Of a stretch of DNA of 62,886 nt, positions 1 to 62,886 are shown piece after piece; the first letter of the stretch is position 1; each line of letters begins with the position of its first letter. The DNA is from an uncultured Pedosphaera sp. GTDB taxonomy: Bacteria; Verrucomicrobiota; Verrucomicrobiia; Limisphaerales; Pedosphaeraceae. The notes beneath the pieces were generated by a model, which worked only from the letters and a program-made list of their open reading frames with translations, had not been told where the DNA came from and did not search any database. Position numbers and translations under genes: made by a program. The DNA lies in assembly GCA_903918755.1 (NCBI GenBank), contig CAIXFN010000010.1, positions 1 through 62,886 on the forward strand, read 5' to 3'.

Positions 1-282
1 ATCGATCTGTGCGGGCCGGTCCAACGGCAATTGCTTTCGTTTCAAGCTGCCAACGATAAAAAGTTCAACGGCCAATGTCCCGTCAAATCTGCGTTAGCCC
101 TGTCATTCTTGCATCAACACACTTTCATGCATACGCGCTGCTGATTGGCAAGCCGAGACAAACTTTGGAATCCTGAGCCCAGGGACATGGCCCGCAACCA
201 TGGCCGACCAACCCTCTTCTCCCTCTCCGCCATTCATATGGGGGAGAGGGCCGGGGAGAGGTGGTGCCATCCATCATCCGCA

Positions 283-327
283 CCCGCCAAAATCCCAGGT
301 CCGGGATCAGGCGTCCTTAGTCCGATT
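283..327. repeat. ~45-nt dispersed intergenic repeat, copy a
   Basis: The sequence starting CCGCC and running through a TCCC..GG..CGGGA palindrome to a GTCCT(T/G) block recurs at 25207-25247 and 26228-26272. All three copies lie outside genes. The copies keep order and spacing of the blocks but differ at several positions, as expected for an old dispersed element. Confidence 0.55.
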
Positions 328-328
328 C

Positions 329-356
329 TTGTAATTAATCGCTTTTACTGTAATAT
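329..356 (+). promoter_or_regulatory. Candidate sigma-70 promoter for the NACHT gene
   Basis: TTGTAA (329-334) and TAATAT (351-356) are 16 bases apart in an AT-rich patch, 81 bases before the preferred ATG at 437. Each box matches the consensus at only four of six positions, so this is a weak prediction. Confidence 0.25.
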
Positions 357-436
357 CGGCCCGTGAGTAACACCTTATCAGATGCCACAGCCGGACCGCT
401 GGCGCCTTGTTGCCGTTAGATCACCACCTCCCTCCC

Positions 437-3400
437 ATGAGCAAGCGCACGCCAAATAGTCTGCATGTCTTCATCGGCTGTCCCGGCGATATGGCGCCGG
501 AGCGCGACGCTATACGCTTTGCTCGCGAGCACATCGAAAGCGTGGTCTGTCCGGTCAAGTTCACTACTTGGAAAACCAGTGCCTCGGGCGTGGGTGAACC
601 GCAGCGCGTGATTTTTGAAAACGATCCGGTCGAGTCCTTCGATGTGGTGATCATCCTTTTGTGGCATCGCCTCGGTGTTCCCAGCGGGTATCATGATCCA
701 CTCACCAAGCTGGAGATGACGGGGACGGAGGCCGAGTTTGTCGCCGCGTATGATCTGCATCAGTCCAGCGGAGGCCGGAGGCCTCAGGTGTTGCTGTATC
801 GTTGCCAACGCGACCTTCCGCCGGATGTGGATGTGGAGCAACTTGGCAGCGTCCGCAAGTTTTTCAAGCAAACCGAAAAGGGCGGACCGCGTCCCATGCT
901 TTCCGTGGGTTTTAAGACGGCGGAGGACCTCAAGGACATTGTCACGCGAAACCTGCAGACCGCCGCCAAACGCTTGCGCGCCGCGGAGAAGAAGCCAGCG
1001 ACTTCCACTTCGTCGAAAAAGAAAACGCCGAAAGCCTCCGGTTCCATGCCGGACTCTGGGATGATGCTGCATCGGTATTTCACCAATCTTCGCGACCAGT
1101 TCGCCACCTACGAAAACGTCGGCCTGCCGGTTCCGGAGCGCGATGGCAAGGAGGGCGAGCAGGATGTCCCCATCCCCATCCGCAAGCTTTTTGTCGCGCC
1201 TGCCTGCACGGAGGCGCATTTCCGACCTGAGGCATTCGATTCCGCGTTGTGCGATGGGAAGAATCCCGCGACGCCGCTCCTCCCCCGGCTCTCCCCGGCC
1301 AAATCCCGCACTGTCCTCCTTGCCGATCCGGGCATGGGCAAGAGCACGCTCATTCAGTGGCTGATCTCCACCCTTGCCGATGAAGCAGTGCCGCCCGGGG
1401 CCGAGGCACTGCGCGGCGCCATCCCGCTTCCCTTTATCCTCCGCGATCTCGTCGGGCACTTGCCGAAGGATTTAAAGAATTGGAACTGGAACGCATTGGT
1501 GGATGCCTTCCGCCAGTGGCGGCATCGCGGCCGGGGCGCTGCCCTCGCTGCCCCCCTCACGGCTGACGAGGCGTCTTTCCGCTCCCTCCTCGCCTCGGAC
1601 GGGGCCTTCTTCCTCATCGATGGCCTCGATGAAATTGGCGATCCGCAGCGCCGGATCGCCATCCGCAATGCGATTTGGGAAGGGTTCGAGAAGTATCCCC
1701 TGGCCCGGTGGCTGATTACCTCGCGGATTGTGGGGTACGAGCAAGCTGTGGTGGAGCGCAAGTGTATCATCGAGTGGGATCCAACGCAGAAGCTGACTCC
1801 CGAGCTTGCGAAGAGGATGAGGCAGAAGCTTATCGCTGCCGGGATCCCCGAAAGCGAACGGATGCCCTTCGGCGGCGGAAATGTCGAACCGACTTCGGTT
1901 CACCTGCAAATCGCCACACTCCTCCACCTTGCCCCTTTCGACAACGAGCAGCAGCTCAGCTTCGCCCGGAATTGGTTTGTCCCCCGCCTCGGCGACGCGG
2001 CCGGCACGCAGCGGGCGGAAGACTTCATCGCCGCAGTCCATCGGAACGACCATACCCGCACCATCAGCCGGGTTCCCAATCTCCTCTACCTGCTTGCCCT
2101 GCTTTTCCGGCATCGCGCCCGCCTGCCGGACGGGCGCGCACTCGTCTATTCCGCCATCTCTTCCGCCTATCTGGCCGACATTGATTTCCACCGACGCCTG
2201 CCAGATTCTCTCCTCGTCCCCTGGAAGTTTGACGAAAAGGAAGAACTCCTCGCCCTGGTCGCGATGCGAATGCAGGAGATTCGTGCAGCAAAAGGGCAGG
2301 ACGAAAATGGCGATGTCCTAGTCAACCGCCAACAGCTTGAAGAATGGCTGGCACCACGTTTTCGCGGCTCGGGCGATGCTGAAACATGCGCCGAACTGCA
2401 CCGCTTCCTCGACCACATTGCGAACCGCTCCGGCCTCCTGCTCCCGCGCGGCGAAGGCGTGTTTGGATTCGCCCACCTTTCGTTTCAGGAATACTATGCC
2501 GCCTGTTTTCTCGAGAAAGAGTTCCAACGCATCCTCACCGAAAAGTCGCAGGACGCCGCGAATGACATCTTTGGCCCTCCTTCCGCCGCTGCGAAAAAGG
2601 ACGAGGAAAAAATGTTTGCCGAAATGGCCATTCTCCCCGCATGGCACGAGCCGATTCTCTTCCTCGTGGAAAAACTCCGTCAAAGCGCACCTTATACCCG
2701 CCGCATCCTCAGTTGGACCTTCCCCCAACTCGCCGAACCTTTGCAAGGGCCTGAAGGAAGTTCGCTTGCAGGGGTTAAGGACTGGATGCCCTTCACTACC
2801 GCTCGGCTCCTCGCCAGCATCTCCCTTGACCAGGAAGTCAACCTCGACGATGCACAGCGTTCGACGATCTGGCGCAGCCTGTGGCAGGCACACATTGCCG
2901 CGTCTGACGGGGAGTGGGACATCGCTTCTTCCCTCATCGTCTCTGGGAGTCTCTACCAAACGGCCGTGCTCGACGCCGCCGTTGCGCTAAAGCCTGCGAA
3001 ACTCCGCCTGGGTGGCTGTGCTGCATTAACCGACCTCAAGCTCCTCGCGGGGCTGAGTTCCTTGACCTATCTCTCCCTCGACGGGTGCACGGGGTTGAGC
3101 GACCTGAAGCCGCTGGCCGGCTTGGCTTCCTTGACTGAACTATCCCTGAGCGGCTGCACGGGGTTGAGCGACCTGAAGCCGCTGGCCGGCTTGGCTTCCT
3201 TGACTGAACTATCCCTGAGCGGCTGCACGGGAGTGAGCGACCTGAAGCCGCTTGAGGGCTTGGCTTCCTTGACCTTTCTAAATCTCGACGGGTCCACGGG
3301 AGTGGGTGACCTCAAGTCGGTGGCGAGCCTGGGTTCCTTGACCACTCTCTCCCTCGAGAGGTGCACGGGGGTGAGCGACCTCAAGCCGCTGGCAAGCCTG

Positions 3401-3571
3401 GGTGCCTTGACCTATCTCTACCTCAACGGGTGCACGGGGGTGAGCGACCTCAAGCCGCTGGCGGGCTTGGCTTCCTTGAACTATCTCAACCTCAACGGGT
3501 GCATTGGGGTGAGTGACGAGGTTGTGGCGTCGCTGGAGGCGAGCCTGCCGAAACTCACAATCCGCAGATAA
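437..3571 (+). CDS. NLR-like STAND NTPase: DUF4062-like, NACHT, C-terminal LRRs
   Basis: Predicted 1044-residue cytoplasmic STAND ATPase. The N-terminal ~120 residues (VFIGCPGDMAPERDAI onward) resemble DUF4062, an effector-side domain found in bacterial NLR-like proteins. A Lys/Ser/Thr-rich linker follows. The NACHT domain has Walker A GMGKS at residues 299-303 and Walker B FFLIDGLDE at 391-399. Residues ~860-1035 are internalin-like 22-23-residue leucine-rich repeats of the LKPLAGLASL type, the likely sensor. Bacterial NACHT proteins are known antiphage defence proteins, so defence is the inferred role; no phage link is visible here. The gene stands alone, next to repeat-rich DNA. The open frame extends to a TTG at 407, but ATG at 437 is the better start (MSKRTPNSL); no clear Shine-Dalgarno is seen. 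Two LRR units are identical at DNA level. Confidence 0.85.
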   Translation: MSKRTPNSLHVFIGCPGDMAPERDAIRFAREHIESVVCPVKFTTWKTSASGVGEPQRVIFENDPVESFDVVIILLWHRLGVPSGYHDPLTKLEMTGTEAEFVAAYDLHQSSGGRRPQVLLYRCQRDLPPDVDVEQLGSVRKFFKQTEKGGPRPMLSVGFKTAEDLKDIVTRNLQTAAKRLRAAEKKPATSTSSKKKTPKASGSMPDSGMMLHRYFTNLRDQFATYENVGLPVPERDGKEGEQDVPIPIRKLFVAPACTEAHFRPEAFDSALCDGKNPATPLLPRLSPAKSRTVLLADPGMGKSTLIQWLISTLADEAVPPGAEALRGAIPLPFILRDLVGHLPKDLKNWNWNALVDAFRQWRHRGRGAALAAPLTADEASFRSLLASDGAFFLIDGLDEIGDPQRRIAIRNAIWEGFEKYPLARWLITSRIVGYEQAVVERKCIIEWDPTQKLTPELAKRMRQKLIAAGIPESERMPFGGGNVEPTSVHLQIATLLHLAPFDNEQQLSFARNWFVPRLGDAAGTQRAEDFIAAVHRNDHTRTISRVPNLLYLLALLFRHRARLPDGRALVYSAISSAYLADIDFHRRLPDSLLVPWKFDEKEELLALVAMRMQEIRAAKGQDENGDVLVNRQQLEEWLAPRFRGSGDAETCAELHRFLDHIANRSGLLLPRGEGVFGFAHLSFQEYYAACFLEKEFQRILTEKSQDAANDIFGPPSAAAKKDEEKMFAEMAILPAWHEPILFLVEKLRQSAPYTRRILSWTFPQLAEPLQGPEGSSLAGVKDWMPFTTARLLASISLDQEVNLDDAQRSTIWRSLWQAHIAASDGEWDIASSLIVSGSLYQTAVLDAAVALKPAKLRLGGCAALTDLKLLAGLSSLTYLSLDGCTGLSDLKPLAGLASLTELSLSGCTGLSDLKPLAGLASLTELSLSGCTGVSDLKPLEGLASLTFLNLDGSTGVGDLKSVASLGSLTTLSLERCTGVSDLKPLASLGALTYLYLNGCTGVSDLKPLAGLASLNYLNLNGCIGVSDEVVASLEASLPKLTIRR
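3086..3223 (+). repeat. Perfect tandem duplication of a 69-bp LRR unit
   Basis: Bases 3086-3154 and 3155-3223 are identical over 69 bases, each starting TGCACGGGGTTGAGC and encoding one 23-residue leucine-rich repeat. Neighbouring units (from about 3017 to 3520) are related but diverged. Perfect identity, including silent sites, points to a recent duplication. Confidence 0.9.
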
Positions 3572-3806
3572 CAGTAGGCTTGGTCTCATCTGGCAAAATC
3601 GCTGGGCTTTGGTCCGCAGGGTTCAAGTGAGGGGCCATCGCCACCAACAAACCATAATTGGCTCGAAAGCTGGACAGAATGTCTGAGCGTTGGATCAGTG
3701 AAGCATCATAATAGCGCCTTTCGCGGCTTGGCCTCCGCTTTCCCTATTTGGCACCGTACGTGAGACCGAGAATCGCCCGGATTTCTTTGATCAAACCCTC
3801 CTCGGA

Positions 3807-4133
3807 GGCTGCTCTATTAACCTGCCGCGCAACACGTTACCAACCAAATGCGCCTAAATTCCTCCCGTAGCAATTCAAAGCGCCCCAACTCGTGCTAAAA
3901 ATGCATGGGAGCCGATCCGATTTCGGCAACCGCCGTGCCGCCTGCCCTGCATAGCTCAGAGCGAAGCGGGGCCGCCCCGCCAACGCCTGAATTTTGGCCA
4001 CCGGAACCAAAGTTCCGCTCGGCCCGCTCTTTGACATCTTAGAACTGCTGCCTGCATCCGCCAGACAAGCCGAGGCAGCCTCAGAGTGGTGATCATCGCC
4101 GCGTGCCGTCCCAATCGGCACGTGGCCCACCCC
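3807..4133 (+). repeat. Dispersed structured repeat, copy 1 (candidate ncRNA)
   Basis: This ~327-base block is closely similar to 4798-5093 and 46164-46463. Conserved landmarks in order: AACACGTTACCA, TAAATTCCTCCCGTAG, GAGCCGATCCGATTTCGG, AATTTTGGCC, hairpin CGGAAC/GTTCCG (4002-4007 / 4012-4017), CTCTTTGACATCTTA, stem GCTGCCT/AGGCAGC (4047-4053 / 4073-4079), and hairpin CGTGCCG/CGGCACG (4102-4108 / 4116-4122) with loop TCCCAAT. The strand is inferred from T-G pairs in the other copies, which pair only in a + strand transcript. Function unknown; a MITE-like element is the alternative. Confidence 0.7.
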
Positions 4134-4237
4134 AATCGTCCGCCAGCCGATCAAGCCAGCTGCGTGATCGATATACCCGCACCGACGTCCTTTCGTCCGC
4201 CCTGCGGGGTTGGTGCCCGCGCCGCCAAATACCGGCG

Positions 4238-4269
4238 AGTCCAAGTTAAACAAACTTAGTCCAGTTTCG
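4238..4269. repeat. Nine-copy short motif, copy 1 (AAACAAAC type)
   Basis: Reads AGTCCAAGTT + AAACAAAC + TTAGTCCAGTTTCG. It lies about 100 bases after repeat module 1, in the same relative position as motif copy 2 after module 2. Confidence 0.7.
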
Positions 4270-4469
4270 TTACCTCCGCGACCTCCGCGGCTCCGCGTGA
4301 GAATCTCCCCGAAGTCCCCTCTAACCACCCGGCCGCCTGCCCTGCGTCCTGTCCGGCGCAAGGGGTTTGCCCGGCATACCTGCAAAGCGAAGCCGGGTCG
4401 CTTCCCCGCCGGTCCGTGTTCCATCGTTCCGGGCTTGCGGGGCCATTGGTCAGGGGTTAAATTGCAAGC

Positions 4470-4643
4470 ATGAGCGACAAAGAGATGGTCATCGAAGCAA
4501 TCCGCCAGCTTCCCGAGACCTCCACGCTGGACGAAATCAGCGAAGATGTGGCCATATTGGCCGCGTTGCAACGTGCAAAGGCGGCATCGGCTGCTGGTCG
4601 GGTCGTCGCTCATGATAAGGTCAAGGAGCGGTTGGCCGCATAG
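4470..4643 (+). CDS. Small orphan antitoxin-like protein (57 aa)
   Basis: An ATG at 4470 opens a 57-codon frame ending TAG at 4643, starting MSDKEMVIEAIRQLPETS and ending HDKVKERLAA. The pattern 'xxEAIRQLPxxxTLDEISEDVAILAALQRAxxAxxAGRVVxHDxVKxRL' matches a common family of small antitoxins usually encoded just before a RelE/ParE-type toxin; in such proteins this part is helical and neutralises the toxin. No toxin frame follows here: the next ~150 bases have no convincing start and then repeat module 2 begins. It is therefore an orphan antitoxin or the remnant of a toxin-antitoxin pair. The upstream GGGG is a weak ribosome site. The codons look protein-coding (few rare codons, amphipathic helix), and no other frame makes sense. 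Confidence 0.6.
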   Translation: MSDKEMVIEAIRQLPETSTLDEISEDVAILAALQRAKAASAAGRVVAHDKVKERLAA

Positions 4644-4797
4644 ATTTAGGAAAGTGCCCGTCAGGATCCTCACTTGCCGCCGCCTCCCCCCGTTTGAGTT
4701 TTGGTACGGCACGTCCTCGGTGTTGCGAAAAGGGGTGAAGTCTCACCTGCGCCAATCTCCCCCCGGCATCATCCAAATCGATCGCCGGTTGCAAAAA

Positions 4798-5093
4798 GCC
4801 ATCTCCATTTGCCTGCCACCCAACACGTTACCAAACCAAGTGCGCCTAAATTCCTCCCGTAGCAATTCAAACCGTCCCGACGCGCGCCAATAGTGCTTGG
4901 GAGCCGAGCCAGTTTCGACAACCGCCGTGCCGCTGCCCGGCAACGCCAGAATTTTGGCCCACCGGAACCAAGGTTCCGCCCGGCCTGCTCTTTGACATCT
5001 TAAAACTGCTGCCTGCATCCGCCAGACGCGACGGGGCAGCCGTGGAACATGGCCGTCGCCGTGTGCCGTCCCAACCGGCACGCGGCCCACCGC
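4798..5093 (+). repeat. Dispersed structured repeat, copy 2 (candidate ncRNA)
   Basis: Second copy of the module at 3807-4133, about 300 bases. Hairpins are kept: CGGAACC/GGTTCCG (4963-4969 / 4972-4978), stem GCTGCC/GGCAGC (5008-5013 / 5035-5040), and GTGCCG/CGGCAC (5063-5068 / 5076-5081) with loop TCCCAAC. The outermost pair of the last hairpin is T-G here (5062/5082) where copy 1 has C-G, a change that keeps pairing only in + strand RNA. Confidence 0.7.
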
Positions 5094-5180
5094 CCCTCTA
5101 TTTGGTAGGCGACGAGGTGACGGCCTGCCCTGCATAGCCTCTTGGCGACGCAGGGAGGCTCTGACTTTGGCCCCTTCGGC

Positions 5181-5515
5181 GTCCAGGTTAAACAAACTTA
5201 ATCCAGTTTCGCATCCGGCACTGGCTGAATGCCCGTCACCGTCTTCGATCACGGCTACTTGCATTTCTTTTGTGAGCTTTGGTGCACTCTCGTGGCCAAT
5301 CAACCTCCGGAATTTCTGTCGAAGTCCAGGTTCCGGACACTTAATCCAATTTCGCCGCCATCACTGGCGGCGTCCACCTCGCCGATGTTTCGTCCTCCCG
5401 CGGCGACTGGGTTCACCGTCGAATCAGTTCCCTTTTGCGGTTCTTGCGCATCTTGCGGCCAAGCAAACTCCGTTTCTTCCAGCCAAATTCCAACCTTTGG
5501 ACACTTAACCTGGCC
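5181..5515. repeat. Nine-copy short motif, copies 2-4
   Basis: Copy 2 at 5181-5211 (core AAACAAAC), copy 3 at 5323-5354 (core CCGGACAC) and copy 4 at 5487-5515 (core TTGGACAC). Copies 3 and 4 are preceded by a TGCGGCCAATCAACTCCGG-like block about 25 bases upstream, showing that the repeated unit is about 75 bases long. Confidence 0.65.
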
Positions 5516-5906
5516 GGTGTCCTGTCCCCCGTCCCGTCCCCCGTAGCTGTTCAGCGAAGGGGGAAGCTGCCCCAGCGACGGCGGAAACATGGGTCGTTGG
5601 CTTCGGTGAAAAGGTTCCTGCCTCCCGCGCCGCGAAGGAGGACGTGGCGGTAGATGATGATTGCAAGGCGGTAGAAATGCCGGTGCGGATGCATGACATT
5701 TGCGACGCATTCTTGGGAATAAGAAGGGGGCGGGCTTGCCGGAGAATTCGGGAGATTCGGATGGAGTAGGAGATATTGAGGGATTTGGGGTGTTTTTCGA
5801 CAGGCGACCCCGGCCAGGGAGCAGGAGGCGCACTTGGCACGGCGGGTGCTTTATCAAACTTGCCGGCATGAGTGTGCGCGGCAGGTGGTTTTGGTTTGTG
5901 TTTGGG

Positions 5907-5952
5907 TGCGAGCCGGATACGCGGGCAACCGTGGTTCCGGCTCGCATTTTTT
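5907..5952 (+). terminator. Intrinsic terminator on the + strand, no matching gene
   Basis: TGCGAGCCGG (5907-5916) pairs perfectly with CCGGCTCGCA (5937-5946) across a 20-base loop, followed at once by TTTTTT (5947-5952). The T-tract lies on the + strand only, so it would not stop proB, which is read from the other strand and ends 60 bases further on. Confidence 0.6.
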
Positions 5953-6011
5953 CCGCCGAACTTTTTGATGAGTCATGGCGGAAGGTGGCAAGTGCGCGAT
6001 TCGGCCCGGGA

Positions 6012-7106
6012 CTACAGGATCACCAGGTTGTCGCGATGGATGACTTCTTTGCGAGGGCGGCGGCGGGAGCGGAGGTCCTCGGCTCCGGCGGCGCCAATGC
6101 CGCGGGCAAACTCGTGGCCGGCCAGGTCGCAGATGCTGAGGACATCGCCGACCCGGAATTCACCTTCAAACTTCGCAACCCCGGGGGGCAAAAGGCTGCG
6201 GCCACTTTCACACAAGGCGCGGCGGGCTCCGGCGTCCACAAACAAGCGGCCCTGGGGGTGGTGGAAAAAGGCGATCCATCGCTTCCGCGCCGGCAGGCGG
6301 GAAGAGTGGGGAACGAACAGGGTGCCCTCCCCTTCCCCCTCCCCGGTCCCGGCCAGAATATCGGCCAGAACATTGGCTTTGCGACCGGAGGCAATGACGA
6401 GCGGAATGCCCGAACGCACCACGATTTTGGCCGCCTGGATTTTGGAGGCCATGCCACCGACCGCGGTTTCGCTGGTCGTGCCGCCGGCCATCGCTTCCAC
6501 CGCGGCATCGATCCGCGGAATGGTGTTGAGGGTATGGGCGCCGGGTTTGCCGTAATCCGCGATGACACCGTCCACCGTGGTGAGGATGACGAGCAAGTCC
6601 GCAGGCAACAGGGCGGCGACCAGGGCGGAAAGGCGGTCGTTGTCGCCGAATTTGAGTTCGGTGGTGGAGATGGCGTCGTTTTCGTTGATGATCGGAATGA
6701 CGCCGTGCTTGAGCAGGGTAACGAGGGTGTTGCGGGCGTTGAGATGCCGTTGATGATCCTGCAAATCCTCGTGTGTCAACAGGACCTGGCCCACGTGCAA
6801 GCCGTGACGCGCGAACAGCTTTTCGTAGGTGGCCATGAGACGGGACTGGCCGACGGCGGCGCAGGCCTGCAATTCCGCGAGAGCCCCGGGACGCTTTTGG
6901 AATCCCAACGCGCCCATGCCGGATCCAACCGCGCCGGAGGTAACCAGGATGACCTGGATCCCGGCCTGGCATTGCCGGGCCATCTGCGCGACCAATTGTT
7001 CCATCTGGGCCAAATCCGGCTGTTTCCGGCTGTCCGTGAGGACGCCGGTGCCGAGCTTGACGACAATTCGACTGACTTTATTAAACAACTGGCTGCGCAT
7101 GCGCAT
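6012..7106 (-). CDS. proB: Glutamate 5-kinase (proline biosynthesis)
   Basis: ProB phosphorylates L-glutamate with ATP to gamma-glutamyl phosphate, the first step of proline synthesis, in the cytoplasm. The 364-residue length fits the family. The amino-acid-kinase domain opens with RIVVKLGTGVLT (residues ~12-23), followed by LVTSGAVGSGM, the NENDAI substrate loop, GDNDRLSALVA and GGMASKIQAA, all diagnostic. The last ~80 residues (RLFVDAGARRAL onward) are the C-terminal PUA domain present in many bacterial ProB proteins. It is the last gene of a minus-strand series, 224 bases after the DUF5069 gene. proA is not in the window. The start is one of two close methionines (7106 or 7100). A long open frame on the + strand over this gene is only its shadow. 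Confidence 0.95.
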   Translation of the reverse strand: MRMRSQLFNKVSRIVVKLGTGVLTDSRKQPDLAQMEQLVAQMARQCQAGIQVILVTSGAVGSGMGALGFQKRPGALAELQACAAVGQSRLMATYEKLFARHGLHVGQVLLTHEDLQDHQRHLNARNTLVTLLKHGVIPIINENDAISTTELKFGDNDRLSALVAALLPADLLVILTTVDGVIADYGKPGAHTLNTIPRIDAAVEAMAGGTTSETAVGGMASKIQAAKIVVRSGIPLVIASGRKANVLADILAGTGEGEGEGTLFVPHSSRLPARKRWIAFFHHPQGRLFVDAGARRALCESGRSLLPPGVAKFEGEFRVGDVLSICDLAGHEFARGIGAAGAEDLRSRRRPRKEVIHRDNLVIL

Positions 7107-7257
7107 GCTGTTAGCAAAAGGATGGGCGGGTGTCGAGTGCGTGGAAGGTGGGGGGAGATGCGAACAATTGGAAGGAGGTCATCTGAATTCCCGGGGGCCA
7201 CTGCGAAAAACCACCCTGAAGAATGCCACAAACTCCTGCTGTCGGATGCTACAAAGG

Positions 7258-7302
7258 TAGACGAAAGGAAACGGCGCGGGGAATTGGCATTCCACCGCGC
7301 CG
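7258..7302 (-). terminator. Terminator after the DUF5069 gene
   Basis: CGGCGCGG (7272-7279) and CCGCGCCG (7295-7302) form a stem with inner GGAA/TTCC pairs. Read on the minus strand the stem is followed by TTTCCTTTCG, a weak U-rich tail. It lies 29 bases past the DUF5069 stop and separates that gene from proB. Confidence 0.5.
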
Positions 7303-7330
7303 AGAGAGGAACCAGCGGCTGGTTGTTTAT

Positions 7331-7771
7331 TTATTTGAGGACGGCTTCGTGGAACTCTTTCCAGTCGTCGAGGTTGTTCAAATTCACGGCATCCTTGAAG
7401 GAGGCCAGATCGTCGGGCAAACCGTTGGCGCTCAGGATGGACTTGCGGGTGGCGTCGCCGTGGAAGTACCCCTTGATGGAGGCATTGAGGCTGGCGATGG
7501 AAGCAGGATTCAAGTTTTTGGCGTTGGCCTTGACCCAGGCCTCAAATTGGGGGTAGGTGGGGCGGCTGGTCTTGATGTATTGCAACAGGGCATCGCGATC
7601 CAATCCGAGGCCGTCGATGACCATCTGGTCGTAGCCTTTTCCCGCTCCCGGATAGCCGGGGGCGAGGCGGCCGCGCGCTTCCAGCGAAGCTTTCAGCCAC
7701 AAACGCGGCAGGTGCAGCACGCCCAGGGGACCGGCAATTCCGGAACTGATCAGCGGAACAATCGTATTCAT
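7331..7771 (-). CDS. DUF5069 family protein
   Basis: 146-residue protein beginning MNTIVPLISSGIAGPLGV and containing LHLPRLWLK and GYPGAGKGYDQM, the pattern I recognise as DUF5069, a small family of unknown function common in Verrucomicrobiota and Planctomycetota. No signal peptide or membrane segment is seen, so it is probably cytoplasmic. The open frame extends far upstream to 8251, but that part is the antisense of the DUF1501 gene and low in coding quality; ATG at 7771 is the natural start. It is followed by a terminator and is probably its own transcription unit. Confidence 0.8.
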   Translation of the reverse strand: MNTIVPLISSGIAGPLGVLHLPRLWLKASLEARGRLAPGYPGAGKGYDQMVIDGLGLDRDALLQYIKTSRPTYPQFEAWVKANAKNLNPASIASLNASIKGYFHGDATRKSILSANGLPDDLASFKDAVNLNNLDDWKEFHEAVLK

Positions 7772-7953
7772 AGTATTTGCGTTCTTGTTGATGAGAGTTG
7801 CTGCGGAATCGTAAAGGGGAGCAGGCGGCGGGGTCAATGGGATAGTCGGGATGAGTTGCGCCGGGCGGCGGGGAAGGCGGAACCCCCAGCCAGGACGATC
7901 GTGTTTCTCGAATTTGGTGGCGGACGGATGGGGAAATCCGCCGACAGTATTCG

Positions 7954-9411
7954 TCAGGCGAGGATGGGGAAGAGGACTTCGCCGTGGACATCGGTCAGGC
8001 GCATGTCGCGGCCGGAGTAGCGGATGGTGAGGCGTTTGTGGTCCAGGCCGAGCAGGTGCAGCATGGTGGCGTGGAGGTCGTGGATCGTGACGGCGTTTTC
8101 CACGGCCTTGTAACCGTATTCGTCGGTGGCGCCGTAGATGGTGCCGCCTTTGACGCCGCCGCCGGCGAGCCAAAGCGAAAAGCCGAAAGGGTTGTGGTCG
8201 CGGCCGTCCGAGCCCTGGGCAAAGGGGGTGCGGCCAAACTCCCCGGACCACACTACGAGGGTGTGTTCCAGCAAACCGCGTGATTTCAGGTCGCGGAGCA
8301 ATCCGGCAATCGGTTGATCAACGGCGAGGGCGTTGGTTTCGTGGCCGTGCTTGAGACCGCCGTGCTGGTCCCAGCGGTCGTTGCCGTTCACCGCGGGACA
8401 GGTCAGCTCGATGAAGCGAACGCCGCGTTCGACCAGGCGACGGGCCACGAGACATTGGGTGCCAAAAGTGCGGGTGTGTTCGAAAGCGGCATCCAAGCCG
8501 TATAACTGACGCGTGGCGGCGGATTCCCCGGTGAGGTCCATCAATTCCGGGACGGCGGATTGCATGCGGAAGGCCAGCTCGTAGTTGGCGATGGCGGATT
8601 CCAGTTGATCCAACCGGCCGGTGCGCTCCAACTGGCCCTGGTCCAACTGGCGCATCAACGCGAGCTTGTTTTGTTGCAACCGGGCATTCGCCTCCAAGGG
8701 CGCGATATTGGCGACAGGATGCCCGCCGGCACGGAACAGGGAACCCTGGTAAGCGGAGGGCAGGAAGCCGTTGCCGAAATTCTCCAACCCGCCCGGCGGC
8801 ACCAAGCCACCATTGAGGACAATGAATCCCGGCAGGTTTTGATTGGCACTGCCCAAACCGTAGCCCACCCACGCGCCCATGCTGGGGCGTCCCGCCAAAC
8901 CGAGCCCGGTATGCAGGAAATAATTGGCGTTGGTATGCTCGGAAAATGTGGAGGTCATCGAGCGGATCAACGCCAGGTCATCTGCGCACTGGCCAACGTG
9001 TGGGAACAAATCGCTGACGGGCATGCCGCATTGCCCGTATTGCTTGAATTTCCAAGGGCTGCCCAAGGTGTTGCCATTGTTGTTGAACTGCGTGGGCTCC
9101 ATCTTGGGCTTGAAGGGCTGCCCATGTTCCTTGGTCAGACGGGGCTTGGGATCAAAGGAGTCCACCTGGGAAACGCCCCCATCCATATAGAGAAAGATGA
9201 TGTTGCGAACCTTGGGGGAAAAGTGGGAGGGGCGGGCGGCCCAGGGATCACCGGCGTTTTCAGCTGCGGCCGGGGCCGCGGCATAGGCTTTGTCCCCGAG
9301 CAAACCCCACAAGGCGAGGGCGCCAAAACCAATGGCCGAACGGCCCAGCATTTCGCGACGGGTGAGAGGCTCACCGGCAAATCGTCCGCAGTGGTGTCCG
9401 GGATGCTTCAT
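7954..9411 (-). CDS. DUF1501 family protein, Tat-exported
   Basis: 485-residue member of DUF1501, a family with an alkaline-phosphatase/sulfatase-like fold. A twin-arginine signal (LTRREMLGRSAIGFGALAL, residues ~16-34) predicts folded export to the periplasm. Family signatures are NIIFLYMDGGVSQVDSFDPKP near residue 70, GDLIRS-like 'DDLALIRSMTSTFSEH', and the C-terminal WSGEFGRTPFAQGSDGRDHNP. The gene starts 10 bases after the DUF1549/DUF1553 gene; in Planctomycetota and Verrucomicrobiota these two almost always travel together, and their joint reaction is not known. Here they close a sulfatase operon. Confidence 0.9.
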   Translation of the reverse strand: MKHPGHHCGRFAGEPLTRREMLGRSAIGFGALALWGLLGDKAYAAAPAAAENAGDPWAARPSHFSPKVRNIIFLYMDGGVSQVDSFDPKPRLTKEHGQPFKPKMEPTQFNNNGNTLGSPWKFKQYGQCGMPVSDLFPHVGQCADDLALIRSMTSTFSEHTNANYFLHTGLGLAGRPSMGAWVGYGLGSANQNLPGFIVLNGGLVPPGGLENFGNGFLPSAYQGSLFRAGGHPVANIAPLEANARLQQNKLALMRQLDQGQLERTGRLDQLESAIANYELAFRMQSAVPELMDLTGESAATRQLYGLDAAFEHTRTFGTQCLVARRLVERGVRFIELTCPAVNGNDRWDQHGGLKHGHETNALAVDQPIAGLLRDLKSRGLLEHTLVVWSGEFGRTPFAQGSDGRDHNPFGFSLWLAGGGVKGGTIYGATDEYGYKAVENAVTIHDLHATMLHLLGLDHKRLTIRYSGRDMRLTDVHGEVLFPILA

Positions 9412-9421
9412 GGGCAGTGGT

Positions 9422-12400
9422 TCAGTTCAGAAAGACAAATTCCTTCACGTTCATCAAAACATGCGCCAGGTCCGCCCACAGCGCCACGTCGGAATTCCGG
9501 TGGGCGGGGTCCAAACCGTAAGCTTCTCCCTGGGTTGCGAGGAAAGATTGGGCGGAAGCGAGTTCCTCCGCACGGGGCGGACGGCTGAAAATGGTTTCAT
9601 ACATGGCTTGGATGCGCTGCTCCGGCGAGCGATCGGGCGGCGCGAGCACGGATTGCGCCCAACGCTTCGCTTCCCCGGTGACGAAGGGATCATTCATGAG
9701 CATGAGCGATTGGGCGGGCACATTGGAGGCAGTGCGGCGACCAACCGTGCTGGCGGGTACCGGGAAATCGAACGCCCGCATCATGGGCGGGAGGAAATTG
9801 CGCCGGACCTCCTGATAAATGCTGCGCCGACCGGCGCCATCCAGAGGGCCGCTTTGTCCAGGCCGACCGCGCCCTTCCATAAACTCCGTGAGATAAATGG
9901 GCACCGGCGGGCCATACAGGGCGGGGTCCAAACGGCCGGAGACCGCGAGAATCGCGTCGCGGATGGCTTCCCCTTCCAACCGGCGAACGGGCATCCGATG
10001 CAGCAGGAGATTCTGGGGATCCAGTTCCTCCGCCCGCGCGTCCGCCGGGCGACTGGCCATTTGATAAGCCCGGGTGGTGACCAACAGGCGGATGAGGCGT
10101 TTGGTGGACCAGCCACCTTCCGTGGCATACCAGTTCGCCAGCCAATCCAACAATTCCGGGTGCGTGGGAGGCTGGCCAAGGACACCGAAATCATCCGGGG
10201 TCGGCACGATCCCGCGGCCGAAGAGGTGCAGCCAGACGCGATTCACCATGACGCGGGCGAGGAAGGGGTTGGCGGGATCGGTGATCCGCTGCGCCAACTC
10301 CAGGCGGCCGCTGCCCTGGGTAAACCGATTCTGCTCGGAGCCGCCGAGGGCTTCCAAAAAGCGGCGCGGGACGACGGGACCCAAAGTCCGATGGCTGCCA
10401 CGAATGAAGACGTTCTCATCCACCCCGGTGCCGTCCACCATGCCCAACGTGCGGGTGCGTTCCGGTAGGGCGTCTTCGCACGTGCGAAATTCATTCACCA
10501 AAGCGGCCAATTGCCGGGGCGCGGGAGCGTCGGGATGGGTTGTTTCCAGCAGGGAGTGCGGGAGGAGCCACTCGAGCCAGGCCAGGGTTTCCGGGGCACC
10601 GCAATGGGCGTTGGACCAGGATTGCACGGCGGCGGTGATGGCTTGTTGATAGCACGCGGCCAACTCCTCGGGAGTGGTGACTTTAGCCAGTGCGCCGCGA
10701 GGCAGGAATTCCGGGTGGTTACTACTGTCCGCTGGCGGTGTTCCGTTCTCGGAAAACACCACCCGGCTCACGGCGAGGTAAGCGAGAGAGTTGTATTTTT
10801 GGCCCGGGTCCTCGGAGGGATCGGGCGTCACTTGATCGGCGAATTCAAAAAAAGCCCGATGCCCACGCCACGTTTCCAAATCGATGGTCAGCCATTGGAG
10901 CGACTCCCGATTCAAATTGTGCTTGAGCCCACCATAAATGGGATCGCGGATCATCGTAAAATTATCGACCCGGACATTGACCCGCCCACCGGAACCAGCG
11001 GCGAGGATGTGAGCGTAACGGTTGGTTATGACGAATGTCGGCGACCGCAGGACGCCCTCCAACCGGCGCGCAATAGCGGCGCTGCTGGCGGCCGGCGTCC
11101 GCAGGCACGCGAGCACGGGACGGCGGGCATCTCCCACCACAAAATCACCCGCCGGCACCGGGGCGGCACCGAAGGCTTCTTCGCTCACGGTCCAACCGGC
11201 AAAATCCGGTCCGCCAAAATCCCCAAATGAGGTGCCGGCATTGACATCCGTCTCCCGCCCGGCGGAGTGGGGAAGTTCTTCAATCACGGTCTTGAGGCGC
11301 TCCCGAAAAACGTCTCCGGCCGGGGCATTGGTAAGGCCGGCCACTTTCGACCAGGCATAGAGCGGATGGTTGGGTCGGGTGGCGGCGTTGTCGGCCAGGG
11401 CATGCACCCATTGTTCCAACCGCGCCGCGTTCAAGTGACGGGCCGCGGCCACCGCGACACATTGGTTGCTCAAGGCTCCGGCAGCGGAGGGGGCACCGAC
11501 TGTTTGAGCGGCGAGAAGATACTCCGCGACCTGACCGGCCTCCGACTGCCAGACTGTTCCGAGCAAGGGCCGCATCGACTGTTTCAAAGACTTTAACGCC
11601 GCGGTTTCGGGAGCCAGCTTCTCGGCCGGCTCCAGGGCGCATTGGGCGTAGCGCGAACTGCCGAAGACTCCGTAAAGGGAGTAGTAATCGCGGGTGGAAA
11701 TGGCATCGAATTTGTGGTCATGACAACGGGCGCAGGCCACTGTCAGGCCGAGGAACGCTTTGCTGGTGACATCGATTTGATTGTCCACGGTTTCCGCCTG
11801 GTCGAGGCGCACATCCACCGGCGAATGCGAGCGCTGCCCAAGCCAATAATAAGCGGTGCCGATGACGGATTCATTAAACCCTTCGGTGGGATGCCGCCGG
11901 GGGTGTGGTAGCAAATCCCCGGCAATTTGTTCCCTGACAAAGTCGGGGTACGGCACATCGGCATTGAACGCGCGGATGACGTAATCCCGGTAACGCCAGG
12001 CATTGAAATTGGCGTAGTCAAATTCATGGCCCAGGGTCTCCGAATAACGGACCAGATCCAACCAATGCCGGGCCCAGCGTTCGCCATACTGCGGGGAGGC
12101 CAGCAGGCGATCGACCAACTGTGCGAAGGCCGCGGGGGAGGGATCTGCCAGGAAAGCCTCCACTTGCGCCGGCGTCGGCGGCAGGCCCGTCAGATCAAAA
12201 TAAACGCGGCGAATCATCGTCCGGGGATCAGCAGGGGGCGCCGGGGACAATTTGGCCGCCTCCAACCGGGCGAAGAGAAACCGGTCCACGGACGTCACCG
12301 GCCACGCGGAAGCTTGAACCGAAGGCGGCGTGACTGGCTTGATAGGTTGCCAGGACCAATGTTGCTGGCGGCGGGCGGCGAGGTCAAAGGCCGCGATTTT

Positions 12401-12844
12401 GCCGGTGGGACTGCCACCGGCAGGCCACGGCGCACCGGCTTTAATCCAAGTAGCAAAATCGCCCACTTCCGCCGCCGACAAGCGCTGTTTGGGCGGCATC
12501 TGCAAATCCGGGTTGCCATAACGGATCGCCTCCATCAACAGGCTCTTTTCCGGCTCACCCGGGACGATGGCTGGGCGGGTGTCGCCACCGTGCAATAACC
12601 CGGCGCGGGAATCCAATTGCAGTCCGCCTTTGAGCTTCTCGCTCGCGGCGCTGTGGCATTTGTAACAGCGTTCCGCGAGAACCGGGCGGATTTTGGTTTC
12701 GAAAAACGCCAGCCCATCGGCATCGGCCGCGGGCTCAGCACCCGACGCCACGGAGGCTCCGAACAGAATCAGTCCCAGCCATCCCATCGGGAGGAAGGAT
12801 GGCCACCCGCAGCGGGAGCGAGGCACTGGGACGGAATGATTCAT
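9422..12844 (-). CDS. DUF1549/DUF1553 protein with PSCyt1-type cytochrome c domain
   Basis: 1140-residue secreted protein. A signal sequence (about residues 18-36, GLILFGASVASGA) is followed by a planctomycete-type cytochrome c domain (PSCyt1) with the haem motif CYKCH at residues 60-64 and the distal LQMPPK. DUF1549 follows (GLPPTPAQVEAFLAD; ERWARHWLDLVRYSET; a second CARCH-DHKFDAI motif), then DUF1553 in the C-terminal third (NRVWLHLFGRGIVPTPDDFG; RVSxP-like LLLHRMPVRRLEGE; NVPAQSLMLMNDPFV). A beta-sandwich-like insert lies between them. It probably carries electrons or haem-linked redox chemistry at the periplasmic face. It lies 18 bases after the ASST-like gene and 10 bases before the DUF1501 gene. 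Confidence 0.9.
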   Translation of the reverse strand: MNHSVPVPRSRCGWPSFLPMGWLGLILFGASVASGAEPAADADGLAFFETKIRPVLAERCYKCHSAASEKLKGGLQLDSRAGLLHGGDTRPAIVPGEPEKSLLMEAIRYGNPDLQMPPKQRLSAAEVGDFATWIKAGAPWPAGGSPTGKIAAFDLAARRQQHWSWQPIKPVTPPSVQASAWPVTSVDRFLFARLEAAKLSPAPPADPRTMIRRVYFDLTGLPPTPAQVEAFLADPSPAAFAQLVDRLLASPQYGERWARHWLDLVRYSETLGHEFDYANFNAWRYRDYVIRAFNADVPYPDFVREQIAGDLLPHPRRHPTEGFNESVIGTAYYWLGQRSHSPVDVRLDQAETVDNQIDVTSKAFLGLTVACARCHDHKFDAISTRDYYSLYGVFGSSRYAQCALEPAEKLAPETAALKSLKQSMRPLLGTVWQSEAGQVAEYLLAAQTVGAPSAAGALSNQCVAVAAARHLNAARLEQWVHALADNAATRPNHPLYAWSKVAGLTNAPAGDVFRERLKTVIEELPHSAGRETDVNAGTSFGDFGGPDFAGWTVSEEAFGAAPVPAGDFVVGDARRPVLACLRTPAASSAAIARRLEGVLRSPTFVITNRYAHILAAGSGGRVNVRVDNFTMIRDPIYGGLKHNLNRESLQWLTIDLETWRGHRAFFEFADQVTPDPSEDPGQKYNSLAYLAVSRVVFSENGTPPADSSNHPEFLPRGALAKVTTPEELAACYQQAITAAVQSWSNAHCGAPETLAWLEWLLPHSLLETTHPDAPAPRQLAALVNEFRTCEDALPERTRTLGMVDGTGVDENVFIRGSHRTLGPVVPRRFLEALGGSEQNRFTQGSGRLELAQRITDPANPFLARVMVNRVWLHLFGRGIVPTPDDFGVLGQPPTHPELLDWLANWYATEGGWSTKRLIRLLVTTRAYQMASRPADARAEELDPQNLLLHRMPVRRLEGEAIRDAILAVSGRLDPALYGPPVPIYLTEFMEGRGRPGQSGPLDGAGRRSIYQEVRRNFLPPMMRAFDFPVPASTVGRRTASNVPAQSLMLMNDPFVTGEAKRWAQSVLAPPDRSPEQRIQAMYETIFSRPPRAEELASAQSFLATQGEAYGLDPAHRNSDVALWADLAHVLMNVKEFVFLN

Positions 12845-12862
12845 GCGGTAACGCAGGGAAAT

Positions 12863-13777
12863 TTAACGGAGCGGAGTGCCGGGCAACGGCTGGCCATTGG
12901 TATCCAGGATTTGAAAATGATGGATGCCGCTGCCGCTCTTGTCAGAATACATCCAGACGATTTTTTTGTCCGGGGTGACTTCGATCAATTTGGTTTGTTC
13001 CACGCCGATACCGTAGCTGGTGATGACCGTGTTGCCGTTGGGCAAACGCTGGCCGCCGCAGGCGTCCTTGATGAAGGCTTTGGGCAGATCGGCATTGCTC
13101 AATTCCCAGACCGTCTTCCCGGCGGCATCCACTTCGATCACCATATTCCCGTAGGTGCAATCAATCTGGGTATGACCGTCCGGCAGGCGGATGGCCGTAA
13201 ACGGCCAGTTCGGGGTGTTGACCTCCCAGACAATTTTGCCGGTGGGCGTGTACTCGCGCACCACTTTGTCGAGCAACTGCGGCACCAGATAATTGCCATT
13301 CGGCAATTTGCGAGACATGCGGCTCTCCATGTGATGATTCGTGGTCTGGCAGGTCAGGGGGAAATCAACCAGGATGTGCCCCTCGCGATCCACTTCGAGC
13401 AAGCGGGGTTTGGCCCCGGCCTCGGTCAGCATGATATTGCCATTCGGCAGGGCCTGAGCGGTGTTGACCTCATCCTGTGTGCCTTTGAATTCAAACAGTT
13501 TCTTGCCGTCGCGCGTCAACTCGACCACGGCACCGCCGGGGTATTCATCGCCTTTGGAGACGGCGAGGAGGAGATTGCCATTCGGCAGCACCCAGCCATC
13601 GCGGGTGCTCTTCGGGTAGCGCCAGATGATCTGGCCGTCCCCGGACCGGATGTAGGTCTCGGCGCCGGCGGCGAAGAACGAGTGGGTGATGGGAGGAGTA
13701 TCCGCGGCAAAGGCCGCGGGAGCGACCGCGGCGAGGAGGAGAACGCGCCAGTGCTTGATGAGATTGTTCATGGACAT
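12863..13777 (-). CDS. Secreted ASST-like / PQQ-like beta-propeller protein
   Basis: About 304 residues. A signal peptide (MNNLIKHWRVLLLAAVAPAAFAA) is followed by repeated blade motifs of the form LPNGNxLxxxxxxxxVxExxxxGKxVWE (for example WVLPNGNLLLAVSKGDE, ALPNGNIMLTEAG, KLPNGNYLVPQ, RLPNGNTVITSYG). This is the pattern of arylsulfotransferase-like and quinoprotein-like propellers. It may bind or modify a carbohydrate or phenolic partner; no enzyme activity can be assigned, since only some of the ASST histidines are obvious (TTNHHMES, GSGIHHFQ). It sits inside the sulfatase operon. The frame is open to a TTG at 13804, but ATG at 13777 or 13771 is the likely start. Confidence 0.75.
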   Translation of the reverse strand: MSMNNLIKHWRVLLLAAVAPAAFAADTPPITHSFFAAGAETYIRSGDGQIIWRYPKSTRDGWVLPNGNLLLAVSKGDEYPGGAVVELTRDGKKLFEFKGTQDEVNTAQALPNGNIMLTEAGAKPRLLEVDREGHILVDFPLTCQTTNHHMESRMSRKLPNGNYLVPQLLDKVVREYTPTGKIVWEVNTPNWPFTAIRLPDGHTQIDCTYGNMVIEVDAAGKTVWELSNADLPKAFIKDACGGQRLPNGNTVITSYGIGVEQTKLIEVTPDKKIVWMYSDKSGSGIHHFQILDTNGQPLPGTPLR

Positions 13778-13825
13778 AATAGGAGTCGTTGTTTTTAAGA
13801 GCAATTGCCGCCCGGAGGCGACGGA

Positions 13826-16534
13826 TCATTTAGTATCAAACTGAATCCAATCCAGGCTCAGCCAGTTGGTCTGGCCGGGGCTGGTAAACACCGCCACCAC
13901 ATCGCAGCGGGCGGCCACCGGTTTCATGGGGGCGACGATTTCTACCCACTTGTTCCACGCGCCGGTCGGTTTGACGTCGGCGCGGGCGAGTAATTCACCT
14001 TGCGCAGAATCCCGTCGCAATTCCACGCTCCCACCGGCCGACAGGGCGGAGACGCGGCTGGTCACGTGGTCCACGCCGGCGAGATTCAGGGCCGCGAAAC
14101 GGGCGGTGGCGCCATCGGTCAGGGCACGAACAAATTTCTTGCCGCTGGCATGATCTGCCCCCTGGACGGCGGCCCCGGTCAAGTTGCCGCCTTCCTCCGC
14201 TTCGACGCGAGCATTGCGCAAAGTAACGGTGCCTTTGCCGACGAGTGGTGCGGCGGGTAAGCGGCCCGCGTCCGTGTAAGTGGCTTCGAGGATGCCCAGA
14301 CGATTGGCGGGATCCACCGGGGCGTTGAGCGAGCCGGCAAGACCGCGCAGTTGCTCGGGTCCACCCTGGCCGGGTTCAAGGCTGTACACCCAGCGCACCA
14401 TCATCTGGACCTGGTCGGCGGTCAGGCGCTCATGCGCGAGCATGGGCACCGGGCTCCAAACCCCGCTGGAGCCCTTGATCACCCGCTGCACGCTGGCTTC
14501 CAAGGCGCCCGCCTGGCCGCGGTATTTGTTGGCGACGTCGAGGTAAGCCGGACCAACGATCTTCTGGTTGATGGAATGGCAGTTAAAACAATCGTTTTGG
14601 CGCATCAAGGCAAGACCGGGAGGAACCACCGCTTCCGGTTGCTCCCCGCCCTGGCTCCAAGTCGCGCTGACGAAGGCCCGCGTTTCCATGAGTTCGCCGT
14701 AATTGATGGAGCTGCCATCCTCGAGATCTTCCACCAAAATTTTGTAGGCCACCGGTTTGCCCGGGGTGAAGAAATCGCCATCCTGGGGTGCCAGGAAGCG
14801 TACCGTGGGCCGGGCGTTCCCCACGAGCATCGGCACGGCCGCCTTGGAGATGCCGCCGTGGCCATCGTTCGCGGTGAGTTCGACGACATAATTGCCCGGC
14901 TCGCTGATCGTCACTTGCGGATTGGCCGCGGTGGAAAGCAATTTGTTGCCGGGGTGCAGGCGCCACTCAAAAGTCAGCGCATCGCCCTCATAATCATGGG
15001 TGCCGGCGCTGGAAAGCGTCACTTGCAACGGTTCGCGGCCGGCGGTCGGAGTGGCACTGGCCACCACGACGGGGGCGAGATTGCCGCGTTGATAGGAAAT
15101 CTTGAGGAGCTGGGAATCCGGGTTCGCACCCCAAGTTTCGCCATAGTCGATCATGTAGAGGCATCCGTCCGGACCAAAAAGGCTGTCCTCGGGACGGCGG
15201 ATCACAAAAGACCCGGCCTTTTGGGCGGCGGCGATCCGTCCCTTGTCGTTGAGCGCCACTACCGCCTCAGTGAAGGGTTCGATGCGCACAAAATTGGCCT
15301 GGGCATCCAAACGAGCCCACTTGATGAACGGGCGCTGCCAATCATAGAACAGCAGGCAGTTGTCGTAGGTTTCGGGAAAGCCGCCGCTCTTGGCAAACTC
15401 CGGACGGTAATGGAACACCTGGCCGGCGCAAGCCGTGCGACCACCCTCGCCCAGTTCCGGGAACTCAGTGGATTTGCCATAGGGCCAGTAAATCATGGCC
15501 GGGTGCGCGGGCGGCAGGACTTTTGACCCGGTATTGTTGGGGCTTTCATTGACGGGCCGTTGCGGATCGAACAAGGGTCCGAGTTCCTTGGTGGCGTAGT
15601 TGTATTTGGCGTAGGGAAAATTTTTGCCGACAAAGTACGGCCAGCCGTAATTTCCCGCAACGCGGGCCTGATTGATTTCGTCGTATCCGCGGGAACCGCG
15701 GCGACCATCGCCGCCCGCATCCGGTCCAACCTCACCCCAGTAAACAATGCCCGTAACTGGATCCACGGTCATGCGCCAGGGGTTGCGGCAACCCATCACG
15801 AAAATTTCCGGGCGCCCCTGCGAGCCGTCCGCGGGAAAGAGATTGCCGGGGGGAATACTGTAGCCACCTTCGGGGGTGGGATGAATGCGAATGATTTTAC
15901 CCCGCAAATCATGGGTGTTGGAAGCGCCTTTCTGCGCATCCCAGGGTTCCCGCCCCGGTCGTTCGTCCATCGGGCCGAAGCTCTCGGAATCGCCGAAGGG
16001 ATGAGTATTGTCCCCGCTGGAGATGTAGATATTGCCATCCGGACCCATTTGCACGGAGCCGGCGTGGTGGCAGCATTCCTGGCGCTGCTCGGCAAACTCC
16101 AGCATGACCTTTTCACTGGCCAGATCCAGCATGTCGCCCCGCATGGTGAACCGGCTCAAACGTTGCCCCACGTAATTGGTCGGGGAGTAGTAAACGTAAA
16201 GCCACTGGTTTTGGGCGAATCCAGGGTCCAAAGCAAAGCCCAACAGGCCGTTTTCCTGTTCCGCGAAGACCGGCACGGTGCCCGCCTCGACGATGGACTG
16301 GGTGGCGGGCTTCCAAATGCGCAGGGCCCCTTTCAGTTCGTTGAAAAAGATGCGCCCATCGGGGGCCAGCTTGAGTTGCAAGGGTTGGGCGAGGCCAACG
16401 GCCAGCACCTCGACCCGGTAACGGTAATCCGCCACCGGCTCTGCGGCACCCAGCGGGGCAACCATCGTCAGTGCCAGGGTCAAACAGGCCAATTTGGCAC
16501 AAAACTTCGCGGGTAGATAATCTCGTCTCATCAT
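13826..16534 (-). CDS. Glucose/sorbosone-dehydrogenase-like propeller with PKD, cytochrome c and CBM-like domains
   Basis: 902-residue exported protein. Order: signal peptide (1-30); GSDH-type beta-propeller (~38-490; VLAVGLAQPLQLKLAPDGRIF, LLGFALDPGFAQNQWLYVYYSP, GDNTHPFGDSE); PKD domain (~515-615; VTLSSAGTHDYEGDALTFEW); cytochrome c with haem motif CFNCH at 649-653 and a distal methionine in WSPVPMLAH; and a C-terminal CBM6-like beta-sandwich (~770-900). The fusion suggests a sugar oxidised by a PQQ-type propeller with electrons passed straight to the attached haem. Its start overlaps the stop of the double sulfatase gene by 4 bases (ATGA), so the two are translationally coupled. Confidence 0.88.
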   Translation of the reverse strand: MMRRDYLPAKFCAKLACLTLALTMVAPLGAAEPVADYRYRVEVLAVGLAQPLQLKLAPDGRIFFNELKGALRIWKPATQSIVEAGTVPVFAEQENGLLGFALDPGFAQNQWLYVYYSPTNYVGQRLSRFTMRGDMLDLASEKVMLEFAEQRQECCHHAGSVQMGPDGNIYISSGDNTHPFGDSESFGPMDERPGREPWDAQKGASNTHDLRGKIIRIHPTPEGGYSIPPGNLFPADGSQGRPEIFVMGCRNPWRMTVDPVTGIVYWGEVGPDAGGDGRRGSRGYDEINQARVAGNYGWPYFVGKNFPYAKYNYATKELGPLFDPQRPVNESPNNTGSKVLPPAHPAMIYWPYGKSTEFPELGEGGRTACAGQVFHYRPEFAKSGGFPETYDNCLLFYDWQRPFIKWARLDAQANFVRIEPFTEAVVALNDKGRIAAAQKAGSFVIRRPEDSLFGPDGCLYMIDYGETWGANPDSQLLKISYQRGNLAPVVVASATPTAGREPLQVTLSSAGTHDYEGDALTFEWRLHPGNKLLSTAANPQVTISEPGNYVVELTANDGHGGISKAAVPMLVGNARPTVRFLAPQDGDFFTPGKPVAYKILVEDLEDGSSINYGELMETRAFVSATWSQGGEQPEAVVPPGLALMRQNDCFNCHSINQKIVGPAYLDVANKYRGQAGALEASVQRVIKGSSGVWSPVPMLAHERLTADQVQMMVRWVYSLEPGQGGPEQLRGLAGSLNAPVDPANRLGILEATYTDAGRLPAAPLVGKGTVTLRNARVEAEEGGNLTGAAVQGADHASGKKFVRALTDGATARFAALNLAGVDHVTSRVSALSAGGSVELRRDSAQGELLARADVKPTGAWNKWVEIVAPMKPVAARCDVVAVFTSPGQTNWLSLDWIQFDTK

Positions 16535-19527
16535 TGATTTGCTTTCGGTACTACAGTTGCCTTGGGCGCCGGGGCCACCGCGGCCGGATCCATCTGTCGC
16601 CGGAGGGCTTCATCCGGACCGCCGCCAAATTGTTCCCAATAACGCGCCTTGAAGGGATTCACTTTCGGGCCGGTAACATTTTCATTCACGAGCAACGGTT
16701 GCACGGATCCCCACCATTGGTCATAGGCTTCGCGCAGCCGCGCGACGTCGGCGGGAAATTGGTCGAGGACGTTTTTGGTTTCGCCAAAGTCATTTTGCAA
16801 ATCGAACAATTCCCGATTGTTCACCAGCGTGAAGCGCTGGTCGCGAATCGAGCAGGTGGTGAACTTCGCGGCGGCGGTCTGGCCGCGTTCCCAACGCCCG
16901 AGGTGGGTCACCAGAGTGCGATTCGGCCAATCCGTTTTCGGATTCTTGAGCAGCGGCAAAAGGCTGCGCCCCTCCACCTGCCCAGCAACCGCCCCGGTCA
17001 GCGGCACCCCGGCGATTTCCGCAAAGGTCGGGAAGACATCGATGTGGGCCGACAAGGCGGCGCAATCCCGGGGCGTGCCAAAATTCTTGCCCCAGCGCCA
17101 GAAGGAGGGCACGCGAGTACCGCCCTGGTAAGCCGTGCCCTTTTCGCCGCGCATGCCGGCGTTGAAAACTTTGACGCCCCCGGTGCCCCCGTTGTCGGTC
17201 ATGAAGATCACCAGGGTGTTGTCGGCGATGCCCCACTCTTCCAGGCGCTGGAGCAGCACCCCGAAATTGTCGTCAATATTCTCAATCATGCCGAAGAATT
17301 TGGCGGACATATCCGGCACGCGGCCTTGATAATGTTTGAAATACTCCTCCGGGCAGGTGAGGGGCGCGTGGGGGGCATTCGGAGTGAGATACACAAAGAA
17401 CGGCGACCCGAGCTGGCGTTTTTGATCGATCCACCGGAGGGCCTGGGCAAAAAAGATGTCGGTGCAATAGCCCTTGGTTTTCTCAAAGCGTCCGTTGTGC
17501 AGGATCGCCGGATCGAAATAGGTATTGCCGGGCGCGTCGCCGCAACTGCCGGGAAAGGTCTGACCAATACCGCCGCCGCCATGGATGAAGACTTCGTTGA
17601 AACCGCGTTGATCGGGTTGATACGCAGGCTCATCGCCGAGGTGCCATTTGCCGAAGATACCGGTGGCGTAGCCGGCGGATTGCAGCGTTTGCGCGACGGT
17701 GGTGGCGTGCAAGGTCATCCGCTCGCGCTCGAAGATGGTGTGGGTCACCCCATTTTTGAATTCGTGCCGCCCGGTCATCAGGGCCGAACGGGTCGGTGCG
17801 CAGGTGGGGCTGACGTGAAAATCCGTGAAGCGTACGCTCTGGGCGGCGAAGCCATCAATATGTGGCGTCTTGATGACGGGATTGCCGGTCCAACCCAAAT
17901 CCCCGTAGCCCTGGTCGTCGGTGAGGACGAAAATGATATTGGGACGCGTCGGAGAAAGCCGGACCGGGGTGGTATTGGTTTGCGAAGCCCCGGGGGTGCT
18001 GCGTCCATCCGCGACGTATTTTTCCAGCAGCCGCGTGAGGCGGGCCACCACTTCGGGATGCGCGGCCTGGAGGTTGTTGGTTTCCGCCACATCCCGGCTC
18101 AAATCGTAGAGTTGCACCGGGGCCAACTTGCGGGCGGCGGGACTGCCCGGGGTGGGTCCGCTCCAACCGCCGGAATCGGCGCAAAGTTCCAACTTCCAGT
18201 TTTCCTGGCGGATGGCAAAGGAGCCGTTGATGGAATGGTGAACGACCGCTTCCCGCACCGGTTTGGTCGGGTCGCCATGGAGGAGGGGCAGAATGCTCAC
18301 GCTATCCTCGGCAGCGTTGTCCGGGAGCTTTTGACCCAGTATGTCGGCGCAGGTGGCGAACAGATCATTCAAGCAAATGATTTGGTCGCACCGGGTGCCG
18401 GGCTTGACCTGGCCGGGCCAGCGGACCAGGAACGGAATGTGATGCCCGCCCTCAAATATATCTGCCTTGGTGCCGCGGAAATCGGCGCTGGGATTGTGCC
18501 CCCGCGCCAGGAGCTCATCGAATTTCGCCTCGGGCGAGCAGCCATTGTCGCTCGTAAATACCACCAGCGTGTTTTCCGCCAAACCCAACCGATCCAATGC
18601 GCCCAACAAGCGGCCGACTTCGGCGTCGATCTCCAGGACAAAGTCGGCGTAGGGGTTCAAGCCGCTTTTCCCCTGCCATTCGGGAGTCGGAGCGATCGGG
18701 GTGTGGGGGCCGTTCAGGGGAAGATAGAGGAAGAAGGGATGCCCGGCTTTCGCCCCGGCGGCGCGTTGCTCGAGGTAGGCCACGGATTTATCCACCAAGG
18801 TGGGCAAAACGGCGGTGGCTTCAAAGTCCGGGGCGCCGGGGCCGCGGCGCGTCAGGCGGTTCGTCCGCCCGAACATGAGGGGGAACGCCCGGTCCAGAGT
18901 GGGCAATTGGGTGACCCGATCATTCTCGATAAACGTGTACGGCACCATGTCCAGCGAGGCGGCGATGCCGAAGAAATAATCGAAACCCAGAGTGATGGGT
19001 CCGTGGGAAATCGGTTGCGTGAAATCCACCTGCCAGGCGGCCTCGCCCTTTTCGATGTTGTCATCAAAAGCCGCGCCCGCGGGCTTACGCTTCCAATCGA
19101 GGCCAAGATGCCATTTGCCAATCCCTGCCGTGTGATACCCCTGACGGCGCAAGAACTCAGGGACCGTGAGTCGCCCGGCCTCGATCAGGGGCGGGCTCAT
19201 GCCGCCCAGGACGCCACTCTTCAAACGGGAGCGCCAGTTGTAGCGGCCGGTGAGAATGCCGTAGCGCGTGGGAGTGCAAACCGCGGAGCTGGAATGCGCT
19301 TCCGTGAACACCATGCCGGCAGCCGCCAGACGATCCAATTGTATGGTGGCGATCTTGCCCGCGGGATTGAGATACCGGATGTCGCCATAGCCAAGATCAT
19401 CGGCGAGGATGTAAACAATATTGGGAGGCGGGGCCGCGCCGACCTTGAAGCCCATGACAATCAGCAGTCCGAGAAAAAGCGAGCCCCTCAGCCAGCGGCT
19501 AAAGGTCATTGGGAAAGGCGATTTCAT
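16531..19527 (-). CDS. Two-domain (tandem) sulfatase
   Basis: 998-residue exported protein made of two complete sulfatase domains. Domain 1 (~35-500) has the metal site ADD (residues 42-44) and the formylglycine motif CTPTR with Cys84. Domain 2 (~510-960) begins again with PNIIFVLTDDQGYGDLGW and has CAPTR with Cys576. Both cysteines sit in the C-x-P-x-R context oxidised by formylglycine-generating enzyme (absent from this window). Each domain also shows the later GKWHLG and DNG motifs (TSDNG, MTDNGGTGG). Usual family members carry one such domain of ~450-550 residues. The gene overlaps both neighbours by 4 bases, placing it firmly in the operon. The substrate cannot be read from sequence. Confidence 0.93.
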   Translation of the reverse strand: MKSPFPMTFSRWLRGSLFLGLLIVMGFKVGAAPPPNIVYILADDLGYGDIRYLNPAGKIATIQLDRLAAAGMVFTEAHSSSAVCTPTRYGILTGRYNWRSRLKSGVLGGMSPPLIEAGRLTVPEFLRRQGYHTAGIGKWHLGLDWKRKPAGAAFDDNIEKGEAAWQVDFTQPISHGPITLGFDYFFGIAASLDMVPYTFIENDRVTQLPTLDRAFPLMFGRTNRLTRRGPGAPDFEATAVLPTLVDKSVAYLEQRAAGAKAGHPFFLYLPLNGPHTPIAPTPEWQGKSGLNPYADFVLEIDAEVGRLLGALDRLGLAENTLVVFTSDNGCSPEAKFDELLARGHNPSADFRGTKADIFEGGHHIPFLVRWPGQVKPGTRCDQIICLNDLFATCADILGQKLPDNAAEDSVSILPLLHGDPTKPVREAVVHHSINGSFAIRQENWKLELCADSGGWSGPTPGSPAARKLAPVQLYDLSRDVAETNNLQAAHPEVVARLTRLLEKYVADGRSTPGASQTNTTPVRLSPTRPNIIFVLTDDQGYGDLGWTGNPVIKTPHIDGFAAQSVRFTDFHVSPTCAPTRSALMTGRHEFKNGVTHTIFERERMTLHATTVAQTLQSAGYATGIFGKWHLGDEPAYQPDQRGFNEVFIHGGGGIGQTFPGSCGDAPGNTYFDPAILHNGRFEKTKGYCTDIFFAQALRWIDQKRQLGSPFFVYLTPNAPHAPLTCPEEYFKHYQGRVPDMSAKFFGMIENIDDNFGVLLQRLEEWGIADNTLVIFMTDNGGTGGVKVFNAGMRGEKGTAYQGGTRVPSFWRWGKNFGTPRDCAALSAHIDVFPTFAEIAGVPLTGAVAGQVEGRSLLPLLKNPKTDWPNRTLVTHLGRWERGQTAAAKFTTCSIRDQRFTLVNNRELFDLQNDFGETKNVLDQFPADVARLREAYDQWWGSVQPLLVNENVTGPKVNPFKARYWEQFGGGPDEALRRQMDPAAVAPAPKATVVPKANQ

Positions 19528-21014
19528 CGGGCGGTTCCTTCCGGGGTGACGGCGGCACGATAATCGGGGTTGGGCGTCGGCATCTGAGCATCCATCTCCC
19601 GCCGCCAGGCATGCAGACGTTCTCTGAGCGTTTTGACCCGGTCCGGATATTTGCCAGCCAGGTCATGGGCTTCACCAACATCGTCGCGGAGATTGTACAG
19701 TTCGACGCGCATGTCCTCGTACCACTCGAGCAATTTCCAATCGCCCCACCGGATGGCGCCGACCGGACCGCCACCCTGATTGCTGTATTGGGGGTAATGC
19801 CAGAACAAGGGGCGCTCAGGCCGCTTTCCGCCGCGTAAGACTGGGACGAGGCTCAGGCCATCGATCGATTGCGGGGAAGGGAGGGACAGACCGGCCATTT
19901 CGAGAAACGTGGGAAAATAGTCCGTGGAGATCATGAGTTCGGCCGTCTCGCTACCGGGTTGGGTGATGCCCGGCCATTTCACCAACAAAGGTTCGCGGAC
20001 GCCCCCTTCATACGGCCAACCTTTACCCATACGCAAGGGGACGTTGGCCGTGGGGGTGCCTTCGGAAGTCGCCAAACCACCATTGTCCGATGTAAACACC
20101 ACCACCGTATTCTGCTCCAGCTTGAGTTCCGCCAACCGGTCCAGCACGCGGCCCACGCTCTCGTCCAGACTCTCGACCATGGCGGCATAAATGGGACGAT
20201 TCTGAATCTGCCGCACCGGCCGGCCGCTGTCGGTGATGAATTCAGGTCCGCCGGAGGCGGGCATCCGGGCGAGTTTGGCGCGGTACTTTTCCACCAAAGC
20301 CGGTTTGGCCTGCTGGGGATTATGCACGGCGTAATGCGAGAGATAGAGAAAGAAGGGTTTCCCGTCCTTTTGCGCCTGGTCCATGAATCTCAACGCTTCA
20401 TCGGTCAACCGATCCGTCAGATATTCACCCGGCGGGCCGTCAGGCAAATTCGGGATTTTATAAGGACTAAAGTAGGAAGGCGGCTGGCCTTTTTCGCAAC
20501 CGCCGAGATTGAGATCGAAGCCCTGGTGTTCAGGGAAAAAGGGCGCAGCGCCAAGATGCCACTTGCCCAGGAATGCGGTGCGATAACCCGCCTCGTGCAG
20601 GCGCTCCGCAATGGTGACTTCTTCCAGAGGCAGATGATCCACAAAATGGGGGCGTTTGAGCTTTTGATCCGGACGATCGCCGCGTCCCGGCAGGAAATCA
20701 GTCAGGTGAAGGCGGGCGGGATATTTGCCGGTAAGAATGCTGGCCCGGGTGGGCGAACACACGCAGCAGGCGGCGTACGCCTGGGTGAAGCGGAGGCCCT
20801 GGGCGGCCAGTTGATCGAGATGGGGTGTCTCGTAAAACGGGCTGCCATAACAGGCCAAATCCCGCCAGCCCAAATCATCCGCGAGGATGAAAATGATATT
20901 GGGTGGCGGGGCGGCGCCGCGGCCGGGCAGCGGGGCGACACAGACAAGGGCGAACAGCGCTGCGAACAGACCCCAACGGGAAAGCGCCGGCGAGATGGCT
21001 ATCCGCTGGATCAT
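19524..21014 (-). CDS. Secreted sulfatase
   Basis: 496-residue sulfatase (alkaline phosphatase superfamily) that would hydrolyse sulfate esters, probably on a polysaccharide, outside the cytoplasm. Signal peptide at ~1-33. Metal ligands ADD near residues 45-47 (PNIIFILADDLGW). Formylglycine motif CSPTR with Cys86, preceded by two more cysteines (CCVCSPTR). GKWHLG and FTSDNGG motifs follow, plus the C-terminal ELYNLRDDVGEAHDLA typical of this family. Its last 4 bases overlap the start of the tandem sulfatase; it begins 4 bases after the previous sulfatase gene. Confidence 0.95.
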   Translation of the reverse strand: MIQRIAISPALSRWGLFAALFALVCVAPLPGRGAAPPPNIIFILADDLGWRDLACYGSPFYETPHLDQLAAQGLRFTQAYAACCVCSPTRASILTGKYPARLHLTDFLPGRGDRPDQKLKRPHFVDHLPLEEVTIAERLHEAGYRTAFLGKWHLGAAPFFPEHQGFDLNLGGCEKGQPPSYFSPYKIPNLPDGPPGEYLTDRLTDEALRFMDQAQKDGKPFFLYLSHYAVHNPQQAKPALVEKYRAKLARMPASGGPEFITDSGRPVRQIQNRPIYAAMVESLDESVGRVLDRLAELKLEQNTVVVFTSDNGGLATSEGTPTANVPLRMGKGWPYEGGVREPLLVKWPGITQPGSETAELMISTDYFPTFLEMAGLSLPSPQSIDGLSLVPVLRGGKRPERPLFWHYPQYSNQGGGPVGAIRWGDWKLLEWYEDMRVELYNLRDDVGEAHDLAGKYPDRVKTLRERLHAWRREMDAQMPTPNPDYRAAVTPEGTAR

Positions 21015-21018
21015 AAGC

Positions 21019-22593
21019 TCAGAGCACCCGCGGAGGAATGCGCTGTTTGTCCGGGAACGGTCCGTCCACCCCGCCGTTAGTGGGCATTTTGTCGGCGAAT
21101 TGATCGTCGTCCTTCAGTTCCTTTTTGAGTCGGAGCATTTCCGCCCGCAGTTCCGCCACCACGCCCTGCTGGGCAGGATCGCTGTAGAGATTGTGCATCT
21201 CGCCCGGATCATTGCGCAAATCGTAGAGCTCATATTGGTCCTTCTTCCAAAAATAGATCAACTTGTGGGTCTCGGTCCGCACGCCGTAATGCGCCCGGGT
21301 ATTGTGATCGCCGGGATCATGGTAATAGCGGTAGTAAAAGCTGTGGCGCCAATCCGTCGGCCGCCGGCCCTGGAGGATGGAAACGAGGCTGCGGCCCTGC
21401 ATGTCCACGGGCACCGGCAGCCCGGCCGCCTCCAGAAAAGTCGGGGCGAAATCCGGGTTAATGGTGATGGCGTCGGTGGTGGACCCGGGCTTGATGACAC
21501 CGGGCCAGCGCACGATGAAGGGCATACGAATGGACGGTTCGTACATGAAGCGTTTGTCGTACAGCCCGTGGTCGCCGAGGAAAAATCCCTGGTCGCTGGT
21601 GTAGATGATGATGGTGTTTTCGCGCAAGCCGGCGGCCTCCAGCCAGTCCAACAGGCGACCCACGTTGTCATCCACGGATTGCACGCACGCGAGATAATCC
21701 TGCAGGTAGCGCTGATATTTCCAGGCGTTCAATTCCTCGCCGGTCAGCAGTTTCTTTTGGCCGAGCACCGTGATTTCCACCTCGGTGGGTTTGACATTCA
21801 ACCATTGGTTGCGGGCCGGGCCGGTGAGATCGGTGGGGGGCTCCAGCTTCAAGTCGTTCCGGGTCAAATCATAGAAAACGCGTTGTTTGTTTTCATGGAG
21901 GGCGTCGGTGCGACCCTCGTAATTGTCGCGGAGCGTGGCGGGTTCGGGGATGACTTTGCCGGCGAACATGGCCTTGTGTTTCTCGTCCGGCTGCCAGTTG
22001 CGGTGCGGCGCCTTGTGATGGCACATCAGAAAGAACGGTTTATCTTTCGGCCGGTTCTTCAAGAAATCGATCGCGAGATCGGTGATGATGTCGGTTGCGT
22101 AGCCTTTGATCTGGGTCCGGCCTTCGGGCACGAGAAAATCGGGATCGAAATACGCCCCCTGCCCTGGGAGGACGGCCCATTTGTCAAAGCCAGTCGGGTC
22201 GCTGCCCAGATGCCATTTGCCCAGAAGGCCGGTGTAATAGCCGGCCGCCTGGAGGTATTTGGCGACGTTCGGTTGTGCGCCATCGATCCGGTTGAAAACG
22301 GTCACCCCGTTGATGTGGGAGTATTTGCCGGTGAGGATGGTGGCGCGGCTGGGTGTGCAGATGGAATTCACCGCGAAGCAACGGTCGAACCGCATGCCTT
22401 CGCGGGCGAGGCGATCCAACTGGGGGGTTTGGTTGACCTGGCTGCCGTACGCGCTGATGGCGTGGGCGGCATGGTCATCCGTCATGATGAAAAGGATATT
22501 CGGACGTGACGGCGCCGCGGGCGCAGCCCAGCCGAAAAGACCGGAGAGGCTCAAGACGAGCAGCGTGACCAAAGAGCGAATGGGCGCATTCAT
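21019..22593 (-). CDS. Secreted sulfatase, first gene of the operon
   Basis: 524-residue sulfatase from the preferred ATG at 22593 (MNAPIRSLVTLLVLSLSGLFGWA, a clean signal peptide); the frame is open to 22635. Metal ligands DD in PNILFIMTDDHA, formylglycine motif CTPSR with Cys79, GKWHLG, and a YTSDQGFFLGDHG motif. The SQVNQTPQLDRLAREG and YELYDLRNDPGEMHNL stretches resemble the sulfatase group often acting on host or algal glycans, but the substrate is unassigned. The gene is divergent from the DUF4038 glycosidase-like gene with 244 bases between, where the operon promoter should lie. Confidence 0.94.
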   Translation of the reverse strand: MNAPIRSLVTLLVLSLSGLFGWAAPAAPSRPNILFIMTDDHAAHAISAYGSQVNQTPQLDRLAREGMRFDRCFAVNSICTPSRATILTGKYSHINGVTVFNRIDGAQPNVAKYLQAAGYYTGLLGKWHLGSDPTGFDKWAVLPGQGAYFDPDFLVPEGRTQIKGYATDIITDLAIDFLKNRPKDKPFFLMCHHKAPHRNWQPDEKHKAMFAGKVIPEPATLRDNYEGRTDALHENKQRVFYDLTRNDLKLEPPTDLTGPARNQWLNVKPTEVEITVLGQKKLLTGEELNAWKYQRYLQDYLACVQSVDDNVGRLLDWLEAAGLRENTIIIYTSDQGFFLGDHGLYDKRFMYEPSIRMPFIVRWPGVIKPGSTTDAITINPDFAPTFLEAAGLPVPVDMQGRSLVSILQGRRPTDWRHSFYYRYYHDPGDHNTRAHYGVRTETHKLIYFWKKDQYELYDLRNDPGEMHNLYSDPAQQGVVAELRAEMLRLKKELKDDDQFADKMPTNGGVDGPFPDKQRIPPRVL

Positions 22594-22837
22594 GTTGTAA
22601 TCCCGCATGGTACGGAGCCAACCGAAAATCCGCAAACAGTTCTTTCGGCGCGACTAGGGCAGGCAGAAACAGCGGCCAGCCTAGCAAGGCGCCACGCCCG
22701 GGGATATGGTTCGCTGGAACCAATTCCACCACCGACGCGACGGGGCATTCGCTGGCCGCAGCCGAAGACCAGCCCGCGGGGGGAATTGCTTTGCTTCACG
22801 TTGGCAATAAGTCATGCTGCCCGGACAATTTCTCCCC

Positions 22838-25057
22838 ATGAAAAACCGGCATTTGTTCCGTGCAATTCTTAACCGTGTGCTCGTGCTGAGTTGGCTGGCC
22901 CTGGCACTCCCGCTGACCGCGCGGGCGCAGGAACTGTCCGTGACCACGGACGCGAACGTGATGGTGGAAATGAAGTTCACCGCCCAGGTCACCCACAGCG
23001 ATCCCTTCAACCAGGTAACGCTGGATGTCGTCTTCACCACGCCGGCGGGGCGGGAACTGCGCGTCCCGGCCTTCTGGGCAGGCGGGGATCAATGGCGGGT
23101 GCGGTATGCCTCGCCCGAAGTGGGCACGCATCCCTTCCGCAGTGAGTGCTCGGAAGTGACGGACCATGGGCTGCATGGCATCACGGGGCGGGTGAAAGTC
23201 CAACCCTATCATGGGAAGAACCCGCTTTACGAGCATGGCGCCCTGAAGGTGGCGCCGGGAGGCCGCTTCCTGGAGCACACGGATCATACGCCGTTCTTCT
23301 GGCTGGCGGATACCTGGTGGATGGGACTTTCCCACCGGCTGGTCTGGCCGCAGGAATTCCAGCAATTGGCCGCGGACCGGCAAACCAAGGGTTTCAATGT
23401 CATTCAAATTGTCGCGGGACTCTACCCAGACATGCCGCCATTTGATCCCCGCGGGGCGAATGAAGCGGGTTTTCCGTGGGAAACCAATTATGCCCGCATC
23501 CGGCCGGAGTATTTTGCCGCGGTGGACCAGCGGTTGGGCTACCTGGTGGAGCAAGGATTTACGCCGTGCCTGGTGGGGGCCTGGGGTTATTTCATGCCCT
23601 GGATGGGCGTCGATAAAATGAAAGCACATTGGCGTTACCTGATTGCCCGCTATGGCGCGTGGCCGGTGGTTTGGTGCGCCGCCGGCGAAGCCAATCTGCC
23701 CTGGTACCGGGCGCCCGGCTTTCCTTACGATGACCGCAACCAAGTCCGGGATTGGACCGAAGTCATGCGCTTCATCCGCGCGACGGATCCTTACCACCGG
23801 TTATTGACGATTCATCCCACCGCGATCAAGCAATACACGGCGCGCCATGCCACGGACGATCCGGGACTGCTGGATTTCGACCTGTTGCAAACGCCCCATG
23901 GGCAGCGCGAAGCCGTGCCGGTGGCCATTCGGGCGGTGCGGGAGTCATATGCGGCGCAACCCGTGATGCCGGTCATTGATGGGGAAGCCAGTTACGAGAT
24001 GTTGAGCGACCGGCTGCCCACCGAGTGGACCCGCCGAATGTTCTGGATCTGCCTGATGAATGGCGCCGCCGGTCACACCTACGGGGCGAACGGCATCTGG
24101 CAATGCAACCGTCCTGGCGACCCGCATGGCGCCTCCCCGACCGGGGGAAGTTACGGCAAGATTACATGGAGTGACGCCATGAATCTGCCGGGATCGGGAC
24201 AGATTGGCCGGGGGGCGAAGTTATTGCAGGAATACCCGTGGCAACAATTTCAACCGCATCCGGAATGGGTAACCTACGCGGAAGAGCGCTCCCCCTTGAC
24301 CCTGGCAGGCGCCTCCTGGATCTGGTTTCCCGAAGGCAATCCGGCCCAGGATGCGCCGGTGGCCCAGCGATTCTTCCGGCGGACCTTCGATATACCGACA
24401 GATCAACGGGTGGAACGAGCCCGTTTACGGATCACCGCGGACGACTCGTTCACCGTCTGGTTGAATGGCAAGAAGATCGGTAGCGGCGACAATTGGCACG
24501 AACCGAAAGAATTGGGCGATTTGGTGGTCGCACTGAAGCCGGGTAGGAACCTCCTGGCCATCCGGGCCGAGAATAAAGCGGCGGATGTGAGCGCCAATCC
24601 CGCGGGCCTCATCGCCCAACTGGAGGTGCAATTCGCGGGTGGCCAATCCCTGAGCCTGGTTTCCGACGCAAAATGGGAATGTTGGCAAGCGGAGTCACCC
24701 GGCTGGGAGACCAACACTGGGGAAATTTCCGGCGGGAAGGAAGCGCGGGTTTTGGGAGCGGCGGGCATGGCGCCTTGGGGGATTACCGAGGCGCCGCCGG
24801 GAGAGTTCTTCGGCCCGCAAGCCACCGGGATCCCCGGTCAGGTGCGGATCATTTATGTTCCCGACCCGCAAATCGTCCGGGTGCAGATGCTGCCGCCCAA
24901 TGCCACGCTGGAAGCGAGTTTCTTTGATCCGGTTACGGGGGTTCGCAGTCCGGCCTTGCAAATCCAGGCCGACGGGAAGGGCGGGTGGATAGGAGCGCCG
25001 CCGCCGGGATGCAACCATGATTGGGTTTTGATCCTGGAGGAGGCGAAAGGGCGGTGA
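22838..25057 (+). CDS. Secreted DUF5060/DUF4038 glycosidase-like protein
   Basis: About 739 residues from ATG 22838 (MKNRHLFRAILNRVLVL.. with a signal peptide cut near ARA|QE); the frame is open to ATG 22814. The N-terminal ~90 residues form a DUF5060-like beta domain (TDANVMVEMKFTAQV; DVVFTTPAGRELRVPAFW). Residues ~110-420 are a DUF4038-like TIM barrel related to GH140 apiosidases (HTDHTPFFWLADTWWMG; GFNVIQIVAGLYPD; WCAAGEANLPWY; VIDGEASYE, the last two holding candidate catalytic acids). A jelly-roll insert with WIWFPEGNP..FRRTFDIP, as in GH78/GH2 proteins, lies at ~490-620. A collagen-binding-like domain closes the protein. It probably cleaves side chains from the glycan handled by the neighbouring sulfatases. 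Confidence 0.82.
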   Translation: MKNRHLFRAILNRVLVLSWLALALPLTARAQELSVTTDANVMVEMKFTAQVTHSDPFNQVTLDVVFTTPAGRELRVPAFWAGGDQWRVRYASPEVGTHPFRSECSEVTDHGLHGITGRVKVQPYHGKNPLYEHGALKVAPGGRFLEHTDHTPFFWLADTWWMGLSHRLVWPQEFQQLAADRQTKGFNVIQIVAGLYPDMPPFDPRGANEAGFPWETNYARIRPEYFAAVDQRLGYLVEQGFTPCLVGAWGYFMPWMGVDKMKAHWRYLIARYGAWPVVWCAAGEANLPWYRAPGFPYDDRNQVRDWTEVMRFIRATDPYHRLLTIHPTAIKQYTARHATDDPGLLDFDLLQTPHGQREAVPVAIRAVRESYAAQPVMPVIDGEASYEMLSDRLPTEWTRRMFWICLMNGAAGHTYGANGIWQCNRPGDPHGASPTGGSYGKITWSDAMNLPGSGQIGRGAKLLQEYPWQQFQPHPEWVTYAEERSPLTLAGASWIWFPEGNPAQDAPVAQRFFRRTFDIPTDQRVERARLRITADDSFTVWLNGKKIGSGDNWHEPKELGDLVVALKPGRNLLAIRAENKAADVSANPAGLIAQLEVQFAGGQSLSLVSDAKWECWQAESPGWETNTGEISGGKEARVLGAAGMAPWGITEAPPGEFFGPQATGIPGQVRIIYVPDPQIVRVQMLPPNATLEASFFDPVTGVRSPALQIQADGKGGWIGAPPPGCNHDWVLILEEAKGR

Positions 25058-25371
25058 GAGGGACAGACCACGGTGGGTGGGGAGCCTTTTGGCGACGCAG
25101 GGAGGCTCGGATATTGCCTTTCCGATGCTCTGCCCTTGTCGCAGCTGACAGCCTTCCCTGCGTAGCCTCCGGCGAAGCATGGGTGAGGAAGCTGCCACCC
25201 CGCTTTCCGCCAATTCCTGACGCAGGAGCAGGAGTCCTGAGGGTCGGAACGGCCTGAAAGGCCGTGATCCTTCAGCCCAGCCTAAACAGGCTGGGTTCTA
25301 AGGCATTTTCTTTCCGGCGCCCTGAAAGCGGCGCGATACCCCGAGGCGGCAACCACAAACCCCATCGGCGA
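25058..25371. repeat. Intergenic palindromic repeats
   Basis: No gene. The stretch is built from short dispersed palindromes: GGCGACGCAGGGAGGCTC and CCTGCGTAGCC..GCGAAGC (25088-25190; related to 5121-5160, 3945 and 27116), the ~45-nt repeat copy b (25207-25247), and CGGCCTGAAAGGCCG followed by AGCCCAGCC..GGCTGGG (25250-25300), a type common between genes in Verrucomicrobiota. Confidence 0.65.
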
Positions 25372-26136
25372 TCATTCCCCCAGGAATCGTTCCCGGGCGG
25401 CGGGAGGGAGGGTCACCAAATCCAACAGAGTGAGAAAGACGATGGTTTTGAACTGCCGGTCCAGCGCGGGCGGGCCGCACACCTTCGCGCCCAGACTCAG
25501 GTAGGCGCGGAGGAGCTTGGGAATTTTCACCGGTTCGGGCATCAATTCATTCATGGGGCAATCGTAGGCCGGGAGGGGGCGCGTCAGCCACTCGATCGGA
25601 GCAAGATGCTTGCGGCACAGATCGGCATACGCCGAGGCGCCTTCCGCCGGGTTTTGCGACAGGATCGAACTGCAGCCGAACAAATAGCGAGCATTATTTT
25701 GACGCGCGTAGTCGGCGATGCCTTTCCAGAGCAGACCGAGAACGATGAGGTTGCGATGCTGGGGATGAACGCAGGCGCGGCCCAGTTCAACGGACTCATC
25801 ACGGAACGGCTCGAAGACCGCGCACTCGAATTCCTGGGCACAGTAATAGCCAAGGCGCGCGGCCGCAGTCCGGCCAGTTTGGAGCCGGTAGGTGCCCACG
25901 ATGTTGGCCGAGGGCACATGCTCCACGATCAGATGATGGCAGACGTCATCAAAGGCGTCCTCGTCCAGACCCGTCGCGTAGGACTCCTCCAGGCCGGCGT
26001 TGAGTTCGAGATTGAAAACCTGAAAGCGCAGGCTTTGGGCGGCGTGGACTTCATCCCGGTGGCGCGCCAGGCGGATCGCATAGTGGGTCGGAGAACTTAC
26101 CAGCAGGTGGCGGGGATCAACGCTCGTCGTTTTCAC
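25372..26136 (-). CDS. GNAT-like N-acyltransferase (OlsB/hemolysin-like, PF13444 type)
   Basis: About 254 residues from a GTG at 26136. The core reads LRFQVFNLELNAGL, an acidic GLDEDAFDDVCHHLIVE, GTYRLQ, CAQEFE, VELGRACVHPQHRN and LWKGIADYA, the conserved order of the ornithine lipid N-acyltransferase (OlsB)/hemolysin-like family. Such enzymes take an acyl-ACP and acylate the amino group of ornithine or a related amino acid, so an aminolipid product is the best guess. No phospholipid-acyltransferase partner (OlsA) is adjacent. The frame is open upstream to 26307, but that part is repeat DNA with no coding character, so the GTG is preferred despite no clear ribosome site. Confidence 0.8.
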   Translation of the reverse strand: MKTTSVDPRHLLVSSPTHYAIRLARHRDEVHAAQSLRFQVFNLELNAGLEESYATGLDEDAFDDVCHHLIVEHVPSANIVGTYRLQTGRTAAARLGYYCAQEFECAVFEPFRDESVELGRACVHPQHRNLIVLGLLWKGIADYARQNNARYLFGCSSILSQNPAEGASAYADLCRKHLAPIEWLTRPLPAYDCPMNELMPEPVKIPKLLRAYLSLGAKVCGPPALDRQFKTIVFLTLLDLVTLPPAARERFLGE

Positions 26137-26227
26137 GCGTCGAAGGCTAGCACCCAATCCGCCACAGCCGGATGGCGATCCGGTTACGTTCCCGTCAACT
26201 CTGACAGAACCGCTGCAAGCTTCCCCT

Positions 26228-26272
26228 CCCGCCCAAATCCCTGGCGCGGGATCAAGAGTCCTGCGACTCTTG
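26228..26272. repeat. ~45-nt dispersed intergenic repeat, copy c
   Basis: CCGCCCAAATCCCTGG, then a GCGGGATCAAGAGTCCTG block, matching 283-327 and more loosely 25207-25247. It lies between the acyltransferase start and the Dabb gene. An AAGAGTC/GACTCTT inverted repeat is present inside this copy. Confidence 0.55.
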
Positions 26273-26395
26273 CGTGCCCGGCGGGAATCGTCCCTTGACA
26301 GAGCCAACCCTCAATAGCAACTTTGGCCCGTCTCAAACACCGTTCGGCTGATCGACCGGGGAGACATGCCGCTGAAACACGAACACAAAAATCCT

Positions 26396-26764
26396 ATGAA
26401 AAAGCTTCTCACGACCCTGTTGACCGTCGGTCTGCTCACGCTTGCCGCAACGACCGGTTCCGCGCAAACGGCACCGAAATCCGTCATCCATGTGGTTACG
26501 GTCAAATTCAAAGCGGACACCAAGCCGGAACAAATCAAAGCGGCTCTGGACGGCGTGCTGGAGCTGCCCACGAAATACAAGGGGATCACCCATGTCTGGG
26601 TGAAATCCATCAAGGTCCAGGGTGAAAAGACCCACGCGTTCGTCATGGAATTCGCCGATGAGGCCGCGCTGAAGGCGTACACCGACAGCCCCGCCCAAAA
26701 GGAATGGTACAAAACCTACCTGCCGATCCGCGAAGAGAGCACGACGTTCGATATCACGAATTGA
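26396..26764 (+). CDS. Exported Dabb (stress-responsive A/B barrel) protein
   Basis: 122 residues from ATG 26396 (MKKLLTTLLTVGLLTLAATTGSAQ, a signal peptide); the frame is open to 26366. The mature part, VIHVVTVKFKADTKPEQIKAAL..VLELPTKYKGITHVWVK..THAFVMEFADEAALKAYTDSPAQKEW, is a textbook Dabb dimeric ferredoxin-like domain. Members bind small molecules or act as stress proteins; an exported form is common in Verrucomicrobiota and Planctomycetota and has no known reaction. It stands alone between repeat blocks. Confidence 0.88.
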   Translation: MKKLLTTLLTVGLLTLAATTGSAQTAPKSVIHVVTVKFKADTKPEQIKAALDGVLELPTKYKGITHVWVKSIKVQGEKTHAFVMEFADEAALKAYTDSPAQKEWYKTYLPIREESTTFDITN

Positions 26765-27214
26765 TTCCGGTCGGGCAATCCGGCTTTCTGCCGGAAGTCG
26801 CGGGCCGGGCACAACCCAAAAGGTAATCACCGGCTTTGGTTTGTCCCGGCCCAACACCGCGGCCCGTTTGCCGAGCGCACCTGCCCGTCAAGACTCCACC
26901 TCCCTCCCCAAACTCAAAAGAGGTTGCGCCCTATAGCCCGGGGTTGGCACGAATCCCACGCGCCTACCCAGGGTTCCCTTCAAAAAATAGGCCAACCCTG
27001 AAAACGGTTGCGCCAAACTTGACGGGCCCAACGCCCCGGGCATTCCAAACTCCCCAAACCTGGAGGGTTAACGGAGATTAGCTGGCAGTGAAATCGCCGG
27101 CCCCCCGTCCCAGCCTGCCCTGCGTAACTTCCGAGCGAAGCAAGGAGGTGGCGATGCCATGCCCCAAGTCGTCCGCCAAGCCTTGTTCAGGTAAGGACCT
27201 GATCGGCAATGGCC
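26765..27214. repeat. Intergenic region with dispersed repeats
   Basis: No gene is supported. The first bases after the Dabb stop hold a small TCCGGC/GCCGGA hairpin without a T-tract. From about 26930 to 27060 there is a block of the 'TAGCCCGGGGTTGGC...CCAACCCTGAAAACGG' kind, a dispersed element common between genes in this phylum. A CCCTGCGTAAC..GAGCGAAGCAAGG palindrome lies at about 27116-27150. Confidence 0.55.
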
Positions 27215-27427
27215 TTATCCAGCCTTCTTACCCTTTGGCGCGTGGGTATCCCACGTGTGGCCCGATTCCGGATAAACCTGCGTGAAGCCCGTGCCCGCCG
27301 GGGGATTAGGGATATTGATGAGCACCTGGCAAGCGGGGCATTGGATTTGCCGCCCCGCATAACGGGGTTCGCACTTCAGGGGTTGTTCGCAGTGGGAACA
27401 ATAGAATTTGAATTCCGCTTCGCCCAT
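27215..27427 (-). CDS. Small zinc-ribbon protein
   Basis: 70 residues from ATG 27427 (alternatives 27442 and 27508). FYCSHCEQPLKCEPRYAGRQIQCPACQVLINIP places two CxxC pairs (Cys10/13 and Cys30/33) in the layout of a zinc ribbon widespread in Verrucomicrobiota and Planctomycetota, where it often heads larger membrane proteins. Here it stands alone with a polar glycine-rich tail. Role unknown; a metal-binding adaptor is a guess. Confidence 0.7.
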   Translation of the reverse strand: MGEAEFKFYCSHCEQPLKCEPRYAGRQIQCPACQVLINIPNPPAGTGFTQVYPESGHTWDTHAPKGKKAG

Positions 27428-27524
27428 AGTGGGTTGGATCATACAACGACAGTCCGGAAAGTATATTAAAATATAGATGACCCTCGTCGCAGATTTGGAT
27501 TGGCGCACAATGTGTGCCTTCCGC

Positions 27525-30500
27525 CTACGGACCAGACCGGAGTCGGTAGAACTGGGCTGTAGTGGGCGTGCGCGGATCGGTGAAGGAAAAGGTGCCTGCC
27601 CCCAGGGTGGTCGTCTGCAACAGCACCCAGGTCCGCACGTCGGGCGAAGCTTCGATCACCACCACCTGGCCGACGGGACCACTGACATTAAACCCGAATT
27701 GGCCGTTGGCAGCATGGAAAACACTGGAAATGGCCAAGGCGGTTTGCAGCCGGGATTCCACGAACCAGGTCGAGCCATTGCCAAAGCCACCCGTGGCATA
27801 TCCGCGCGCGCGAAAGGTTGTATTCGTGGGCAGCCCCAGTCCGGTCAGTTGCCAGCCGCCCGCGATCCGATTTCCCGCTCCGAGACTGGTCCACGAACTG
27901 CCGTCGGGTGAGTATTCAAAGGTCGTGCGCCAGACTTCCGGGCTGGTACCGCCACGCGACCAGGTGAGCGTCGAGCCGTCAAAACTCAGACGCTGGGTGG
28001 CGGGCTCGGTGTTAATCAGGCGACCAAAGTTGGTGCGGCTCTCCCCAGCCAGTTCACTAAAATCTCCCGCCACCAAAATCTTACCGTCCGCTTGGAGCGC
28101 CAAGGCCCCCACGTCGCCATCCGTCCCCGGATTGAAGCTGGTGTCCAAAGTTCCATCGGGATTGAGGCGGCCAATGCCGGTGCGCTTCAGTCCTCCCAAT
28201 GTGGTAAACCAGCCACCCACCAGAATTTTCCCGTCGGTTTGCACCGCCATGGAGCACACGGCGCCATCCGCACCCGGATTGAAACCGGGATCCGCCGAGC
28301 CATCGGCATTGAGCCGGCCGATGAAACTGCGATCTTCCCCGCTGAGCGTTGAGAACATACCGCCCACGAGGATTTTCCCGTCCGGTTGCAAAACTTGGCA
28401 AAACAAGTAGTTATCGACCCCCGCATTGAAGCCGGAATCGATCGTGCCATTGGTATTGAGCCGGTGGACGTTAAGGTAACCGTAAGAGGAGTACCCACTT
28501 TCCCCCAGCAATATTTTTCCATCCGGCTGCAAAGCCCGGGCATCATCCCAGGAATTATAGCCCAGGCGGAAGCTCGCATCCACGGAACCGTCGGACGTGA
28601 ATCGCGCGGTCGTAACGATTCCGTTTCCTCCCACGATATTAAAATTGCCGCCCAACACTATTTTTCCGTCCGCCGGCAACCCTATGAATGCAACTTCCTG
28701 TTGTGATTGGACATTGATACTCGGATTAAAACCCGGGTCCAACGTGCCGTCCGCATTGAGCCGTCCGACCGCTCCTCGACCCTGCCCGTTCAAGTTGGTG
28801 AAATACCCTCCGGCCAAGATCTTCCCGTCCGGTAGCACCGCCATTGTGCCCACATAATCGTTCGCCTGCGGGTTGAATGCGGTGTCCAAAGTTCCATCCG
28901 CATTTAACCGACCAATATATTGGTGGCTCTCGCCGCCCAACGAAGTGAAATAACCTCCCAATAAAATCTTTCCGTCCGCTTGCAACGCAAGGGCGGACGC
29001 CGGATAATCCATCCCGGGATTGAACGAGTCCGGCAGCGCCAGATTCACGCTCACGTCCAGGTGTGCCAGATCGCTGGTCAACCTTCCCCAGGAGTTGCTG
29101 ACCACGACATCATAATTTCCCCGGTCCGCTGCCTGAAGATTTGTCAGGATCAAAGATGCCAGAGTGGCTCCCGCCAGCGGCGCGCCGTCTTTGCGCCACT
29201 GGAAATACAAAGACGGAGTTCCCGTGGCGGCCACATTGAAGCTGGCCATATCGCCCTGATTCGCGGCCTGACTTGTCGGCTGGAGGCTGATGACCGGATC
29301 GATCACCGTGAGCGTGGCCAACGCGCTCGTCACACTCACGGATCCAAGGTTTATGACCACCGAATAGTCCGCGCTGTCAGCATGCAAGAGGTTGCTCACG
29401 GTCAGATTGGGCGTGGTCGCGCCGGAAATGTTTCCCCCATCCACCAGGTTCCGCCCGTTCGCGCGCCATTGATAACTCAGCGGCGCGGTGCCGCCAGCAT
29501 AAACGCCGAACTTCGCGGTGGTGCCCGCATTGTTGGTGAGGTTGGCAGGTTGTTCGTAAATCACCGGGGCGCCGAGGTAAGCTTCCACCAACCAACTCGA
29601 CCCACTCGCCACGTAACCACGAGCACGAATGGTGGTGTTCAGGGGCAAAGACAGCCCGCCGAGTTGCCACCCGCCGGGGATTCGGCTGCCCGCGCCAATG
29701 CTCGTCCACGATAGTCCATCGGGCGAAGATTCAAAGGTGGTGCGCCAGACTTCCGGGCTGGCCCCCCCGCGTATCCAGATTAGCGCCGCGCCATCAAAGG
29801 TCAGACTTTGCGTGGCTGCATCCGGATTGTTGAGACGGCCTATGTGCGCACGGTTCTGCCCCCCCAGCGTATTAAAATTGCCACCGACGAGAATCTTCCC
29901 GCCCCCCTGCACCACCACCGAATGCACTAAGTCATCCGTACCCGGATTAAAGCTGGCGTCAACTGTCCCATCGACATTGAGCCGCCCGAGGTTCTGGCGA
30001 CTCTGCCCGCCCAGTGTGCTGAAACCTCCCCCCACCAAAATCTTTCCATCCGCCTGGAGTGCCAGAGAACTCACTAGGTAGTCCGCCCCCGGATTAAAGC
30101 TGGCATCCAGCGCCCCATCAGCATTGAGCCGACCGATGCGTTTGCGGTTCTGCCCGCCCAGCGTACTAAAATCGCCACCGACGACAATCTTCCCGTCTGC
30201 TTGCAATGCCAAAGCTAGCACACGGTAATCCACACCTGGGTTGAAGCTGGTTTCCACCGTCCCATCGGCGTAGAGTCGACCAATTCCCTTGCGGCTGAGC
30301 CCCCCCAGCGTGGTGAAACCGCCCCCGACGAGGATTTTCCCGTCCGCTTGCACCGACAGCGAACTCACAGCACTATCTGCCCCCGGATTAAAGCTTGCAT
30401 CCAATGTCCCATCGGCATTGAGCCGGCCGATGCAATTGCGGACCTGCCCACCCAGCCTGCTGAAACCGCCCCCAACGAGAATCTTCCCGTCCGCTTGCAC

Positions 30501-33500
30501 CGACAGCGAATTCACACCATTATCTGCGCCCGGATTAAAGCTCATGTCCAACGTCCCATCCGCATTGAGACGACCAAGGTTATTGCGGCTCTGCCCACCC
30601 AGCGTGTCAAAAAAGCCCCCGACGAGAATCTTCCCATCCCCTTGCAATGCAAACGAAAGGACAAAGCCATACCCGAGGTTGGCCCCGCCGCTGAAGCTCG
30701 TGTCCACCGTTCCGTCGGCATTAAGTCGGCCAATACTCGAGCGGCTCTCCCCGCCCAGCAATTTAAAGAGGCCACCAATGAGAATCTTCGCGTCCGGCTG
30801 CGGCGCGAGGGCAAACACAGATTCGTCCGCCCCAGGGTTGAAAGCGTCAGGCACCGTCAGGTTCAAAGGCAGGAGGGCCGGGGTGCTGGTCGTACTGCCC
30901 CATGGATTGCTGACCACGACATCATAAATCCCTGCATCCGCTCCGTGAAGATTTGTGAGCGTCAGTGACGATTGCGTCGCCCCGGCCAACGGCCCACCGT
31001 CCTTGCGCCATTGATAATCCAGGGGCGGAGTTCCGGTGGCCACCACATTGAAGCTGGCCGTATCACCCAGATTCAGATTCCCACCCGGGCTGGCGGGCTG
31101 CAGGTTGATCACAGGGTCAATCAGGGTGAGCGTCACGACCGCGCTGGTCGCACTTCCGGCGGCATTGGCGATCACCACCGAATAGCCGGCCACATCCGCG
31201 TGCAAAACGTTGCTCACGGTCAAACTGGCGGTGGCGGCGCCAGAAACGTGCGTGCCATCGGTCAGGTTCAGCCCATTCGCGCGCCATTGATAAGTCAGCG
31301 GCCCGCTGCCGGCGGCGCGAACGCTGAACTGCGCGGTGGCGCCGGCGTTGTTGGTCACGCTGGTGGGTTGCTGATAAACCACCGGCGGTCCCAGGTAGGA
31401 TTCGACAAACCAACTGGATTCGCCGCCGCCCGTGGCATAACCGCGCGCGCGAAACGTTGTGTTAATGGGGAGCGCCAGCCCGGCCAGTTGCCATCCGCCT
31501 GGGATGCGGCTGCCCGCTCCGAGGCTGGTCCACGAGTTGCCGTCGGACGAGTATTCGAAGGTCGTACGCCCGACTTCCGGGCTGGAACCTCCGCGCATCC
31601 AGACCAGGGTTGCACCATCAAAGCTCATGTTCTGGGTGGCGGCCGAGGAGTTGTTGAGGCGTCCGACGTTGGTGCGGCTTTGCCCGCCCAAGGTGGTGAA
31701 ATAGCCCCCCACGAGAATCTTCCCGTCCGTTTGCAACGCCAGGGAAGTCACGCGGCTATTCGGGCCAGGATTGATCCCCGGATTGAAGGTGGGGTCAACC
31801 CTCCCATCGGCATTGAGTCGGCCGATGCCGTTGCGGCTCTGCCCGCCCAGCAAGCTGAAATAGCCCCCGGCGAGAATCTTCCCGTCCGTCTGCAACGCCA
31901 GGGAAGTCACGCCCGCGTTCGCCCCCGGATTAAAGCTGGCATCCAATGTCCCATCGGCATTGAGCCGGCCAAGGTTGTGGCGCCTCTGGCCGCCCAGCGT
32001 GTTGAAATACCCCCCCACGAGAATCTTCCCGTCCGCTTGCAACGCCAAGGAAGTCACCGCGTAATCCACCCCCGGATTAAAGCTGGCGTCCAACGTCCCA
32101 TCAGCATTGAGCCGGCCAATATAATTGCGGCTCTGCCCGCCCATCGTGTAAAACCAGCCTCCCACGAGAATCTTCCCGTCCGGTTGCGCCGCCAATGAGG
32201 ACACGGTGCTATCTGTCCCCGGATTTAAGCTCATATCCACCGTCCCATCGGCATTGAGCCGGCCAATATAATTGCGGGTCTGCCCGCCCAGCATGGTGAA
32301 GGATCCCCCCAACAGAATTTTCCCGTTCGCCTGCCGCATCAGCGAATTCACGGTATTGTTTGCCCCCGGATTGAAGCTGTTGTCCGCCGTCCCATCAGCA
32401 TTGATCCGGCCAAGGTAACTGTGGCCCGCCCCGGCGAGCGTGCTGAATCCACCCCCGACCAGAATTTTCCCGTCCGGCTGCAACGCCAGGGAATCCACCA
32501 CCCCATCTGTCCCCGGATTGAAGTTCGCCTCGACCGTCCCATTCGTGTTGAGGCGGCCAATGTGAGTGCGGCTCAGCCCGCCCAGGTTGCTGAAATAGCC
32601 CCCCACCAGAATCGCCCCGTCCGCCTGCGGCGCCAGAGCGGACACAAGGTCATCCGCCCCCGGATCGAACGAGTCCGGCACAATCAGATTCACCGTCAGA
32701 ATGGCCGCTGCGCCGGTGGTGCTGCTCCAGGCATTGCTGATTACGACGTCGTAGCTTCCCGCGTCCGTTCCCTGAAGATTCGTCAGGATCAACGATGATT
32801 GGGTCGCTCCGGCCAGCACCGCGCCGTCCTGGCGCCACTGATAAAACAGGGGTGGAGTTCCGGTGGCCACCACATTGAAGCTGGCCGTATCACCCAAATT
32901 CCAGGCCTGGCTTGCCGGTTGGAGGCGGATGACCGTGTCAACCACCGTAAGGGTGGCGACCGCGCTGGTCACACTGCCGAAGCCATTGGCAATGACCACA
33001 GAATAGCCCGCCATATCCCCGAGCGCGGCATTGCTCAGGATCAGGCTGGCAGTGGTCGCCCCGGAAATGTTCCCGCCATCAACCAAGATCAGCCCGTTCG
33101 CGCGCCATTGGTAACTCAGTGGCGCGGTGCCACCGGCATAAACGCTGAACTTTGCGGTGCCGCCTGTGTTGTTGGTGAGGCTGTCGGGTTGCTCATAAAT
33201 TGCCGGCGAACCAAGGTAGGATTCCACCAACCAACACGCGCCGCCCGCCGCGTAACCCCGGGCGCGGAAAGTTGTGTTGACCGGCAGGGCCAGCCCGGCC
33301 AGTTGCCAGCCGCCGGGGACCCGGCTGCCCGCGCCGAGACTGGACCACGAGTGGCCGTCGGGCGAGTATTCAAAGGTCGTGCGGCCGACCTCTGGGCTGG
33401 TACCGCCACGCACCCACGTCAACGACGAGCCGTCAAAACTCAGGTTCTGGGCGGCGGGACCGGTATTGATGAGCCGGCCAAGGTTGGCGTGGTCCTGCCC

Positions 33501-34607
33501 ACCCAGGGTCTGGAAATTGCCCCCCACCAGAAGCTTGCCGTCCGCCTGCAACGCGAGGAAAGTTACCGCGTTATACGAGACCAAATTAATTCCCGGAAGG
33601 AAGCTTGCGTCCACCGTGCCATCGGCGTTGAGCCGGCCAAGTCCACTTCGGTTCTGTCCACCCAACACACTGAAAATTCCGCCCACCAGAATTTTCCCGT
33701 CCGCTTGGAGCGACAAAGCGACCACGATATTGTTCGCCCCCGGATGGAAGCTTGAGTCCACCGTGCCATTGGCGTTGAGCCGGCCAACGAAGTTGCGGCT
33801 CTGGCCACCCAAGGTAAAGAAACTGCCCCCCACGAGAATCTTCCCGTCCGCCTGCAATGTCAGGGCATACACCTCACTATCTGTCCCTGGATGGAAACTC
33901 GCATCCACCGTCCCATCGGCATTGAGCCGGCCAAGGTAATTGCGGTTCTGCCCGCCCAGCATGCTGAAATAGCCGCCCACCAGAATCTTGCCGTCCGCCT
34001 GCAATGCCAGGGCATCCACATCACCATCTGTCCCTGGATGGAAACTCGCATCGACCGTCCCATCAGCATTGAGCCGGCCAATGCTGTTGCGGCTCTGGCC
34101 ACCCAGCGTGGTGAAATACCCACCAACGAGGATCTTCCCGTCCGCTTGCAACGCCAGAGAAGTCACCCGGTTATCCGCCCCCGGATCAAAGCTCATGTCC
34201 AACGTCCCATCTGCATTGAGACGACCAAGGTGATTGCGGCTCTGCCCGCCCAGCGAGGTGAAATCGCCTCCCACGAGAATCTTCCCGTCCGCTTGCGCCG
34301 CCAATGCGGACACGAAGCCATCCGCCCCCGGATTGAAGCTCGCATCCACCGCCCCATCGGCATAGAGCCGGCCAATGCTGCTGCGACTCTGCCCGCCCAG
34401 CGTGGTGAAGTTGCCCCCTACCACAATCTTGCCGTCTGCCTGCAACGCGAGGGAACCCACCGAGTTGTTCGCCCCCGGATTGAAATCGTCGGGTGCGGCG
34501 AACACTTGCGCGCCGGATTGGGGAACCAGCGCCGTAGTGAGGGCCACAATCATGGCGGCAATTGTCTTCGTAAATATTGTCTTCATGGTCTTCCAAGGTT
34601 TGTCCAT
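27525..34607 (-). CDS. Giant secreted protein with 28 delta-60 repeats and Ig-like domains
   Basis: 2360 residues with a signal peptide (start 34607, or MKTIFTKTI at 34586). The protein has four super-blocks of seven delta-60 repeats each (ADGKILVGGxFxxLGGQxRxxIGRLNADGTxDxSFNPG, ~42 residues), at roughly residues 40-385, 650-1000, 1265-1610 and 1870-2220. Each block is followed by a conserved ~80-residue module (LTWxRGGTSPEVxRTTFEYS ... TTFRARGYA). The first three are then joined by two Ig-like domains (QPASQ..GDTASFNVVATGTPPLFYQW). The end (VVVIEASPDVRTWVLLQ .. FYRLRSGP) is the tail common to Verrucomicrobial secreted proteins. Seven repeats per block suggests four seven-bladed propellers. 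Likely cell-surface or extracellular; function unknown. Confidence 0.88.
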   Translation of the reverse strand: MDKPWKTMKTIFTKTIAAMIVALTTALVPQSGAQVFAAPDDFNPGANNSVGSLALQADGKIVVGGNFTTLGGQSRSSIGRLYADGAVDASFNPGADGFVSALAAQADGKILVGGDFTSLGGQSRNHLGRLNADGTLDMSFDPGADNRVTSLALQADGKILVGGYFTTLGGQSRNSIGRLNADGTVDASFHPGTDGDVDALALQADGKILVGGYFSMLGGQNRNYLGRLNADGTVDASFHPGTDSEVYALTLQADGKILVGGSFFTLGGQSRNFVGRLNANGTVDSSFHPGANNIVVALSLQADGKILVGGIFSVLGGQNRSGLGRLNADGTVDASFLPGINLVSYNAVTFLALQADGKLLVGGNFQTLGGQDHANLGRLINTGPAAQNLSFDGSSLTWVRGGTSPEVGRTTFEYSPDGHSWSSLGAGSRVPGGWQLAGLALPVNTTFRARGYAAGGACWLVESYLGSPAIYEQPDSLTNNTGGTAKFSVYAGGTAPLSYQWRANGLILVDGGNISGATTASLILSNAALGDMAGYSVVIANGFGSVTSAVATLTVVDTVIRLQPASQAWNLGDTASFNVVATGTPPLFYQWRQDGAVLAGATQSSLILTNLQGTDAGSYDVVISNAWSSTTGAAAILTVNLIVPDSFDPGADDLVSALAPQADGAILVGGYFSNLGGLSRTHIGRLNTNGTVEANFNPGTDGVVDSLALQPDGKILVGGGFSTLAGAGHSYLGRINADGTADNSFNPGANNTVNSLMRQANGKILLGGSFTMLGGQTRNYIGRLNADGTVDMSLNPGTDSTVSSLAAQPDGKILVGGWFYTMGGQSRNYIGRLNADGTLDASFNPGVDYAVTSLALQADGKILVGGYFNTLGGQRRHNLGRLNADGTLDASFNPGANAGVTSLALQTDGKILAGGYFSLLGGQSRNGIGRLNADGRVDPTFNPGINPGPNSRVTSLALQTDGKILVGGYFTTLGGQSRTNVGRLNNSSAATQNMSFDGATLVWMRGGSSPEVGRTTFEYSSDGNSWTSLGAGSRIPGGWQLAGLALPINTTFRARGYATGGGESSWFVESYLGPPVVYQQPTSVTNNAGATAQFSVRAAGSGPLTYQWRANGLNLTDGTHVSGAATASLTVSNVLHADVAGYSVVIANAAGSATSAVVTLTLIDPVINLQPASPGGNLNLGDTASFNVVATGTPPLDYQWRKDGGPLAGATQSSLTLTNLHGADAGIYDVVVSNPWGSTTSTPALLPLNLTVPDAFNPGADESVFALAPQPDAKILIGGLFKLLGGESRSSIGRLNADGTVDTSFSGGANLGYGFVLSFALQGDGKILVGGFFDTLGGQSRNNLGRLNADGTLDMSFNPGADNGVNSLSVQADGKILVGGGFSRLGGQVRNCIGRLNADGTLDASFNPGADSAVSSLSVQADGKILVGGGFTTLGGLSRKGIGRLYADGTVETSFNPGVDYRVLALALQADGKIVVGGDFSTLGGQNRKRIGRLNADGALDASFNPGADYLVSSLALQADGKILVGGGFSTLGGQSRQNLGRLNVDGTVDASFNPGTDDLVHSVVVQGGGKILVGGNFNTLGGQNRAHIGRLNNPDAATQSLTFDGAALIWIRGGASPEVWRTTFESSPDGLSWTSIGAGSRIPGGWQLGGLSLPLNTTIRARGYVASGSSWLVEAYLGAPVIYEQPANLTNNAGTTAKFGVYAGGTAPLSYQWRANGRNLVDGGNISGATTPNLTVSNLLHADSADYSVVINLGSVSVTSALATLTVIDPVISLQPTSQAANQGDMASFNVAATGTPSLYFQWRKDGAPLAGATLASLILTNLQAADRGNYDVVVSNSWGRLTSDLAHLDVSVNLALPDSFNPGMDYPASALALQADGKILLGGYFTSLGGESHQYIGRLNADGTLDTAFNPQANDYVGTMAVLPDGKILAGGYFTNLNGQGRGAVGRLNADGTLDPGFNPSINVQSQQEVAFIGLPADGKIVLGGNFNIVGGNGIVTTARFTSDGSVDASFRLGYNSWDDARALQPDGKILLGESGYSSYGYLNVHRLNTNGTIDSGFNAGVDNYLFCQVLQPDGKILVGGMFSTLSGEDRSFIGRLNADGSADPGFNPGADGAVCSMAVQTDGKILVGGWFTTLGGLKRTGIGRLNPDGTLDTSFNPGTDGDVGALALQADGKILVAGDFSELAGESRTNFGRLINTEPATQRLSFDGSTLTWSRGGTSPEVWRTTFEYSPDGSSWTSLGAGNRIAGGWQLTGLGLPTNTTFRARGYATGGFGNGSTWFVESRLQTALAISSVFHAANGQFGFNVSGPVGQVVVIEASPDVRTWVLLQTTTLGAGTFSFTDPRTPTTAQFYRLRSGP

Positions 34608-34835
34608 CCATCCAAGAGAAACGAAATAGCCCGGTGGAAAGTATCAGCGTTTGTGAATTTATTTTCGACTCTGGCTTGAGCCTTCCGCACCCAGCCATTC
34701 CGGAGCCAGAAAGGAACACCACGCAAAGGGCGAGGCTCAGTGGAGGTTCGTGATCGGTGCTCCGCATCATTTACCTCCACTTCGCGTCTCCGCGCCGCTC
34801 GCCCTTTGCTTTGCTTCATCATGGCATCGATGAGG

Positions 34836-36551
34836 CTATTGCTGCCGCACCCGATAAAAGCGGCTGGGATGATTGGTCCACCCTGAATCGCTGAATTGGG
34901 CCCACCCGTTGAAGTCCGCGGCGCTGCCGGCCGAATAGCTCATGCTGTTGGTGCAGACCGGGAACCAGTTTGCCGGCATCAGGGACTCCGTCGCTTCCAC
35001 CACCACCGCAGCATTGGTCGCCCAGGAGATCGCGAAGCCGAAGCCGTTGGCCGTGATGCCCGGTTGGGGCAGAGCAACCGGATTCGGCAGTTCCCAAACC
35101 GCGGTCGGTACACCGCCGAAACTGGATCCCCATCCAATCGTTCCGGCCAGGTAAAAAACGGTGGCGGGCAAATACTCGAATATGGACGAATCGCCCGTCG
35201 GCGCGTTTCCCTCGAACTGCGCTGTTTGCAGATTAAAGCAGTAAAAGAACGCGGAATTCCCGATGGAGGTGACGCTGCTAGGAATGGTTACGCTGGTCAG
35301 GCCGGAGCAACCCTCGAACGCTTGATCCCGAATGTGGGTGACGCTGCCCGGAATCGAATAACTTCCGACATAAGCACCCGGACATTGGACGAGTTTGGTT
35401 TGGGCGTGATCGAATAAGATCCCATCCACGTTGCGAAAGGACGGGTTGAGAGCATCCACCCCGATGGAGGCAAGACTGCTGCAGTCAGCAAACGCCCCCA
35501 GTCCGAGGTTGGTAACTGCAGCGGGTAGCGTAAGGCTGGTGAGCGCGGAACATCCCTGGAATGCTCCAGCCCCGATACTCGAAACGCTACCGGGAATCGT
35601 GACATTGGTCAGGCTGTAGCAGGAGTTGAACATGTCTACCCCGATTTGCGTGACGCCAGCGGAAATCCACACATTACCCAGGCCCACGCAAGACCCGAAC
35701 ACGTAATGCCCAAAGCTGGTCAAACCTGCGGGCAAGGTGAGGCTGGTCAGGCCGCTACACAAGGCAAACGCCGAAGTCCCGATGTTGGTAACTCCAGCGG
35801 GTAGCGCGATGGTGGTGAGCGCGGAGCACCCTTCGAATGCTCCCACTCCGATACTCGAGACACTGCTGGGAATCGTGACCGAGCTCAGCCCGGAACAGCC
35901 TTCGAAAAAGCCATCACCGATACGGGTAACTCCGGCGGGTAGCATGACGGTGGTAAGTGCGGAGCATCCGGTGAATACTCCAGCTCCGATACTCGAGACG
36001 CTGCCGGGAATAACGACGCTGGTAAGTCCAGAGCAATACGCAAACGCGGAATCCCCGATTGTGCTCACGCCGTTGGGAATGGTGAGTTTGAAAAGGCCGC
36101 GGCAAGTGCTGAAGGCGGCATTACCGATGTTAGTGACACCTTCTGGAATCGTGACACTGGTCAAGCCGCTGCAGAAAAAGAACGCGTAATCCCCAATGCT
36201 GGTCACGCTACCAGGAATCGTGACACTTGGCAGTTTATCGCAGATAGCGAATGCATAACTCCCAATGCTGGTCACTGGCAGGCCAGCAATGCTGGCGGGA
36301 ATAACTACCGCATTGTGGGTGCAATTGTAGCCGGTTATCGTAATGGTATTGTCAGCGTTAACGGCGTAAGCCAACCCGTTGGTGGATTGCGCTGACGCAC
36401 GCTCCCGGCCCAGGAGCAGGAAAAAGACAAACAGAAGGACCGTGCCCACCGAGTTGTGACCGTGCCCAAACTGGAGTCTTTGGAGGGTAAAAGATGCCAA
36501 GAATCGTTCCATAAATTTTGGCGATAATTCAGATTTTGTCATTTCACTCAT
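34836..36551 (-). CDS. Secreted BspA-like leucine-rich repeat protein (LRR_5)
   Basis: 571 residues. A hydrophobic stretch (VLLFVFFLLLGRERASA, ~37-55) should act as a signal sequence after an unusually long basic N-terminus. Residues ~80-440 are ~23-residue repeats of the type IPGSVTSIGxYAFxxCSGLTSVT, the BspA/LRR_5 family known from surface proteins that bind host or matrix. The last ~80 residues (VVVEATESLMPANWFPV .. FYRVRQQ) are the same tail module seen in the flanking giant proteins. It lies 228 bases after the delta-60 gene start on the same strand. Confidence 0.88.
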   Translation of the reverse strand: MSEMTKSELSPKFMERFLASFTLQRLQFGHGHNSVGTVLLFVFFLLLGRERASAQSTNGLAYAVNADNTITITGYNCTHNAVVIPASIAGLPVTSIGSYAFAICDKLPSVTIPGSVTSIGDYAFFFCSGLTSVTIPEGVTNIGNAAFSTCRGLFKLTIPNGVSTIGDSAFAYCSGLTSVVIPGSVSSIGAGVFTGCSALTTVMLPAGVTRIGDGFFEGCSGLSSVTIPSSVSSIGVGAFEGCSALTTIALPAGVTNIGTSAFALCSGLTSLTLPAGLTSFGHYVFGSCVGLGNVWISAGVTQIGVDMFNSCYSLTNVTIPGSVSSIGAGAFQGCSALTSLTLPAAVTNLGLGAFADCSSLASIGVDALNPSFRNVDGILFDHAQTKLVQCPGAYVGSYSIPGSVTHIRDQAFEGCSGLTSVTIPSSVTSIGNSAFFYCFNLQTAQFEGNAPTGDSSIFEYLPATVFYLAGTIGWGSSFGGVPTAVWELPNPVALPQPGITANGFGFAISWATNAAVVVEATESLMPANWFPVCTNSMSYSAGSAADFNGWAQFSDSGWTNHPSRFYRVRQQ

Positions 36552-36819
36552 ACAAACGAAATTGGGGGCACAAAGGTATCAGTGCCACTTCAAATACTTG
36601 CGGGAAGCGGATTGTGCGCTCGGCCACGGAGGGTGGGGCGAGCGTACTCGCGAGCCGTGCTATGCCACTCGGGATGGTCACACCTCCGCCAACCACAGCA
36701 TTCCACTCCCACGACCTCGATTCCCCTGCACGGCGGGACCGACTCGCGATTATGCTCGCCCGACTTGCGCTCGGCCTTGGCCAGAGCCGCTACCTTCTCT
36801 TGGGTCCGTTCCGCGTCCT
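36552..36819. repeat. Intergenic region with a GGGGCGAGCG..CGCGAGCCG palindrome
   Basis: Between the LRR_5 gene start and the S53 peptidase stop. A GGTGGGGCGAGCGTACTCG block at about 36627-36660 is a dispersed intergenic palindrome I recognise from this phylum. A minus-strand reading of 36690-36815 gives a lysine/glutamate-rich peptide with no start, which may be a relic or chance. Confidence 0.4.
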
Positions 36820-39800
36820 TCAGTTTGCCCTTACGCGGTAATATCGACTTGGCTGGCCAGCGGCATTCGTATCGCTGAGCGTGATGACTGTGCCATCGCC
36901 AAACGCACCTGGGGCAAGGGGTGTCCAGGCGTTGTCGGAGAGCGAATTCTTGTACTCCAGAAGGTAAACGAGGCCGGGAATGCTTTGCACCGTCAACGAA
37001 AAGCTGGCGCCGGTGAGGCTGATCGTGCCGCTATCGATCACGGGGAGCACCAGCACCTTTAGTTTCGCCAGTGAACTCGTGGCCAATCCGAAGGAATTGG
37101 AAACCAGGACGGAATAATTTCCGGCTTGCGCGGGTTGAACGCTGGCTAGCAAGAGGATCGCATCAGTCGCGCCAGCCAGATTGGTGCCACCCAACATCCA
37201 TTGGTAACTGAGCGGCGAACCGCCCGCCGCAACCACCTTGAGCGCAGTATTCGCCCCCGCTGGCATCGACTGACTGGCCGGGCCGCTTAGAATCACCGGA
37301 CTGGTCGCGACCACCACTTGCGCCGCACCACTCGTGGCGACACTCACGATATTGGAAACCGTTACGGTGTAGTCACCGGCCTGTTCCGGCTGAATTCCGG
37401 GCAGAAAGAGCGTGGCATCAGTGGCCCCGACCAGGTTTGTCCCCGCGTGCGCCCACTGAAAGGCTAGCGGCTGCGTGCCGGAAGCGGCCACGCTCAACGT
37501 CAAGTCGGCGCCGACCGACACGATCTGACTCGTTGGATTAGCTTTGATCGTCGCCGGATCGAGCACCGTGGTCGACACCATCGAGGTGTTATTGTCCGCC
37601 AATGTATCCACAGCCGACGGCGAGGCCACGGTCACCGAATTCGTCAACGTGCCCTCCTGTGTGGGGGACACTACCACCACAAAATTGGTGTATCCCCCGT
37701 TCGTAAGAATTGCCGAGTTGAAAAGAACCGACCCCGCGACCAGCGTGCCACCCGGCGAGGCGGAAACCAAAGTGGCGTTGGCGGGAAGCACATCGGTTAC
37801 CGTGGTGTTCAGCACCGTGGCGGGACCGAGATTACTGACGGAGAGGACATACGTGACGGTCTGGCCGACCAGCCCGGTAGCGGGTGAAGCCGCCTGCGTG
37901 ACCGCCAAGTCAGCGGTGCTGGGCACACTGCTGCATAGGGTTCCGTCCTGCACGGCAACACTGTCCAGATACCATGAGGAACTGCCGCCAAGATCGCTCC
38001 CCAGTCGCCACTTGAAGCGAACAATTTGTCCGGCAGCCGAGGCGGGAAGATTAACGATGACCGGCACAAATCCGGGCGAGGTTCCCGCCCAAACCTGGCG
38101 CCGATCCAGTGGGTTGTCGCCCGCGGGATTGCTCCGGATGGTGCGCGTGTAGCCGTTCGTGACGAATGATCCACCCGCGGTAAGAATGTCCTGATACACA
38201 TCATTGTTGATCGAGATTTCGAGCACGCCGCCATCGTAAGCCGTTGTGGAATTGGCCGTCGAATTGATCTCCATTACATAGAAATTGCGAAAACTGAGTT
38301 GCGCGTTGGATGTCGTGAGGCTAATTGGTGGAGAGATCAATTCCGCAACGCCTCGATAAGCGGTCCCCTGAACAAAGGCGGCGTTGGTCCCGCTGTCCCG
38401 CGCGGCGCCGGTGGTTATCCATTTCGACGCACCTCCTGTGGTGCTCCCAGTCCACCCGGCTGGCAGCGCTGGCGCTACCGCGGCGTCGAAGTTTTCGGAA
38501 AAAGTCTGGATCGACTGTCCTACTGGCAAGCTGAACGAAATCGTTCCCAAATTCGTCATCCCATCCTGGAGCTGAAAGGTCGGGGTGATGGTCGTGCCAC
38601 AGGCCAGCGCCGGATCAGCCATAAAGCTGAATGAACGGCTCACCGGCGCCCCGCCCGCGCCGAGTGGCCCATACGTTTGCGCGTCGCCGGCGAACAAAAT
38701 ACCATTCGTGTTCAATAAGGTTGCCACCAGGTTCGTGGGGTCCACACCACCGATGTTTTGCAGACTGAAGCTGACGACGACCGCCTCACCGGGATCCACG
38801 ACTCCATTGGCCGGCTGCGAGGATTCGAAATTCAGGGTATAACCGGCGGGCTTCAAAACCGGGGCCTTGATGCGCGGAGCCAACGCATCGATCAAGGATT
38901 GCCCGGTGGGTGTACCCCAACCGGTGCAAAGATCGTAGCCAGGGGTGGCGAAGTAATTCGTCGTGTTGCTGTTGGTGTTATTGCCCGTGGTGATATCATG
39001 AAATGCGGAAGTATTGGTCTTGGCGAGACTGTAAATCGCCGGATTGATGAAACCCGCCGCAGCCACGCCATTTTGCGCCGCCTGCTGATTTACGAGCGCC
39101 ATAAATCCGGCCCAAAGCGGGGCCGCCGCGCTGGTCCCCCCGGAAATGAATTGCCCCCCATGGTCGGCGACCACTAAGATACCGTCAGCCACCATCGCCA
39201 CATCCGGGACATTGCGGCGGATCGTCGAGGCGCGATTCGCCTTCGTGGCGATTCCCTTTTGCCAGGTTGGCAATGGCACGGTATTGCAGATGCCACCGCC
39301 ACTACTTCCCCCAGAGCTGTGCCATACTGTTTCAGATACCCAGCCTTGGGCTGGGCCCAGAGTCGAGAGTGTGGTTCCTCCGACGGTAATCACCGACCAA
39401 TTGTCCTTCGGGAAAGGCGCAACCGAGGGGTACGCGCCGGAGTCTCCCGAGGCTTGAAAAAAGCTCTGCCCTTGCGCGATGAACTGATTGAAAATCTGGA
39501 CCGAAGTGGCATCACTGGAAAACCCCCAGGATGAACTTAATTGCTTTACAAAACTATCCGCCGCCATGCGGCTTAAAATATCGTTGGCCAGCTTGCCTTC
39601 ATACACGAACAATCCCGCGATGCCCGGCGCCATGCAAAGAACCATCTCTATGTCCATGGGAACTTCGACGTTGCCTGGGCTGACGGAACCATCAAACCCA
39701 TCAATGAGCACGTTTTGGGTGGGCACATTCGTCAAACCAGCCATGGTCACGTATTGAGCGATGTCGCGCGGGTCATAGCCATCGAACTCGAGGAGACCAA

Positions 39801-40596
39801 CAAATTGTCCGACGCCGCTCAGGGCCACATTGGGCGCATACGCCGCTCGGAAATCGCCCCCCTGAAAAGTGCCGGCAATCCCGGAGCCGTCCAGCGGATG
39901 CGGCCCCGTCGCTGGGTCGCACCGCCGCTTCACCAAGTCCGCCGGTCGCGTCTGGATAAAATCATCCAACCCGCTAATGTGCAGCACGGGGACGGTGAGA
40001 TCCAGGGTGGGTTCTCGGTCCGGCGCGAAGAATGTTCTCCCTTCTGTCGGGTGTTGCTGGGCGAGAAAATGAATTTGGAAGGCGTTTTCCACCGCAGCAA
40101 CCGACGCCGACAGCCCCACAAACATGCGGTTACCATGAGTAGCATTCACGGTAAAGCCCTGCGCCCGCGCATATCGCACCACCCCCTCGTAATCCGCTTC
40201 GGTGGGGCCATATCGCTCGGCAAATTCCGCCGGCGTCAAATAGTGATGGAAATCCGGGCTCGTGGGATCGTACAAGCGATCGAGTAGCGCGGCCAGTTCG
40301 GATTCGTTGCGCAAGGGCAAACCGATGCCAAAATATATTTCTTGTTCACCCGACAATTGCCCCACCACGGCCGCCTTGTCCGCCGCCGCTGGCCGATGGC
40401 CCAACACCACCTGATGGGTGGCGGCTTGCGTCTGTGCCCCGCCCAAGATCAGCAATAATGCAAGGAGACAAAGTGGCCAGCCGGCCCGGACATCGCCGCC
40501 TGACCGTAGCCATCGGATACGGGAGGAAATGGAAATTCGTTTACGGAGTTGTGGCGGAGTTAATGACTGGTGTTGGCGCATATGTTTAAATATCAT
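36820..40596 (-). CDS. Secreted S53 family serine peptidase (sedolisin/kumamolisin-like)
   Basis: 1258 residues. Signal segment at ~42-58 (CLLALLLILGG). Pro-kumamolisin prodomain ~70-210 (YDPTSPDFHHYLTPAEFAERYGP). The catalytic domain shows the family triad: Glu311 and Asp315 in EVPMDIEM and Ser489 in SGGTSAAAP, with the oxyanion Asp385 in QASGDSG; the calcium site is in the DITTG..YDLCTGWGTP segment. Such enzymes work at acidic pH and are released by prodomain cleavage. Downstream modules: a beta-sandwich with FSENFDAAVAPALPAGW (~690-890), a DUF11 domain (~895-1010), two Ig-like domains and the FYRVRAN-type tail. Likely extracellular protein degradation. ATG at 40581 is an alternative start. 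Confidence 0.93.
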   Translation of the reverse strand: MIFKHMRQHQSLTPPQLRKRISISSRIRWLRSGGDVRAGWPLCLLALLLILGGAQTQAATHQVVLGHRPAAADKAAVVGQLSGEQEIYFGIGLPLRNESELAALLDRLYDPTSPDFHHYLTPAEFAERYGPTEADYEGVVRYARAQGFTVNATHGNRMFVGLSASVAAVENAFQIHFLAQQHPTEGRTFFAPDREPTLDLTVPVLHISGLDDFIQTRPADLVKRRCDPATGPHPLDGSGIAGTFQGGDFRAAYAPNVALSGVGQFVGLLEFDGYDPRDIAQYVTMAGLTNVPTQNVLIDGFDGSVSPGNVEVPMDIEMVLCMAPGIAGLFVYEGKLANDILSRMAADSFVKQLSSSWGFSSDATSVQIFNQFIAQGQSFFQASGDSGAYPSVAPFPKDNWSVITVGGTTLSTLGPAQGWVSETVWHSSGGSSGGGICNTVPLPTWQKGIATKANRASTIRRNVPDVAMVADGILVVADHGGQFISGGTSAAAPLWAGFMALVNQQAAQNGVAAAGFINPAIYSLAKTNTSAFHDITTGNNTNSNTTNYFATPGYDLCTGWGTPTGQSLIDALAPRIKAPVLKPAGYTLNFESSQPANGVVDPGEAVVVSFSLQNIGGVDPTNLVATLLNTNGILFAGDAQTYGPLGAGGAPVSRSFSFMADPALACGTTITPTFQLQDGMTNLGTISFSLPVGQSIQTFSENFDAAVAPALPAGWTGSTTGGASKWITTGAARDSGTNAAFVQGTAYRGVAELISPPISLTTSNAQLSFRNFYVMEINSTANSTTAYDGGVLEISINNDVYQDILTAGGSFVTNGYTRTIRSNPAGDNPLDRRQVWAGTSPGFVPVIVNLPASAAGQIVRFKWRLGSDLGGSSSWYLDSVAVQDGTLCSSVPSTADLAVTQAASPATGLVGQTVTYVLSVSNLGPATVLNTTVTDVLPANATLVSASPGGTLVAGSVLFNSAILTNGGYTNFVVVVSPTQEGTLTNSVTVASPSAVDTLADNNTSMVSTTVLDPATIKANPTSQIVSVGADLTLSVAASGTQPLAFQWAHAGTNLVGATDATLFLPGIQPEQAGDYTVTVSNIVSVATSGAAQVVVATSPVILSGPASQSMPAGANTALKVVAAGGSPLSYQWMLGGTNLAGATDAILLLASVQPAQAGNYSVLVSNSFGLATSSLAKLKVLVLPVIDSGTISLTGASFSLTVQSIPGLVYLLEYKNSLSDNAWTPLAPGAFGDGTVITLSDTNAAGQPSRYYRVRAN

Positions 40597-40838
40597 TGCT
40601 GAGTTCGAGGCATTGTCTGCTATCCACCTCTAGCTCGTTCGGCGTCGGACGGCATGTTGGGTGGCCGTGATGGATGGGCTTCAGCCATCCTCCCGGAGAA
40701 CCGGATTGGTCTGAGGAAACTGTTCTTGTCATTATCCATAACGCAATCGTGCGTTGAAAAATATCAGGGTGGAGCGAATTATTCTTGTGTTCTATTCACC
40801 TCGCCAGGCGCATGGTGTATTTTAAGTTGGGGGTCCCT

Positions 40839-43800
40839 TTATTCGACGGTAACCGCCACTAGAAAGGGTGAGGCGGCTTTCCCGGCGGAAACAAAATCCA
40901 GGCTAACGATTTCCTCATCCGGACTGGGATTTTCCCATGTGGTCAAATAGAGATGGATTTGCGGGTTGAAGCGCTCAGCGGCGCGGACCGATTCATTACC
41001 GCCACTCCATCCCACGATGGGTCTTCCCGCTCCCGGCATCGAGAGCTGATCCCACCAATCAAGAACATTCCCGCCCAGCACCACCTGGTGCTCGCTCACC
41101 TTTCCATTCTTGAAATGAAGCACGTACCTGCCGATCACCGTTCCAAACCTTTCCTCGTCGTGGGACAACCCTTGAAGAAAGCGAATTCGTTTGCCTTTGA
41201 CGCCCACTGGAATCGCTGCCAGTTGGTTGGGAAACCTGCCCACTGCCTCCCTGGTCCCACGTAACTGCGCCAACCCGCGAACGTCGAATTGACTGCCTGC
41301 GAGGAGTTGGATGCCAGTCGGCAACTCCGCAAGGTCGTTGCCGGGGGTGAGGTCATCCATCCAGTCTCCTTTGAAAGTGGCGTTGTAGAATGCGGAGAGA
41401 TCAACTAGTTGCGCGGCTGTCCCTGGCTCGCGCGCCGGGATGCCGAAAGATCGGATATCGGCGGCGGCTTCCGTCCAGCGTCCGATTTCCCGGCACAGTG
41501 CTGCGTGCTTGCCCAACGCCCAGTTTCTCACCGAGCAGGGCCCCATATTCGTGGCCGGCAGGAGTGCGATCCAATGGGCATAGGCATCCAAGGCTGCTTC
41601 GGCGTGTCCTTCGCGCTCCAGAATGCTCGCTTTCACCTCCCAGGCTGATTCATCGTCCGGTCGGAGACCAAGTCCGCGGTCGAGACTCGCGAAACTGGCT
41701 GCTAGGTCGTGACGCAACCATTGAAAGATTCCCAGCGCGTTCCAGGCATCCGGCTGTTTGGGATCAACCTCCACCGCCCTTTGAGCCTCCGCCGCGGCGG
41801 CTTCCACCATCCCTGTCAGGTTGGTCAGACCCCCGGGGCCGCCTGCGAGGGATTGTGCCAAGCGCGCCCAAGCCAGGGTCCGCGGCAGGGTCGGCGCGCC
41901 CGGTTCCGTTTTTCCGGGCGCGGTCTCCGCCTCGACGACTGCCTTCCATAACGCAATGGTTCGGCGGAAGAGCCCGCTATGGCTGGTTTTTTGCGTCGCC
42001 TGAACAGCCGGCAGCGCAGCCGCGAATCGCCCCCGTTCTACCAACGTCCGGATGAGGGACAAGTAGTTATCCGCTGTGATGGTGGATGGCGCATTAGCCA
42101 ACAACTCCAACCAGAGCGGAATGGCTTCATCCAGCCTGCCAGAATCTCTATAACTTATCGCCAGGCTCAAAGTGGCGGCCTGCCTTGCTTCATTGTCCGG
42201 GCCGAACTTTGCTTTCGTGAGCCTTTGATTCTCTTCGTAGAGCTCTACGGACTGCGCTTCCTTTCCGTTTCGCTTGTAAAAGTCGGCCAGTTCGTTTCTT
42301 GTTTGGCATGTTTTTGGGTCATCGGAACCGAGCGCGGTCTTCAGGAGTTTTATGGTTTCTTCACGCAGGACCGCGGACTTATCCAATTGCCCCTTGCATT
42401 CATAGTCCCGCGCCAGCGAAATCGCGGCGTCAAACCGCTGAGGGTCAAGACTGACAGCCTTCAGCTTTACGATTTCTTCGAGCAGAGTCGCCGCCTTTTC
42501 GTAATCGCAGACGCCCTCATAGATGCCCGCGAGAATATACATTGCATTTACCATTGTCGGATGTTGGGCGGGAAATTTGGTCCGCATGAGTTTCACCGTT
42601 TCCTCGGCCAAAGAAACACCCTGAATAGCACCATAGGATTGCAAATATACCCGGCATAGATTGATCTCTGCAACAAGTGTGTTGGGATGATCGGGACCGC
42701 GCCGGATTTTCATAAGGTTTATCGTCTCCTTAAACATCGTTATTGCCTTATCCCATTTCCTGGCCAAGCCGTAACCATCGGCAAGATGCAGCGAAGCTTC
42801 GATCGTAACTGGATGCTCGAAGCCCAGTAGGTCCCGCAACCGTTTCAGCCTCTCTTCCAACAGCGGCACTCCCAGCTCCGGCTTCCCGTCTCGCGCATAG
42901 GCGTCCCCAAGTGTGCCGAGCGTTCCTAGCGCAGCCAAATCGTTGGAACCGAATTTGGCGCGCTCAAGTTTCAATGTCTCCTCCAACAGGCTCAGCGCCA
43001 AAGTGGTTTTGTCGTTCCGCTGATATGTGCTGGCAAGAGTTTTCATTGCATGAAGCGTCCTGGTGTCCTCCAGGCCAAGTCTGCTGCGGGACAGCTTTAA
43101 TGTTTCTTCTAACAGTGACTCTCCCTGGTCGTATTTACCAGCGCCAAGATATGAGCTCCCGAGCGTTGTCATTGCTTCGATGGTGATCGGATGATCGGAA
43201 CCGAGCCTCTTCTTGGCTAGTTCGCAAGTAGCTTCGGCGAAGGCTACCTCCCGTTCCGACGGAGCGTCCGCAATGTCGCTAAGCCTAATCCTGTTAAGAA
43301 GCGTATCCGGGTGGTCGGGGCCAAGGATCGCCGTTCGCGTGGCTAGAGCCCGTTCCAACAGAACAGTCGCCTTCTGGCCCTGACCCAGCCCAAAGAGAGA
43401 CCTGGCGAACTTTTGCTGCATTGCGGCAACTTGGAGCGGTTCGCCGATCGACTGGCCTTCGAGCTGGGTCACCGCCTGATCCAGCTTCTCCGCCAGGATT
43501 GCCCGCAAGGGCCTTTTTGCGTCTTCCGCGGTGTCCTGGGGATTCAAGTGATCGAAGATCGAGCCTAGGATTTCGTTGGCTTTCTGGGTCTGCGCAAGGC
43601 GATGCTTGGCCTTCATCAACCCCCAAAAAGTCCCGGTAATGCCAAACAACAGTGCCAACGCCACCACAGCGCCAGCCGCGACTTTGCCCCGATTCCGCCG
43701 GACGAATTTTGCGATCCGGTACCCGGTGGAGGGCGGACCGGCCACCACCGGTTCATCCCTCAAGTGCCGCGCCAGATCGGCGGCCAGCCCGTTGGCGGTC

Positions 43801-44951
43801 TCATAACGCCGGGTTCGGTCCTTCTCCAGGCACTTCATTACAATCCAGTCCAGGTCGCCCTTGAGTTGGCGCACCAGCTTCGCGGTTTCGGTAGCGCGGC
43901 GTTTCGTGGTGGTGGAGGATTCCTCCCCCGACATCGTGCTGAAGCGGGTGCTGGGACGGGGCGGTTCCTTCTCCCGGATTATCTTGCGCATCGCCTCGAG
44001 GCCTCGCGCCATCAGTTCTTTGGCCGTGAAGGGCGTGCTGCCGGCTAGCATTTCGTAAAGCAGCACCCCCAGGCTGTAAATATCGCTCCGCGTGTCGATA
44101 TCCAGACTCGTCATCTCCGCCTGTTCCGGGCTCATGTAGGCGGGCGTGCCGATGAACTGGTTTAGCTGCGTGTACACCGTGTGCTCGGTCAATCGGCCTT
44201 CGATGGCTTTGGCGATGCCAAAATCGATGACCTTGGGCACCGGCGCGCCATCGTTTACGGTGACGAGGACATTCGAGGGCTTAATATCCCGGTGGATGAT
44301 TCCCTTTTGATGCGCGTGTTGGATCGCCTGGCAGACTTTGACGAAGAGTTCGAGCCGGGCTTTGGTGTTCAGACTGGCCTGGTCGCAATAGTGGGTGATG
44401 GGAATGCCACGCACCAATTCCATCACAAAATAGGGACGACCCGTTTCCGTGGCCCCGGCGTCCAAAACCTTCGCAATGTTCGGATGGTCCATCATCGCCA
44501 GCGCCTGGCGCTCCGCCTCGAACCTGGCGATGACTTGTTTGGTGTCCATTCCCAGCTTGATGACCTTCAGCGCCACGCGCCGCCGGACCGGCTCCGTCTG
44601 TTCGGCGACATAAACCACGCCGCAACCGCCTTCGCCGACTTTCTCAAGGAGCTTGTAACGTCCGATGGTCTGCCCCGTGGCGTCGTCGGGTGGTTCGGCG
44701 AACTTGAGCGCGATCGTGCCGCGCGGGGCGGCCGGAGCAGCCGCGGGTGAAGCCGCTGGTTCGGGCCGGGGTGCGGCCGGGTCCTCCATGAAGGTGCCGG
44801 CGGAAGAATGGGAGTGGAGCAAAGCTGCGACCCGCTCCCGCAAGGCGTCGTCGCCGGCGCACGCTTCCCGCAAGTACGCCTCACGCTGGTCGCGCGGGAA
44901 TTGCACCGCCGCATCAAAAATAGCCTCGACCGAAAGTTTGGATTCGCTCAT
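40839..44951 (-). CDS. Serine/threonine protein kinase with transmembrane segment and TPRs
   Basis: 1370 residues from ATG 44951 (MSESKLSVEAIFDAAVQF); the frame is open to 44993. The kinase domain (~97-370) has the glycine loop GEGGCGVVYVAE, lysine in ALKVIKLG, HRDIKPSN with Asp222, DFGIAK and GTPAYMSPEQAE, so it should be active. One membrane segment (AGAVVALALLFGITGTFWGL) follows at ~425-445. Residues ~520-1150 are tetratricopeptide-like repeats, many starting LLEETLKL or ERLKRL. The end is a beta-rich domain. This cytosolic-kinase, membrane, TPR layout is typical of Planctomycetota and Verrucomicrobiota. It follows the ECF sigma gene by 211 bases, so a shared signalling role is inferred. 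Confidence 0.93.
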   Translation of the reverse strand: MSESKLSVEAIFDAAVQFPRDQREAYLREACAGDDALRERVAALLHSHSSAGTFMEDPAAPRPEPAASPAAAPAAPRGTIALKFAEPPDDATGQTIGRYKLLEKVGEGGCGVVYVAEQTEPVRRRVALKVIKLGMDTKQVIARFEAERQALAMMDHPNIAKVLDAGATETGRPYFVMELVRGIPITHYCDQASLNTKARLELFVKVCQAIQHAHQKGIIHRDIKPSNVLVTVNDGAPVPKVIDFGIAKAIEGRLTEHTVYTQLNQFIGTPAYMSPEQAEMTSLDIDTRSDIYSLGVLLYEMLAGSTPFTAKELMARGLEAMRKIIREKEPPRPSTRFSTMSGEESSTTTKRRATETAKLVRQLKGDLDWIVMKCLEKDRTRRYETANGLAADLARHLRDEPVVAGPPSTGYRIAKFVRRNRGKVAAGAVVALALLFGITGTFWGLMKAKHRLAQTQKANEILGSIFDHLNPQDTAEDAKRPLRAILAEKLDQAVTQLEGQSIGEPLQVAAMQQKFARSLFGLGQGQKATVLLERALATRTAILGPDHPDTLLNRIRLSDIADAPSEREVAFAEATCELAKKRLGSDHPITIEAMTTLGSSYLGAGKYDQGESLLEETLKLSRSRLGLEDTRTLHAMKTLASTYQRNDKTTLALSLLEETLKLERAKFGSNDLAALGTLGTLGDAYARDGKPELGVPLLEERLKRLRDLLGFEHPVTIEASLHLADGYGLARKWDKAITMFKETINLMKIRRGPDHPNTLVAEINLCRVYLQSYGAIQGVSLAEETVKLMRTKFPAQHPTMVNAMYILAGIYEGVCDYEKAATLLEEIVKLKAVSLDPQRFDAAISLARDYECKGQLDKSAVLREETIKLLKTALGSDDPKTCQTRNELADFYKRNGKEAQSVELYEENQRLTKAKFGPDNEARQAATLSLAISYRDSGRLDEAIPLWLELLANAPSTITADNYLSLIRTLVERGRFAAALPAVQATQKTSHSGLFRRTIALWKAVVEAETAPGKTEPGAPTLPRTLAWARLAQSLAGGPGGLTNLTGMVEAAAAEAQRAVEVDPKQPDAWNALGIFQWLRHDLAASFASLDRGLGLRPDDESAWEVKASILEREGHAEAALDAYAHWIALLPATNMGPCSVRNWALGKHAALCREIGRWTEAAADIRSFGIPAREPGTAAQLVDLSAFYNATFKGDWMDDLTPGNDLAELPTGIQLLAGSQFDVRGLAQLRGTREAVGRFPNQLAAIPVGVKGKRIRFLQGLSHDEERFGTVIGRYVLHFKNGKVSEHQVVLGGNVLDWWDQLSMPGAGRPIVGWSGGNESVRAAERFNPQIHLYLTTWENPSPDEEIVSLDFVSAGKAASPFLVAVTVE

Positions 44952-45162
44952 ATTTATTTCACCGTTAACCCTTAAACGAAATTCCGTCCCCAAAAGTATC
45001 AGGCAAAGTCATTCCGGCTATTCACCAGGAAATGACTGAGGAAATAGCTCGCGCCGGGGACCTTACCTCAATGTCCTCGAATTTCGGCCAACCACTTGGA
45101 ATTGAAGGTGCCCATTCAGCCATCCGGTTCCCCATCCCAGTTTGCTCTGTTGGCTGAGCGAA

Positions 45163-45846
45163 TTAGCCCGCTTGTTTCGCTTTAATCTCCGTGTAAAGCC
45201 AGGCCCGGGCGTAAGCCCAATACCGTTTCGCGGTGGGCACCGAAATTCCCATGACTTCGGCCGCCTCCTCGAAGGTCAGGCCGGTAAAGTAACGTAATTT
45301 GGCCAACTCGGCCTTTTGCGGAGCTTCGGCAGCCAACCGATCGATGGCCTCATGCACCGCCAGTAATTCCTCATCCTCCGCGATGCTCGCGATTTGCACA
45401 TCAGCGAAGTTTACCCGCTTCAATTCGCCCCCGTGGCGTAGGGATTGTTTCCGCTTGGCGGCGTCGATCAGGATGTGCCGCATGGCCTGCGCCGCAGTCG
45501 CGAAAAAATGGGTGCGCCCCGTAAATTTGGCTGCGCCGTTTGCAGCAAGTCGCAACCAGACCTCGTGGACGAGCGCCGTGGGTTGCAGGGTGTGGCCGGC
45601 TGCCTGACTGGCCATTTTTTGCGCTGCCAGTTTGCGCAATTCCCCGTAAACCAAGGGAAGCAATTCTTCTGCTGATTGAACAGGCTTGCCGCCCTCGTCC
45701 GTGGTTGGTGCTGGGTGACGCGACTCACAGCTTGCCGCTGGTTCCGCCGACAGCAAACCCTGGCCGACGCAGGTCCAGCAAACCCCGTTCCGAGCGGTCG
45801 TGGTCAGCCCCGCGCCGCAGCGCGAGCACAAGAGGTCAGAAATCAT
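45163..45846 (-). CDS. ECF-type RNA polymerase sigma factor with N-terminal zinc ribbon
   Basis: 227 residues. The ECF part (~58-225; SAEELLPLVYGELRKLAAQKM, HTLQPTALVHEVWLRL, HFFATAAQAMRHILIDAAKRK, then YFTGLTFEEAAEVMGISVPTAKRYWAYARAWL) matches the TIGR02999-like subgroup common in Acidobacteriota, Planctomycetota and Verrucomicrobiota, usually encoded beside Ser/Thr kinases. Unusually, the protein starts with a zinc-ribbon-like CSRCG..CWTCVG (Cys7/10 and Cys23/26) joined by a linker. The ribbon may be a sensor or anti-sigma-like cap. No anti-sigma gene is adjacent; the kinase is the likely regulator, as known for related ECF groups controlled by phosphorylation. Confidence 0.9.
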   Translation of the reverse strand: MISDLLCSRCGAGLTTTARNGVCWTCVGQGLLSAEPAASCESRHPAPTTDEGGKPVQSAEELLPLVYGELRKLAAQKMASQAAGHTLQPTALVHEVWLRLAANGAAKFTGRTHFFATAAQAMRHILIDAAKRKQSLRHGGELKRVNFADVQIASIAEDEELLAVHEAIDRLAAEAPQKAELAKLRYFTGLTFEEAAEVMGISVPTAKRYWAYARAWLYTEIKAKQAG

Positions 45847-46163
45847 CGATCAATTAGGCGAGCACCACCTGCGTGCATAGTAATGGTGAAATCTCTCCTG
45901 CCAGGAATACCCCGTAGCCCTGCAAGCAACCCTGCGCACCTGGTTCATATGGGAGATATAATCCACTCATTCCTTGTCCAATCAAGAGCAAACAAGGTTT
46001 GGTTAGAAATATCTTGGAATATTCTGCAATCCGCGAGGGTCAATAGGCTAGTCGTTGACTTCATCAAAGGTCAAAGGGGTCACCATAGCTTAATTCACAA
46101 ACGACAAGCGATTGTAATGATCGAGAGCCCACGGTTTAGTTTCCATGCCTCAAAACCTTTTTT

Positions 46164-46463
46164 GGATGGCTCCTATTTGCCTACCGCGCAATATGTTACC
46201 AGCCAAATGCCATTAAATTCCTCCCGTAGTAAATCAAACCGCCCCAATTCGTGCTAAATGTGGTTTGGAGCCGATCCGATTTCGGTAACAGCCATGCCGC
46301 CGCCCGGCACGGCCTGAATTTTTGGCCTAACGGAACCAGAGTTCCGCCCGGCCTGCTCTTTGACATACTGGATAACAGACGTCTGCATCCGGCAGACGAA
46401 AGCAAGCAGTCGCCCGCAGGCGGTCATCGCCGCGTGCCGTCCCAACCGGCGCGCGGCCCATGC
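46164..46463 (+). repeat. Dispersed structured repeat, copy 3 (candidate ncRNA)
   Basis: Third copy of the module at 3807-4133, over 41 kb away. Kept: TAAATTCCTCCCGTAG, GAGCCGATCCGATTTCGG, hairpin CGGAAC/GTTCCG (46331-46336 / 46341-46346), CTCTTTGACAT, and hairpin CGTGCCG/CGGCGCG (46433-46439 / 46447-46453) with loop TCCCAAC. In that stem an A has become G, giving a T-G pair that still pairs in + strand RNA. The middle stem is rebuilt as CGTCTGC/GCAGACG (46380-46386 / 46392-46398). Confidence 0.7.
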
Positions 46464-46587
46464 CACCGCCGCCCTTTCCATCGAGCCCACCAGAAGTTTG
46501 AGCCGATGCCGTTATCGATACACCTGATTCCTCGCCTTTTTCATGACCCGCCAACGGAATTGCTGCCCTCACCATTGGAACCCGACC

Positions 46588-47303
46588 AGTCCAGGTTTCG
46601 GACACTTAACCTGCCCGGCGTAGCTCCCAGCGTAGTCGGGTCCAGCTTCAGGCCATCCCGAGCGGAACGACCATCGCCTGCCTCATTTTTTCCGGTAGTT
46701 TGGTTCGTTTTTGCGATGTTTGCGCCTTCTCGCGGCTAATGAATTCCGGGTTTCCCCCCGAATCCAACCTCCGGACACTTAATCCAGTTTCGAGCTGAGG
46801 TCGGACGGAATTGGGCTTGCCGGCTTCGGTCCCCCCAAATCTCGACCTTTTGGCGAATTTCATGCATTATCGTGGCCAAACCATTTCCGGGCTTCCCGGC
46901 GGAGTCCAGGTTAAACAAACTTAATCCAGTTTCAGGCGACCTCGATCCGAATGGACATCGCCTGCACCGGTTTCCGGAGATTTGGTTCCTTTCTGCGACT
47001 TTTGCGGCCAATCAACTCCCGGCTTCCGCCCCCAAGTCCAGGTTAAACAAACTTAATCCAGTTTCGCACTTTCAGCGCTTTGGGATGATTTTTTGGGGGA
47101 ATGTCCTGGGGCGTCGCGGAGGACGCTTTGCCCCAGGCTGAGGGAGGTCGGGCCTTCAGCCCTTGGGGATGGGGAAATTGAATTTGTGGATTTCCCTCGG
47201 TCAGCCGTAAATTACCTCCATTGAGCGATTCTTGCCTTCTGCGGCCAATCAATCTCGGGCGTTCCCGGCCCAGTCCAGGTTTCGGACACTTAATCCAGTT
47301 ACC
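46588..47303. repeat. Nine-copy short motif, copies 5-9
   Basis: Copies at 46588-46616 (core TCGGACAC), 46761-46792 (CCGGACAC), 46903-46934 (AAACAAAC), 47035-47066 (AAACAAAC) and 47272-47303 (TCGGACAC). Flanks AGTCCAGGTT and TTAATCCAGTTTCG are nearly invariant while the 8-base core switches between two forms. Spacing from one to the next is 173, 142, 132 and 237 bases. Copies 6-9 carry the upstream GCGGCCAATCAACTCCCGG-like block. Confidence 0.7.
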
Positions 47304-47338
47304 GTCTCCGCCGTCCCCCGTCCGCCTTCCCTGCGTGA

Positions 47339-50300
47339 TCAAGGCACCGTCAAACGGTAGAAGCGGGCGAGCGCGCCGGGAGATGGATCGCCGGTGAAAA
47401 CTCCGCTGCCTTTGCTCAAAGCAACCGTCCCCAGCGCGTGCCAATCCGGCGGGGAGAGAGTTGCCGTGCCCCAAACGGTAACCTGAGTGGCGCCGACGCC
47501 GGCGGTCACCCCGAACTGGATGCGCCCGCCCGGCAAGCGCGACAAGGTGGCGGTGTCAATACTGAGGGGACCCAAATACTGGAACGTCGCGGTCATACTG
47601 CGATAGCCGCCCATAATGGCCTGCGCGGTATTATTCGACTGGCTATCCACGCCACTCCAGGAAATGAAATTGAAATTGGAGCCGGGATTCGCGGTGAGGG
47701 CGACCGTGGCATTGGCAGCGTACCAAGGACCGGCGGGCACCGCTGTCACACCGCCCCCGTTGGTGGGGGTGGCGGCAAGATCCAGCCGGTAATGCGTGGC
47801 GAAGTTCGCATTGTAATTCGTCGGCCAGAGCGGGGTGGTTACCCCATGGGTTTGCTCCCCGCCGTCGCTCCAGGACAGGAACGAATAACGGGTATGCCCA
47901 TCGGCGGAAAGCGGCGGGTCCACCGCGGCCAGGGTATGATACGAATTGGTAGGCCAGGTGAAGCTCACCGGCGAGGTGAAATTAGTGCCGTCCACCAGCA
48001 GGGCGAGGTGCGCCGGGGAAGTGGCGAGGGTGACCGCGACGTCGCTTTCGTAGGCCAAGGACAGCGAAACGTTGTCCAAGACCAGGTCCCGGGCAAGCGC
48101 TCCCAGGTTGAACATCAGGCGGCTGTTGAGTTCATTCGCCTTGGTCATGGTGAAGGTGTAGCTGAAATGCTGCCAAACCGGCCGCAGCGTGGGCGACGCG
48201 GTATAGAAAATGCCAAAGGGGGATTGGTCCTGGCCCAGCTTGACGTCAATGGCATGGTTGCCGCCGACCGCCAGGCCGTCGAACTGGAGCACATATTTCC
48301 TGCCCTGGATGAGCCCGAGCCCGGATTGGTACAACTGCAGGTCGGTCAAGGCGGTACCCGGATTCGAAATGTGGATGAGGCAGGCGCCGGTCACCACATT
48401 GAAGTTGCCGGCCCCGGCATTCTTGACCACGAAATTCCAATTGTTGGTGTCCGCCACAAAATCGCCGTTCCGCACCATGTTCTGGCCGGGCTGAATGATA
48501 TTTACCAAGGTGCTTTCTTCGTTGGAAAAGCCGCTTTCGGTGCCATCGCCCAGCACCGCGGTGACGCGGAAATAATATTGCTGATTGTTCGGCAAATTGG
48601 CGAGATGGGCGATGGTGAAAGGGGACGTGGTCAGAAGCGTGGTGGGTTGCTGAGCAGTGCCACCATAAATGCGATAGTAACTCACATTGGTGTCCCCGAA
48701 TTTGTTGAAGATCAGCGTCACATTATCCGGATAGGATTCCACGATCAGATAGGGCACCGCCACGACGCCGTCCCAGGGCGCCCGCCACGAGCGGTAGAGG
48801 TCGTAACCCGGAGTCAGGTTTAACTCCAACCGCTTGCCGCCGTTGGGATCCACCTCGACGGCCTTGGGATAGTCCGCCAGCACCCAATTAATGTGGGTGT
48901 TGCCATTGGTGAGGCGTTGCACATTTCCCATGTAATAGGCATACCGGTCGGGAACATCGCGGAACTGCCAGACCAGGGTGGCGGTTTGCGCCACGGGATC
49001 CACCACGTATTCCACGGCACGGGAAACCGGGGGGGAGTGCAAGTTGCCATCGTCAAAAAGAAGATAATGTCCGTGGCCAAGCGACTGGAAGCTGTGTTGT
49101 TGACAGGGACCGTTCAGGGGATCGTTGACAAAGGTCAAAGTGCTGTTGGTGCCGCCCAAGCGCCAGATGACCTCGCCGGTATCGCGGTTGATCTTGGTGC
49201 ACTCGCTGTTGCTGCGGCTGGAGACCAGAATGTGACCGTCCTCATCGACGTCCACGGAGTTCATGTGCGGGAAATCCAAACTAGCCGCCGTGAGGTCAAT
49301 GAACGGCTGCTGACCCAAAATGTCCATATGATCCCAGGCCCGCCACTGAAAGATCAAATCGTCCGCCGCGGTGAATTGCTGAACCACGTTGTCCAAGACG
49401 GCGGCCGCGACGTGGCCCCCGGCGATCAAACGGCTCATGTCCACCACCTGGCTGGCGTCGCCGATCAGAAAATACGAGCCGTCCGCCATCACTTGCAATT
49501 CGTGGTCATCGGTAACGTATCCGTTCGTGGCGGAGTAGCTGCGGAGCGGGTTGAAATTTTTATCCACCGCCGTGAAACTTGGCCCCCAGGTGATGGTGCC
49601 GTTTTTCTGAGGCTTGAAGTCGCGGCCATCGCCGCGTTGATAGAAAACGGGATTGCCCCAAGTATCGAGGATCATGCGGTACATCTGCCCGTTCTGGCCG
49701 ACATTTTGCAGCCAGATAAAATCCGGGGCGGGATTGCTGCGGGCGGTGATCACAATTTGAGGGAAATCACTGGGCAACGAAACCCCGTTGGGCAACGTGA
49801 CGAAATTGGGCGCCGGGGCGGCGACTTTGGCATTGGACCGTTTCAGGACCAAGCCGGAGGAAACCTCCGTCCAAGGGGTCAGGACGGAGCCGGGGATGAC
49901 CTCGGAGGGGCCGGAAGAATCCTGGCTGGGTTTGGCCCAACCGACGGCCAGGTTATCTGCGCCATCGCCCTGCTTGTGCAGCGCTTCGACATAGTATTTT
50001 TGGCCGGCAACCAGATTGATGGCCGGCGACTGTTGGGCAGGGTCCTTGGTCCATTCGCGCGCGCTGGTCCAAGACGAAACCGAGGCAAGCAAGCGTTTAT
50101 TGGCGGGAGTCGCATCGGTGCTCAAGTACAACTGACTGTTATCATCACTCGCAATCCAAAAGACATAGGTCCCGGTATTGGGAGCGGTGATGAAGCCGCG
50201 GACCCGGCTGCCATAGTTGGTGGACCAGTTTTGGGGGGCTTCGAAGGTGGGGATCAGGCTACTGCCGTCCGGGGTGGCGGGATAATTCGCGTAGTTCGTC

Positions 50301-53300
50301 AGATCGCTCACCGCAATACCGGGAAGGTTCAGCCAGTATTCGCGCAGCAGGGAGCCCCGCCGTTCATTCACTTGCAGTTCCGCCAGCTGCACCGCGGTGG
50401 CAGTGGCCGGATTTTTGACCCGCGTGACCTCCAGTCGAAAACCACGATAGGCCGCCAGGTTGGTGAGGGTATAGCTGTTCGTCTGGCCCCGGATTGCAAA
50501 ACTCTGATTGGTTTGCTGGTCCAGCAGGACGAGATTGGAGGAAACGTTTACGCCATAAAACTTCCAGTCCGCCGGATCCCGCTCGGGGGAGTCATTGGCG
50601 GAAACCAACCGGTACTGGCCCGCCACCAGGGAGCCGTTATTCGGATAAAGGTATTGAATCCAACTTGAATTATTCGTGGCATTGGGGACCGTAAAATCCA
50701 CCCACTTGGTGGCGGCATCCCCGTCAAAAGCCTTTTCCTTGCCCTGATACGGGGGATTTTCGCCCCGGGCAGAGACGATCCCGGGATCCGGCAGGTGCCC
50801 GGCAACCACGAATTGGAATTGGTACGCATCCAAACCGGAGCCGGAACGCAACCGCGGATTCAGCGCGACCGTGACCACTTCATTGACGCCAAAATCGTCG
50901 TCGATTTGACAAATGATCGTCCGGCCATCGCTGGCCACGGAGGTGTGGCCACGGTGGCTGCCCGTCGCGGACCCGGTGACGGTGACAAAATCCGCCAAAT
51001 TCGTCAGCGCATTCGGAGAAACGTCGCGCAACCGGACCAGCACCGAGTGGGTTTGGGGAGAGACATATTGGGAATCCGGCAGGGGCGAAAGGTAGAGATA
51101 GCCGAGATTGCGATAATCCAATTGGAACGGCAGCAGAGTGGGATTGGGGAGGATGGGCAGACCCGTTTCGGCGCTGAAAACATTGTTAATGGAAAGTCCG
51201 TAATCAGAATAAAAACCTAAAGCCGGCTGGAGAAATAACCGGACAACGCTTTCCGGTCCGTTGGTGCGAGCGGTTCGAAGGAATTCGGCATTGGTCACGG
51301 TGATTCCGTGGTTGATAGCATAGCGACTGACATCCAGGGCCGTGGCGGCATCCATATTCGTGGAGAAAAAGACATCCAGCTCACGGCGATCGGGCACACT
51401 CAGACCCACGACGGAAGGCACGTCAATCACCCGAAGAGCGGCTGAGGCGCTGGTCAGGGAATAGGCCGTCCCGGCGGCGCTCACCTGAACGCGGAATTGC
51501 GCGCCGTTATCCGCCTGCAGCGCGGGAGCCAACGTGTAATTGGGGTCGGTGGCACCTTCGATCGGCAGCCAGGAGGCGCCGCGGTCATCGGAACGCTGCC
51601 ATTGATAGCGGAGCTTTCCCTCCGCCTGCGCTGCGCCATAGGTCCAGAGGCTGACGGAGAAGACCGCAGAAGCAAGGTTGGATACGGTCAGCGAGGCGGG
51701 CGGGGCCAGGAGGCCGAACCCAACAATATAGGCAAGATTGGCACTGGGGATCGGGATGAAACCCGGGAAGCCCGGGGGCTGCCAGGTCACTTCCAGATAA
51801 TCATTACCCGTGCCCTCCTCCATGGCCGCATCAAAATAGTAGGCCTGCCCCGCCTGCAGGTATACGAAAGGAGAAAGGTCGCTGATGCAGCAGGAATTTT
51901 CGCGCCGGACCAACTCCACCACGTTCGTGGCCTGGGCGTCCGTGCTCAGGCGAAACCGGCTGGAATCGTCGGCGTGAATCTGGAACTGGTAGAGACCGGA
52001 GACCTCCGGCAACAGGTGACCGGCATAACGCATGCCATAGTTGTCGTATTCGTTGTTGGTGGGATTGGTACTGTAACTGCCAAAAGGGGTGGCAATGAAA
52101 TCCAGGAACGTGGGCTGCGATGGATAACGCGGATCGTTGAACAATTGGGCGAGCAGATTGGGAGGCGTGGCAATGCCAGTCCACACGTCCCGCTGCACCA
52201 CGCCATTGAGGAGGTAAGGGAGTGAAAAATCCAGCCGGGTGGGATTGGGCGTGAGCAGATTGCCCACCGGCAGGGCGCGATCCCGGGCGTTGCTGATCCC
52301 CAGGTTATACCGCAGCCCGGGAATCATCGGGCTGGTGGCCAGGTTGACGGTAATTCCATCCGGTGAAAGCATTGCGGCCAATATCGAGACGCCCGGGCTG
52401 ATGAGGTAGTTCGCGGGATTCTGGGCCGTGGTGGAGTCCAGGGGCTCGGAAAACGTCAAAAGCAGATTGGTAAAGGAGATTCCCGGGGTGACGGCGGCAA
52501 TTGCGGGTCGTACGGTGTCAGCCAAAACGGTCAAGGTGGCGACGGAACTAGTCAACGAAAGACCGGTGCCGGGCTCGTCCACAAGCAGCCGGAACCGGGC
52601 TTGATCGTCCCGGGAGGTGACGAAGTCCAGAATCAGCGAGGGCGTGGTAGCGCCGGGAAGATTGGTCCAAGTAGTGTCGGCAGCGGATGACCGTTGCCAA
52701 CGGAACTGGGTCTTGCCGGGTTCGGCTGCCGCGCCGTCAAGGGCCAGACTGGCGGAAAAGACAGGGCGAGTCCCGGCGGGCACTGACTGGGACACGGGTG
52801 AGGAGAGCAACTGAACGGCGTACCCGTACGCCAGGTTGGTGGAAGGAATGTCCTGGAAACCGCTCGTGCCCGGGGGTTGCCACTGGAGGTGAATGAAGTG
52901 GCCGCCATAGCCTTGCTGCATCAGCAATTCGAAATAATAAGCCTCCCCAGCCTGCAACTGAACGGTGGAGGAAGTGTAGCCGGAAGGATCGCAGCAAGTA
53001 TTCTCCACGTCCAACAGGGTCACGGCGTTGGAGGCATTCTGGTCGGGACTCAGTTTGAGGCGGCCGGAATCATCGGTATACATCAAAAAGGTATAGGTGC
53101 CGCTCAGGGGAGGGAACAGGTGCCCGGCGATCCTTTGCGCATAATTTTCCGTGCCGCCACCCAGGCGGTTGTCATAATACTGGTCGCCGGAAAGTCCGGT
53201 CACCAGCTCCCGGATGTCCGGGAAATTGGGATAATTCGTGGAGTTGGCCAGCGGGCCGAAGTTGCTACCCAAGCCCAAAAAATCGATGTTCAGGTAAAAC

Positions 53301-53407
53301 TCCCGCATGACCTTTCCGGGCAGGAAGCGGAGATCCGCCCGGGCGGTCGGAAGGAAAGTGGTGGCCAGCATAATGGCGGCGCTGGCAAGAAAGGCTCGTG
53401 GTTTCAT
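47339..53407 (-). CDS. Giant secreted aryl-sulfate sulfotransferase-like protein with PA14 and discoidin-like modules
   Basis: About 2022 residues from ATG 53407 (MKPRAFLASAAIMLATTFLPTARA, signal peptide). Order: PA14 (~25-185), Ig-like, PA14 (~400-560), Ig-like regions, an F5/8-type C-like domain (~880-1010; GENPPYQGKEKAFDGDAATKW), PA14 (~1010-1160), an ASST-like propeller (~1210-1560), FN3-like (~1570-1660), CBM4/9-like (~1670-1820), an InlB-type bacterial repeat (~1870-1940) and the FYRLTVP tail. The ASST part keeps the expected histidines in DDHELQVMADG, FPHMNSVDVD and QQHSFQSLG, so PAPS-independent sulfate transfer between phenolic compounds is possible. No DsbL/DsbI partner is nearby. 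It is a cell-surface or secreted protein by its signal. Confidence 0.85.
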   Translation of the reverse strand: MKPRAFLASAAIMLATTFLPTARADLRFLPGKVMREFYLNIDFLGLGSNFGPLANSTNYPNFPDIRELVTGLSGDQYYDNRLGGGTENYAQRIAGHLFPPLSGTYTFLMYTDDSGRLKLSPDQNASNAVTLLDVENTCCDPSGYTSSTVQLQAGEAYYFELLMQQGYGGHFIHLQWQPPGTSGFQDIPSTNLAYGYAVQLLSSPVSQSVPAGTRPVFSASLALDGAAAEPGKTQFRWQRSSAADTTWTNLPGATTPSLILDFVTSRDDQARFRLLVDEPGTGLSLTSSVATLTVLADTVRPAIAAVTPGISFTNLLLTFSEPLDSTTAQNPANYLISPGVSILAAMLSPDGITVNLATSPMIPGLRYNLGISNARDRALPVGNLLTPNPTRLDFSLPYLLNGVVQRDVWTGIATPPNLLAQLFNDPRYPSQPTFLDFIATPFGSYSTNPTNNEYDNYGMRYAGHLLPEVSGLYQFQIHADDSSRFRLSTDAQATNVVELVRRENSCCISDLSPFVYLQAGQAYYFDAAMEEGTGNDYLEVTWQPPGFPGFIPIPSANLAYIVGFGLLAPPASLTVSNLASAVFSVSLWTYGAAQAEGKLRYQWQRSDDRGASWLPIEGATDPNYTLAPALQADNGAQFRVQVSAAGTAYSLTSASAALRVIDVPSVVGLSVPDRRELDVFFSTNMDAATALDVSRYAINHGITVTNAEFLRTARTNGPESVVRLFLQPALGFYSDYGLSINNVFSAETGLPILPNPTLLPFQLDYRNLGYLYLSPLPDSQYVSPQTHSVLVRLRDVSPNALTNLADFVTVTGSATGSHRGHTSVASDGRTIICQIDDDFGVNEVVTVALNPRLRSGSGLDAYQFQFVVAGHLPDPGIVSARGENPPYQGKEKAFDGDAATKWVDFTVPNATNNSSWIQYLYPNNGSLVAGQYRLVSANDSPERDPADWKFYGVNVSSNLVLLDQQTNQSFAIRGQTNSYTLTNLAAYRGFRLEVTRVKNPATATAVQLAELQVNERRGSLLREYWLNLPGIAVSDLTNYANYPATPDGSSLIPTFEAPQNWSTNYGSRVRGFITAPNTGTYVFWIASDDNSQLYLSTDATPANKRLLASVSSWTSAREWTKDPAQQSPAINLVAGQKYYVEALHKQGDGADNLAVGWAKPSQDSSGPSEVIPGSVLTPWTEVSSGLVLKRSNAKVAAPAPNFVTLPNGVSLPSDFPQIVITARSNPAPDFIWLQNVGQNGQMYRMILDTWGNPVFYQRGDGRDFKPQKNGTITWGPSFTAVDKNFNPLRSYSATNGYVTDDHELQVMADGSYFLIGDASQVVDMSRLIAGGHVAAAVLDNVVQQFTAADDLIFQWRAWDHMDILGQQPFIDLTAASLDFPHMNSVDVDEDGHILVSSRSNSECTKINRDTGEVIWRLGGTNSTLTFVNDPLNGPCQQHSFQSLGHGHYLLFDDGNLHSPPVSRAVEYVVDPVAQTATLVWQFRDVPDRYAYYMGNVQRLTNGNTHINWVLADYPKAVEVDPNGGKRLELNLTPGYDLYRSWRAPWDGVVAVPYLIVESYPDNVTLIFNKFGDTNVSYYRIYGGTAQQPTTLLTTSPFTIAHLANLPNNQQYYFRVTAVLGDGTESGFSNEESTLVNIIQPGQNMVRNGDFVADTNNWNFVVKNAGAGNFNVVTGACLIHISNPGTALTDLQLYQSGLGLIQGRKYVLQFDGLAVGGNHAIDVKLGQDQSPFGIFYTASPTLRPVWQHFSYTFTMTKANELNSRLMFNLGALARDLVLDNVSLSLAYESDVAVTLATSPAHLALLVDGTNFTSPVSFTWPTNSYHTLAAVDPPLSADGHTRYSFLSWSDGGEQTHGVTTPLWPTNYNANFATHYRLDLAATPTNGGGVTAVPAGPWYAANATVALTANPGSNFNFISWSGVDSQSNNTAQAIMGGYRSMTATFQYLGPLSIDTATLSRLPGGRIQFGVTAGVGATQVTVWGTATLSPPDWHALGTVALSKGSGVFTGDPSPGALARFYRLTVP

Positions 53408-53549
53408 GGGCTGGCTCAAAAATAAATCTTTCCGGCTTCGCTCGTCACAATCAGGGAAAACCGCCTACAAGTGCGGCATTCCCGGGGGGGGTGGAGAAAG
53501 GGTGTCCGCGCACGATCGAGAATATATCCCAAGGCACACGACAAACGAT

Positions 53550-55937
53550 TCATGGCACGCGGACGCGGTAAAATGGGTAGCCCGGCTGGGTGAGGAAAGT
53601 TCCCGCGCCGTTTGTTACGCCGAGCCCCCCCAAGTTTTGCCAGTTGGGCGACGAAACGCTGGCCGCCCCCCAGAGGGTGACTTGCGACGCGCCCGGCGCG
53701 GTGAAACCAAACTGGAGTCGCCCATCGGCGAGGTGGTTCACCGGGGCGGCTGAGATGCTCGGTGCATCCACGATGCTGAAGGTTCCGGTGCTCATTGCGG
53801 AGAGGGACCCGGTGGTCGTACTGCGGATGCGGATCGAATAATCGCTGCCAGGGGGCGTGGCCACGCTGATCTGCCAGGTGTAGGCGGGGACCGCCGTTGC
53901 ATTCGTGGAGAGGGTTTTCACGAAGACTCCGGCTTTGTAAAGATCGAGCGCAATGTTCTCCTTCACATTGGCCTGCCACTGCAGAATGGCGGGCAAGCCG
54001 CGCCGCCAGGCCTCACCACCATGCGGGACGGTAACCTGAACGAGGGGAGGCACCGTCGTGAAGGAGTTGGTGGACCAATCGCTCAACCCGCCGTCATTAG
54101 ACGTTTGCACCCGCCAAAAGTAGCGCGTTCCCGGAGCCACGGTAACATTGGTATAGCGGGATTCGACCAGGGCGGGCTGATCGACCAAGGGCGACGAGAA
54201 ATCGGCATTCGTGGACACTTGCAGGTAGTAGCCCCCGGCAAACCCCTTCGGCGTCCAGGAAAAGGAGACCGGCAGACTCTGATTGACCGCGGCCCCGGCG
54301 GCGGGGGAGATGAGCAGCGGCGCATAAGGCACTTCGGCAAGGTCAGGGAAGCCGAAAATGAACTCACCGAAACCCGCCATGTCCGCCTGCAATTGGCGGG
54401 TCACCCAGTTGTAAACAGTGGGCAGTTCCACAAAAATGCCCTGGCCCGGAGTCTGGCGATAGTAGACCGTGGTATTGGTGGGATCCTTGAACCCAAAACT
54501 GGCGGCATCGAATGAAAGCTGGCCAGAGGCATCGGCAATGGCGTTGGGCGTGATGAGCACACGCACTGGAAGCACTCGGGGGGCCCGTGCCATGAAGTGC
54601 GGCAGGACCGGCGCAAACGGCTGACGGGAGACGGTCACTTCGTTGTAATACTCTCCAGTCAGGGTATCAAGTTGGAGCGTCACCCCCGTCACGTTCGTGC
54701 CCGCGGAGAAGACGTAGGTGTTTCCGGCGGCCAGTTCGCGCCAGGTCATGTTGAGGTAGTTGCTTTCCAAAGGCCAAAGCACGCGAGTGAAACCGCCGGT
54801 CACACCGAATTGAGGAAGCGCCATATCACAGACTAGATTGCCCTGGGCATCCACTTCGGTCATGGCCAGAGCGGGAGCGGAGTTGTTGTCATTGCCCCAT
54901 TGGATGATGGAATGACCGTTGGGGAGGCGCTCCACGCTGCCGCCGTTGAAGGTAATGACGTCAGGATCATGGCGGAACTGCCAAACCAATTTCGCGGTCT
55001 TGTTGACCTCGTCGATTTCATATTCCACGCCCCGGGTATAGGGGCGGAGCAGGTTGTACTGGGGATCCGAGTGCTGGCTGTAGCCGTTGTCGAACACGGT
55101 GAGATGGCCGTTCGGCAGGCGGCGGGCGTTATGCTGGACCTGGAACATGGGCGGGTCGGAGTTGCCCGGAATGGCATTGGTAAAAGTGAACTGGTTGTGC
55201 TTGCCCGCCATCCGCCAGACGATTTCGCTCGTGACCCGGCTGATCTTGATGATTTCGGAGGTATTCCGGCAGGAAAGGATGATGGAGCCGTCGGTTTCAT
55301 CAAACCAAAGCGAGTTGACGTGGATATAATCCCCCAGGTTGGGGGTGGTCAGCGTCTGGTAAGAGTCGGTCGGCGGGATATGATCCAAGCTGCGCCATTG
55401 GAACACCACATTGCCGTCCACATCCACCTCCTGGATAATGAACTGGTTTGGCAAGGCGGCTGGATAGCCTCCGGGTACCAACTGACTCATGTCAATAACG
55501 GGGGTGGTGTCCAGGCATTCGATGATGGCGTGGCCATTGGGCAGCACTTCAAAATCATGGTTGTCCGCGGTGTAGCCGTTGCCGGGCAGATTGGTGTAAA
55601 CGGAATTGAACGAAGGATCAACCAGAACGAAACTGACGGTTCCGCCCTTGGCACCCACCTTGCTCACGAACAACCCGTTGCACGCCAGGGTGCCCAGGCT
55701 GTTGGTCTTGCTGATGACCACCGCGTTGCTGGCATTGTCCAGGATGGCAAAGTAGTTTGAATAACCGGGCACGTTGCTGACACTGAGACTGCCGAACAGA
55801 TAGCCGGGCGCCGGGTTGGTATTGGGGGCCAGCGAAAACAAAGGAAAGTCCGGCGGCAGCACGGCGGCGGCGGGATGGAGGAACGCCAGCAAGAGGGCAA
55901 GGGCGAGAACGGAAGCGCGGCAGCGGTAGGTTTTCAT
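53550..55937 (-). CDS. Secreted aryl-sulfate sulfotransferase-like protein
   Basis: About 795 residues from ATG 55937, with AAGGG five bases upstream; the open frame up to 56150 is rejected because the signal peptide (MKTYRCRASVLALALLLAFLHPAAA) begins here. The ASST-type propeller (~30-480) holds TADNHDFEVLPNGHAI, DYIHVNSLWFDETDG, SCRNTSEIIKISR and FQVQHNARRLPNGHL, matching the three histidines and arginine region of ASST. A FN3-like domain (FSWTPKGFAGGYYLQVSTN), a Ser-Thr-rich GPI-like or Ig-like domain and the FYRVRVP tail follow. It is a paralogue of the ASST part of the neighbouring giant protein, 143 bases apart on the same strand. Confidence 0.88.
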   Translation of the reverse strand: MKTYRCRASVLALALLLAFLHPAAAVLPPDFPLFSLAPNTNPAPGYLFGSLSVSNVPGYSNYFAILDNASNAVVISKTNSLGTLACNGLFVSKVGAKGGTVSFVLVDPSFNSVYTNLPGNGYTADNHDFEVLPNGHAIIECLDTTPVIDMSQLVPGGYPAALPNQFIIQEVDVDGNVVFQWRSLDHIPPTDSYQTLTTPNLGDYIHVNSLWFDETDGSIILSCRNTSEIIKISRVTSEIVWRMAGKHNQFTFTNAIPGNSDPPMFQVQHNARRLPNGHLTVFDNGYSQHSDPQYNLLRPYTRGVEYEIDEVNKTAKLVWQFRHDPDVITFNGGSVERLPNGHSIIQWGNDNNSAPALAMTEVDAQGNLVCDMALPQFGVTGGFTRVLWPLESNYLNMTWRELAAGNTYVFSAGTNVTGVTLQLDTLTGEYYNEVTVSRQPFAPVLPHFMARAPRVLPVRVLITPNAIADASGQLSFDAASFGFKDPTNTTVYYRQTPGQGIFVELPTVYNWVTRQLQADMAGFGEFIFGFPDLAEVPYAPLLISPAAGAAVNQSLPVSFSWTPKGFAGGYYLQVSTNADFSSPLVDQPALVESRYTNVTVAPGTRYFWRVQTSNDGGLSDWSTNSFTTVPPLVQVTVPHGGEAWRRGLPAILQWQANVKENIALDLYKAGVFVKTLSTNATAVPAYTWQISVATPPGSDYSIRIRSTTTGSLSAMSTGTFSIVDAPSISAAPVNHLADGRLQFGFTAPGASQVTLWGAASVSSPNWQNLGGLGVTNGAGTFLTQPGYPFYRVRVP

Positions 55938-56602
55938 AAGAACCCTTGGGAACCCACGGGCAAGGGAGCAGGCGAGATGAATGCTAAATTGCCATCCGAA
56001 CGCGGGGGTCAGAAAGGTCAGCTCATCAAGATGGAAATTCCAGAATGGCTTTCGGCACAGGACCGCGGCAGATCGGGGGACGATCTTCCCGTTCAGGCCA
56101 ACCACCGCCACGGATTTAAACCAACGGCATTGGCGAACAAAATTCCGCATCGTACGGGCGCACCATCATTCCGGTATTGCTGGTTGATGACCGCAACAAA
56201 GCCACAAACCAATGATTTTTGGTAATCCGAATCGATTGACTTGTCAACCTTAATCACGAAGCCGGAGTCACGTCTCAAGTCGTCAAGTCACGCCTTCGCA
56301 AGCGAACGCCCAAAACCTCAAACTGCCGCCGGCGAGCCGCGATGGAATCACGCGGGTCGAAAGCGGGTGTCCGGCCAGCCGGAAACCGGTTGGCAGATGA
56401 ATGAAGGGCGCGACGAGATGGGTCGCCACGTGAAGATTTGGCGAAATGATGGACCGGAGATCGGCAAATACCGCCAGTCGATAGTGCCCCGGGAACTGGT
56501 TACCGCCAACCGGCGCTGCCGGTGGCTCCCTGAAATTGACCACTCCAGAACTCAGCTTGCAGGTTGCGCAATTCCGTTGAACAGACGCAGGCGTGTTCGT
56601 GA
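55938..56602. other. Intergenic region upstream of the ASST-like gene
   Basis: No gene is supported over ~660 bases. An AT-rich patch (56150-56250) holds a palindrome TTGAC-TT-GTCAA at about 56237-56248, which read on the minus strand gives a TTGACA-like -35 box; it could belong to the promoter or an operator of the ASST gene but is far upstream. Several short frames here lack coding character. Confidence 0.5.
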
Positions 56603-56646
56603 AAAGGAAGAACCGCCTTGCCGGGAATGAACCCGAAGCAAGGCGG
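56603..56646 (-). terminator. Intrinsic terminator of the PEP-CTERM gene
   Basis: CCGCCTTGC (56613-56621) and GCAAGGCGG (56638-56646) form a perfect 9-bp stem with a 16-base loop. On the minus strand it is followed by TTCTTCCTTTTC, a U-rich tail. It lies 50 bases after the PEP-CTERM stop codon. Confidence 0.7.
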
Positions 56647-56695
56647 AAGAACCGAAGCTAATTGGTTTTTTGATGAGCGCAGGTCGATCAGTCGA

Positions 56696-57532
56696 TCAGG
56701 CAGGAATCGCAACCTGACTTGCCACGGAACCCTTCTTCCGGGCGATGGCCACCACCAGAATGATTCCAGTAAAGATGGCGACGACATTAGCCGGTTCCGG
56801 AGCGGCGAGCAGCGAAATCTTGGTGCCACTGACGGTGGCCACATGCACGCCGGGGGCGGCCCCGGTTTCGCCTGCCAGGGTGCCCCAAGCCTGCGAACGC
56901 ACGGTCCAATTGTCCGACTCGAAACCGCTGCTGCCGGGGTTGTCAAAAACGATCTTGTCCCACGTGACGCCCGGCTGGGCATAGACGTTGAGGAAGGCGA
57001 ACGGTTCCCAGCTATCCTGCCCGTTGAATTTGGTCGTCGGGTTGCCGAAATAGCTTTTCGGCAGGTTGTCGAGGATGGTCTTGGTGTCGAAGGAAGCAAT
57101 CAGTTTGTTTCCCGAATAAAACGAGAGGGTGTTGTAGGGATCGCCCGCGGACCACCAAAGCCCGAAATACGAACTGGGTTTGTTCAGCGTCACGGTGGTC
57201 TCGTCGATTGCGTTGGGGCCGCCGACACCCCCGGGAGCAGCGCTTTGGACCGGGTAATACCCGGTGCCGGTGGCGCCACCGTATAAATTGGCGTTTTGGA
57301 GGTAAACTTCGTCGATGGTTCCGACTCCAGACCAGGTGAGGTCTTTGTAAGCACCGGCGCCATTCTTGGCCCAGGCGCTAAAGTCCGTCACGGAGGTGTC
57401 CTTCACGGACGAATTCACCATCGTCGGATTTTCGAAATAGGTGATCGTGAGCGGTGCCGAGGATTGCCCGGAAGCGGCCAGCGCTGACATCAAGGAAGTC
57501 ACCAGAAGGATTTGCTTTTTCAATTGGTTCAT
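56696..57532 (-). CDS. PEP-CTERM sorting-signal protein
   Basis: 278 residues. An N-terminal signal peptide (MNQLKKQILLVTSLMSALAASGQ) precedes a beta-rich secreted domain (YFENPTMVNSSVKDTSVTDFSAWA..FGLWWSAGDPYNTLSFYSGN). The C-terminus has the PEP-CTERM layout: APEP (Pro245-Glu246-Pro247), a hydrophobic segment VVAIFTGIILVVAIA and the basic ARKKG. About 11 residues (to VAIPA) follow the basic cluster, longer than usual. The exosortase next door would cut at the motif and hand the protein to the surface or an exopolysaccharide. It lies 91 bases after the exosortase gene, with its own sigma-54 type promoter and its own terminator, so it can be transcribed alone and strongly. Confidence 0.85.
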   Translation of the reverse strand: MNQLKKQILLVTSLMSALAASGQSSAPLTITYFENPTMVNSSVKDTSVTDFSAWAKNGAGAYKDLTWSGVGTIDEVYLQNANLYGGATGTGYYPVQSAAPGGVGGPNAIDETTVTLNKPSSYFGLWWSAGDPYNTLSFYSGNKLIASFDTKTILDNLPKSYFGNPTTKFNGQDSWEPFAFLNVYAQPGVTWDKIVFDNPGSSGFESDNWTVRSQAWGTLAGETGAAPGVHVATVSGTKISLLAAPEPANVVAIFTGIILVVAIARKKGSVASQVAIPA

Positions 57533-57590
57533 TTTGATTTCTTTTTGAATTGTTCGGTCAGGATAAGTTCAAATTCGTGGGTTAAGCTTA

Positions 57591-57606
57591 AGCAACTAGC
57601 GTGCCA
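57591..57606 (-). promoter_or_regulatory. Sigma-54 (RpoN) promoter of the PEP-CTERM gene
   Basis: Read on the minus strand: TGGCACG-CTAG-TTGCT, an exact match to the -24/-12 consensus TGGCACG-N4-TTGCW with correct 12-base spacing of GG and GC. The expected start of transcription is near 57579, leaving a ~47-base leader before the ATG at 57532. Confidence 0.8.
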
Positions 57607-57623
57607 GTTTATTTGCAAGGTTT

Positions 57624-58544
57624 TTAAAGGCCGGCCGACGGCGCGGACGAGCGCTTGCCAGCCACCCATTTGGCGGTAAACAGCCAACCGCAGCAGACCA
57701 AAAGCACCACCAACCACCCGCCAATCTGATGCAAGGAACCCCGGGCGGCGTCGGGGCCCAAGCCCACCGCCAAGGCAACGATCGTGCAAACCCGCAACGT
57801 ATTTGCAACCCAAGCCAGGAGCGGGAGCGAAGCCACGAGCCACCAAAAAAGCCGGGACCGGCCGAATTCGAGCCAGGTGAGAACGAGACCACCCAGCAAA
57901 ATGGCCTGCAGCGAGTTCATGCCGGAACAGGGTGCCGCCACATCAATGGGAATGCCGGAGATCAGGAGATTGGTTCCTTCCCGCACGACGGAGTAACCCA
58001 AAACGCCATAGGCGTGATCGACCACCCAGGCGGCCGAGAGCCGAAACCACCAGCCCACGGGAGCAAGATCGAGGCTGACCCAGGGAAAGGCCAGGAGCGG
58101 AAGCATCGCCAGGCGGTGCCGCAGGTGGACTTCACCGGCCACCCGGGCCTTGATCCAAAGCCAAAGGGCGAATGTCCAAGCTGTTGCCAGTAAGAGGGTT
58201 ACATCCAAAGCCCAGCCCAGCAACGCCAGCCCAATAGCCACCGCCGCAGGCACGGTGGGCAGGGAAAAGGAATCCGCCCGGATCCGCCAGGGAGCGCCCA
58301 GCCAAACGAAAAGGGGAAAGGCGGCAAGAATGGGCAAGGTTTCATCGGTAGCCGCGAGCCAGGCGGTGTCCCGAACCCAGATCCACATCCCGGCCACCAC
58401 CAGGATGGCCAGAAAAAGGAGATCGCCCGATTCCAATCCGGCGGCATCGAACCAACGAAGAGAGGCCGCTGCGGGAACCAGAGACGTACGCTCTCCCGAG
58501 TTATTACCCGGTTCTTGTTGGGGTTCGGCAGGCAGAAGTGTCAT
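57624..58544 (-). CDS. Exosortase (PEP-CTERM transpeptidase-like membrane protease)
   Basis: 306 residues from ATG 58544 (MTLLPAEPQQ); the open frame reaches 58580. A multi-pass membrane protein that cuts PEP-CTERM signals during export. The three active-site residues are present: Cys in AAPCSGMNSLQAI (residue 206), Arg in WVANTLRVCTI (251) and His in SLHQIGGW (272). About eight hydrophobic segments lie between residues 40 and 290. The start at 58544 is preferred because the ORF's first codon at 58580 would lie upstream of a sigma-54-like site; this would give a very short leader. The adjacent PEP-CTERM protein is the obvious substrate; other substrates must lie elsewhere in the genome. The exosortase subfamily cannot be named from the sequence alone. 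Confidence 0.9.
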   Translation of the reverse strand: MTLLPAEPQQEPGNNSGERTSLVPAAASLRWFDAAGLESGDLLFLAILVVAGMWIWVRDTAWLAATDETLPILAAFPLFVWLGAPWRIRADSFSLPTVPAAVAIGLALLGWALDVTLLLATAWTFALWLWIKARVAGEVHLRHRLAMLPLLAFPWVSLDLAPVGWWFRLSAAWVVDHAYGVLGYSVVREGTNLLISGIPIDVAAPCSGMNSLQAILLGGLVLTWLEFGRSRLFWWLVASLPLLAWVANTLRVCTIVALAVGLGPDAARGSLHQIGGWLVVLLVCCGWLFTAKWVAGKRSSAPSAGL

Positions 58545-58559
58545 ATGATCGTAAACATT

Positions 58560-58575
58560 AGCAGATGATGTGCCA
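58560..58575 (-). promoter_or_regulatory. Sigma-54-like site at the exosortase start
   Basis: Minus strand TGGCACA-TCAT-CTGCT: GG and GC spaced correctly, two mismatches to the consensus. The start of transcription would be near 58549, only about five bases before the ATG at 58544, so either the message is nearly leaderless or the match is by chance. Confidence 0.4.
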
Positions 58576-58742
58576 GTCAACCAGCGGGGTGATCACGAGC
58601 GAACGACCGTTGGGGAAGGCCAACTGGCATGGGAGGATTAACCGGAGCACCCAGGCAAACCCATTCCGGTCCGGAGCAGGCTGAGACCATTGGAAATGCC
58701 GGGCAAACCAGCAATGCAATGATTTTGCAATATGACTTCAAA

Positions 58743-58760
58743 TTGGCAATGGGATTGCAA
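58743..58760 (+). promoter_or_regulatory. Sigma-54-like promoter of the TPR gene
   Basis: TTGGCAATGGGATTGCAA has TGGCA, correct 12-base GG-GC spacing and TTGCA; only the CG after TGGCA is AT. Transcription would start near 58770, giving a ~160-base leader to the ATG at 58930 (or almost no leader to an in-frame ATG at 58774). Confidence 0.55.
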
Positions 58761-58929
58761 GATTGGAGAAGCCATGCAACGAGTCGACCTGAAAGGGCGA
58801 AACCACAACTTTGTGATGGATTCTGAAGCATTGGGAATCAATGGCATAATCTCTGCTTTCAAATTGTCACCAAATATTGGTCAATCACCTTATGAACTCG
58901 ATCTCAACCATTGGGGAGCGCCTCGCGCC

Positions 58930-60897
58930 ATGAGCAACCGTCGTCCGTTGTTAATTCTGGCGGTGCTCACGTTGCTGGGGATAGCCGGTGCCTTCGGCCT
59001 CCGGGAGTGGCGGGTGAAACGAGCGGTGTGGCGGGAGCAGTCGGCACTGGCGGAAGCACAAAGTTTACTCAAGCGCGACAAACCGGCGGAGGCCCTCGCG
59101 GTCGCCGATGGATTCTCGGGTAGTTACAAAAATCCCGTATGGTTCCGGATTCAACTCGAAGCCGTGACCCGATTACAATTGCTGCCTCGCGTAGGATTGC
59201 TTTATGAGATTTTTCCGAAGGAGGTTCTCAAGGAAGAGGCGGCTTCGACCTTGCTGGCGCGCGGATTTTTGCAGGCGGGCATGCCTGCGGAGTTCGAACG
59301 AGTGCGCGCCGTCTGGCGGGGCCACGAGCATCTGCTGTCCACCTGGCGGTTGCTGGACGCCGACCTGCTGCTGCTCACCGGGGAGCATCGCCAGGCGGAG
59401 AAAGTCCTCCGCGGGGGTCAATCCACGGCCGGATTGGATGCTCCGGCGCTGGTGCGTCTGGCGCTGATGACCGCGGAACGTGATTTGGAAGGAGCGGGAA
59501 AACTCCTGGACCAGGCCGTAGCCCTGCAGCCCACCAATTCCGTGGCGCGCTGGTCCCGCGGGGAGATCCTGGAACGATTGGGCCGCCTGCGGCTGGCTCG
59601 CGTGGAATTCGCGTCGGCCCTGGCGGCCGCGCCCGACAATTTTTATTGGCGCGACCAGTTCGCCGAATTCTACCTGCGCAACCACAACCATGACCTGGCG
59701 CTGGACACCTGGGCGCAACCGACCGCGAAACCGAGCCCGGATTACATCCAACTCAAGGTCGAGTTCTTCAACCGCGTCCTGCGCCCGGCTACTCCAGGTT
59801 CGTTGCCGCCGCCCACTCCGGGCGAATTGGAACGGCTAGTCCGGCTGGTCCGGGCGGTCAAACCGGGCCGGTTCTTTGATGGCGCGGCGTTCAAGGCGTT
59901 GCCGTACGCCACTGAGTACGCGACGCAGCGACCCGAAGTGTTCTGGCTGCGGCTGCTGGACGCCCTGCAATCCGGCGATGAACCGACCGCGCTGGACCTC
60001 TTGACCACCGAATCGCCGCGGTTGCAAAGTTGGGACCCGGACCTGGCGGGCGCTTTGGCGCGGGTCCTTTCCTATCGCCGGAAGCAATCGCTGATACCCG
60101 CAGGCTTTACCGCCAAGACATTGTGGGGGGAGACCAACCGCCCACCGCTGTATGCGTTTCTGGAAAGAGCCGCCCGCGACGAACAAGCCGCGACCGATCA
60201 CAAGGCAAAATTGAGCCCGGATTTCAGCGCGTTGCTCCGCAGCCCCAACATTTTTTCCCACCTGTTTCTGGCCGCGGGCTGGCGTGAAGCCGCGGTGCTG
60301 TTGCGCCAATCCCCCCGCGTGGAACCGGGCGAACCGGACTGGCTGGCGGCGGCCTACGCGAAGGCGTTGCGATTGAATCGGACTCCGCAAGCTGCGCTCG
60401 ATTTTCTCGGCACCGGCGGCCTGGCGCCCGCCGCGACCCTGGTGCGCGCGGAACTTTTGGTGGAGACCGGCCGGCGGGAGGATGCGCGCGGGCAACTGCG
60501 CGGGATGGTGAAACTTAGCTCCCCGACGGGAGTTCGGGCGGCCGCCCTGCTCGCGCTCGACGCGATCGAGCAGAAGGACTACGCCCGGGCCCGTCAGAGC
60601 GTGATGGAACAGCCGCTGCTGGCCCAGGCGGATCTCGGCAAGGAGCTCCTGGCCCGCATCGCACTGGCGGAAAACCGCACGGCCGAAGCCGAGACACTTT
60701 ATCGTGGCATCCAAAACACCTCGATCGAAGCCAAGACCTGGCTGGCCAGCAAGGCCTTCGCGGAGCATCGCTGGCAGGACGCGCGGCGGATCATCAATGA
60801 GGGGCTGGCTTTGATGCCCGACTCCCCGCAACTCCGCGAAAGTCTGGCGGCCGTTGACAAGGCGGAGGCGACGGCAAAAACCAAGGCCCCGCTTTAA
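58930..60897 (+). CDS. Membrane-anchored TPR protein of the exosortase locus
   Basis: 655 residues from ATG 58930 (MSNRRPLLILAVLTLLGIAGAFGL), with GGGGAG 11 bases upstream. The upstream part of the open frame (from 58732) has no coding look and includes a promoter site. One N-terminal anchor (~8-24) is followed by an alpha-helical solenoid with tetratricopeptide-like pairs, e.g. EAQSLLKRDKPAEALAVADGF, AEKVLRGGQ, LGRLRLARVEFASALAAAPDN, LAENRTAEAETLYRGIQN, HRWQDARRIINEGLALMPDSP. No enzyme motif is seen. Large TPR proteins are frequent in exosortase/EPS loci (PrsT-like), so a scaffolding role in export is inferred. It is divergent from the exosortase gene; the ~180 bases after its stop hold a GGATTGGG/CCCAATCC hairpin without a T-tract. 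Confidence 0.8.
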   Translation: MSNRRPLLILAVLTLLGIAGAFGLREWRVKRAVWREQSALAEAQSLLKRDKPAEALAVADGFSGSYKNPVWFRIQLEAVTRLQLLPRVGLLYEIFPKEVLKEEAASTLLARGFLQAGMPAEFERVRAVWRGHEHLLSTWRLLDADLLLLTGEHRQAEKVLRGGQSTAGLDAPALVRLALMTAERDLEGAGKLLDQAVALQPTNSVARWSRGEILERLGRLRLARVEFASALAAAPDNFYWRDQFAEFYLRNHNHDLALDTWAQPTAKPSPDYIQLKVEFFNRVLRPATPGSLPPPTPGELERLVRLVRAVKPGRFFDGAAFKALPYATEYATQRPEVFWLRLLDALQSGDEPTALDLLTTESPRLQSWDPDLAGALARVLSYRRKQSLIPAGFTAKTLWGETNRPPLYAFLERAARDEQAATDHKAKLSPDFSALLRSPNIFSHLFLAAGWREAAVLLRQSPRVEPGEPDWLAAAYAKALRLNRTPQAALDFLGTGGLAPAATLVRAELLVETGRREDARGQLRGMVKLSSPTGVRAAALLALDAIEQKDYARARQSVMEQPLLAQADLGKELLARIALAENRTAEAETLYRGIQNTSIEAKTWLASKAFAEHRWQDARRIINEGLALMPDSPQLRESLAAVDKAEATAKTKAPL

Positions 60898-61077
60898 CTC
60901 GAAAGGAATCGGATATTGTTCCTTGCGGCCCGGGGAACATCCTTGCATCGCGGCGGGGACGAGCGCGGCACCGGTGTGGAGACGGATTGGGGCGGGTCCC
61001 ATCCCAATCCTCCAACCCACCGGCCCGCAACCGAAGCCAACCACCCCTACGATTACGAAATCGTCCGGCGAGCATAG

Positions 61078-62517
61078 ATGCTTTTCTTACCGACTAACCG
61101 CCACCGCTTTGGTCTAATCGGATGCATGAGCTTGATGAGCACGGCAGCATTCGCGACCCGGCGCGGTGCTTTGAAGGGGTTGTGTTTGATTTTGGTCTGG
61201 ATCAGCCATTCCGTGCATGCGGATTCTTGGTTGCCGCCGACGCCGTTTGAGGTCCGGTCGGAAAACGGGCAATTCATCGCCCACGTTATCCCCGCCAGCA
61301 AAAACTCCAAAGCAACCCTCGTCGTTTCTGCCATTAAAGGCCAGCGAACGAACGAACTTTGGCGAGCCATTCTGAGCAATGACGTCGCTCCGACGGAAGT
61401 TGCTGTGTCAGACGAAGGCGCCAGTGTCGTTACCATGGATAATTGGGGTAGGGCAGGATACGGAGGCGATGTGGTAGCCGTTTATGGCCCGAGTGGCCAA
61501 AAGGCCAAATATTCGTTGGAGCAGTTTGCCCCGCCACCAAAGCCGTCACCGTTTTCGCGGGAACGCTACGTACTGACCAGCATTCATGGAGATTATGAGG
61601 GGAAGATTCCACACTCGACCTCCTCACGCCATTGGCGACTGAATAGCATCAATTTCTTTTACCGCGACGCCGGTGAAGTCCTGTATTGCCTATGGCTGGA
61701 TTGGGATCAGAGGTGGGTAGTTTGGAGAATGTCTGATGGGAAACTCCGAAAAATCACCGCTGACCTGGTGAAAAACCTAAACGTCGAGGGCAGGAGACGT
61801 GCCTTGCAGTCTGCCAAAATCGGAAGTGACCCTTCTGCCGCCCTGCATTTTCTGGGACGGCTACGGCACCCGGAAGACAGGCCCTTGGTCGAAGCCTGGC
61901 TCCGCGACAGGGAATTTTCCAGCGGGTCAACAACGACGTTTTCCTCGGAGACATCCAAATCTTCTTTCTGCTTTAACGCATCTTCCTACAAAAGGCAGGA
62001 AGCGGAAAGCATACTCGCCTGCTGGGATGGCCTGACCACCAACATTTCCTTCATGGGCGAGGTAGAAAACTACCGCTATCTCGGATCGGTGAAGGGCAAG
62101 GTATCTCTGGGCGCCGCTCCGAAGAAGGGGGATGGGATACTCCGTCTTTACCTTATTCCCACGTCAATACCGCTTACGAACTGGGCTAATATCAGACCTG
62201 AGCATTACCTGATCGCCGACTTGCGCAGTGATTTTCCAATTGATTTCAGCGGCCAAACCATAAGGGATCTGCAGCTTGGTCCATCCATTAACTTTGCTTT
62301 GAATGGAATCACTGCCGGCCATTACCGACTGAAAGCTGTTTGGAACAAAACGGCGCCGTTCACGAGGCCAGAGACAATTGTTTGCCTGCCTCACCCGGGC
62401 GACTGTGAGAGCGCGAGCAGTCCATTAATTTACGTCAAGCGGGGCGAAATAGTTGATGGAGTCCAGGTCGAATGCACCACCCCGGCTGGCAACCAGCGCC
62501 AGAGGATTTCGCGATGA
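61078..62517 (+). CDS. Secreted protein of unknown function
   Basis: 479 residues; I do not recognise the family. A hydrophobic segment (GLCLILVWISHSVHA) looks like a signal sequence; ATG 61126 would place it closer to the start than ATG 61078. The mature part opens WLPPTPFEVRSENGQFIAHVIP, a beta-strand pattern seen at the start of many secreted proteins of this phylum. A middle segment (LQSAKIGSDPSAALHFLGRLRHPEDRPLVEAWLRD) resembles a HEAT-like helical repeat. A C-terminal beta domain (HYLIADLRSDFPIDFSG..GITAGHYRLKAVWN) resembles a carboxypeptidase-regulatory-like or GLAFH fold by strand pattern only. The gene stands alone. Confidence 0.65.
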   Translation: MLFLPTNRHRFGLIGCMSLMSTAAFATRRGALKGLCLILVWISHSVHADSWLPPTPFEVRSENGQFIAHVIPASKNSKATLVVSAIKGQRTNELWRAILSNDVAPTEVAVSDEGASVVTMDNWGRAGYGGDVVAVYGPSGQKAKYSLEQFAPPPKPSPFSRERYVLTSIHGDYEGKIPHSTSSRHWRLNSINFFYRDAGEVLYCLWLDWDQRWVVWRMSDGKLRKITADLVKNLNVEGRRRALQSAKIGSDPSAALHFLGRLRHPEDRPLVEAWLRDREFSSGSTTTFSSETSKSSFCFNASSYKRQEAESILACWDGLTTNISFMGEVENYRYLGSVKGKVSLGAAPKKGDGILRLYLIPTSIPLTNWANIRPEHYLIADLRSDFPIDFSGQTIRDLQLGPSINFALNGITAGHYRLKAVWNKTAPFTRPETIVCLPHPGDCESASSPLIYVKRGEIVDGVQVECTTPAGNQRQRISR

Positions 62518-62595
62518 GCCGTATCTGGCTCGTTTTGGTGATGCTGGCTATACGAACCAGCTGTTGCAAAATCAAAGTTTGACGGCACCAAAACT

Positions 62596-62684
62596 ATGGC
62601 CACGCAAGATCAACTGCACGAGATAGAGCGCGCGCTTGGTTTCAGGTATCCTGCATCGTTCGTTTCGAACTTCGAAGGAAGTAA
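62596..62684 (+). pseudogene. 5' fragment of a SUKH/SMI1-like gene cut by an IS
   Basis: ATG 62596 encodes MATQDQLHEIERALGF followed by RYPASFV..FEGSNG, the conserved N-terminal pattern of the SMI1/KNR4 (SUKH) fold: an amphipathic helix ending in LG, YP, and then NG. SUKH proteins are typically immunity proteins to polymorphic toxins. The frame runs into the insertion sequence at 62685 and stops 34 bases inside it (TAG 62716-62718). The rest should lie beyond the far end of the element. Assignment rests on about 30 residues. Confidence 0.5.
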
Positions 62685-62886
62685 TGGACCCCAAATTTCG
62701 GACCGGGATTTAAGTTAGACTTTTCAGGCTCTGCCGGGCATGTCAAATCGGTGGAGTTATGAGCAAAGGAAAACGCAAACGGTATTCAGGTGCCTTCAAG
62801 GCCAAGGTGGGTTTGGAAGCCTTGATGGGCATCAAGACGGTTGGACAGATCGCCCGGGAAAACCAGGTGCATCCGGTCCAAGTGAC
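62685..62886 (+). mobile_element. Left end of an IS3-family insertion sequence (truncated by window)
   Basis: Begins TGGACCCCAAATTTCGGACC, in keeping with IS3-family ends that start TG, about 74 bases before a typical OrfA. The border is set by the left end sequence and by where the SUKH-like frame loses meaning. The right end, OrfB and the target duplication are outside the window. Confidence 0.7.
62759..62886 (+). CDS. IS3-family transposase OrfA (partial)
   Basis: ATG 62759 with GGAG six bases before (GGTGGAGTT). The first 42 residues, [19 protein letters not shown] followed by [20 protein letters not shown], are the helix-turn-helix start of an IS3-family OrfA (HTH_Tnp_1 type), which binds the element's ends and is normally fused to OrfB by programmed frameshifting. 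The gene continues past the window edge. Confidence 0.88.

Follow-up and report, generated by a model that had tools for sequence, protein, structure and literature searches.

Three intergenic copies of a module (c1, c2, and c3) in the window, that is, the whole 62,886-nt stretch of DNA analyzed here, are fairly probably ORF-less members of a family of dispersed and probably mobile transcription units, each headed by an antitermination leader of the rRNA type. The family comprises ~60 scattered, mostly noncoding units in the genome from which the window comes (G000; 7.19 Mb, 118 contigs), and its common layout consists of a promoter-like block, hairpins or a gene, a hairpin ending 1 to 4 nt before the 12-mer GCTCTTTGACAT (here called boxA), and, usually, an array in which ~140-nt units are repeated in tandem on that strand.

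A dispersed family of boxA-bearing units

A reading made from the sequence alone had proposed a three-copy module at these places, and such a module is indeed present there, its blocks in identical order in c1, c2, and c3 (Table 1). When c1 was searched against G000 and the best 40 of 120 candidates were scored, c2 and c3 were recovered at 76% and 73% identity (E values of 2.6e-66 and 3.0e-48, respectively) among at least 32 matches, 29 of which fall on other contigs, several as fragments of a single copy. The sequence-only reading placed the copies correctly but drew them too short: similarity continues for ~125 nt farther upstream in a subset that includes c3, and an array lies downstream, extending after c2 and c3 to ~5512 and ~47303, respectively. 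The intergenic position of all three was borne out on reading, the overlapping ORFs looking spurious by inspection. Across G000, boxA lies within 420 nt after the promoter-like block in 53 of 62 blocks, mostly in units of sequence types A and B, the latter a divergent second type found by a module-profile search of other fetched array sites; some of the nine blocks without boxA in that range are gene bearing. At least 10 further copies open a gene for a protein resembling the phage small terminase/Mu Gp27.

Table 1. Features of copies c1, c2, and c3, in window positions
Copy	Feature	Position	Strand	Basis or remark
c1	Promoter-like block, -35 side, imperfect palindrome AAATTCCTCCCGTAGCAATTC	3856..3876	+	TGnTA at 16 nt in 59/65 blocks
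c1	-10-like TGCTA	3893..3897	+	Spacing from promoter-like block
c1	Hairpin H1, GCCGA-TCCGATT-TCGGC	3911..3927	+	86% of cells paired in 16 copies, without covariation
c1	Hairpin H2, boxB-like, ends 1 nt before boxA	3996..4024	+	z -2.1
c1	boxA GCTCTTTGACAT	4026..4037	+	69 sites in genome, reversed control 0
c1	Hairpin H3, 11 bp, loop TCCCAAT	4098..4126	+	97% of cells paired in 21 copies
c1	Single array motif (TCCAAGTTAAACAAACTTAGTCCAGTTTCG)	4240..4269	+	1-mismatch match 4254-4269
c2	Promoter-like block	4848..4868	+	-10 position 4885-4889 = CGCCA, decayed
c2	Hairpin H1	4903..4919	+	Sequence reading, type-A H1 search
c2	Hairpin H2 before boxA	4956..4985	+	z -3.3
c2	boxA	4987..4998	+	Exact 12-mer site
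c2	Hairpin H3 with T5062-G5082	5058..5086	+	Type-A alignment
c2	Array	5182..5512	+	Unit motifs 5182-5211, 5325-5354, about 5490-5512
c3	Promoter-like block	46215..46235	+	Block pattern
c3	-10-like TGCTA	46252..46256	+	Spacing from block
c3	Hairpin H1	46270..46286	+	Sequence reading, type-A H1 search
c3	Hairpin H2 before boxA	46324..46353	+	z -2.9
c3	boxA	46355..46366	+	Exact 12-mer site
c3	Middle hairpin CGTCTGC/GCAGACG	46380..46398	+	Equivalent six-pair helix 62% paired over 21 copies
c3	Hairpin H3 with T46435-G46451	46429..46457	+	Type-A alignment
c3	Array, 5 motifs	46590..47303	+	Starts 46590, 46764, 46905, 47037, 47274; without Tandem Repeats Finder call

Beyond this genome, a nucleotide search of 57 relatives, with the best 12 or fewer candidates per genome scored, gave no match to the module DNA, nor did a plasmid collection to the element; viral contigs had no match to the exact promoter-block pattern, and a contig collection returned a single match, in Gelidibacter, near chance expectation by our own estimate. 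No RNA family had been recognized in the module, and the Rfam comparison agreed: it gave no match above the gathering threshold in the window and, in the fetched loci, only sub-threshold ones that lie outside the module, on which grounds identity with an Rfam family was rejected. Matches of this kind to Acido-Lenti-1 RNA (RF01687) were seen in L104 (1785-2230; three, 200 nt apart, behind boxA and on the opposite strand, at 28.5 to 33.7 bits against a gathering score of 37), in L013 (610-642), and in L007 (3137-3195, on the far side of the module).

A promoter-like block and the gene-bearing copies

The palindromic 5' block is conserved and stem-like, but a place within a promoter suits it better, because TGnTA follows the block end at a fixed distance (16 nt in 59 of 65 blocks, 15 nt in one, and no other offset from 0 to 49) and because an ATG stands 10 to 11 nt after TGnTA in all 10 gene-bearing copies examined, as in leaderless genes; an RNA stem as the main role of the palindrome was rejected for the same two reasons. 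We take the block to be a putative promoter, perhaps with an operator, and several type B and gene-bearing copies have the perfect palindrome ATTCCTACCGTAGGAAT within it. The decayed -10 position of c2, which reads CGCCA, suggests that this copy has probably lost its promoter, so that not every copy need be active. The strict promoter pattern had 12 sites in G000, 9 in G001 (a second species of the genus), and 1 in G262; the other 290 of 293 genomes had none, and controls stood at 0.

Where promoter and boxA lie 1.2 to 1.6 kb apart (six copies), an ORF is present. The complete ORFs read encode 364 to 443 aa, 2 of the 10 examined starts running into contig ends, and seven of the proteins align as two groups. 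Their N-terminal ~150 residues resemble the Mu Gp27/small terminase family (PHROG_426, best E value 1.6e-10), whereas the match to Phage_Mu_Gp27 (PF11985) falls below the Pfam gathering score (best 22 bits among three proteins, against 28) and the C-terminal part is long and divergent. An AlphaFold model of a gene-bearing ORF (pLDDT 68.9, pTM 0.36) is confident mainly in the N-terminal helices; Foldseek of the model against the PDB gave a best E value of 1.8, and a PDB sequence search with the ORF gave no match. In 45 of the 293 genomes of the order the ORF has relatives, and 14 of 30 relatives matched PHROG_426 at 1e-3. A boxA-like site no more than 500 nt past the gene was found at 1 of 28 loci outside G000 (in G242), three of the 28 having no sequence left there. 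Among the gene-bearing copies, L065 lacks an exact boxA and that of L224 is changed. At least four G001 copies have the promoter ahead of such an ORF, and an ORF-less G001 copy has the promoter, boxA 104 nt on, and then C-rich repeats.

boxA and its likeness to rRNA leaders

Outside the stems, GCTCTTTGACAT is the most conserved block. It has 69 exact sites in G000, at least two of which (L101 and L109) look by reading like chance sites within genes, and the reversed motif has none. boxA is the NusB/S10 site, with a gammaproteobacterial consensus of GYTCTTTAANA (PMC5725501), and in rrn leaders it is preceded by boxB (PMC10250234). From that consensus GCTCTTTGACA differs once, by G for A; the rrn leaders of relatives share the G.

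Of 30 genomes searched for 16S, 8 had a match and 7, all of the same order, a readable 16S start. In all seven, a boxA-like site lies ~115 to 150 nt before that start, reading GYTCTTTGARA in six and GGTCTTTGAAA in one (the site of the same-family genome G003 is GCTCTTTGAAAA), and runs on into conserved TTGTGCGAT; by eye, five of the seven have a clear hairpin immediately ahead of the site. No 16S gene was found in the G000 assembly, hence its own rrn boxA is unreadable. An internal control is provided by the start of contig C84 (G000; L105 1-420), where an identical 12-mer stands 8 nt after the cas2 stop, behind a hairpin, in the order Cas4-Cas1 gene, cas2, boxA, and then what reads as the first CRISPR repeat/leader. 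Resembling the 16S-leader boxA of relatives and identical to this cas2-side site, the 12-mer is a likely boxA at which Nus factors would bind.

Alternatively, the copies could be a non-autonomous repeat at the DNA level, mobilized in trans by the enzymes of gene-bearing relatives, with promoter and boxA as functionless passengers from a decayed gene-bearing ancestor; we consider this unlikely. The copies are dispersed in both orientations relative to their neighbors, gene-bearing and gene-less copies have the promoter and, mostly, boxA and array in common, and one of the three window copies has a decayed -10, all of which would suit such a repeat, as would the contig ends 41 to 176 nt on at 5 of 9 pattern sites in G001, such as near-identical repeats would leave. 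Passengers should drift, however, and the promoter spacing has been kept in the great majority of blocks, while boxA is nearly invariant in 21 type-A copies that are mostly 68 to 78% identical to c1. Nor were terminal inverted repeats, a mark of a MITE, present at both ends among the five longest inverted pairs in each of four elements, and element ends are not sharp. Comparison with G001 on the AA-kinase side gave no clean empty site, because synteny there breaks at the element.

Hairpins, folding, and covariation

If the units do carry an antitermination leader of the rrn type, a boxB-like hairpin belongs 5' of boxA, and one is indicated there by folding and, in type B but not in type A, by covariation. 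At 78 boxA-like sites, the 42 nt directly upstream of boxA had a mean z of -1.85 (SE 0.15) against dinucleotide shuffles, versus +0.10 for control windows farther upstream and -0.36 downstream of boxA; the antisense of the pre-boxA window gave -1.89, so the strand cannot be picked from folding alone. The pre-boxA hairpins of type A, type B, and gene-bearing copies differ in sequence, and most of them stop 1 to 4 nt short of boxA. The last hairpin (H3) proved to be as the sequence-only reading described it, base by base in all three copies, and the middle stem differs between copies as claimed, being a perfect 7-bp hairpin in c3, with c1 able to pair GCTGCC/GGCAGC.

On the conserved stems as RNA, covariation gave a divided answer, with helices drawn in both types from the same alignments, which favors the percentage paired. 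In type A it was not above shuffles, either overall (21 copies; score 105/500) or in the first stem, H1 (16 copies; 500/500), for which alignment A3 omits 2 of the 18 matches listed (one false, one a partial copy) and the search expression missed further type-A copies. In the type B pre-boxA hairpin (26 copies, the pairs at columns 9-50 and 10-49 left out), pairs changed on both sides numbered 5 against 1.5 in shuffles (2/500) with a score of 10/500, and further pair types were not above shuffles (337/500). The T-G changes of H3 had been taken to point to RNA from the + strand. An excess of G-T over A-C cells does hold in type A (31 to 14) but not in type B (17 to 22 over all 11 pairs tried, those two included), where 12 of the 22 A-C cells come from one doubtful pair. 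RNA from the + strand is thus probable by the order of boxA, the same-strand arrays, and the type-A excess, though not by a robust asymmetry in type B.

The sequence-only reading saw in the module a self-contained structured noncoding RNA, its fold being the functional product and the array incidental. That the RNAalifold energy of type A lies at z -4.2 on the + strand and -3.1 on the - strand (19 copies against 60 column shuffles, with 3 of 22 rows, L020, L017, and L024, dropped) would favor such an RNA, as would the type-A G-T excess and the strong fold of the boxA element of G056/G093 described below. We nevertheless give it a low probability: type A is without covariation, type A, type B, and gene-bearing copies share the promoter, boxA, and pre-boxA hairpin but not the rest, and an array motif stands within 600 nt after boxA at 58 of the 72 boxA sites with enough flank. 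The module looks more like the leader of a dispersed transcription unit.

Downstream arrays and orientation

The arrays that such a leader would serve consist of units of ~140 to 170 nt bounded by TCCAGGTT-(CCGG or AAAC)-ACACTTAATCCAGTTTCG. With one mismatch allowed, ACTTAATCCAGTTTCG has 156 occurrences in G000 (reversed control, 1), and the array motif GGACACTTAATCCAGTTTCG, at up to 2 mismatches, was absent from all 57 relatives searched. Of 149 distinct array motifs, 139 have boxA on their own strand no more than 2.5 kb upstream; the other 10 come from five fetched stretches, of which two start less than 400 nt from the motif. Seen from boxA, 14 of the 72 sites are without an array motif within 600 nt downstream, and the upstream window has one at 4 of 72. 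The 600 nt downstream of boxA have 34% C and 25% G, with C exceeding G at 68 of 72 sites, versus 30%, 27%, and 49 of 72 upstream. Rho prefers C-rich, G-poor untranslated RNA.

The array of L050 has a period of 140 with 79 to 82% matches, and the others were read by eye. Tandem Repeats Finder called neither window array and found no long period in L203 of G001, so that "array" in the window and in L203 rests on reading and the shared motif. Irregular threefold quasi-repeats (TTTTGCGATTCTTGCGCCTTTTGCGGC; CACAGATGGACACAGATAAACACAGATGG) were seen behind boxA in G000 arrays, in L203 of G001, and in L133 and L137 of G056, which are unrelated lineages. A strict search for 8- to 13-nt quasi-repeats behind boxA was largely negative (0 of 67 in G000, 0 of 15 in G056/G093, 3 of 10 in G274, 2 of 11 in G242), so the impression that they always follow boxA is not established.

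A leader with boxA and an array in one direction, as after cas2 in G000, would also be expected if a CRISPR-like leader drove a long precursor to be cut into guide units, but the units are ~140-nt, mutually diverged copies (as in L050) rather than unique spacers between short identical repeats, and this very improbable reading was rejected. Just as remote is a role as 5' leaders or terminator-type regulators of neighboring genes: the copies looked at do lie between genes, yet the neighbors occur in all orientations, on which ground a leader of the next gene was rejected, and the arrays of c2 and c3 face 3' ends of genes, the former pointing at that of an AA-kinase/PUA gene ~500 nt on (6012) and the latter ending 36 nt from that of a 2026-aa gene.

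boxA elements elsewhere in the order

Among the 293 sampled genomes of the order, only four have at least 19 exact boxA sites: G000 (69), G056 (35), G242 (21), and G274 (19), with the reversed motif at 0 in each. G056 and its congener G093 carry a different multicopy boxA element (L128-L144), in which a conserved 5' part, boxA, a variable middle, and a conserved 3' part follow one another. With the middle left out, the fold of 14 copies has 90 pairs, 26 of them with changes on both sides, and z of -5.4 for the boxA strand versus +0.4 for its complement (40 shuffles per strand); its 286 G-U against 22 A-C cells are partly built in, given a G-rich strand and pairs drawn from the alignment itself, which does not apply to the difference in z. 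No Rfam match to E 0.5 was found in the seven loci given, and the element is a clear structured-RNA candidate.

In G274, of another family (L225-L247, odd numbers), 10 of 12 loci have an unrelated -35-like TTGTTGC with TGnTA 16 nt away, the remaining two being one without the TTGTTGC block and one cut off; closely after it come a short hairpin with paired base changes (GCCG..CGGC / GCCC..GGGC) and then boxA. In G242 (L226-L248, even numbers, and L176), a partly conserved block lies downstream of many of the 21 exact boxA sites, and L176 has a Gp27-like gene and then a long hairpin whose loop holds a boxA-like site.

Proposed mechanism and relation to known systems

Read from sequence features as transcription units with an rRNA-type antitermination leader, the copies would work as follows. 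Each intact unit would start at its own promoter, with the block around the -35 and TGnTA as the -10, to judge by the spacing and the position of the ATG. ORF-less copies would make RNA, which in type A would begin just upstream of H1; at least 10 sister copies would instead begin a leaderless small-terminase/Mu-Gp27-like gene 10 to 11 nt after TGnTA. The hairpin and nascent boxA RNA would recruit NusB-S10 and other Nus factors, as the likeness to rrn leaders and the cas2-side identity suggest, and the Nus-loaded RNA polymerase would resist Rho and so cross the untranslated, C-rich array of ~140-nt units. More speculatively, copies may spread, perhaps with the Gp27-like protein. A wider proposal, which we hold tentatively and with more doubt than belief, is that several lineages of the order carry unnamed multicopy mobile elements that captured the rRNA antitermination signal for end-to-end transcription as long untranslated RNAs, and that, in the genus of the window, forms with the gene code for a terminase-like DNA-binding protein able to recognize the palindrome or arrays and to spread or package the elements.

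Known settings of Nus-factor antitermination are rRNA operons and lambdoid phages, together with some mRNA leaders and the leaders of CRISPR arrays. A 2017 survey that widened this list states that noncoding RNAs were left aside (PMC5725501). Like the units here, the rrn leader, with its boxB-boxA-boxC, has a hairpin and then boxA in an untranslated leader (PMC10250234), whereas the units precede a repeat array rather than rRNA. CRISPR leaders that bear boxA (Stringer et al., cited in PMC7862264) likewise place it ahead of a long untranslated repeat array, but the units here are without short repeats and unique spacers and occupy about 60 loci. The BOX element of Streptococcus pneumoniae, with its composite A-(B)n-C layout, is a possible parallel: it too is a composite intergenic repeat with a fixed module, tandem units in varying number, and a predicted RNA fold (PMC3049150), yet its "boxA" shares the name only and is not a Nus site, and the units here are ~140 nt and have gene-bearing forms. 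Searches of the open-license PMC literature gave no description of such elements, which does not in itself prove absence, nor was the joining of a boxA leader, a composite intergenic repeat, and a phage-type gene, each of a known kind, found described there. If the reading as antitermination-led transcription units is true, the Nus complex would, with dozens of boxA units lying outside rRNA in a genome, serve a large class of untranslated repeats, and Nus antitermination would explain how these repeats escape Rho; the 12-base boxA motif offers a handle for finding such units.

Other features of the window

Adjoining c1 and c2, positions 407-3571 encode a NACHT and leucine-rich-repeat protein of the STAND type, possibly with a role in defense, and include a 69-bp repeat tract at 3031-3517. 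Between c1 and c2 lies a small ORF (4470-4643; 57 aa), antitoxin-like by eye and without a Pfam match, part of whose DNA matches G001 at 76%. Directly upstream of c3 and pointing away from it is an ECF sigma factor gene (45166-45846; PF07638). A stretch of ~45 to 55 nt at 219-274 matches several places in G001 at 84 to 96% identity and constitutes another short dispersed repeat.
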